From NCBI GenBank assembly GCA_903848905.1, contig CAINHP010000124.1:1-34032 (forward strand): a DNA stretch of 34,032 nt. Reading direction: 5' to 3'. Each line of letters starts with the position of its first letter. Position 1 is the stretch's first letter. Position numbers and translations under genes: made by a program. Positions 1 to 34,032 of the stretch are shown here, one piece after another. This stretch comes from an uncultured Pseudomonadota bacterium. Its GTDB lineage: Bacteria; Pseudomonadota; Gammaproteobacteria; Methylococcales; Methylomonadaceae. Under the pieces are notes generated by a model. That model saw only the letters and a program-made list of their open reading frames with translations, ran no database searches and was not told the DNA's origin.

Positions 1-87
1 ATCCCATCCCGAACTCGGAAGTGAAACCGCTTAGCGCCAATGATAGTGTGGCACTTTGCCATGCGAAAGTAGGGAATCGCCAAGCTC
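1..87 (+). rRNA. rrf: 5S ribosomal RNA, 3' part (5' end outside window)
   Basis: The first 87 bases match the body and 3' half of bacterial 5S rRNA. The loop segment CCCGAACTCGGAAGTGAAAC is followed by TTAGCGCC, a GGTAGTGTGG-like stretch, and the closing AGTAGGGAA helix. About 33 bases at the 5' end lie before the window. A terminator follows directly, so this is the end of an rRNA operon transcribed rightward. The exact 3' end is uncertain by a few bases. Confidence 0.93.
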
Positions 88-97
88 TTATACCCTA

Positions 98-130
98 AAG
101 CCCAATTTCTATAGTTGGGCTTTTTTTTTG
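98..130 (+). terminator. Rho-independent terminator of the rRNA operon
   Basis: Perfect inverted repeat AAGCCCAA (98-105) and TTGGGCTT (115-122) with a 9-base loop, followed by nine T residues starting at 121. It sits about 10 bases past the 5S rRNA and upstream of rimO, so it separates the rRNA operon from the next gene. Confidence 0.93.
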
Positions 131-217
131 CCTTCCTTTTGGTGAATTAACACTCAATTTCATCTGTATCAGTCTATAATTGAGCACTTTTTTATTATTA
201 TTTGTGGATTAATTTTT

Positions 218-1528
218 ATGAGTGCACCTCAAATTGGTTTTATTAGTTTAGGTTGTCCAAAAGCTTTAGTTGATAGTGAGCGTATTTTAACTTCACTTCG
301 TCGTGAGGGTTATCAAATTTCACCTAGCTACGATAATGCGGATTTGGTGGTAGTCAATACCTGTGGTTTCATTGATGCCGCTGTCGAGGAGTCTTTAGAT
401 AGCATCGGCGAAGCATTAGCTAAAAATGGCAGAGTGATCGTAACTGGCTGTCTTGGTGCAAGAGAAGATGAAATTCGTGCTCGCCATCCTCAAGTGTTAA
501 AAGTGACTGGTGCACATGCGTTTGATGAAGTATTAAGTGCCGTACATGAACATTTACCTCCTCCACATCAGCCGTTTTTTGATCTGCTTCCTCCTCAAGG
601 CATTAAACTCACACCTGATCATTATGCCTATTTAAAAATTTCTGAAGGTTGTAATCATCGTTGCACGTTCTGCATTATCCCGTCTATGCGTGGCGACTTA
701 TTGAGTCGACCAATTGATGAAGTAATGCTTGAAGCGGAAACTCTTGCGAACGCAGGTGTGAAGGAGCTATTAGTCGTATCGCAAGACACAAGCGCTTATG
801 GTCTAGATTTAAAATATGCGCAACGTAATTGGCGTGGAAATTCACTTAAAACACATTTTTATGATTTAGCGAATGCGCTGGGTGATTTAGATATATGGGT
901 ACGTATGCATTACGTTTACCCCTATCCCCATGTTGATAATGTAATTCCCCTAATGGCGGAAGGAAAAATATTACCCTATTTAGATATTCCTTTTCAGCAT
1001 GCCAATAGTCGTATTTTAAAAGCAATGAAACGTCCTGCTGCTAGCGAAAATAATTTAACGCGTATTAAGGCTTGGCGAGAAATTTGTCCTGATATTACGT
1101 TGCGAAGCACGTTTATTGCCGGTTTTCCTGGTGAAACTGAAAATGAATTTGAAGAGCTTTTAGATTTTCTCAGTGAAGCACAATTAGATCGTGTTGGCTG
1201 TTTTGCTTATTCGCCAGTGAATGGTGCTACCGCTAATGATTTACCTAATCAAATTCCAGAAGAAATTAAACAAGAACGATTAGCTCGATTTATGGCGCAT
1301 CAATCAAAAATTAGTGCGGACAGATTGCAAAAACGTATTGGACGAATTGAAACAGTTTTAGTGGATGAGGTTGTTGCAGAAGGTGCGGTTGCGCGTAGTA
1401 AAGCGGATGCACCTGAAATTGATGGGCAAGTCTTTATTGACGGCGCTGTTCATCTTAAGGTTGGTGATTTTGTGCAAGTCGAGCTAGAAGAAGCCGATGA
1501 GTACGATTTGTGGGCACGTTTAGTGTAA
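218..1528 (+). CDS. rimO: RimO, ribosomal protein S12 methylthiotransferase
   Basis: Radical-SAM enzyme that adds a methylthio group to the conserved aspartate of ribosomal protein S12. The 436-residue length is normal. The N-terminal UPF0004 domain carries the three cysteines for the auxiliary iron-sulfur cluster (C13 in LGCPK, C49 in NTCGF, C78 in TGCLG). The radical-SAM CxxxCxxC motif is C145, C149, C152 (CNHRCTFC), and a TRAM-like domain ends the protein. The LGCPK start and [18 protein letters not shown] motif separate it from the tRNA enzyme MiaB. The ATG at 218 is chosen because homologues begin just before the [10 protein letters not shown] strand; the ribosome-binding site is weak (GTGGA). 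It stands alone between the rRNA terminator and eno. Confidence 0.95.
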
Positions 1529-1579
1529 AATACACACAAGTAATTTGATTTTTTATTAAAAACAAATTCAATATCGTAA

Positions 1580-2896
<1,317 letters not shown>

Positions 2897-2914
2897 AATA
2901 GTAGGTGTGAATTG

Positions 2915-2941
2915 AAGGCTCAAGTTTCGTGAGCCTTTTTA
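2915..2941 (+). terminator. Rho-independent terminator after eno
   Basis: Inverted repeat AAGGCTCA (2915-2922) and TGAGCCTT (2930-2937) with a 7-base loop and a T run to 2940. It lies between eno and ftsB, so ftsB may depend on partial readthrough or on its own promoter. Confidence 0.9.
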
Positions 2942-2966
2942 ACTTCTTACCACTACACATAAAAAA

Positions 2967-3236
2967 ATGAAAATTATCGTTATTATTCTTCTCGTTATTA
3001 TTGTTCAGTTGCAATATCGTCTGTGGTTTGGTGATGGTAGTGTGAATGAAATTAGTGCGTATCAAAAACGTTTAAATGAAGTCAAACTCCAAGTTGAAGA
3101 AAAAAAACATCGCAACGAGATGTTATATGCTGAAGTATTAGATTTGCGTAAAGGACAAGAATCTATTGAAGAACGCGCTCGTGATGAACTTGGCATGATT
3201 AAAAACGGCGAAACATTCATTGAGGTTATTGAATAG
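2967..3236 (+). CDS. ftsB: FtsB, cell division protein (DivIC family)
   Basis: Small bitopic membrane protein of the FtsQ-FtsB-FtsL divisome subcomplex. The 89 residues have the expected layout: one N-terminal transmembrane helix (about 2-14, IIVIILLVIIVQ), the conserved YRLWFGDGSV segment, a coiled coil (about 28-60), and the C-terminal ERARDELGMIKNGE motif used in FtsQ binding. The ATG at 2967 fits the family start; the only upstream purines are a run of A residues. It lies 25 bases after the eno terminator. In many gammaproteobacteria eno-ftsB continues into ispD; here a cyclic-di-GMP gene follows instead. Confidence 0.93.
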   Translation: MKIIVIILLVIIVQLQYRLWFGDGSVNEISAYQKRLNEVKLQVEEKKHRNEMLYAEVLDLRKGQESIEERARDELGMIKNGETFIEVIE

Positions 3237-3319
3237 AAAATAATCTCTTTATATTTTGAAGATATTGTTTACAGATAATCAAATTTATTTTCAGTTACTT
3301 GATTGATTCAGAGGATGAG

Positions 3320-5152
3320 ATGGCTTTTACACCGTCCGCAGAAATGCCTAAAACAAACCCTATAGAGCACCAAACATTCTTTTTAGGTGTAAGCGAACAG
3401 GAAGCCTCCTATTTAAAGGATGTGAATACGTTAAATAGCGTGGAAAGTGCCCGCGCAACGACAAAAATTGGAGAGAGCTTACGACTTGCTACGAAAATTT
3501 TTGAAAGTAGCAATGAGGCGGTTGTTATTACAACGTCACATCATAAATTTATCGACGTTAATCCTGCTTTTTCACAAATTACGGGATACGACAAAGCTGA
3601 AATGCTTCATCAACCCACTTTTATTTTAAATTCGCATCATCATGATCAACGTTTTTATTTGTCGCTTCATCGGAAATTATTAAAATTTGGTGAATGGCGG
3701 GGTGAAGTTTGGATTAAGTGCAAAAATAACAACGTATTACCACTTCAATTATCTGTTTATAGTGTCAGAGATGACAACAATGTGATCACGCACTTTATCG
3801 GCATTTTTAGCGATATGAGTGCGCATAAATCCACTGAAAATGAACTTTCAAAACTGGCACATTACGATCCACTGACGGGACTTTCTAATCGTGCTCAATT
3901 TGTTGAACATTTAAAATTCACACTCGATATGGCAAAACGCAACCATCAACAATCTGCGTTAATGCTCCTGGATTTGGATCGATTTAAACTCGTCAACGAC
4001 ACATTAGGTCATCAATTAGGTGACGAATTATTAATTCAAGTGGCAAGACGCCTTAAACAATGTGTGCGTGAATTGGATACAGTGTCTCGTCTTGGCGGCG
4101 ATGAATTTACGGTAATATTGGGGACTATTCAGTCAAGTGAAAATGCGGCCAGTGTCGCAACAAAAATATTAGTTGCGTTAAACGCCCCCTTTGTTCTTAG
4201 CGAGCGTGAAGTATTTGTTTCTGTCAGTATTGGGATTACGGTTTTTCCTGTTGATGGCGATAGCGTCAATTTATTGATTAAAAATGCCGATACCGCGATG
4301 TACCATGCAAAAGAGTCGGGGCGGAATAATTATCAATATTTTTCCGATACGATGAACAATAAAATGATTGATGAATTGGAAATGGAAACCAATTTACGTC
4401 AGGCGTTTAAAAATGGAGAGTTTTCACTTAATTATCAGCCGCAATTTGCCTTAAAAACAAAAAAATTGATTGGCGCAGAGGTACTGGTTCGCTGGAATCA
4501 TCCCACATTAGGATGGATTTCACCTGCTGTTTTTATCCCTTATGCTGAAAAAAGTAATTTGATCATTGCATTAGGGGAGTGGGTGCTGCGCACAGCCTGT
4601 ACACAAGCTGTTTCATGGCAACAATCGGGATTGAAACTTCAGCCAATGTCCGTAAATTTATCCGGTATGCAATTAAAACAGCCGGATTTACTCTATAAAG
4701 TAGCGCAAATTTTAGATGAAACGCAGTTCCCAGCGCATCTTTTAGAGTTAGAGCTTACTGAAGGCGTTTTAATGGCTAATGTAGAAGAAACGATTACTAC
4801 CTTAAATAAAATAAAAGACATGGGAATTCGTTTATCGATTGATGATTTTGGTACGGGATATTCATCGCTGAGTTATTTAAAGCGCTTTCCCATTGATACG
4901 TTGAAAATTGACCAATCCTTTATTCGGGAAATTACCACCAGTAGTGACGACAGCGCGATTGCATCTACAATTATTGCGATGGCACATAATTTACGCTTAA
5001 ACGTCATTGCAGAGGGCGTAGAAACGATAGAGCAAGCCAATATTTTACTCGATAAAGAGTGCGATGATGTGCAGGGTTATTTCTTTAGTCGTCCATTGTG
5101 TGAAAGTGATTTTTGTCAATTATTAACTAAACTGCAAGCGGACATCACATGA
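3320..5152 (+). CDS. PAS-GGDEF-EAL cyclic-di-GMP turnover protein
   Basis: Putative bifunctional diguanylate cyclase/phosphodiesterase of 610 residues, without visible membrane helices. An N-terminal stretch of about 45 residues is followed by a PAS/PAC domain (about 48-170), then GGDEF (intact motif at 259-263) and EAL. An RxxD inhibitory-site motif (RELD) lies five residues before GGDEF, so product feedback is plausible. The EAL tripeptide reads EVL (387-389, in GAEVLVRWNHP), but the other catalytic segments NLSG, ELTEG, DDFGTGYSS, KIDQSF and AEGVET are present, so phosphodiesterase activity is likely retained. The ATG at 3320 has AGAGG 5 bases upstream and is preferred over a TTG at 3299. 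Its stop overlaps the next gene by ATGA, implying coupled translation. Confidence 0.9.
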   Translation: MAFTPSAEMPKTNPIEHQTFFLGVSEQEASYLKDVNTLNSVESARATTKIGESLRLATKIFESSNEAVVITTSHHKFIDVNPAFSQITGYDKAEMLHQPTFILNSHHHDQRFYLSLHRKLLKFGEWRGEVWIKCKNNNVLPLQLSVYSVRDDNNVITHFIGIFSDMSAHKSTENELSKLAHYDPLTGLSNRAQFVEHLKFTLDMAKRNHQQSALMLLDLDRFKLVNDTLGHQLGDELLIQVARRLKQCVRELDTVSRLGGDEFTVILGTIQSSENAASVATKILVALNAPFVLSEREVFVSVSIGITVFPVDGDSVNLLIKNADTAMYHAKESGRNNYQYFSDTMNNKMIDELEMETNLRQAFKNGEFSLNYQPQFALKTKKLIGAEVLVRWNHPTLGWISPAVFIPYAEKSNLIIALGEWVLRTACTQAVSWQQSGLKLQPMSVNLSGMQLKQPDLLYKVAQILDETQFPAHLLELELTEGVLMANVEETITTLNKIKDMGIRLSIDDFGTGYSSLSYLKRFPIDTLKIDQSFIREITTSSDDSAIASTIIAMAHNLRLNVIAEGVETIEQANILLDKECDDVQGYFFSRPLCESDFCQLLTKLQADIT

Positions 5153-6198
5153 CAACACAACGAAAAGCCGTCGCGCTCATTTCGGGCGGGTTAGATTCTA
5201 TGCTCGCGGTGAAATTGATTCAGCAGCAAGGTATTTATGTTGAAGGGATTAATTTTTTCACTGGTTTTTGTGTCGAAGGTCACACACATGCTATTCGAGA
5301 TAAAGAGAAGCATACCGAAAAGCCTAAACGTAATAATGCGCTCTGGGCGGCTGAGCAGTTAGGGATTAAATTACACATTATTGATGTTATCGAAGAATAT
5401 AAAAATGTGCTGATTAACCCTAAGCACGGTTACGGGACGAATATGAATCCGTGCATGGATTGCAAAATCTTTATGATTAGCAAAGCTAAGCAATGGATGA
5501 TTGAAAATTGTTTCGATTTTATTATTACCGGTGAAGTCATTGGGCAGCGTCCCATGTCACAAAATAAATTTAAATTACCCATTATTTCAAAACAATCAGG
5601 CGCGGATGATTTACTGGTTCGTCCCTTGTGCGCAAAAAACCTAGAAGTGACATTGCCTGAGCGTGAAGGCTGGATAAAACGCGATGCGCTTTGCAGTATT
5701 ACTGGACGCTCACGCAAACCCCAATTTGCGATGGCAGAAGAATTTGGCTTCACCGATTTTGCACAGCCCGCTGGCGGATGTTGTTTTTTGACGGATAAAT
5801 ATTATTCCGCCAAATTAGTCGATTTATGGCAGGCGCAAGGCCACAAAGAATATGAACTTGACGATATTATGCTACTTAAAGTTGGGCGACATATTCGCCC
5901 AAAGCCGCATTTCAAGCTGATTATTTCGCGTGAAGAAGGCGAAGGGCGTTTTATGCAAGGGTATCGCCACGAATTTATGAGCGTTCAAGCCACTGGCTTT
6001 AAAGGTTCAATAACGCTTATTGATGGTGCACCCATGCCAGAGGACATCCCGTTAATTGCAAGTATTGTGGCGCGTTATGGGCAAGGAAAAAATGAGGATT
6101 TAGTGACACTCACTTTAACGCAAAAAGACGGATCAACCCAGGAATTGTCGGTAAAACCCTTTAATGACGATGCACAATTAGCCTCGTGGCAAGTGTAA
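5149..6198 (+). CDS. PP-loop ATP pyrophosphatase, predicted tRNA thiolation enzyme
   Basis: 349-residue protein with an N-terminal PP-loop (SGGLDS, about 12-17) typical of MnmA/ThiI/TtuA-like enzymes that adenylate tRNA uridines before sulfur transfer. Cysteine pairs sit in NPCMDCKIFM (about 101-106) and AGGCCFLTD (about 209), candidates for a catalytic or cluster-binding role. The C-terminal part (about 240-349), beginning LKVGRHIRPKPHFKLIISR, resembles the NFACT-R/DUF814-like domain found fused to such enzymes. It starts inside the stop of the GGDEF-EAL gene (4-base overlap). Which uridine it modifies cannot be read from the sequence. Database names such as tRNA 2-thiouridylate methyltransferase should not be taken literally, so no symbol is given. 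Confidence 0.75.
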   Translation: MTTQRKAVALISGGLDSMLAVKLIQQQGIYVEGINFFTGFCVEGHTHAIRDKEKHTEKPKRNNALWAAEQLGIKLHIIDVIEEYKNVLINPKHGYGTNMNPCMDCKIFMISKAKQWMIENCFDFIITGEVIGQRPMSQNKFKLPIISKQSGADDLLVRPLCAKNLEVTLPEREGWIKRDALCSITGRSRKPQFAMAEEFGFTDFAQPAGGCCFLTDKYYSAKLVDLWQAQGHKEYELDDIMLLKVGRHIRPKPHFKLIISREEGEGRFMQGYRHEFMSVQATGFKGSITLIDGAPMPEDIPLIASIVARYGQGKNEDLVTLTLTQKDGSTQELSVKPFNDDAQLASWQV

Positions 6199-6243
6199 GC
6201 TATTTTATTTTTTATCTAATTACTTTTTTATTTTTAACGAGTT

Positions 6244-7342
6244 ATGCAAGAAATTAATCCCATTAAAAACAAACTTTCTGATTTAAACAGTCGCGTCGAT
6301 GCGCTCAGGGGGTATCTTTGACTTTGATACAAAACACGAGCGTTTAGTCGAAGTTCTACGCGAACTTGAAAGTCCCAATATTTGGTCGAATCCCCAGCAA
6401 GCGCAAGAGTTGGGCAAAGAGCGTGGGCAATTAGAACTTGTAGTGAATGGCGTAATTGAATTAACACGCGGTTTAGCGGATGCGGAAGAATTACTGTTGA
6501 TGGCTATTGAGGAAGATGACGCTGAAACTGTCGACATCGTTGCCAATGATGTAAATGCGTATGAGAGTCATGTGGCTGATTTAGAGTTTCGTCGTATGTT
6601 CTCAGGCAAAATGGATGCGAATAATGCTTTTTTGGATATTCAATCGGGTTCTGGGGGCACGGAAGCACAAGATTGGGCGTCGATGATTGAGCGTATGTTC
6701 TTGCGTTGGGGTGAGCGTCGCGGCTTTAAAACCGAATTGATTGAAGAATCGCAGGGGGATGTTGCAGGTATTAAAAGTGCGACCATTCGTTTTGAAGGCG
6801 ACTATGCGTTCGGTTGGCTGCGGACGGAAACAGGTGTGCATAGACTTGTGCGTAAATCCCCTTTTGATTCGGGCAATCGCCGCCATACTTCGTTTGCCTC
6901 TGTATTTGTGTCGCCAGAAATTGATGACGATATTGATATTGATATTAACCCGGCTGATCTGCGTACAGACGTTTATCGCGCGAGTGGGGCAGGTGGTCAG
7001 CATATTAATAAAACCGAATCTGCGGTGCGAATTACGCATGCGCCATCAGGGATTGTGGTGCAGTGTCAAAGTGATCGCTCACAGCACAAAAACCGCGACA
7101 CGGCTATGAAACAGCTTAAAGCAAAATTGTACGAGCTTGAAATGCGCAAACGTAGCGAAACGCAACAGGCTTTAGAGGATAGTAAATCCGATATTGGGTG
7201 GGGCAGTCAAATTCGCTCTTATGTCCTCGATCAATCACGTATTAAAGATTTACGCACAGGCTATGAAGTGGGAAATACTCAAGGCGTTTTAGATGGCGAT
7301 TTAGATGGTTTTATTGAGGCGAGTTTGAAAAGCGGATTGTAA
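6244..7342 (+). CDS. prfB: Peptide chain release factor 2 (programmed +1 frameshift)
   Basis: RF2 recognises UGA and UAA codons and triggers peptide release. The first frame runs ATG 6244 to CTT 6316-6318 (25 codons, beginning [16 protein letters not shown]), then meets TGA at 6319-6321. Slippage by one base resumes translation at GAC (6320) and continues to the TAA ending at 7342. This gives 365 residues, the same as E. coli RF2. The continued frame has the SPF codon-recognition tripeptide (RKSPFDSG) and the GGQ catalytic loop ([12 protein letters not shown]). An apparent ATG at 6299 in the second frame is an artefact of the shift. The usual partner lysS is not downstream; a DUF928 gene is. 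Confidence 0.97.
6307..6322 (+). promoter_or_regulatory. prfB autoregulatory +1 frameshift site
   Basis: The site reads AGG GGG TAT CTT TGA C. It has an internal Shine-Dalgarno-like AGGGGG, a 3-base spacer, the slippery CTT, and a UGA stop followed by C. This is the same element as in E. coli prfB. Low RF2 slows termination at UGA and favours the +1 shift, so RF2 controls its own synthesis. Confidence 0.96.
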
Positions 7343-7526
7343 ATAATGGATTGAGAGATGATTTAAGGGCTATTTTTTAAAATACTAAAATAAAGAATGA
7401 ATTTAATGTTTTTGTCATGGTGAACTTTAGTTTTTTAGGCGTAAAATACGCTAAAAATATGGTGTGTTTTGTGTCTTTAAAACGAACTGAGTCTCTTTTA
7501 TTAACCGTTACCATTCAAACTCTATT

Positions 7527-8120
7527 ATGTTTAAAAAGATTTTTTTGCTGGCATCGTTTCTTCTTCCTGTGATGGTGAGAACGGATGCGCCTGTTTTGTT
7601 TAAACCACCCGTTTCAGACGCCCTCGCAACACAAATGGGCGGTGGAACGAGGGGAATAAAAAATGCGTCTATTAATATTCAATTATTAGCACCTGAACAA
7701 GTCGCGTTGACGGCGCAGGTACCGCCAAATTTGTATTGGTATATTTCTGCTTTATCGCATCACAATATTGAGTTTTCGCTTTCTTTAGAAGATACGTGGG
7801 AAACGATTTTTGAACAAACATTGCCAACTGTCACAAAAGAGGGCATTCAATCGATCCATCTTTCGAATTTAAATGTGCAATTGAAAGAAGGTGAACAATA
7901 TCGCTGGTCAATCTCGCAAATTGTTGACCCCAATCAACGTGTCAATGATGTCATCGCGAGTGCGTCGTTTCGCAGGGAAAATACAGAAATTCCACTCAAT
8001 GATGTAGCCAAGTTGGCGCAAGCAGGTTACTGGTACGATACCGTTCAATACTTAGCAGAGCAAAAATCGCCCCAAATGACTGATCTTCTCAAACAACAAG
8101 GCATTACGCTGGGGAAATAA
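7527..8120 (+). CDS. DUF928 domain protein, probably exported
   Basis: 197 residues with an N-terminal signal-like hydrophobic segment (MFKKIFLLASFLLPVMV). The rest follows the DUF928 pattern: GGGTRG, a VALTAQVPPNLYWYIS strand region, a GIQSIHLSNLNVQL strand, the hallmark YRWSISQIVDPNQR, and the C-terminal GYWYDTVQYLAE helix. The biochemical role of DUF928 is not established; in cyanobacteria and Beggiatoa-like bacteria such genes often neighbour CHASE2, CHAT or haemagglutinin exoproteins. The haemagglutinin remnant on the opposite strand 100 bases away fits that pattern. No clear ribosome-binding site is seen before the ATG at 7527. About 180 bases of A+T-rich DNA separate it from prfB. Confidence 0.75.
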   Translation: MFKKIFLLASFLLPVMVRTDAPVLFKPPVSDALATQMGGGTRGIKNASINIQLLAPEQVALTAQVPPNLYWYISALSHHNIEFSLSLEDTWETIFEQTLPTVTKEGIQSIHLSNLNVQLKEGEQYRWSISQIVDPNQRVNDVIASASFRRENTEIPLNDVAKLAQAGYWYDTVQYLAEQKSPQMTDLLKQQGITLGK

Positions 8121-8124
8121 TTGA

Positions 8125-8151
8125 AAATGGCTAAGCATCGCTTAGTCATTT
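8125..8151 (+). terminator. Probable terminator hairpin after the DUF928 gene
   Basis: AAATGGCTAAG (8125-8135) pairs with CTTAGTCATTT (8141-8151) over 11 pairs with one G-U wobble and a 5-base loop, starting 5 bases after the stop codon. The tract after it (GTTAATTG) is only moderately T-rich, so efficiency is uncertain. Confidence 0.55.
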
Positions 8152-8169
8152 GTTAATTGTCTTGGAATG

Positions 8170-8207
8170 ACGTATTCATCTATTTTTGATGAAATTGATG
8201 AATACGT
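8170..8207. repeat. 11-bp inverted repeat in decayed intergenic DNA
   Basis: ACGTATTCATC (8170-8180) and GATGAATACGT (8197-8207) are perfect inverted repeats around 16 bases that contain a further GATG copy. There is no T run on either side strong enough to call a terminator. It lies between the DUF928 gene and the haemagglutinin remnant. Confidence 0.6.
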
Positions 8208-8221
8208 TAAAATAAATCAAA

Positions 8222-8645
8222 CTAATACAGTAAATCCGAAGACTTAGATGGTAGTACACCTTGCCCTCGAACCGTCAGTGAACTTCCTGTCCCAACATTG
8301 CAATAATCTTGTATATTGCAATAATCTTGACTGAGTAATCGTGCCCAAAAAACACGGCATTTAAGCCAATGAATACAGCGCTTAAATTCAATTGTGGCGA
8401 TGTTACAGGGGCTTACCTCTTAATCCAAATTGTGATGCGTCTTGTATTACATTCAATCCTGGTGCGTTCGAATTCCATTTTATGAGTTGCGCTCCGACTT
8501 TTATTAACTGATTTTGACTGGCAATTAGCGAATCGACGTTAACAAGTACATTGCCGCTATGTCCGCTATAAGCATTGGCTTGAATCATCCCATTAGCCAC
8601 CACCATCCCTACTTTGTATGCATCAACATATTGATATTTGACGAT
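8222..8645 (-). pseudogene. Remnant of a filamentous-haemagglutinin-type exoprotein, C-terminal end
   Basis: Read on the minus strand in three frames, the region spells the C terminus of a two-partner-secretion haemagglutinin of the Beggiatoa type. First comes MVVANGMIQANAYSG, then NVDSLIASQNQLIKVGAQLI and NAPGLNVIQDASQFGL, up to a stop at 8403-8405. In a second frame comes SPQLNLSAVFIGLNAVFFG. In a third comes ARLLSQDYCN through SSLTVRGQGVLPSKSSDLL, with the final stop at 8222-8224. At least two frameshifts (near 8405 and near 8350) break it. Everything upstream of about 8645, which would be most of a very large gene, is missing. The family match is from memory of such sequences. Confidence 0.7.
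8297..8329. repeat. Short tandem duplication inside the haemagglutinin remnant
   Basis: ATTGCAATAATCTTG occurs at 8297-8311 and again at 8315-8329, an 18-base period (six codons). On the minus strand it encodes the repeated peptide QDYCN-I / QDYCN-V. Replication slippage inside the decaying gene explains it. Confidence 0.85.
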
Positions 8646-8820
8646 TAGGAGTCGCTAAAATATTGTGCTATGGATGCTGCCTTGCTTGTTGAAATTAGGG
8701 GCATTGTCTTTTTGGGCAAGTGCAAAATGTTGTGGATTGCTGTATGCCAATCTTTAACAAAGACATAAAAACTTTGGTGGGTATTATGGATTTTTTGGTG
8801 GGGATATGTCGCACCAGAAA

Positions 8821-8873
8821 ACCCAATAGAATGCTTAATCTCAATATAACGTAATATATTGAGATTATTGGGT
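8821..8873. repeat. 53-bp A+T-rich two-tier hairpin
   Basis: Outer arms ACCCAATA (8821-8828) and TATTGGGT (8866-8873) enclose an inner perfect repeat TAATCTCAATATA (8836-8848) and TATATTGAGATTA (8855-8867) with a 6-base loop. The structure lies between the haemagglutinin remnant and the 3' end of rnhA. It could be a transcript-end hairpin or a relic of a small mobile element; the sequence alone does not decide. The rest of 8646-8915 shows no convincing gene. Confidence 0.7.
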
Positions 8874-8915
8874 GAATGATCACCTTGGCGGAATGAGGTT
8901 GGAACTTTTTTGAAA

Positions 8916-9353
8916 TTACCGCAGGGACTCAATCCCTAAATTAGCTAATGCATCAGCGCGGTCATTGCCAGCATTGCCGCTGTGACCTTTGACCCATTGC
9001 CAATTAATTTTATGTGGTTGAATGGCACTATCTAGGCGTTTCCATAAATCGTCATTTTTGACAGGCGCTTTTGCAGCTGTTTTCCAACCGGATTTTTTCC
9101 AATTTGGCAGCCATTTAGTGATCCCGTCTAAAACGTATTTTGAATCAATGTGAAGGTCAACTTCACACGGTTTATTGAGCGCTTCTAACGCCGAAATAGC
9201 TGCCATTAATTCCATGCGATTATTGGTCGTTTCGTGTTCGCCGCCTTGTAATTCTTTTATTGTTCCTTTGTAGCGCAAAATAGCCCCCCAGCCGCCTTTT
9301 CCGGGATTGCCGCGGCACGCGCCATCGGTGTAAATAATGACTTTATCAGTCAT
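8916..9353 (-). CDS. rnhA: Ribonuclease HI
   Basis: Degrades the RNA strand of RNA-DNA hybrids in the cytosol. The 145 residues carry the full DEDD metal site: D in [14 protein letters not shown] in [10 protein letters not shown] in [11 protein letters not shown] and D in [10 protein letters not shown]. The basic handle region ([10 protein letters not shown]) is present. The frame opens at a TTG at 9386, but ATG at 9353 gives the usual [11 protein letters not shown] start, so I choose it although no clear ribosome-binding site is visible. It overlaps the end of the upstream methyltransferase by 8 bases, suggesting coupled translation. The rnhA/YafS/mltD neighbourhood matches the enteric order. 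Confidence 0.96.
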
Positions 9354-10059
9354 GGCGATTTGCGGTTGCGCCAATGGGATTTGCAATGGCGAGTCTTGTA
9401 ACGAGGGATTGGACGTGTGTCATAGGAATTGGGTTGAATCGACGTTTAATGGCACGCACTGCGTACGCGCTGGAGGAAATGGAAAAACTATTCAAAGCTT
9501 GAAGGCCTTGTTTTGTTTTCGTTGAGTTTAAATAAAACTCTGTTTTGCTGTTGACTTCGAAATTAAGCAATTTGAGCCAATCAAATAAGCGTGCACGTGA
9601 AATAAAGTGCCCTTTCCACGAATCCGCAAGACGGCGTTTATCAAGAAGAAATTGATACAATACTGAAAAACTCCACGGGTTGAAATTGATGATAATGAGG
9701 ATGCCCTCAGGTTTGAGTACACGTTCAATTTCACGGACCGTTTGAAATCGTGAAGCATCAAATTCAAGGAGGTGCGGCACAATAATCATGTCAAAACAAT
9801 TACTTTGAAAGGGAAGTGCATAAGATTTTGCGCTGACTTTTAGTGCTTCATCTGACCCTAATTTCTTGGCATCTAGTACCGAAAAATTTTGGTACAGCGA
9901 ACAATCAATAAATTCATTTTCCCAGCCAAGACCGCCAATTTGAAGGAGTGTCTGTTGGCAGCCTACGGTAATCGAGCGCTGTAAATAAGCGACTTCAAGC
10001 TCTTTTAACAATTTACCACGGGGCGTTTGGAAATAAGCAAACAAAAAATCACGTTTCAT
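9346..10059 (-). CDS. SAM-dependent methyltransferase, YafS-like
   Basis: 237-residue class I methyltransferase. The glycine-rich motif I region is [13 protein letters not shown] (about 40-52). The acidic motif II/III area reads [19 protein letters not shown] (about 83-101), and [18 protein letters not shown] is the motif VI-like strand and loop. The C-terminal WLKLLNFEV motif recurs in the family. In E. coli yafS lies beside rnhA and close to mltD, as here, which supports orthology, but the substrate is unknown, so no symbol is assigned. The start at 10059 lies 85 bases from the divergent mltD. The gene ends 8 bases inside rnhA. Confidence 0.82.
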
Positions 10060-10144
10060 AAAATCCTCTCAATTTAAGCGCGTTTTAATGATTTTGAGCT
10101 AAATTCTAACTATAATCAAACCAGTTGATAATTACCAAGGTTAA

Positions 10145-11623
10145 ATGATGACGATTAAACATAACAGGCACGTTAATTTTTTATTACTCTTACTGACGCT
10201 TACAGCGGCGGGTTGTACGCAAAATTCAAAAGACGCACTAAGCGTCAATGATCTTGATTCAGACGTTGCTCAACAAGATAAAAAGTACGTTGACGGTTAT
10301 TTTCATAACTATCAACCGACAGATAAAAATGAAATTAGCAAGACTGTTGCTCAAAACCAAGATACGGTGTGGGCACGTTTACTGTCTTTATACTCACTAC
10401 CAAAAATTGAAAATGAACGCATTGACCATGAAATCAATTGGTATTTGAGTCATCCTAATGCGCTCAACGCGATTCAACAACGCGCAGAGCCTTATCTGCA
10501 TTTGATTCTTGACGAAATCGAAGCTAAAAACATTCCTGGTGAATTAGCGCTGTTGCCTGTTGTGGAAAGTGCATTTATTCCTAATGCGTATTCAAAAGCG
10601 GAGGCGTCGGGCCTTTGGCAATTTGTCCCGTCAACGGGCAGAATGTTTGGTCTTCAACAAAACTCATGGTACGACGGACGTCGTGACGTTTATGCGTCAA
10701 CGAAAGCCGCGACAACCTACTTAAAACAGTTAAGTGAAACTTTTGATGGCGATTGGTTGCTTGCGCTTGCGTCGTATAATTACGGAAAAGGTAACGTTAG
10801 AAAATCAATTGAGCGAAATGAGTACCGCAATTTGCCAACAGATTATTGGTCACTTTCACTGCCTGATGAAACGACAAATTACGTTCCCCGTTTGCTTGCC
10901 ATTGCTAAAATCTTTGCCAATGCAAATGAATATAATGTTAATTTACATCATATTCCAAATAAGCCCTATTTTGAAATTGTGCCTTTAGATGCGCAATTGG
11001 ATTTATCAAAAGCAGCCGAAATGGCGGATATGTCGCTACATGATTTTTTAAAGCTCAATCCTGCCTTTAATAAAAAGAAAACAGCACCAGAAGGTTCAGG
11101 TCCTCGTCGTTTATTGATTCCTGTTGCGAAAGCGGAAGGATTTAAAGAAAACTTAGCGCAACTGCCTTTTGAAGAATGGGTTTCATCAAGTTATGACGCT
11201 GACGATAACAAAAACGAAGTGGATGTGCGTCAAGACCCGATTCGCCAGCATGATGTGAAAGATGCAAAGCCTATTTTGGCGTTACATAAAGCAAAATTAG
11301 CTGAAAAAGATAAAGGTCATCATAATAAAAAAGATGAAAAAATAGCTTCTGTTGCTTCAACATTATCAGATAAATCAAACGAAAAAAGTAAAACACAAGA
11401 GAAAACGGTAGCTTATGTTGTCAAAAAAGGCGATACCGTAACAAGTTTATCTCAGAAGTTTGCCGTTGATGCAAAGTCACTTGCCGATTGGAATAAATTA
11501 TCGGCTAAAAATACGTTAATTGAAGGTCATATATTAACCGTTAGAGCGCCTTCTGTAGCGGTTGCAGCGGTATCGACAAAATCACAAACTGTGCATAACA
11601 AAAAAGTGAAATCCTCAAGTTAA
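10145..11623 (+). CDS. mltD: MltD-type membrane-bound lytic murein transglycosylase with LysM
   Basis: Cleaves peptidoglycan glycan strands to 1,6-anhydro products at the outer membrane. The 492 residues begin with a lipoprotein signal ending LTAAGC (lipid-attachment Cys24). The SLT domain (about 115-250) has the catalytic glutamate E141 in LPVVESAF, then SGLWQFVPSTGRMFGL and LALASYNYGKGNVRKSI. A LysM-like segment around 300-355 is degenerate, and a clear LysM (about 422-468, YVVKKGDTVTSLSQKF) ends the protein. Between them is a charged linker rich in Lys, Asp and Glu. AAGG at 10137-10140 precedes tandem ATGs at 10145 and 10148; spacing slightly favours the second. Confidence 0.93.
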   Translation: MMTIKHNRHVNFLLLLLTLTAAGCTQNSKDALSVNDLDSDVAQQDKKYVDGYFHNYQPTDKNEISKTVAQNQDTVWARLLSLYSLPKIENERIDHEINWYLSHPNALNAIQQRAEPYLHLILDEIEAKNIPGELALLPVVESAFIPNAYSKAEASGLWQFVPSTGRMFGLQQNSWYDGRRDVYASTKAATTYLKQLSETFDGDWLLALASYNYGKGNVRKSIERNEYRNLPTDYWSLSLPDETTNYVPRLLAIAKIFANANEYNVNLHHIPNKPYFEIVPLDAQLDLSKAAEMADMSLHDFLKLNPAFNKKKTAPEGSGPRRLLIPVAKAEGFKENLAQLPFEEWVSSSYDADDNKNEVDVRQDPIRQHDVKDAKPILALHKAKLAEKDKGHHNKKDEKIASVASTLSDKSNEKSKTQEKTVAYVVKKGDTVTSLSQKFAVDAKSLADWNKLSAKNTLIEGHILTVRAPSVAVAAVSTKSQTVHNKKVKSSS

Positions 11624-11644
11624 TCTTGTTCACTTGCCCGTTCT

Positions 11645-11680
11645 AGCGTAGCGACTTTTCAATAAAAGAATAGCTACGCT
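11645..11680. terminator. Stem-loop between convergent mltD and yraN
   Basis: AGCGTAGC (11645-11652) pairs with GCTACGCT (11673-11680), with an inner CTTTT/AAAAG stem (11655-11659, 11664-11668) around CAAT. It overlaps the last base of yraN. Neither strand has a strong T run after the stem, so it may be a weak bidirectional terminator or an RNA-end stabiliser. Confidence 0.5.
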
Positions 11681-12051
11681 TAAAACGCATTTTGAACCCA
11701 TTGTAATTCCCCTTCTCCTGATATTCCAATGACATCAAAACGTATGGCGGGCATATCGCTTGTTAACGTATTGAGATAAAATTCGGTTGTGGCAATCAAT
11801 TTTGCTTGTTTTGAGGCGGTCACGCTTTCTAATGCGCTGCCGTATTTGGCATTTTTTCGAAAACGTACTTCAACAATCACAAGTGTTTCTCCTTCACGCA
11901 TGATTAAATCGAGTTCACCATGTGGGCAGCGAAAGTTACGTTCAACGAGTGTGAAATGATTTGAAAGTAAAAAGTCACACGCACGTTGCTCGGCGAGTTC
12001 ACCACTGCGTAAATGAGCTGCTTTTGTTTTAGGAATTTTCGTTGTATTCAT
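11680..12051 (-). CDS. yraN: YraN/UPF0102 endonuclease-fold protein
   Basis: 123-residue member of UPF0102, a small PD-(D/E)XK-fold family whose role is not settled. The motif set is visible: RSGELAEQRACDFL, then NFRCPHGELDLIMREGETLVIVEVRFRKN with the GELDLI and VEVR nuclease-like positions, then KQAKLIATTEFYL and IRFDVIGI. The frame is open to 12126, but ATG at 12051 gives the family-like N terminus. The earlier start would overlap the divergent rsmI and adds a non-conserved tail. yraN and rsmI are divergent with 66 bases between them, as in E. coli. Confidence 0.9.
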   Translation of the reverse strand: MNTTKIPKTKAAHLRSGELAEQRACDFLLSNHFTLVERNFRCPHGELDLIMREGETLVIVEVRFRKNAKYGSALESVTASKQAKLIATTEFYLNTLTSDMPAIRFDVIGISGEGELQWVQNAF

Positions 12052-12117
12052 AGTGGTTTTGCCGATTTTTAAATATTGAAAATAGAACGCGTATTTTACG
12101 CATTTTAAGAGAAAAAT

Positions 12118-12981
12118 ATGACTCAAACATCCGGTACGCTCTTTATCGTGGCAACGCCTATTGGCAATTTGGCTGATATCACTTTTCGGGCAATTGACAC
12201 GTTAAAAAGTGTTGATTTGATTGCTGCTGAAGATACACGTCACGTTAAAATGTTGCTACAACATTATGGAATTAGCAATAAAGTCATTGCACTGCATCAA
12301 CATAATGAAGATAAAGCCGCGTTAGACATTATCGAAAAACTTCGCTCGGGAATATCCATTGCGCTGGTATCGGATGCAGGAACGCCGCTGATTAGCGATC
12401 CCGGTATGCCTGTTGTCAAAGCGGTGCATGAAGCGAATTTAACGGTTGTTCCCATTACAGGGGCATGCGCGTTAATTGCCGCTTTATCGGTGGCTGGCGT
12501 GGCGATTACGCCATTTACGTTTGAAGGGTTTACGCCCCGCACGTCAGGGGCAAGGCAAACATTTTTCAAAGAACGTGCAGAGATACCGACGACATGGGTT
12601 TTTTATGAGTCATGTCATCGTATTTTAGATTGTTTGCAGGATATGGCGAGTGTTCTGCCACTTGAGCGCTCGATTGTGATTGCGCGTGAATTAACGAAGT
12701 TACATGAAACGATTGTTAAATTACCGTTGGGTGAGATGTTAGCTCTTGTTGAGCGCGATGCGAATATGCGTCGAGGTGAATTTGTTGTTATTGTTGAAGG
12801 CGCAGAAAAAATTAACCCTGCAGATATTGACTTAACGTCTGAGCAGTTGCGTGTGCTCACGCTTCTGCTTACACAATGTAGTTTGAAACAAGCCGTTTCA
12901 CTCGCAGTTGAGATTACGGGCGCGAAGAAAAAATTATTGTATCAAAAAGCGCTTGAAATTAATGGTGCTGAGGGTGAATAA
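12118..12981 (+). CDS. rsmI: RsmI, 16S rRNA (cytidine-1402-2'-O)-methyltransferase
   Basis: Methylates the ribose 2'-OH of C1402 in the decoding centre of 16S rRNA. The 287 residues show the tetrapyrrole-methylase-type fold: LFIVATPIGNLADITFRA at the N terminus, AEDTRHVKMLLQHYGI, the SDAGTPLISDPGMPVV loop, PITGACALIAALSVAG, and TFEGFTPRTSGARQ. A C-terminal helical region with KKKLLYQKALEI completes it. The ATG at 12118 follows an AAGAGAAAA stretch. It is divergent from yraN, the usual arrangement. Confidence 0.96.
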   Translation: MTQTSGTLFIVATPIGNLADITFRAIDTLKSVDLIAAEDTRHVKMLLQHYGISNKVIALHQHNEDKAALDIIEKLRSGISIALVSDAGTPLISDPGMPVVKAVHEANLTVVPITGACALIAALSVAGVAITPFTFEGFTPRTSGARQTFFKERAEIPTTWVFYESCHRILDCLQDMASVLPLERSIVIARELTKLHETIVKLPLGEMLALVERDANMRRGEFVVIVEGAEKINPADIDLTSEQLRVLTLLLTQCSLKQAVSLAVEITGAKKKLLYQKALEINGAEGE

Positions 12982-13045
12982 TAAATTATTCAATTAATTG
13001 ATAAATTTATCCGATAAATTAATATCTTGCATTTATGCGTTCAGA

Positions 13046-13080
13046 CGTTATGTCGGCATTGTAGCTGCCAAATCATAACG
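13046..13080. other. Intergenic stem-loop between convergent rsmI and fliC
   Basis: CGTTATG (13046-13052) and CATAACG (13074-13080) enclose a second pair GGCA/TGCC (13055-13058, 13066-13069). It lies in the 141-base gap where rsmI and the flagellin gene converge. There is no T run after it on the fliC strand and only TTTT on the rsmI strand, so a terminator role is possible but unproven. Confidence 0.5.
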
Positions 13081-13122
13081 CCTGTTTTCATTTCAAAAAT
13101 TCATTGTCATGTTATGTGCTGA

Positions 13123-14769
13123 TTATCTCAACAAGGTCATGACGGTTTGGCCAGATTGATTAGCTTGCGCTAACATCGCTGTTCCTGCTTGTTGTAATAT
13201 TTGAGCACGGCTCATGTTTGCAGTTTCTACTGCGAAATCGGCATCCATAATACGTGATTTAGCTGCAGTTTGATTTTCAATGCCGTTTTGCAAGTTAGCA
13301 ATCGTTGTTGTGAAACGATTTTGGGTTGAACCTAAGTTTGAGCGTTCTGTATCAATAGCAGCAATAGCAGCATCGATGTAATTAATTGCTGATAATGCAT
13401 AATCCGCTGCTACGCCGTCAGCGGCAGTCGAAATATCTAAAATTAATTTATTGTTACTGATTGAAGAAGCTTTATCGGTTTCATTTGCTGACGCAGTTTT
13501 CAATGGATCTTCAACATAAGATGCGCCAGCAATCGCCTTCGCTACAGCTAATCCAGCTAAGGTTTTTTGAGCCTCTCTATCGGCACCAAATGCATTACCT
13601 ACTTTAAATGACCGGTTCACCGACTGGTTTAAAACGGTATCTTGACCAGCAACAGCTAAATCTACTTGGCCTGACACATCTCTGACTGAAGCGGGTTTAT
13701 CAATTTTGTCCCCAGTTAAACTGTACATGATGTTGGTGTAAACGTTTTGGCTAATGGCTGTAATAGTGATTTTTGCCGCGTCAGCCAATGATGCTGCTGT
13801 AATTGATAGTGAAGCTGCTTGAGCCGCATCGGTTACACTTTTCGCTTGAATAACAGTATCTGTTGCGATAACAGATGTATTGGTTGCCTGGATAGCGAAG
13901 TCAGATGCATTGACTTTATCAGTAAATTCTTGTGATACTAATTCGGTAGATAAACTTGTTGTTGTAGTTGTTTTAGTTGCTGCAGATGAAGCTGCTAATG
14001 CTGCCGCTGCTTTCGCGTTTGCTGTTGATGCGGCTTTTGCAAGTGCTACATCAGTAGGTGATTCCATTGCTTTTTTTGCGGCAACAACCGCTGCATTGGC
14101 TAATTTAGCTGCTGAGTTAGCGGGTGTTAACAATTGATAATAAGCAGAAGTAGAATCATTGACAGCGTCATTACTGGCTTTAGTGATTGCAGCAGACATG
14201 GAAGAATCAATTTTTTGACTGGCTGGACTGAGTGTTGTTTTAGTCACGGGGGCCAATAATTGACTCATATTGGATACTGCTACGCCAATACGACTGTTGG
14301 TGTCTGAAGTGGCACCTACTTGAATATTTAAGCCAGTAGTGAGGTCACCGTTTAGAATTTTTTTACCATTGAATTCACTATTTTGGACAACACGCATTAA
14401 TTCATCGTTTAATGCTTTGAACTCAGTGTCGATTTTAGCGCGATCCGAAGCTGAAACAGCTGCGTTACTTGATGATTGCACGGCTAAATCTCGCATACGT
14501 TGCAAGGTATCAGTTAATGAACCTAACGCGCCTTCAGCAGTTTGTGTAAGTGAGATGCCGTCGTTTGCATTTCTAACAGCAACGGTCATACCACGAATTT
14601 GAGAGTTCATTCTGTCAGCAATAGCAAGACCAGCTGCATCATCTTTTGCACTATTAACTCTTACGCCAGATGATAAGCGTGTCATTGATGTCGAAAGTGA
14701 TGTTGCCGAAGAAGTTAAATTACGTTGCCCGTTAATTGAGCTTAAATTGGTGTTGATTATAAGTGCCAT
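13123..14769 (-). CDS. fliC: Flagellin
   Basis: Structural subunit of the flagellar filament, exported through the flagellar type III system. The 548 residues have the conserved D0/D1 ends: an N terminus of MALIINTNLSSINGQRNL with LSSGVRVNSAKDDAAGLAIADRM, and a C terminus with IDAAIAAIDTERSNLGSTQNRF and ending QANQSGQTVMTLLR. The middle (about 175-400) is variable and rich in Ala, Ser and Thr. GGAG lies upstream of the ATG at 14769. A sigma-54-type promoter lies about 110 bases upstream. flaG is nearby on the same strand, but fliD and fliS are not in the window. A second, broken flagellin at 16046-16715 matches residues 327-548. Confidence 0.96.
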   Translation of the reverse strand: MALIINTNLSSINGQRNLTSSATSLSTSMTRLSSGVRVNSAKDDAAGLAIADRMNSQIRGMTVAVRNANDGISLTQTAEGALGSLTDTLQRMRDLAVQSSSNAAVSASDRAKIDTEFKALNDELMRVVQNSEFNGKKILNGDLTTGLNIQVGATSDTNSRIGVAVSNMSQLLAPVTKTTLSPASQKIDSSMSAAITKASNDAVNDSTSAYYQLLTPANSAAKLANAAVVAAKKAMESPTDVALAKAASTANAKAAAALAASSAATKTTTTTSLSTELVSQEFTDKVNASDFAIQATNTSVIATDTVIQAKSVTDAAQAASLSITAASLADAAKITITAISQNVYTNIMYSLTGDKIDKPASVRDVSGQVDLAVAGQDTVLNQSVNRSFKVGNAFGADREAQKTLAGLAVAKAIAGASYVEDPLKTASANETDKASSISNNKLILDISTAADGVAADYALSAINYIDAAIAAIDTERSNLGSTQNRFTTTIANLQNGIENQTAAKSRIMDADFAVETANMSRAQILQQAGTAMLAQANQSGQTVMTLLR

Positions 14770-14879
14770 AAATACTCCGTTTTAAAGTGTTTTTCTAGTA
14801 AAAATACTGTTTTCGAATCCCATTTAGATGCAAATTAAAATGCCACTAAATTGACATTGCTTTTACAAATACTCAAAAA

Positions 14880-14895
14880 AGCAATAAATGTACCA
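14880..14895 (-). promoter_or_regulatory. Sigma-54 promoter for fliC
   Basis: On the minus strand the site reads TGGTACA-TTTA-TTGCT. It fits the TGGYAYR-N4-TTGCW consensus at every fixed position with correct GG-to-GC spacing. The predicted transcript starts near 14869, giving a leader of about 100 bases before the fliC ATG. No sigma-28 motif (GCCGATAA) was found in the same interval. Confidence 0.75.
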
Positions 14896-14914
14896 ATTTT
14901 AAACGAGGAAATAT

Positions 14915-14923
14915 GGGGGGGGG
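14915..14923. repeat. Homopolymer run of nine G residues
   Basis: A G9 tract on the plus strand, C9 when read toward fliC, lies about 20 bases upstream of the sigma-54 -24 element and about 85 bases before the divergent small membrane gene. Such tracts are prone to slippage. Confidence 0.95.
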
Positions 14924-15008
14924 TGTGGCAATTGGATATAGTGTGAAATAGTCGAGTTCTGGTAGAGTGCTAGTCTTCTTCAATACCCAACGTAAAATTT
15001 GACACGTC

Positions 15009-15365
15009 ATGAATCTAAGTGGACAATTTGATGAAGTTAAACTTAATGGGTTGTATAAAATGGCTTTCGATACTATTTATTTTCAAAATCCGCACACAAA
15101 TCAACTTAGAGAAGCGCCAGTGGGGTTCTCATGGACGTGTCTTTTCTTTGGCTGTTTCGTCCCCCTTTTCAGAAGTGACTGGAAATGGGCGCTCATCATG
15201 TTTTTGTGTTCGCTAGCCACTTATGGACTTAGTCAATTTGTATTTATTTTTATATACAATAAACTGTATATCAAAGATTTGATTAGCGAAGGTTATCGGG
15301 TTAAATCTATTGAAAATGGAACTATCGGGGACTTGGAGAGAGAATTAAGCCTTGTACTTGATTAA
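15009..15365 (+). CDS. Small membrane protein, HrgC/DUF2628-like
   Basis: 118 residues. After an 18-residue lead comes a segment resembling a known small-protein family: IYFQNPHTNQLREAPVGFSW, then a hydrophobic turn (TCLFFGCFVPLF), a DWKW motif, one or two membrane helices (WALIMFLCSLATYGLSQFVFIFIY) and a cytosolic tail starting NKLYIKDLISEGY. The function is unknown. The start could be the ATG at 15009 or the in-frame ATG at 15060, which fits shorter relatives better; neither has a strong ribosome-binding site. It is transcribed opposite to the flagellin genes on both sides, so it is probably an insertion into a flagellin/flaG cluster rather than a flagellar gene. Confidence 0.7.
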   Translation: MNLSGQFDEVKLNGLYKMAFDTIYFQNPHTNQLREAPVGFSWTCLFFGCFVPLFRSDWKWALIMFLCSLATYGLSQFVFIFIYNKLYIKDLISEGYRVKSIENGTIGDLERELSLVLD

Positions 15366-15366
15366 T

Positions 15367-15472
15367 TAAGATAGTAAGTCAATACCGTTGTGATATAGCC
15401 TTATACATACTTCGGGTGCGAAAGATTGATTTCATTCTACGCAACGAAACCAATTCATTGGTCACTATCTTA
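15367..15472. repeat. 106-bp segment bounded by 9-bp inverted repeats
   Basis: TAAGATAGT (15367-15375) and ACTATCTTA (15464-15472) are perfect inverted repeats flanking about 88 bases without a coding frame. Inside is a second weaker pair (GATTTC ... GAAACC). It lies between the convergent small membrane gene and flaG. A long-range hairpin or a tiny mobile-element relic are both possible. Confidence 0.5.
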
Positions 15473-15512
15473 TGCTGTTAGAGTTGTTCGACTTTTCATG
15501 CTCAAAAAATTA

Positions 15513-15905
15513 TTAAGCCTTAGTTTGAAGAAGTGAACCTGAATTACCTTCCAATTCTTTCATTCTTTTCATAAAGTCTAGCATCTCAGCTGTTGGAATT
15601 TGGCGAATCAATTCGCCGGATTCCGTATCGACAATTTTAATTATGACGTGTTTTGTTGTATCGTCTATCTGAAAACTCAAACTATGATTTGAATATTGAA
15701 GTATTTCATTACCTTTTGATGCTACTGCCTTGGCAGTTTCTAAATTCAATTTTGTATTGTCTTCGTTTTTCAGTGGACTTGCGTCTACTGTTTTTAAATC
15801 TCCTGCCGGATTGGCTTGTTTGATTTCAGTAATGGAATTAGATAAAACTGATGTGGCTTGAATTTTTGCAGAAGCAGCAAGCGTTATAGTAGATATTTCA
15901 CTCAT
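15513..15905 (-). CDS. flaG: FlaG family flagellar protein
   Basis: 130 residues; FlaG proteins are thought to limit or tune filament length and are usually encoded next to flagellin. The variable N-terminal half (1-75) leads into the FlaG domain: LSFQIDDTTKHVIIKIVDTE, then SGELIRQIPTAEMLDFMKRM. These are the β-strand pair and the diagnostic GE-IRQIP motif. A good Shine-Dalgarno (AGAGGG) precedes the ATG at 15905. It lies on the same strand as fliC with an oppositely oriented gene between them. No sigma-28 or sigma-54 promoter was recognised just upstream. Confidence 0.9.
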   Translation of the reverse strand: MSEISTITLAASAKIQATSVLSNSITEIKQANPAGDLKTVDASPLKNEDNTKLNLETAKAVASKGNEILQYSNHSLSFQIDDTTKHVIIKIVDTESGELIRQIPTAEMLDFMKRMKELEGNSGSLLQTKA

Positions 15906-16045
15906 GACACCCTCTTAATTTTTAACTAAGCGTGAAGTGTTAAAGTATTTCGAGACACTCATACCTAGACTTGATTGAATGATTAACTTAAGGTTAAGAG
16001 CCGCTAAAAAAAAACAGCTTAACTCTCAACCCTAAGTATAAACCT

Positions 16046-16715
16046 TTATCTCAATAAAGCCATTACAGTTTGACCAGATTGGTTAGCTCGCGCTATCATC
16101 GCTGTAACTGCTTGTTGCAAAATTTGAGCGCGGATCAAGTTTGCCGTTTCTACTGCGAAATCTGGATCCAGAATGCGTGACTTAGCATCAGTTTGGTTTT
16201 CAATGCCGTTTTGCAAGTTAGCAATCGTTGTTGTGAAACGGTTTTGAGTTGAACCCAAGTTTGAGCGTTCTGTATCAAGCGCCGCAATTGCCGCATCGAT
16301 ATAGTTAATTGACGCTAACGCGAAAATCAGCCGCAACACTTTCAGCTACAGTTGAAGCTGAAAGCACTAAAGCGTTATTACCAATAAAAGACGCTTTGTC
16401 TGTTTCGTTAGCTGAAGCTGTTTTCAAAGGATCTTCAACATAAGACGCACCAGCAACCGCTTTAGCTAATGCTAAACCAGCCAATGTTTTTTGTACTTCT
16501 CTGTCCGCACCAGATGCATTGCCTACTTTGATCGATCTATTAACGGCTTGGTTTAATACGTTATATTGACCGGCAACCGTCATATCAACTTCACCTGATA
16601 CGTTTCTAACTGATGCAGGAAGATCAATTTTGTCACCAGTTAATGCGTTCATTACCGTTACGTAAATATGTTGACCTGCTGCAGCAACGTTAGCTTTTGC
16701 TGCTTCAGCTAATGA
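16046..16715 (-). pseudogene. Second flagellin, 5'-truncated and frameshifted
   Basis: The minus strand encodes a protein collinear with fliC residues 327-548, from SLAEAAKANV to the end SGQTVMALLR. The matching part of fliC (13123-13791) is 669 bases and this copy is 670. The difference is one extra base near 16322-16325, in the GAAAATC run, which shifts the frame. Upstream, homology stops abruptly at 16715, where a TAG codon precedes the first matching serine, so the N-terminal D0/D1 half is absent. Several conserved C-terminal positions have changed (DPDFA for DADFA, NLIRAQ for NMSRAQ, AVTAMIARAN for AGTAMLAQAN). It cannot make a filament subunit. It could act as a donor for gene conversion with fliC. 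Confidence 0.9.
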
Positions 16716-16794
16716 CTAAAAAATACTTTCGTAATATCGACTGAATTTTTTGTGCTTTAATTTGTTTGATGTATTTTTTTAACGTTTTATCTGC

Positions 16795-16832
16795 AAAAAA
16801 AATAGCCCTGTTTAAGTAAATAAAAAAGGCTA
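16795..16832 (-). terminator. Possible terminator after the 61-residue gene
   Basis: On the minus strand TAGCC and GGCTA (16828-16832, 16803-16807) form a short 5-bp stem followed by eight T residues (16795-16802). It lies 28 bases past the stop of the small gene at 16861. The stem is weak but the T run is long. Confidence 0.45.
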
Positions 16833-16860
16833 CTTTATAAAAATAACATCTCGCTAAATA

Positions 16861-17046
16861 TTAGGCGTGCGTATTAATCGAACGGGCACTTGGCGTTTCC
16901 ATATTCACGCTAACATTAGTGTCTACTTCTGCAACTTTCTTTGAGGGAGTTATTGCAGCAACAACCTCATCAGGTTTAACTAAAAGAGGTTGGTTTAATT
17001 CACGAATGGTTTGCGAGATGGTTGGAATGACTGACGAACTTATCAT
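16861..17046 (-). CDS. Unknown 61-residue protein near flagellin genes
   Basis: No family was recognised. The start at 17046 is chosen because GGAG lies 5 bases upstream; the frame is open to an ATG at 17079, which would add 11 residues without a better site. The protein (MISSSVIPTISQTIRELNQP, then a Val/Ser/Thr-rich tail ending ARSINTHA) has no membrane helix or cysteine and looks largely disordered. A motif identical to the sigma-28 -10 element (GCCGATAA) lies about 100 bases upstream, so co-regulation with motility genes is plausible. I infer a motility-associated accessory protein only weakly. Confidence 0.55.
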   Translation of the reverse strand: MISSSVIPTISQTIRELNQPLLVKPDEVVAAITPSKKVAEVDTNVSVNMETPSARSINTHA

Positions 17047-17149
17047 TCTGTTCTCCAAATTGTAATTAAAAATATGCAACCAACCTTTTTATCACATCAA
17101 ATTGTGTTTGAAATTTTCATTTCAAATGAGTTTCAAATGCGATAACACG

Positions 17150-17174
17150 TTATCGGCAAAAATAATTATTTTTA
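17150..17174 (-). promoter_or_regulatory. Candidate sigma-28 (FliA) promoter
   Basis: The minus strand has GCCGATAA (17150-17157), an exact match to the sigma-28 -10 box. TAAA (17171-17174) lies 13 bases before it; the usual spacing is about 15, so the -35 half is imperfect. It points toward the small gene starting at 17046. The remaining bases of 17080-17384 hold only short A+T-rich palindromes, with no gene I can support. Confidence 0.5.
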
Positions 17175-17384
17175 GAGTTTGTTTTTCGTTAATTTGATAA
17201 TAGAAAAAGCTAATCGTGTAGGCAAAGGGAGCAGGTGATTCCAAACTATGTCGATGGATAAATTCTGCTTCTAGCAACACAGTTATGCCTTATCTGGTCT
17301 AATTCTGGATTCTGTCGTCACATCATTTGATTTTAGTGCAACGATTGTTTTTTGTTTATATTCCGGTGTTCTGGTTAGAGAAAA

Positions 17385-17651
17385 TCATTTGGATTTCTTT
17401 TTGAGGGCATTGCTTATTTCTTCAAGGTGTTCGTTCATCGAGATAAATGTTGATAGTGAGCCGATAAACAAGACATACAGTAAAAAGAATCCTAACAGGA
17501 CTATGTCATTGTTTGCCGATTTACCTAATAATGCGACAAGCGAATTTTTGCTTTCATGAAAATTGAAAATGACTGCGATAAACGAAAGAATGACGATAAG
17601 GTGAATTGTTGACAACATTCGTCCGAAAATAGTTGCAATTAGTTTGTTCAT
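17385..17651 (-). CDS. Unknown two-helix membrane protein
   Basis: 88 residues, no family recognised. Two hydrophobic helices are clear: about 13-31 (LSTIHLIVILSFIAVIFNF) and about 50-70 (IVLLGFFLLYVLFIGSLSTF). They are separated by a short polar loop and followed by a charged tail (NEHLEEISNALKKKSK) that should be cytosolic. A good Shine-Dalgarno (GAGGG) sits 6 bases before the ATG at 17651. It may be an inner-membrane accessory or small transport-like protein. Nothing in the context fixes a role. Confidence 0.6.
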   Translation of the reverse strand: MNKLIATIFGRMLSTIHLIVILSFIAVIFNFHESKNSLVALLGKSANNDIVLLGFFLLYVLFIGSLSTFISMNEHLEEISNALKKKSK

Positions 17652-17897
17652 ACAAGCCCTCGATTTGATAAAAGCAAGAAATTAAGATGCAATCATCACT
17701 TAAAAATAAAAGTGACTCTCAGTATATCGGTTTGAAGGCTGTTTTTTTGAGGTGAGTTGGTTTTTGAATTATTGGTGGATTGTCTCTTTACAGGAAATTA
17801 TTAATTAATAATTAAGGGTATTGTTAATTATTTTGATCATCTGTATTATATGGTTAACAAGTTTTTAGCGTTCTCATTATTATAGTTTGACATCTCC

Positions 17898-17933
17898 GCT
17901 CTCATTGCTACTAGGTAATGGGAGCTTTTTTTT
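17898..17933 (+). terminator. Rho-independent terminator with no upstream gene on its strand
   Basis: GCTCTCATT (17898-17906) pairs with AATGGGAGC (17917-17925), 9 pairs with one G-U, followed by eight T residues (17926-17933). The nearest plus-strand gene ends at 15365 and the adjacent genes on both sides read leftward. The segment 17652-17897 has no coding frame and holds only A+T-rich palindromes such as TTATTAATTAATAA. The terminator may therefore end an unannotated small RNA. Confidence 0.8.
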
Positions 17934-18018
17934 GTGTCGATTTAAGGGGGGATTTAATTGCACACAAAGCTATATTCCCTATAATTCGACTGTCTTACTG
18001 AATTTTTAATTGACCTGA

Positions 18019-19101
18019 TTAATTAGGCAACCCAAAGCGAATAATTTTCGAAAAATCGCTCGCATTCAGACTCGCGCCACCCACTAACGCGCCATCCACC
18101 CCAGCAAGCTGCATAATTTCACAAATATTATCTGGTTTGACATTGCCGCCATAGAGAATACGCACGCGTGCGGCGACTTGTTCGCCATATAAATCCATCA
18201 GTAAATTACGAATAAAATCGTGCACTTCTGCAATTTGCTCTGGTGGCGCGGGTTTTGCGCCTTCGCCAATAGCCCAAATAGGTTCGTATGCAATGATGAT
18301 CTCATGCATAGTTGGACGTGCAACGCCGTCAAGGCCAATGCGTATTTGACGCTCAAGTAACTCAAAGGTCTCATGTGCGCGACGTGCTTCACGGTTTTCG
18401 CCGCAACAGAAAATGACTTGCAGACCATTTGCCAGTGCTGCATGAACTTTGCGTTGAATCGCTTCGTCACTTTCGCCCGCGCGTTCGTTTAATTCATGTT
18501 CTAAAAACTTTTCTAAACCCTCAAGTACGTCGTTATTACTTTCTTCAAGTAAATGCGCGATGGCTGATAAAATTTTAATGTCTGGGTTTTCGCGTTGACT
18601 TAAACGCAGATGCGATTGCGTGAGAAAGCTTTTAGATAAACGCCGCGCCACACTGGAGCTAAAACCAAAATATTTCCCTAAATTAGCGCGACGGTCTGAA
18701 TGCCCAATAATGACGCGATCAACACCAATCGCCGCAAGCATATCGGCAGAGATTTCCCCTGTAAACGCGCCTTTGGATTCGAAAAACGTATCTTGCGCAA
18801 GTAAAAATACATTACGTCCAATGCCATACTCACGTTGCAAAAAATCGGGTTCGATATAATCGGCAAGTGTGGATAAGCCAGTGAAAGGCGGGGCAAATCC
18901 CATGTCTACATCACGAATGTTGTGGCACAAATCAAAAATTCTCGCTGCGAGTGCAACACCAGCGCGAGGAATTAGATTCATTTTCCAGTTTCCCGCCAAA
19001 AAAGGTCGAATAGCACTCGGGTCACCCTGTTCGGCTGGAATTTTTCGCCATTGATTGGCGGTGCGCTGACGGTAATAATTACGATATATTGGGGTAGTCA
19101 T
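18019..19101 (-). CDS. tpiA: Triosephosphate isomerase, divergent, with a ~65-residue insertion
   Basis: Interconverts dihydroxyacetone phosphate and glyceraldehyde 3-phosphate. Catalytic residues are present: Lys40 in AGNWKMN, His134 in IIGHSDRR and Glu273 in AYEPIWAIG. GALVGGASL forms the phosphate-binding end. The protein is 360 residues, against about 250 normally. An N-terminal extension adds about 30 residues, and about 65 extra residues lie between HSDRR and the AALANGLQVIFCCGE strand (about 141-215, charged and helical). The near-invariant glutamate of GHSERR is Asp136, loop 6 reads WAIGEGAKPA in place of WAIGTGK, and the YGGS serine is Asn320. No in-frame ATG between 19101 and the NWK motif offers a shorter start. 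It may be a working divergent TIM or a paralogue with altered activity. Confidence 0.88.
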   Translation of the reverse strand: MTTPIYRNYYRQRTANQWRKIPAEQGDPSAIRPFLAGNWKMNLIPRAGVALAARIFDLCHNIRDVDMGFAPPFTGLSTLADYIEPDFLQREYGIGRNVFLLAQDTFFESKGAFTGEISADMLAAIGVDRVIIGHSDRRANLGKYFGFSSSVARRLSKSFLTQSHLRLSQRENPDIKILSAIAHLLEESNNDVLEGLEKFLEHELNERAGESDEAIQRKVHAALANGLQVIFCCGENREARRAHETFELLERQIRIGLDGVARPTMHEIIIAYEPIWAIGEGAKPAPPEQIAEVHDFIRNLLMDLYGEQVAARVRILYGGNVKPDNICEIMQLAGVDGALVGGASLNASDFSKIIRFGLPN

Positions 19102-19206
19102 AAATGTCGCTGCGTGAAATGGATAAAGGTATCATTTTGAACGCTTACACCGTCAAGGACAATGCTATAATCAATCATTACAAAGATTTTTATTGAGGAA
19201 TGAAAA

Positions 19207-19689
19207 ATGACAATTGATGCAACGCAATTTAAACAGGCTATGCGTTTATGGGCAAGTGGTGTAACGGTATTAACAACGAGTTCGCAAGAACATGGTTTGC
19301 AAGGGATGACGGTATCGGCATTTTCGAGTGTTTCTGCGGAGCCAGCACTCATTTTATGTTGTCTAAATAACGATACCGATACAGGTGCAGGAATTGATAT
19401 CAGCCAATGTTTTGGCGTGAATATTTTAAATGCGAATCAACAAAATGTGTCGAATCAATTTGCGGGCGGATGTAGTCATGAAGAGCGTTTTGCGAGTAAT
19501 CCTTGGCATACAGCGGTAACCGGTGCGCCTTTACTGAGTGAGAGCTTGATGTCGCTAGATTGCAAATTAGTGGAAAAAGTTCGCGCGGGATCGCATTGGA
19601 TTTTGATTGGTGAAGTACTGCATAGTGAAGTGCGTGAAGGACAGCCACTTCTTTATTTTAATGTAAATTACCATCGGTTAGCAGATTAA
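19207..19689 (+). CDS. Flavin reductase-like domain protein
   Basis: 160 residues of the FMN-binding split-barrel flavin reductase family, which supply reduced flavin to partner monooxygenases or act as stand-alone flavin reductases. Family features are FKQAMRLWASGVTVLTT, GMTVSAFSSVSAEPALILCCLN (the flavin-contact strand), FGVNILNANQQNVSNQFAG, and HWILIGEVLHSE followed by PLLYFNVNYHRL at the end. GAGGAA precedes the ATG at 19207. It is divergent from tpiA with 105 bases between them, and rmuC follows 24 bases downstream. No monooxygenase partner lies in the window, so the substrate is unknown. Confidence 0.88.
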   Translation: MTIDATQFKQAMRLWASGVTVLTTSSQEHGLQGMTVSAFSSVSAEPALILCCLNNDTDTGAGIDISQCFGVNILNANQQNVSNQFAGGCSHEERFASNPWHTAVTGAPLLSESLMSLDCKLVEKVRAGSHWILIGEVLHSEVREGQPLLYFNVNYHRLAD

Positions 19690-19713
19690 TATTTTTTTTT
19701 AGAATAATAACGC

Positions 19714-21177
19714 ATGCAAGAATTCATTCCTTTCGCCATTTTATTTCTTGGTCTTTTCCTTGGAAGTGTGGTGACGGTTTTTTTCATGCGTGCGCGTTTT
19801 GCGGCGACGCTGTCATCGGCACTGAATGACAGTCACATTAACGACGCACGTTTAAACGAGCGATTGCAGAATGTGTAGGAAGAAAATCGTCGCCTTGAAG
19901 GCGTGATTGATGAAAATGCAGACGATTTTCATGCGTTGCGCGTGCAATTAAATGACAGTCAAAATGAACGCGCTCAATTAATGGAGCGTGTGAGTCGCAT
20001 TAACGTTCTTGAAAAAGAAAAAAATCAACTCGCCATTGAAAAAGAGGTGTTAAGTAGTCAATCCAATGAGTTGCATGCAAACATCGCGACATTAACAGCG
20101 CAGCTTGAAGCACAGCAAGTACAAAGTATTGAAAAAATTGCCTTGCTCAATGACGCAAAAGATCAATTAAGTAATCAATTTAAAGTGCTGGCAAATTCGA
20201 TTTTTGAGGAAAAAAGTCGTCAATTCAACGAGCAAAATCAAAGCAGTCTGGACAATATTTTAAATCCACTCAAAACGAAATTACACGAGTTCCAAGGAAA
20301 AGTGGAAGAAGTGTATGTGCAGGAAGGTAAAGAGCGCAGCGCCTTAGCGCAACAAGTGAAACAGTTGATGGCGTTAAATCAACAATTATCCAGCGATGCG
20401 CACAATTTGACTAATGCACTCAAAGGGCAAGCGAAGACGCAAGGAAATTGGGGCGAATTTATTCTTGAGCGTGTATTGGAAAATGCGGGACTTATCAAAG
20501 GCGATCATTATAAAACGCAAGAAAGTCATACGCGTGAAGATGGCACACGTGCTCAACCTGACGTTATTGTGTATTTACCTGAAGGTAAACATTTAGTCAT
20601 CGATTCAAAAGTGTCGATTGTCGCGTATAACGACTATGCCAATTCAGACGATGAGGCGATTAAAAATCTGGCATTGAAACGCCATATTGATTCGATTAAA
20701 ACCCATATCGCGCAGTTATCTAGTAAAAATTATCACGATTTATATCAACTAAAATCGCTCGATTTTGTCATTATGTTTATTCCTATTGAACCCGCATTTA
20801 TGCTGGCTGTCACGCAGGATAATGATATTTGGCAGCAGGCGTGGACAAAAAATGTCTTATTGGTCAGTCCGAGTACACTTCTTTTTGTCGTGCGGACCAT
20901 TTCCCATTTGTGGCGACAAGAACAGCAAACACAAAACGCTCAAGACATCGCCAAGCGTGGTGGGCAACTTTATGACAAATTGGTGGGGTTTGTGGCCGAT
21001 TTAGAAGAAGTGGGCAAACGACTGCAGCAAGCGCAAAAAAGCTATGATGACGCATTTGGGAAATTTACCAATGGACAAGGCAACGTCATTGCGCAAGCAC
21101 AAAAACTCAAATCACTCGGTATCAAAACCAATAAATCCTTGCCTGTGTCATTGGCGCAGTTTACGCTTGAGGATTAA
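19714..21177 (+). pseudogene. rmuC: RmuC family protein, interrupted by an in-frame amber codon
   Basis: RmuC proteins are nuclease-like membrane-anchored proteins that limit recombination at inverted repeats. The full frame from ATG 19714 would be 487 residues. It has an N-terminal membrane helix (EFIPFAILFLGLFLGSVVTV), a long coiled coil, and the RmuC core with KGQAKTQGNWGEFILERVLE, QPDVIVYLPEGKHLVIDSKV and VIMFIPIEPAFMLA. Codon 55 (19876-19878) is TAG, in the coiled coil between RLQNV and EENRR. CAG-to-TAG is the simplest origin. The rest of the frame is intact. A GTG at 19903 could restart translation to give a 424-residue protein without the anchor. A sequencing error or tRNA suppression would also explain it. 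Confidence 0.88.
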
Positions 21178-21229
21178 GTGTAATCGTTTAGTGAGAATTA
21201 GGGATTATTGCGCATTATTTTTTGGATAT

Positions 21230-21242
21230 GTTATATTGTAAC
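21230..21242. promoter_or_regulatory. Zur box upstream of zur
   Basis: GTTATATTGTAAC is a near-perfect 13-bp palindrome (one mismatch between halves) matching the gammaproteobacterial Zur core GTTATA-N-TATAAC. It ends 30 bases before the zur ATG, where a repressor would block transcription. It implies zur autoregulation. Confidence 0.7.
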
Positions 21243-21272
21243 GAATAAAAATGTTTATTATGTCAATTTACC

Positions 21273-21773
21273 ATGTCGCACCTTATCGAATTTAATACCA
21301 CACACAATCACGACGCCTGCATACACGACGCGCTTGAAAATGCGCAGCAAATTTGCCAAGAAAAAGGTGGCGTTCTCACTGATATTCGTCGACAAGTGCT
21401 TGAGCTGATTTGGCGAAATCATCACCCTGTTAAAGCCTACGATATCATTGAAAAATTCAAACCTAGCGAGCGCACACAAGGCGCAGCAAAACCGACGACG
21501 ATTTATCGGGCATTGGAGTTTTTGCTTGAAAAAGGGTTAATTCATCGCGTCGAAAGTTTGAATGCATTTATTGGCTGTAATAATCCGCTTCATGTTCATG
21601 AGTTACTATTACTGATTTGCAAAAAATGTGAAAACGTTCAAGAACGTAGCGCGGAGATTGTGATGGACAGTGTGAAAACAGAATTGATAAATGCCCACTT
21701 TATCGCGCATAGCAAAACCATAGAAATTCACGGATTGTGTGAAAACTGCATACAAGATAATCAGGTTGAATAA
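21273..21773 (+). CDS. zur: Zur, zinc uptake regulator (Fur family)
   Basis: Zinc-sensing repressor of zinc-uptake genes. The 166 residues have a winged-helix DNA-binding half (LTDIRRQVLELIWRNHHPVKAYDIIEKF, then KPTTIYRALEFLLEKGLIHRVE) and a metal half. The latter has CNNPLHVHELLLLICKKCENV and the C-terminal GLCENC, giving the two CxxC pairs of the structural zinc site, plus histidines for the regulatory site. The N-terminal HNHDACIHDAL and the GCNNPLHVH pattern favour Zur over Fur. The next gene is a ZnuD-type receptor and both have Zur-box-like palindromes, which supports the assignment. Confidence 0.9.
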   Translation: MSHLIEFNTTHNHDACIHDALENAQQICQEKGGVLTDIRRQVLELIWRNHHPVKAYDIIEKFKPSERTQGAAKPTTIYRALEFLLEKGLIHRVESLNAFIGCNNPLHVHELLLLICKKCENVQERSAEIVMDSVKTELINAHFIAHSKTIEIHGLCENCIQDNQVE

Positions 21774-21819
21774 TAAATTTATGAAAATATTGAATTTAAT
21801 ATTCTTGTAATAAAATATT

Positions 21820-21832
21820 GTAATAATATAAC
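21820..21832. promoter_or_regulatory. Zur box upstream of znuD
   Basis: GTAATAATATAAC matches the Zur core with one mismatch in one half (reverse complement GTTATATTATTAC). The flanking bases ATT and GTAT extend the symmetry. It lies 63 bases before the receptor ATG, in a promoter position. It resembles the palindrome at 21230 upstream of zur, supporting a shared regulator. Confidence 0.65.
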
Positions 21833-21895
21833 GTATCAATTAAAGTTGTAATCAATAATTCACAAACATCTACTAAGTTTGAGTAAAGGAAATTT

Positions 21896-23968
21896 ATGTT
21901 AATTACAAAACGTGCTATGTCTTTTTGTCTGCTGGTTTTGAGTCCGTCACTTTATGCTCAGGAAGAAACAATTCAAAAACTTGATGATATGGTCGTCAGT
22001 GCACCTTTTATTGAGTCGGTGGAAGATTCGTCACATCCTATTACCTTATTAAAAGGGGATGAGTTACGTAATAAAGTGGGTTCAACATTGGGCGAAACAC
22101 TGCAAAATGAACTGGGCGTGACCAATCAATCCTTTGGTTCTGGCGTTGGTATTCCAGTTATTCGTGGGCAATCGGGATCGCGGGTGAAAGTACTTCAAAA
22201 CAGTTTAGGTAATAATGACGCGTCATCGTTGAGTGCTGATCACGCAACGGGTGTTGACCCGATTATTGCCGAGCGAATTGAAGTGCTAAGAGGTCCTTCA
22301 ACACTTTTATATGGAAGTGGCGCGATGGGAGGGATTGTGAATGTGATTGATAATCGTATTCCTGAAACTCTATTCGACAAAGTTATCGGTGGTGCAGGTG
22401 AGCAACGTTATGATTCAGCTACCGATGAAACCTCCAGTGCGCTCAAACTCGAAGGCGGCAAAGATCATTTTGCGTATCATGTTGATGGTTTTTATCGTGA
22501 TGCAGGCAATACAAGTATTGGAGGTATGGCGATTGATGAAGCGCGGGCGCGTCAACATGATCCGAGTTTTCATGCAGTACCAGCAGGTGAATTGCAAAAC
22601 ACGGATGGCTTTATAGATAATACGCAAACGCGAACACGAGGCGGTAGTGCGGGTTTTTCGATGATTGGCGATAGTGGTTTAGCAGGCGCGGCGATTAATC
22701 AGTTAGAAAAAAATTACGGTATTCCGCCCGATGGACATGGCGAAACACCGGTTCATGTTGAAATGAAGCAAACCAAATACGATTTTAAAAGTCAATTGAA
22801 TAATCCGTTTGCGTTCGTTGAAAAAGCCAAACTGAAATTTGGTTATACTGATTATGCACATACTGAATTTGATGGAAATATTGCCGGTACTACTTTTTTA
22901 AATCAAACCTATGAAAGCCGTTTTGAGCTGGCGCATACGCCGCTAATCAAAAATAACAAAGGTATTTTGGGTTTTCAATCGAGCAATGGCGAATTTGTCG
23001 GACTTGGCGAAGAAGGCAAAATTGTGCCGAAATCCAATATTGATACATACGGTCTATTTAATGTTGAATCGCTCAAAGCGGGCGCGATGACTTATGAAAT
23101 GGGTGGGCGCATTGAATCCACGCAAATTACGCCTGATGGTCGCGCTGATGTGTCCTATATTCCGCTGAGTGGTTCGCTTTCTGCGTCATGGGATGTGAAT
23201 TCACAGAATAAACTCGGTTTAGCCTTTACCCATTCGCAACGTGCGCCACAAATTCAAGAATTATTTTCAGACGGTTTTCATCATGCCACGCGCAGTTATG
23301 AAATTGGCAATGCCAATTTGAAAAAAGAATTATCCAATAATTTGGATTTAAGCTATCAATTTGATGCGTCGTGGGTGAAGGCAGATCTGAGTTTATTTCA
23401 TAATTGGGTGAGTGATTACATTTATCAGCAGCGTGATGCGGCGCAACTTTTTAATGCGGAAGACGGTGAATTTATTGCCAATGACAGCGATTGCGCGGAA
23501 TGTTTCCCACTTTTGCATAGTCAGCAGAAGGCGGCTATTTTTAAAGGCTTTGAAGCGAAAACCGTGTTTCCGTTGATGGATAATAAATTCGGTTTAGTGG
23601 ATTTGACCTTATTTGGCGATTACACGCGCGGCACATTTGATAATGGTGGTGATGTACCTAGAATGCCTCCACTACGTTATGGGGTGCAAGTGAGCTATGA
23701 TAAAAATGAATGGTCAAGTAACGTGCGTTTAACGCGCGGTGAGGCGCAAACGAATGCAGGTGAAAATGAAACCACGACGCCTGCCTATTTATTGTTGAAT
23801 TTAGGCACACAATACAAAATCGCGCATTTTGCACAATCGGATATTTTACTTTTCGCTAAAGGGAAGAATTTGCTCGATGAAAATATTCGCAGCTCGGTGT
23901 CTTATTTACGCAATTTTGCGCCCGATGCGGGGCGAAGTGCGGAAGTGGGAATTCGGGTGAGTTATTAA
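21896..23968 (+). CDS. znuD: ZnuD-type TonB-dependent zinc receptor
   Basis: Outer-membrane gated transporter for zinc, energised by TonB. The 690 residues start with a signal peptide (about 1-21, ending SLYA) and a TonB box (DDMVVSA, about 29-35). The plug domain follows with GIPVIRGQSGSRVKVLQNS, SADHATGVDPIIAERIEVLRG and GAMGGIVNVIDNRIP, wording characteristic of ZnuD. The 22-strand barrel ends in a terminal aromatic (VGIRVSY). A cysteine pair (DCAEC, about 531) lies in an extracellular loop region, as in Neisseria ZnuD. AAAGGA sits 5 bases before the ATG. It follows zur by 122 bases and a Zur box lies between them, so repression in zinc-replete cells is expected. Confidence 0.88.
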   Translation: MLITKRAMSFCLLVLSPSLYAQEETIQKLDDMVVSAPFIESVEDSSHPITLLKGDELRNKVGSTLGETLQNELGVTNQSFGSGVGIPVIRGQSGSRVKVLQNSLGNNDASSLSADHATGVDPIIAERIEVLRGPSTLLYGSGAMGGIVNVIDNRIPETLFDKVIGGAGEQRYDSATDETSSALKLEGGKDHFAYHVDGFYRDAGNTSIGGMAIDEARARQHDPSFHAVPAGELQNTDGFIDNTQTRTRGGSAGFSMIGDSGLAGAAINQLEKNYGIPPDGHGETPVHVEMKQTKYDFKSQLNNPFAFVEKAKLKFGYTDYAHTEFDGNIAGTTFLNQTYESRFELAHTPLIKNNKGILGFQSSNGEFVGLGEEGKIVPKSNIDTYGLFNVESLKAGAMTYEMGGRIESTQITPDGRADVSYIPLSGSLSASWDVNSQNKLGLAFTHSQRAPQIQELFSDGFHHATRSYEIGNANLKKELSNNLDLSYQFDASWVKADLSLFHNWVSDYIYQQRDAAQLFNAEDGEFIANDSDCAECFPLLHSQQKAAIFKGFEAKTVFPLMDNKFGLVDLTLFGDYTRGTFDNGGDVPRMPPLRYGVQVSYDKNEWSSNVRLTRGEAQTNAGENETTTPAYLLLNLGTQYKIAHFAQSDILLFAKGKNLLDENIRSSVSYLRNFAPDAGRSAEVGIRVSY

Positions 23969-24056
23969 CCTGTTCAAAGGTTGAAAAGAGTAATGATGGA
24001 TTCTATTAGATTTGAGAATAACAATGCATATCAAAACAGCGTCTTGCTGTTAATTT

Positions 24057-24074
24057 TTGTCACAGTATTGTCAT
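24057..24074 (+). promoter_or_regulatory. Pho box upstream of ppk1
   Basis: Two 7-bp direct repeats, TTGTCAC (24057-24063) and TTGTCAT (24068-24074), are separated by AGTA, the 18-bp layout of a PhoB-binding site. A -10-like TACACT (24085-24090) lies 10 bases downstream, as expected for a promoter where PhoB replaces the -35 box. It lies 50 bases before the ppk1 ATG. Confidence 0.7.
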
Positions 24075-24124
24075 AATGACTAAATACACTTAGATTATCG
24101 TTAAACTACTTAAAAACATGATAA

Positions 24125-26227
24125 ATGCCCCCTATGATAGATAAAACTAATCACGATATTGATTTACAAAAACCCGAACTTTATATCAATCGTGAACTCA
24201 GTATTTTAGAGTTTAACAAACGTGTTTTAGCGCAAGCCAAAGACGAAAGCGTCCCGTTGCTTGAACGTCTGAATTATTTGTGCATTTCGTGCTCCAATTT
24301 AGATGAATTCTTTGAAGTTCGCGTTGCTAGTGTCATTGAAATGGTGACCATGGATCCTGATACGCGTGGCATTGATGGTTTAACACCTAATGAACAGTTA
24401 GATTTGATTTCAACGTACACGCGCAAATTAGTGACGGATCAATATGATGTGCTAAACACCATTTTATTGCCAAAATTAAAAGAAGAGAATATACATTTTG
24501 TGCGCCGTCAACAATGGACAGAATCTCAGAGTAAATGGCTCGAAACGTATTTTAATGAAGAAATTTTACCGATTTTAACGCCGGTTGGACTTGATTCTGC
24601 ACATCCGTTTCCGCGTATTTTGAATAAAAGTTTAAATTTCATTATTTCGCTAACCGGCAAAGATGCGTTTGGACGAAATAGTGGTCGTGCTGTCCTGCAA
24701 GCCCCTCGTTCATTGCCCCGTACAATTAAATTGCCAAGTAAAGAAACTGGCAGTGGTCCGAATGATTTTGTCTTCTTATCGTCGATTATTCACGCGTTTA
24801 TCGATCAACTTTTTCACGGCATGATCATCAAAGGCTGTTATCAATTCCGTGTGACACGAAACAGTGATTTTTTTGTGGATGATGATGCAATTGATGATTT
24901 GCTGCTTGCTGTGCAAGGTGAGCTTGCGATGCGTAATTATGGCGATGAAGTACGGCTTGAAATTGATGCGAATTGCCCTGACGAAACCGTGTCGTTTTTA
25001 CTTGATCGCTTTGATATGACGCGCGATCGACTTTTTCTTGTTGATGGCCCAGTGAATTTAAGTCGTGTGCAGGAAATCAACGATTTGATTCTAGATCGCC
25101 CTGAGTTGAAATTTACGCCATTTAAACCCACGATTCCAGCGGAATTGACACGTCAAAAAGACATCTTTTTAGCGATTAGACGCAATGATATTTTACTGCA
25201 TCAACCGTTTGAATCGTTTTTACCTGTGGTGGATTTTATTCGACAAGCAGCAGCTGATCCTGACGTTTTAGCCATTAAACAAACGCTTTATCGCACAGGT
25301 GCCAATTCGCCCATCGTTAGTGCATTGGTGAAAGCGGCGCGTAGTGGTAAAGTGGTGACAGTGGTCATTGAGTTGCGGGCGCGTTTTGATGAAAAAGCCA
25401 ATATTGATTTGGCTTATAAATTACAAGAAGCCGCTGTGCATGTCGTATATGGCGTGGTGGGCTATAAAACTCACGCCAAAATGTGTTTAGTTTTGCGTCG
25501 TGAAGGCAAACAACTGCGCAACTATGTGCATTTAGGTACGGGAAATTACCATCCTAAAACCGCGCAAATTTATACGGATTATGGCTTGTTTTCGTGCGAT
25601 AAAGAATTGGGTGAGGATGTGCGTCGTGTTTTTACTCAGCTCACAAGCTTAGGTAAAGTGACGAAACTCAATAAATTAATTCAATCACCCTTTACCTTGC
25701 ATAGCGGTTTAATGGAAAAAATCGAACGCGAAATTCGTCACGCAAAAGCAGGAAAACCCGCGAAAATTATGATTCAAGTCAATGCCGTGGTGGAACCGCT
25801 TGCTATTCAAGCACTCTATCGTGCCTCACAAGCGGGCGTGAAAATTCAAATGATTGTGCGTGGTATGTGTTGTTTACGTCCCAATATTGCGGGTATTTCA
25901 GAAAATATTGAAGTACGTGCCATTGTCGGGCGTTTTTTAGAACACGCGCGAATCTATGCGTTTCACAATGATGGCAATCAAGAAGTCTATGCGTCAAGCG
26001 CGGATTTGATGAATCGTAATATGTTCAAGCGAGTTGAGGTCTGTTTTCCGATTGAAAATAAAAAACTCGCTCAACGTATTTTGCGCAATTTGGATTTGTA
26101 TTTAAACGATAATTCTCAAGCGTGGATTATGCAATCGGACGGTTCTTACGTTCGCGCGACGCGTGGGAAAGACGAACCCATTATTCAAGCACAGGCAATG
26201 CTATTACTTGAGGCACAAACAGGGTAA
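24125..26227 (+). CDS. ppk1: Polyphosphate kinase 1
   Basis: Transfers the terminal phosphate of ATP to polyphosphate chains, reversibly; usually membrane-associated. The 700 residues start with YINRELSILEFNKRVLAQA and SNLDEFFEVR (N-terminal domain). The two phospholipase-D-like catalytic domains follow, with the autophosphorylated histidine in YKTHAKMCLVLRR (about 449) and the second histidine in LEHARIYAFHNDG (about 607), plus SSADLMNRNMFKRVEV. The start is ATG 24125 or 24134; neither has a clear Shine-Dalgarno. A Pho box upstream implies phosphate-starvation control. The common partner ppx is absent; a stem-loop and a phosphatase gene follow. Confidence 0.96.
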   Translation: MPPMIDKTNHDIDLQKPELYINRELSILEFNKRVLAQAKDESVPLLERLNYLCISCSNLDEFFEVRVASVIEMVTMDPDTRGIDGLTPNEQLDLISTYTRKLVTDQYDVLNTILLPKLKEENIHFVRRQQWTESQSKWLETYFNEEILPILTPVGLDSAHPFPRILNKSLNFIISLTGKDAFGRNSGRAVLQAPRSLPRTIKLPSKETGSGPNDFVFLSSIIHAFIDQLFHGMIIKGCYQFRVTRNSDFFVDDDAIDDLLLAVQGELAMRNYGDEVRLEIDANCPDETVSFLLDRFDMTRDRLFLVDGPVNLSRVQEINDLILDRPELKFTPFKPTIPAELTRQKDIFLAIRRNDILLHQPFESFLPVVDFIRQAAADPDVLAIKQTLYRTGANSPIVSALVKAARSGKVVTVVIELRARFDEKANIDLAYKLQEAAVHVVYGVVGYKTHAKMCLVLRREGKQLRNYVHLGTGNYHPKTAQIYTDYGLFSCDKELGEDVRRVFTQLTSLGKVTKLNKLIQSPFTLHSGLMEKIEREIRHAKAGKPAKIMIQVNAVVEPLAIQALYRASQAGVKIQMIVRGMCCLRPNIAGISENIEVRAIVGRFLEHARIYAFHNDGNQEVYASSADLMNRNMFKRVEVCFPIENKKLAQRILRNLDLYLNDNSQAWIMQSDGSYVRATRGKDEPIIQAQAMLLLEAQTG

Positions 26228-26239
26228 TGTTCATAAATT

Positions 26240-26276
26240 GTGCTAAAATCTGAGCTATTCGTTTAGGTTTTAGCAC
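26240..26276. other. Stem-loop between ppk1 and the phosphatase gene
   Basis: GTGCTAAAA (26240-26248) and TTTTAGCAC (26268-26276) form a perfect 9-bp stem with a 19-base loop, in the 64-base gap. It is not followed by a T run, so it may be a weak terminator, an RNA-stability element or a dyad operator. Confidence 0.6.
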
Positions 26277-26291
26277 CCTTATTGTGACATT

Positions 26292-26777
26292 ATGGAAAAA
26301 ATAAAAGTATTATTTGTATGCATGGGCAATATTTGCCGCTCTCCCACCGCTGAAGGCGTTTTCACGCATTTAGTCTATTCTCAAAAAATAGCGCCTCTTT
26401 TTCAGATTGATTCCGCAGGGACGCACGCTTATCACATTGGCGATGCCCCAGATTTGCGCTCGCAAAAAACCGCGTTAAATCGCGGTATTGATATTAGTCA
26501 TCTGCGTGGGCGAAAAGTCATTTTCGGTGATTTTGACGATTTCGATTTTATTCTTGCCATGGATGATGCGAATCATTCTATTTTGATGAATGCGTGTCCT
26601 ACGCAACATCAACACAAAATTTCCCATTTCCTCAGCTTTGCTCCCCAACTCAAGACCCGTGAAGTACCCGATCCTTATTATGGCGGCGCACAAGGTTTTG
26701 ATCGTGTATTTGATATGATTGAGGCGGCAAGTGAGGGATTTTTAAATCATCTGCGCGCTGAAAAGCGGTTAGGATAA
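26292..26777 (+). CDS. Low-molecular-weight protein-tyrosine phosphatase
   Basis: Cytosolic 161-residue phosphatase of the LMW-PTP (Wzb/YwlE-like) family that removes phosphate from tyrosine or sometimes arginine. The CX5R signature is C10-MGNIC-R16 at the N terminus (VLFVCMGNICRSPTAEGVF) and the general-acid aspartate is in VPDPYYGG near residue 126. IDSAGTHAYHIGDAPD and RGIDISHLRGRKV complete the fold. No capsule kinase or polysaccharide locus is nearby to point to a substrate. A dienelactone hydrolase gene starts 3 bases after the stop, so they are likely co-transcribed. Confidence 0.93.
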   Translation: MEKIKVLFVCMGNICRSPTAEGVFTHLVYSQKIAPLFQIDSAGTHAYHIGDAPDLRSQKTALNRGIDISHLRGRKVIFGDFDDFDFILAMDDANHSILMNACPTQHQHKISHFLSFAPQLKTREVPDPYYGGAQGFDRVFDMIEAASEGFLNHLRAEKRLG

Positions 26778-26780
26778 ATT

Positions 26781-27503
26781 ATGGCAATTGTAACGAATAC
26801 ACTCAATTATTTAGATGGCGACACCCTTTTAGAAGGTTTCTTTGCGTTTGATGATGCCATTGTCGGTCAGCGTCCAGCGGTCATTGTCAGCCACGCGTGG
26901 GCGGGGCGAAGTGAATTTACGTCAGAGAAAGCCATTAAGTTAGCTGAACTGGGGTATGTTGGTTTTGCGCTGGATATGTATGGCGCGGGAAAATTAGGGC
27001 AAACCGATGAAGAATGTGGCGCGTTGATGCGTCCTTTCGTCGAAGACCGCGCGTTGCTGCAAAAACGCATTGGCGCAGCGCTTGCCAATGTGCGTTTATT
27101 GCCTTGGGTGGATGATAAAAATATTGCCGCCATGGGCTTTTGTTTTGGTGGACTGTGTGTCCTCGATTTAGCACGGACAGGCGCAAACGTCAAAGGTGTG
27201 GTGAGTTTTCACGGTTTATTACATGCACCGGCTAATTTAGATAATCCCAAAATAACCGCCAAAGTGCTTGCGCTTCATGGTCACGATGATCCTTTAGTGC
27301 CGCCAGCGCAAGTGACCGATTTCCAAGCTGAAATGACAAAAGCTGGCGCAGATTGGCAGTTACACACGTATGGTAATACCGTCCATGCCTTTACGAATCC
27401 GCTGGCGAGTGATTTTGCCGCAGGGTATCAATTTTGTCCAAATGCCAATCGTCGCGCGTGGCAGGCAACAGAAGATTTCCTCGCAGAAATTTTTGCTCAT
27501 TAG
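26781..27503 (+). CDS. Dienelactone hydrolase family protein
   Basis: 240-residue α/β-hydrolase. The nucleophile is a cysteine in the elbow GFCFGG (about 116-121), as in true dienelactone hydrolases. The aspartate is in LALHGHDDPLVPPAQ (about 173) and the histidine in GNTVHAFTNP (about 202), giving a Cys-Asp-His triad. The substrate in this organism is unknown, because no aromatic-degradation genes flank it. Such genes are common as stand-alone esterases. It starts 3 bases after the phosphatase gene and is likely translated with it. Confidence 0.9.
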   Translation: MAIVTNTLNYLDGDTLLEGFFAFDDAIVGQRPAVIVSHAWAGRSEFTSEKAIKLAELGYVGFALDMYGAGKLGQTDEECGALMRPFVEDRALLQKRIGAALANVRLLPWVDDKNIAAMGFCFGGLCVLDLARTGANVKGVVSFHGLLHAPANLDNPKITAKVLALHGHDDPLVPPAQVTDFQAEMTKAGADWQLHTYGNTVHAFTNPLASDFAAGYQFCPNANRRAWQATEDFLAEIFAH

Positions 27504-27569
27504 TATGTGAATTTCGCGTTAACAACCACTGGATGCTTTTTCCTTCAACTTAAATAATAAGAAACCACT

Positions 27570-28811
27570 ATGAACGCATTTACTGAAGTATTTTTATTGA
27601 TGTTTGCTGTTGTGACAGCAACGCAATATTGGCTGGCAAGACGACAAGCCGCTTATGTTTTCGCCAATAAAGAGTCTGTTCCCTCAGCGTTTGCACAAAC
27701 TGTGTCGCTTGCCGCGCACGAGAAAGCGGCTGATTATACCCTTGCAAAATCGAAACTCGGCGATGTTGAGCGTGGCCTTGGCGTGGTGTTACTTTTAGGA
27801 TTGACGATTTTTGGCGGTATTGACGCGGTGTTTGAATTTTGTGCCGCGCACATTGCCTCTCCTTTAATGGCGGGGGTAAGTTCGATTGCGTTGTTAACCT
27901 TATTGATGTCACTTTTTGAAATGCCGGTGAGTTGGTATGGCACGTTTGTGATCGAAGAAAAATTCGGTTTTAACAAAAGCACGCCTGCGCAATTTATCAA
28001 AGACGAGTTGATGCAATTAACCCTTGCGGCCGTCATTGGTTTGCCGATTCTTGCGCTGGTGCTTTGGGTAATGGACAGCGTGGGTGAATACTGGTGGGTC
28101 TTTGCATGGGCGATTCTGATCAGTTTTTCACTGTTAATGAGCTGGTTATTTCCGACATTAATTGCCCCGTTATTTAATAAATTTACACCTATGGAAGATG
28201 GCGAGCTGAAAACGCGTATTTCAGGTTTGCTTGAGCGTTGTGGTTTTAATAGCCAAGGCATTTTTATTATGGATGGCTCAAAGCGTTCGGGTCACGGTAA
28301 TGCGTATTTTACGGGTCTTGGCAATAATAAACGCATTGTGTTTTATGATAACTTGGTCGCGTCACTTGATGATGAAGAGCTGGAAGCGGTCTTAGCGCAT
28401 GAGCTTGGGCATTTTAAATGCAAACACGTTGTGAAAATGCTCATCACCTCGTCTATCACCAGTTTCATTGGTTTTGGCGTTTTAGGGTGGATGATTAAAG
28501 AAGACTGGTTCTTTACGGGTTTAGGCGTTTCGCAGCCGTCGAATGCAGCAGCGCTTTTATTATTTATGTTAGTGGCACCGATTTTCACTTTTTTCATGCA
28601 ACCGGTCAGTGCGTATTTTCAACGCAAATTTGAATTTGAAGCCGATGATTTTGCCGCGCAACACGCGCAGGCGAGCAGACTTGTTAGTGGTCTTGTGAAA
28701 TTGTATGAAGAAAATGCGAGTACGCTAACCCCTGATCCGCTTTACGCATCATTTTATTATAGTCATCCGCCCGCAGCGGTGCGTATTGCCCATCTAATGG
28801 GCAACAAATGA
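27570..28811 (+). CDS. M48 family membrane zinc metallopeptidase (Ste24-like)
   Basis: 413-residue integral membrane protease related to CAAX prenyl protease 1 (Ste24) and bacterial HtpX. The zinc motif HELGH is at 277-281 (LAHELGHFKCKHV), and the third ligand glutamate lies in FEFEADDFAAQ (about 356-360). Hydrophobic helices are visible at about 70-90, 100-118, 150-168, 174-193, 292-310 and 328-348. The N-terminal half matches the peptidase_M48_N pattern with VIEEKFGFNKST. Bacteria lack farnesylated CAAX proteins, so the role is probably membrane protein quality control. Its stop overlaps the rsgA start by ATGA, implying coupled translation. Confidence 0.92.
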   Translation: MNAFTEVFLLMFAVVTATQYWLARRQAAYVFANKESVPSAFAQTVSLAAHEKAADYTLAKSKLGDVERGLGVVLLLGLTIFGGIDAVFEFCAAHIASPLMAGVSSIALLTLLMSLFEMPVSWYGTFVIEEKFGFNKSTPAQFIKDELMQLTLAAVIGLPILALVLWVMDSVGEYWWVFAWAILISFSLLMSWLFPTLIAPLFNKFTPMEDGELKTRISGLLERCGFNSQGIFIMDGSKRSGHGNAYFTGLGNNKRIVFYDNLVASLDDEELEAVLAHELGHFKCKHVVKMLITSSITSFIGFGVLGWMIKEDWFFTGLGVSQPSNAAALLLFMLVAPIFTFFMQPVSAYFQRKFEFEADDFAAQHAQASRLVSGLVKLYEENASTLTPDPLYASFYYSHPPAAVRIAHLMGNK

Positions 28812-29683
28812 GTGTTGATACGCTTGAAGGATTAGTCCTTGCCCATTTAGGGCAGGGTATTGCGGTAGAACACGAAGGCGACATCATTTTATGTCAGCCG
28901 CTGAGAAAACTAGACACAGTCACCGTTGGCGATCGCGTAATGTGGTCGCTCGTCGCGCCCGAACAAGGGCGCATTGAGTCCATTTTGCCGCGTCGCTCTC
29001 TGTTGACGCGGCCTTCGCGCAACGACAAAATTCGCCCCGTTGCGGCAAATATTGATACCGTTTATGTCGTATTTGCTGTTGAGCCTTATTGCGATTTTCT
29101 ACTCCTCGATCAATATCTTGCGATTTGTGAAAATCGAAATTTCAATGCCGCATTGATTTTAAATAAAACTGATTTACCGATTGCGCCCGATATTGAAGCC
29201 GAACTTGCTACTTATGTGAATTGCGGCTACGCACTTTATCGCGTGAGTGCGAATAATCCAGAAACGTTAGGTGAACTTAAACAGGCTATGCGCGGTCAGG
29301 TGAATATTTTCACGGGTCAATCGGGTGTGGGGAAATCTTCACTCACGAACGCCATTATTCCCGACAAACAACTCAAAACCAATACCGTCTCCGCGACCAC
29401 AAAACACGGACGGCATACGACGACGGCGGCGACGCTTTACCATCTGCCCGAAGGCGGTGATTTAATTGATACACCGGGCGTGGCCATTTTTGGTTTAGCG
29501 GATATTTCGCCTGCGCAACTTGCGCAAGGGTATCGAGAATTTTCCCCTTATTTAGGGAAATGCCAATTTAACGATTGCAGCCATAATTTAGATAAAGGCT
29601 GTGAAATACGCGCGGCCGTTGAGCGCGATGATATTTCCTCATTGCGTTATTTACGATTTTTAAAATTACACGAAAAAATGTGA
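28808..29683 (+). CDS. rsgA: RsgA, ribosome small-subunit-dependent GTPase A
   Basis: Checks late 30S subunit maturation. The GTPase motifs are circularly permuted, as the family requires: G4 NKTD (119-122) precedes G1 GQSGVGKSS (170-178) and G3 DTPGV (about 219). An N-terminal OB-fold (about 1-75) and a C-terminal zinc finger of the form C-x4-C-x-H-x5-C ([14 protein letters not shown]) complete the 291 residues. It starts inside the stop of the M48 gene and ends inside the pyrB start, so the three genes form a tight translational unit. The M48-rsgA pair recurs in β- and gammaproteobacteria. Confidence 0.96.
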
Positions 29684-30645
29684 GCATGATGACAACGAAC
29701 CTTCAATTAACTGCCGAGGGCAAATTAAAACATTTTCTAACGCCTGAAGGCTTAAGTTCTGCTTTACTTACCGCTATTCTTGATAAGGCAGAAACGTTTT
29801 TTGATGACAGTTCTCCTCAAGTGAAAATTAAATCCATGCCGCTGCTACGTGATAAAACAGTGGTGAATTTGTTTTTTGAAAACAGCACCCGAACGCGCAC
29901 GACCTTTGAGCTGGCGGCAAAACATTTGGGCGCAGAAGTGGTGAATATGAACATTGCCACGTCAGCCACGTCAAAAGGCGAAAGTTTGCTCGATACTATT
30001 CGCAATTTAGAATCGATGTTTGTCGATGCGTTTGTCGTGCGTCATGCGGTGAGTGGGGCGGCGCACTTTATCGCCCAGCAAACTGCATCACATATTAGCG
30101 TCATTAACGCGGGCGATGGTCAACACGCCCATCCCACACAAGCCATGCTTGATATGTTCACCATTCGCCAGCATAAAAAAGACTTTTCCAATTTACGTGT
30201 GGCGATTGTGGGCGATATTTTGCATTCACGCGTGGCGCGTTCTGAAATTCATGCGCTCACTATTTTAGGTGTGAAAGAGGTTCGTGTCATTGCGCCCAAA
30301 ACGCTGTTACCTGCAAAAATTGAAACGTTAGGTGTCACAGTGTCACATGATATGGCGCAAGGACTTGAGGACATTGACGTGATTATCATGCTGCGTTTGC
30401 AAAAAGAGCGCATGAGCTCTGCGTTGCTACCTAGTGAGAAGGAATATTTTCAGTGTTTTGGATTAACAGAGCAGCGATTGAAACTGGCTAAGCCTGATGC
30501 GATTGTGATGCATCCGGGGCCTATTAATCGAGGCGTTGAAATTGAGTCACACGTTGCCGATGGCAATCAATCGGTGATTTTGCAGCAAGTGAGTAATGGC
30601 GTGGCGGTGCGAATGGCTGTCATGGCAATGGCGATGCTGTCTTAA
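29680..30645 (+). CDS. pyrB: Aspartate carbamoyltransferase, catalytic chain
   Basis: Catalyses carbamoyl phosphate plus aspartate to N-carbamoyl aspartate in pyrimidine synthesis. The 321-residue frame carries the carbamoyl phosphate loop [13 protein letters not shown], the HPTQAMLDM segment, [17 protein letters not shown], the RLQKERM loop and the [11 protein letters not shown] region. The start is probably GTG 29680, overlapping the rsgA stop by 4 bases; ATG at 29686 or 29689 are alternatives. No pyrI or pyrC follows, so it may form the unregulated trimer or a complex with a PyrC encoded elsewhere. A strong terminator ends the transcript. Confidence 0.95.
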
Positions 30646-30690
30646 TGGGCATGTAATCGTAATAGGTAGCGGGATTATGCTCAAAATAAT

Positions 30691-30734
30691 ACGCCCACAA
30701 GGACAATAAATACAGTGTTCTTGTGGGCGTTTTT
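30691..30734. terminator. Terminator shared by convergent pyrB and a small gene
   Basis: ACGCCCACAAG (30691-30701) and CTTGTGGGCGT (30720-30730) form an 11-bp perfect stem followed by TTTT on the plus strand. On the minus strand the exit tract is ATTATTTTG, so it can serve both pyrB and the convergent 51-residue gene. Confidence 0.9.
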
Positions 30735-30736
30735 AG

Positions 30737-30892
30737 TTACTCAATATCTTTTTTCCACTGCGCACGAAACCACAAATACGCTCCAATTCCCACAGTAGCT
30801 AAGACAAAAAGTCCTATCAGTATAGGATGTTCATAAAATGTTTCAAAAAATGCACCTGTTCCGTGTGACGTCCCACGATAATACGGCCCCAT
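30737..30892 (-). CDS. Small single-helix membrane protein (51 residues)
   Basis: A short gene: MGPYYRGTSHGTGAFFETFY, then the hydrophobic helix HPILIGLFVLATVGIGAYLW (about 22-41), then a basic tail RAQWKKDIE. The Shine-Dalgarno AGGGG lies 6 bases before the ATG at 30892; an ATG one codon earlier (30895) is also possible. Its stop is immediately followed by the terminator shared with pyrB. The clear start site, membrane helix with a positively charged C-terminal tail, and correctly placed terminator make it a likely real gene. The family is not recognised. Confidence 0.7.
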   Translation of the reverse strand: MGPYYRGTSHGTGAFFETFYEHPILIGLFVLATVGIGAYLWFRAQWKKDIE

Positions 30893-31020
30893 CATTCACC
30901 CCTTATGATTTTTGTTATTGTTGTAAAAGTTAAGTGGATCTATTTCTGACTCTTTACAGGGGTATTTTACCACGATAAACGATTCATACAAACGTTGTCA
31001 CGGTACATTTTTAGCGGGCA

Positions 31021-31191
31021 ATAAAAAGCCCGCATAAAGCGGGCTACCTGAGTAATTATTTTTATTATTATCCTGTCGTTCTAGGCAATTTCCCAGCGAC
31101 GTCGACTCAAGTTGAAAATTTCTACTATTTATTATTATTGTTATGTTAGCTTCTAACAAAGCTACCTACCTAATCGCTTTCTCTCGAAAGC
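31021..31191 (-). ncRNA. Candidate structured small RNA of about 170 nt
   Basis: A 300-base gap on the minus strand after nnrS looks like an independent RNA. It opens with a stem-loop GCTTTC-GAGA-GAAAGC (31176-31191) at the predicted transcript start. A second stem follows, TAGCTT/AAGCTA (31147-31164), then a third, GTCG-CUGGG with CCUAG-CGAC (31075-31100). It ends in a terminator, AGCCCGC-TTTAT-GCGGGCT (31045-31027), with a T run (31026-31021). Single-stranded stretches rich in AAYAAYAA motifs lie between (AACAATAATAATAA; ATAATAATAAAAATAA), the kind of site Hfq binds, as in CrcZ-like RNAs. A sigma-70 promoter lies just upstream. No coding frame fits. I cannot name a known family. Confidence 0.6.
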
Positions 31192-31197
31192 AGGTAC

Positions 31198-31225
31198 ATT
31201 TTAACGGAAATTATGATTATGTCTA
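31198..31225 (-). promoter_or_regulatory. Sigma-70-type promoter of the candidate small RNA
   Basis: On the minus strand -35 TAGACA (31220-31225; 5 of 6 to consensus) and -10 TAAAAT (31198-31203; 5 of 6) are 16 bases apart. The predicted start is about 31191-31192, the first base of the first hairpin. Confidence 0.55.
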
Positions 31226-31348
31226 TTTAAAAAATAGATTGTTTCCAAAAAAAACATAAATTTATTTTCGAATATCAATGAATACAATGAGTTGTGAAAT
31301 AGGTGTTATTTTAAAAACAGGCAATTAGTGCTTTTTATTGTGGAAAAC

Positions 31349-32527
31349 TTATAAATCATCTACGCGTTTCTTCATTAAAACGGGTGAGTAAATCACCACG
31401 AATAAGGCAAATGCACCCAGCCAAGCCAGTGTGGCTAAATAAAACAGTACCTGTTGTTGAGCGCTAAAGGTTAGCGGCATCACAACGCGAAAGAGCGCCG
31501 CGAGATTGATAAGCACAAATGCGATTACAATGGGTTGAGAGGCTTTAAGGGCCTGGCCAGTGTGACCAAGTGCCACGCGTGCCATCATGCCGAGAGTGAG
31601 TGTGCCAATACCACCTAGTGTGAAGGCATGCAGGGCCAGTGATGGGGGAATCCAATCCCATGCAGCAAAAGCCGTTAAGACAAAGCCTAAAATCAACCAG
31701 CCATACCCTAGATGTAAAATCCAAAGGAGGGGAACAAAGGTAATTCTATAGATACTCCATCGAGCTAATCGCCAAGCGTTTAATCCCGCTGTTATTAAGG
31801 CGACAAGTCCTAAAAATACACCTGATTCAACTGCGCATTGCAGACTAAAGAACACAATCGTGCTTCCTATCGCTAAATTATCAAGCATGGGACTGCGAGG
31901 GATAATCACGCCTTTTAAGCCACGTTCAATAAAAAAGGGGAAGAGGCGGCCTGCGATAAATACGATCATTAAGACAATGGTTGCAAGGGCGATATTTATG
32001 CCCATTGTGGCGCTCGTACTTGAAAAACCAAGCATTTGGGCATGAATACACGCATTGGCAAGCATTAACCATCCCAGTAACCCGACAAATGCTAAATTTC
32101 GGTAATTCTTTGCTTGAATTAACGCTTTGCCCACCACGAAAGTGAGCGTCGGCAAAAAGGCAAAATCCACGAGCGCGATGAGCTCATTGGGGAGTAAGCC
32201 GGCATAAAATGGCAAAATTCGCCCATATAGCCAAAGTAAACTCAAGCCGACTAGGCCTTCTCCTTGCAGGGTAATTTTGCCTGTCCAATTACTGGCCGCT
32301 GTTAGCAAAAAACCGGCAATGACGGCTACACTGTAGCCGAGGAGCATTTCATGTGCGTGCCAGTAAGTATTGGCAAAATAGGTCGTGTTAGTTAACGAGC
32401 CTTGCGTAAATTGTTGCCAAACAATCAGTAGCACCAAGGCAGATAGACTGGCAAGTAAGAAAAAAATGCGAAAACCTAAAGTGAAAAGGGGGGCGTTAAG
32501 ATAGTTGGAAAACGAGTGTGGTGTCAT
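31349..32527 (-). CDS. nnrS: NnrS family membrane protein
   Basis: 392-residue polytopic membrane protein of the NnrS family, associated with nitric-oxide stress and denitrification; known members are haem- and copper-containing. About 12 hydrophobic helices are visible. The family signatures are NTYWHAHEMLLGYSVAVIAGFLLTAASNWTGK (in part, about 54-85), RLFPFFIERGLKG, and LHAFTLGGIGTLTLGMMARVALGHTGQ (in part) near the C terminus. Conserved histidines in WHAHE, LHAF and LGHTG are likely metal ligands. No nitric-oxide reductase or regulator is in the window. The short palindrome at 32553-32564 is a possible operator for an NO-responsive regulator. Confidence 0.93.
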   Translation of the reverse strand: MTPHSFSNYLNAPLFTLGFRIFFLLASLSALVLLIVWQQFTQGSLTNTTYFANTYWHAHEMLLGYSVAVIAGFLLTAASNWTGKITLQGEGLVGLSLLWLYGRILPFYAGLLPNELIALVDFAFLPTLTFVVGKALIQAKNYRNLAFVGLLGWLMLANACIHAQMLGFSSTSATMGINIALATIVLMIVFIAGRLFPFFIERGLKGVIIPRSPMLDNLAIGSTIVFFSLQCAVESGVFLGLVALITAGLNAWRLARWSIYRITFVPLLWILHLGYGWLILGFVLTAFAAWDWIPPSLALHAFTLGGIGTLTLGMMARVALGHTGQALKASQPIVIAFVLINLAALFRVVMPLTFSAQQQVLFYLATLAWLGAFALFVVIYSPVLMKKRVDDL

Positions 32528-32552
32528 GATTATTCTATATTTTGGATTTACT

Positions 32553-32564
32553 TGTTATGTAACA
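32553..32564. promoter_or_regulatory. Palindrome upstream of nnrS, possible operator
   Basis: TGTTATGTAACA is a 5+5 bp palindrome with a 2-base centre, 26 bases upstream of the nnrS ATG. It resembles a half-matched FNR/DNR-type site (TTG on one side, CAG on the other). The assignment is weak. Confidence 0.35.
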
Positions 32565-32722
32565 GGGCTATACCTTAATAAATTTAATAAATTAATGAGT
32601 TATAGTTGCAAATTCTTAAAAATCGCTTTGTAATTAAGAACCTTTAATGCAAAGCACTGTATATGCGGTGGTCTAAATCATCAATGTTGATGGAATGTTT
32701 GTGGTGTTTATTCATCATTAAC

Positions 32723-32762
32723 AAAAAACCACCGCTGATTTCAATTTCGGCGGTGTTTTTTT
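32723..32762. terminator. Bidirectional Rho-independent terminator
   Basis: CACCGC (32730-32735) pairs with GCGGTG (32750-32755) and the stem extends inward by three more pairs. Seven T residues follow on the plus strand, and six A residues precede it, giving a T run on the minus strand. It ends the nuclease-like operon that reads leftward from 33881 and separates it from nnrS. Confidence 0.88.
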
Positions 32763-32778
32763 GTGGCGCGTGGGGAAT

Positions 32779-33114
32779 TTAAACTGAAAAATCCATGTAA
32801 TAGTTTTCGTCGTCGATTTTATAAAAATCTATATCGGTTCTTCCATATTTTAACAAATGCTCCATTATTACAGGTTCGCCAAGTGGAACACCTAACCTTT
32901 TTCTAAAGTATTCGCCAATTAAACTTTTGTTATACGGAGTTTGAATTGCTTTGCCATTTGCTTGTGTCCTTGTGAAAAAAATAATTTCATTGTCATCCGT
33001 TAGAACAGCAAAATGCCAATCGTAATCACGAAAAAAATCAGTTTTCCAAAGTTTCGATGGAAGTGAAATTAAATTTTTGTTGAGATAATCAGCGTTTAGC
33101 TCAAATTTTTCCAT
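32779..33114 (-). CDS. Putative DNA-recognition domain protein of restriction-enzyme type
   Basis: 111 residues. From memory the sequence resembles the C-terminal B3-like DNA-recognition domain of NgoFVII/BfiI-type restriction enzymes. It contains LPSKLWKTDFFRDYDWHFAV, FFTRTQANGKAIQTPYNKS, GEYFRKRLGVPLGEPV and YGRTDIDFYKIDDENYY near the end. No catalytic domain is present, so if real it would act as a specificity subunit. It overlaps the end of the upstream DUF3883 gene by 19 bases, and no strong Shine-Dalgarno is visible, which suggests translational coupling. Base composition is more A+T-rich than in the housekeeping genes. It could be a stand-alone fragment of a larger enzyme. The family call is moderate. 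Confidence 0.6.
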   Translation of the reverse strand: MEKFELNADYLNKNLISLPSKLWKTDFFRDYDWHFAVLTDDNEIIFFTRTQANGKAIQTPYNKSLIGEYFRKRLGVPLGEPVIMEHLLKYGRTDIDFYKIDDENYYMDFSV

Positions 33115-33881
33115 GAAATTGAATCGCTATGATAATTTAGTTGCGTCGATGTAATTGTTTTGGGCGTTAGGTTAATGTGTGTAACTGGATTAAAAATAAC
33201 ATTCATATTAGGATGTTCATCTAAATTGCTGATGACGATTAAAGCGTAATCGTCATTGTATTCTTGTGCTTTATTAAATTCATTTTTTGTCATTCTAATA
33301 CTTCCGTAGTTTGTTCTTAGTCCTTTTACTTCAGTTAAAAAGAAGTGATTTTTAACTTCAATTTGAAAATCATAACCATCACCAAACATTCGTGCATCTT
33401 CAAGTACGCCACTTGCAAATGAATCAATTTTTTCATAATTTGAAATGAAAAAAGTCTCTGCTTCCTGTCCGGTTAATTGCAATTGTTTGAATTTACTTTT
33501 TATAATCGGACTTATTGATAATTCTTCACTGACTAATTTATCAGAAATGGAGTTATTTTTGATATAGAGTTTTACAATATCTGCGTAAGCATTCGCATCA
33601 AGTGAACCAAAAAGTGAATCGATTAAAATTTTACGATGGATGTAAGAATCAGCTTTTTGCCACCAACCTCTTCGATTATTTTCAAAGAACGGGTCAAATA
33701 AATCTTGCCGGTTTTTAACTGTTCCAACGGTTTCTGCTATGTCAATTTGAACAATATATTGATAGAAATCTGTTTTTGTTTTAAATCCAAAAAATTCAAT
33801 AAATCGATTATCAAATTTAGCGAGTCCATAGCCAATTAGATTCAAAACTTCATAATTTTCGTGTTTTCCTTTTGTATCCAT
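33096..33881 (-). CDS. DUF3883 (NO VEIN-type) nuclease-like protein
   Basis: 261 residues. The C-terminal half (about 138-222) is a DUF3883 domain. It begins LTGQEAETFFISNYEKI, then EDARMFGDGYDFQIEV, then FFLTEVKGLRT and SIRMTKNEFNKAQEYNDDYALIVISNL. GYD (D171) and E184-V-K186 resemble a PD-(D/E)XK nuclease core. The N-terminal half has FIEFFGFKTKTDFYQYIV and VGTVKNRQDLFDPFFENNRRGWWQ. DUF3883 genes are frequent in restriction and defence loci. The partner downstream has a DNA-recognition-type domain, so the pair may be a restriction-like module. No methyltransferase is in the window, but upstream DNA is cut off at 34032. Confidence 0.75.
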   Translation of the reverse strand: MDTKGKHENYEVLNLIGYGLAKFDNRFIEFFGFKTKTDFYQYIVQIDIAETVGTVKNRQDLFDPFFENNRRGWWQKADSYIHRKILIDSLFGSLDANAYADIVKLYIKNNSISDKLVSEELSISPIIKSKFKQLQLTGQEAETFFISNYEKIDSFASGVLEDARMFGDGYDFQIEVKNHFFLTEVKGLRTNYGSIRMTKNEFNKAQEYNDDYALIVISNLDEHPNMNVIFNPVTHINLTPKTITSTQLNYHSDSISWKNLS

Positions 33882-33963
33882 CTTTATCGTGTTTTGATTA
33901 TAACTAAAAATTTTTGACGAATGTTTTTTGAACGCATTTGCATCCTACAAGAATAGTCAGTTT

Positions 33964-33997
33964 AGTGATTGACAAGGACTTTTGCCCCGCAATCACT
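33964..33997. repeat. Inverted repeat upstream of the DUF3883 gene
   Basis: AGTGATTG (33964-33971) and CAATCACT (33990-33997) are perfect 8-bp inverted repeats around an 18-base loop, about 83 bases upstream of the DUF3883 start. Candidates are an operator for the cassette or a hairpin ending a gene beyond the window. It lacks the conserved ends of an integron attC site. Confidence 0.55.
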
Positions 33998-34032
33998 TCT
34001 AATAACTACTGTTTTTTTTGAATATCATATTG

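Follow-up and report, generated by a model that had tools for sequence, protein, structure and literature searches.

A conserved, very probable small RNA gene of Methylococcales with two A-rich runs that putatively bind Hfq

Introduction

Gammaproteobacterial methanotrophs are a major methane sink as well as an industrial platform. A regulatory small RNA (sRNA) of Methylococcales was not found in the literature on methanotroph RNAs, among the matches listed, whose coverage leaves subscription papers mostly outside. The available part of a Methylomonas DH-1 transcriptome names just rnpB, ssrS, ffs and ssrA (PMC6373157), and that of another candidate source names Methylobacterium alone (PMC2864571).

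Here we ask whether the stretch that follows nnrS on the minus strand of a contig from an uncultured member of the Methylomonadaceae (CAINHP010000124.1) is the gene for such an RNA or merely the tail of the nnrS transcript. The window, i.e. the whole stretch of DNA that was analysed, comprises 34,032 nt. An earlier note, made from these letters without database searches, had proposed an independent trans-acting RNA with three stem-loops, A-rich stretches, its own promoter and its own terminator. By comparing the locus with its counterparts in related genomes we find that it is very probably the gene for an sRNA of ~171 nt, which is common to many related methanotrophs and absent from the Rfam listing.

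Results

Layout of the locus

The elements of the locus are collected in Table 1. The sigma-70-like promoter is present as the earlier note had described it, with TAGACA and TAAAAT separated by a spacer of 16 bp (minus strand, 31225-31198), and so are the GCTTTC-GAGA-GAAAGC hairpin at 31191-31176, two further stems and a canonical terminator made up of a stem (31045-31027) and a T-rich tail. The A-rich runs exist as well, but they do not follow the stems as had been stated: run 1 lies between the second and the third stem and run 2 inside the third stem-loop.

Table 1. Elements of the sRNA locus (coordinates of the window)
Feature	Position	Strand	Basis or remark
Small RNA, ~171 nt	31021..31191	-	conserved block with sharp 3' edge, covariance-model match, fold z-score
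-35 hexamer TAGACA	31220..31225	-	conserved in relatives
-10 hexamer TAAAAT	31198..31203	-	conserved in relatives
Discriminator GTACCT between -10 and +1	31192..31197	-	GC-rich in most relatives
Conserved upstream box TTGTATTCATTGA, consensus TGTATTTATTA	31275..31287	-	~60 bp upstream of -35
5' hairpin P1a, GCTTTC-GAGA-GAAAGC	31176..31191	-	fold; one compensatory G-C to A-U change within the genus
G-rich stretch ATTAGGTAGGTAG preceding P2	31162..31174	-	comparison of loci
Hairpin P2	31147..31164	-	fold; compensatory changes between genera, zero inside own genus
A-rich run 1, AAN triplets, putative Hfq distal-face site	31125..31144	-	two AANx4 runs in 12/12 own-genus RNAs
Stem P3 enclosing P3a and A-rich run 2	31046..31112	-	two P3 pairs changed on both sides within the genus
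P3 strands, ACTTGAGT paired with ACTCAGGT	31112-31105 with 31053-31046	-	
Hairpin P3a inside P3	31100-31075	-	
A-rich run 2, AAN triplets, putative Hfq distal-face site	31055..31072	-	inside the P3 stem-loop
Intrinsic terminator P4 with TTTTTATT tail	31020..31045	-	stem 31045-31027, T-rich tail

The 174-nt strand has a predicted folding energy of -45.8 kcal/mol, compared with a mean of -33.4 kcal/mol for shuffles (z = -3.1), and beats all 200 dinucleotide shuffles. Promoter-like matches, on the other hand, are common: the region contains 10 of them with 6.1 expected (sd 2.6), making a promoter match alone unremarkable, and it is because of the comparison with relatives that the locus stands out from chance.

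Distribution of the RNA

Within the own genus a DNA match was obtained in 13 of 18 genomes. The other five (G001, G002, G013, G015 and G017), three of which are at least 90% complete, gave neither a DNA nor a model match. In a conservation profile of 11 sequences (locus L007 omitted; 25-bp steps) the mean pairwise identity amounts to 0.60-0.92 between a point 100 bp before the predicted start and position +174 and to 0.31-0.52 outside this block, falling from 0.92 to 0.49 just past the terminator.

At the family level the DNA search yielded matches in 112 of 201 genomes, mostly covering only the last 52 nt, so that the search alone could have caught just generic terminators. This explanation was ruled out by reading the loci, which revealed full-length counterparts sharing promoter type and order of elements, and by a full-length covariance model, R1. 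R1 was built from 25 training sequences, all of them from outside the own genus, and recovers the locus in the window at 31198-31020 with 77.2 bits (E = 6e-12). It also recovers 41 of 41 loci, none of them a training row, that were already known to carry the RNA and include some near-duplicates. Matches to R1 were found in 176 of 237 genomes of the family, representing 27 of the 29 sampled genera, and in 98 of 151 genomes of the order. Among the latter, 34 matches lie outside the own family, in f2, f4, f5 and f6, with E values of 1e-10 to 9e-4, many of them weak, and genomes of f3, f7 and f8 figure among the listed ones without a match. In a sample of the class 3 of 369 genomes match: besides the own genome and a second member of its family there is only G653, whose match (E = 4e-4; 25% GC, promoter not recognised) is probably due to chance. 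From these counts we conclude that the RNA is specific to the order, as far as sampled, and patchy within it.

For the comparisons described below, 94 places were reduced to 71 that are distinct in their last 150 nt; four were cut by contig ends and dropped, leaving 67 loci, 12 from the own genus and 55 others. Scanning named genomes for a pattern yielded 63 stretches, of which 59 are titled with the names Methylobacter, Methylovulum, Methyloglobulus, Crenothrix, Methylococcaceae or Methylococcales. Methylobacter belongs to the Methylococcales (Gammaproteobacteria), and we take Methylovulum, Methyloglobulus and Crenothrix to be placed there, too. The remaining four (L038, L076, L087 and L092) are labelled 'uncultured proteobacterium' and, like L068 ('Methylococcaceae bacterium'), contain the same RNA as the own-genus loci.

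Conservation of the promoter

To describe the promoter we used 109 upstream regions, a set in which the window locus is counted two times, once under L001 and once under its own name. The -35 hexamer is exactly TAGACA or TGGACA in 88 and of this kind in 100 of the 109 regions. A -10 hexamer could be assigned in 99 regions and reads TAGAAT, TAAAAT or TACAAT in 77 of these; the spacing count of 98/99 is biased, the -10 having been chosen as the top-scoring site under a scheme that favours spacings of 16-18. The predicted start, 31191, coincides with the first base of the 5' hairpin, as had been noticed earlier, and this position agrees with the relatives. The regular expression that placed starts itself required a purine, and the purine count was therefore taken from alignment A2 (25/25 rows) and the own-genus list (12/12) instead; two other rows, L049 and L059, have a T. 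The stretch between -10 and start is GC-rich, with a mean of 0.74 over the 49 of 55 family sequences that could be placed by script, and GC-rich discriminators are associated with growth-rate control. The promoter and the intrinsic terminator are conserved together with the RNA, as is typical for an independent sRNA gene.

The conserved box further upstream probably constitutes an activator or UP-type site. Of the own-genus sequences 11 of 12, and of the other-family sequences 38 of 55, match its consensus at 9 or more of 11 positions, 59-61 bp from the -35 hexamer, the consensus having been derived from the same sequences that were later scored with it. Among shuffled segments, 462 of 3350 reach 9/11 at any position. 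Another element, the palindrome TTTCGnnnCGAWA ~43 bp upstream of -35, occurs in just 13 of the 109 regions. Eight genomes contain extra copies of the RNA (L141, L144, L146, L151, L152, L153, L154 and L148, the last with two copies) that carry the palindrome TGCGACAnnnTGTC(G/A)CA, the first base of which lies 23-25 bp ahead of that of the -35 hexamer. This palindrome is found at 9 places of the 109 upstream regions, is absent from all others and looks like the site of a distinct regulator.

Covariation in the stems

The earlier note had named covariation among relatives as a check on the proposed stems. Compensatory changes are indeed present, both between genera and within the own genus. In A2, which like A4 is a plain MAFFT alignment and whose structure was drawn from its own sequences, 87.6% of the cells pair, compared with 31-49% in slid controls. 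Fifteen of the 36 pairs have changed on both sides, a number not equalled by any of 500 shuffles (mean 9.0) and exceeding the slid controls (4-12). Further pair types are less telling, being equalled by 27 of 500 shuffles, and P3 shows zero double changes in this alignment. Within the own genus 97% of the cells pair and double changes affect 3 of 37 pairs, one in P1a and two in P3. The covariation score of this set was reached in 1 of 500 shuffles, the count of double-change pairs in 31 and that of further pair types in 445. Alignment A5 gives double changes at 23 of 36 pairs, a figure biased toward the structure as A5 was fitted to the model. The terminator stem is invariant in 12/12 own-genus and 25/25 model sequences and therefore contributes no covariation evidence.

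A closing stem P1, formed by a C-rich strand before the hairpin and the G-run, was kept in the model, but its apparent conservation may reflect a constraint on the promoter. As the start at alignment column 8 puts the 5' strand of this stem in the discriminator, no claim is built on it.

Reading frames and known RNA families

A mechanical 53-aa frame starting with TTG overlaps the RNA. Of the 12 own-genus sequences just two keep it open, namely the window and a relative that is 98% identical. No conserved coding frame was found: own-genus frames that end inside the RNA measure 6-31 aa, and those of the other 55 sequences 1-35 aa. In many other genera GAGGAGGA or GAGGGGGA replaces the G-rich stretch ATTAGGTAGGTAG. 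At many distant loci (L128-L139 and others) GAGGAGGA, which strongly resembles a Shine-Dalgarno sequence, lies unpaired before P2, with no start codon obviously kept after it.

The absence of a known family was borne out by an Rfam search, in which zero families reached the gathering score at the RNA, be it in the window or at 29 loci of relatives (13 family loci and 16 further ones). The scanned sequences contain nothing else at this score than a tRNA in L148 and the 5S rRNA at the start of the window, which begins inside a 5S rRNA gene (1-85). A permissive scan of 30650-31360 returned 15 matches up to an E value of 10, all below the gathering score and the CrcZ model not among them. One of them is RF00513 (Trp_leader; 26 bits, E = 0.006, gathering score 41), which recurs at all eight loci of relatives that were scanned permissively (23-29 bits); L016 shows additional sub-threshold matches, the best with E = 0.029. 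The likeness to RF00513 is weak and concerns the 3' part of the RNA including the terminator, whereas the score stays below the gathering score, a leader peptide is not kept and no trp gene was noticed among the neighbours read. The RNA represents a new family not in Rfam 15 and would be of an established kind, the Hfq-type sRNAs.

Genomic neighbourhood

An alternative is that the RNA is a 3' UTR or a processed tail of the nnrS mRNA. In the window this would be conceivable: nnrS, the product of which was confirmed as NnrS by Pfam, ends ~157 nt upstream of the RNA on the same strand, and a terminator-like site was not found in between. However, nnrS is the upstream gene at just 7 of the 12 own-genus loci, the others having nuclease-like genes (two), a galU-like gene or a recJ-like gene that points the opposite way (L014), with one more locus cut off at this side, and a BepA-like protease gene takes its place at 51 of 59 other loci (several of the remaining eight being cut by contig ends). 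Of 41 further places, 15 have a BepA-like gene upstream as well, and each of these belongs to the same family. The neighbours other than NnrS were named from their sequences and are presumably what these names say. The neighbours vary while the RNA persists, and the promoter is conserved alongside the RNA, which renders the tail of nnrS highly improbable and agrees with the independent RNA of the earlier note.

Even less probable is a leader or attenuator of a downstream gene, a role to which the recurring sub-threshold match to Trp_leader and a 52-aa ORF downstream on the same strand (30895-30737) might point. Every match to RF00513 remains below the gathering score, the RNA is devoid of a conserved reading frame, and the downstream gene varies between genomes and is convergent in many, a convergent TonB-receptor-like gene being found at 24 of 71 loci and at 8 of 41 further places, five of these outside the family.

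Several features of the surroundings are recorded here in their own right. The 52-aa ORF lies past the terminator of the RNA (30737-30895, minus strand) and encodes a hydrophobic segment. Beside nnrS lie two overlapping genes (32779-33881, minus strand) that may form a restriction system; the domains recognised in them are a DNA-binding one of the NgoFVII type and a C-terminal NO VEIN domain. At 16046-16652 (minus strand) there are apparent remains of a second flagellin gene, consisting of a 97-aa frame with a Flagellin_C domain and an overlapping 115-aa frame that resembles the middle of the intact flagellin at 13123-14769. The triosephosphate isomerase at 18019-19101 (minus strand) has 360 aa and is matched in two stretches, the family having 245 positions. 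In another family of the order (G277, contig C161) the RNA match (23388-23565, E = 2e-5) is located ~1.8 kb upstream of hfq (21429-21614) on the same strand.

A-rich runs and candidate pairing elements

Exactly two runs of at least four AAN triplets (AANx4) are present in all 12 own-genus sequences (mean 2.0 vs 0.08 in shuffles, 0/100 equal). Two runs are also found in 49 of the 55 other-family RNAs, with one in four and three in two of them. In a set of 40 distant RNAs, which excludes G653 and the window, 26 have two runs, 12 have one and two have none. Shuffled sequences average 0.04-0.08 runs across the sets. The distal face of Hfq binds repeated ARN motifs, and such a run is described for the class II sRNA MgrR in the available part of PMC6239178; the motif AAnAAnAA is given as the Hfq-bound CA motif of the CrcZ/CrcY system in that of PMC12533007. 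Two properties associated with class II Hfq sRNAs are found here, as an AAN run sits in an unpaired region and an hfq gene is present, both in the own genome and in 67 of 71 genomes of the order.

For a 10-nt element of the own-genus G-rich stretch regarded as a possible pairing region, GGTAGGTAGC, the own genome contains no perfect complement other than the RNA gene. Across the 18 genomes the complement occurs at 23 places (in 15 of the 18) and is thereby rarer than its reversed control (39); ten of the 23 places are the RNA gene, and the other 13, read by eye, did not reveal a recurring gene, so that no target emerged from this search.

Discussion

The best reading of these results is an Hfq-binding, class II-like sRNA that would act in trans. 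We assign a probability of about 0.72 to a stand-alone, trans-acting sRNA of ~171 nt that belongs to a Methylococcales-wide family and is putatively held by Hfq at its distal and proximal faces. Transcription, Hfq binding and action in trans are inferred here from sequence. The RNA would be transcribed from its own predicted sigma-70-type promoter and would end at its own terminator. The two AAN runs would be kept open between and inside the stems and, together with the U-rich 3' tail, would allow Hfq to hold the RNA by its distal and proximal faces, as in ChiX and MgrR. The RNA may then regulate mRNAs in trans, either by base pairing or by competing for Hfq.

The combination of an unpaired A-rich ARN/AAN run with the U-tail of a terminator is shared with the enterobacterial class II Hfq sRNAs ChiX, MgrR, CyaR and McaS, as presented in the available part of PMC6239178, which lists 98 nt for MgrR, whereas the RNA described here has ~171 nt and two AAN runs. 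A relation to the class II sRNAs was not found in Rfam, and the link to Hfq is predicted. With CrcZ and CrcY of Pseudomonas the RNA has in common several AAnAAnAA-like runs (counted here as AANx4) that are separated by stems. The crcZ gene is characterised by its neighbour cbrB, its promoter type and its length; the RNA analysed here, in contrast, is found beside nnrS, bepA or other genes, has a sigma-70-like promoter and is shorter.

This likeness to CrcZ/CrcY leads to the main rival, a decoy whose AAN runs would titrate Hfq, whether or not Crc takes part as a partner, and relieve Hfq-repressed mRNAs, pairing being of minor importance. Such a role appears possible, if rather doubtful. Stems, both AAN runs and terminator are retained between the own genus and other genera, whereas possible seed stretches differ, as judged by eye; exactly two runs in 12/12 own-genus and 49/55 other-family RNAs and a candidate seed whose complementary site was not seen to recur point in the same direction. 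Two sites are few for titration, however, 12 of the 40 distant RNAs have one run and two have none, and seeds and targets may have changed together. A more specific version, to which we give slightly less credence, is a decoy particular to the Methylococcales, i.e. an independent, convergent counterpart of CrcZ with a growth-regulated promoter, to which the GC-rich discriminator and the upstream box at its fixed distance would belong, and with extra copies that in some genomes would be under a second regulator (palindrome TGCGACAnnnTGTCGCA). If this were true, the RNA would be a central switch of carbon or nutrient use in methanotrophs. Titration of CsrA/RsmA in the manner of RsmY/RsmZ, in which GGA motifs of the 5' half (the ACGGA loop and AGAGGAGGA) would bind CsrA, is very unlikely. 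A GGA-containing 5' half is shared with these sponges in many other genera, where ACGGA in the first loop and GAGGAGGA are often seen; 172 of 201 genomes of the family have csrA, and the 40 distant RNAs contain 3.48 GGA compared with 2.74 in shuffles (0/100 equal). By contrast, GGA is scarce in the own-genus RNAs, which average 0.5 and are thus below their shuffles (1.6), it is not enriched in the 55 other-family RNAs (2.27 vs 2.70), and none of the three sets shows an enrichment of ANGGA. As the own genus lacks GGA motifs, yet has kept csrA in 17 of 18 genomes, the idea of CsrA titration was dropped for this locus.

The class II-like sRNA remains our preferred reading, and the interest of this RNA family rests on its breadth across methanotrophs. 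With matches in 27 of the 29 genera sampled from one family and in further families of the order, and deletable in cultivated methanotroph strains, the RNA offers an obvious starting point for the study of post-transcriptional control in methanotrophs.
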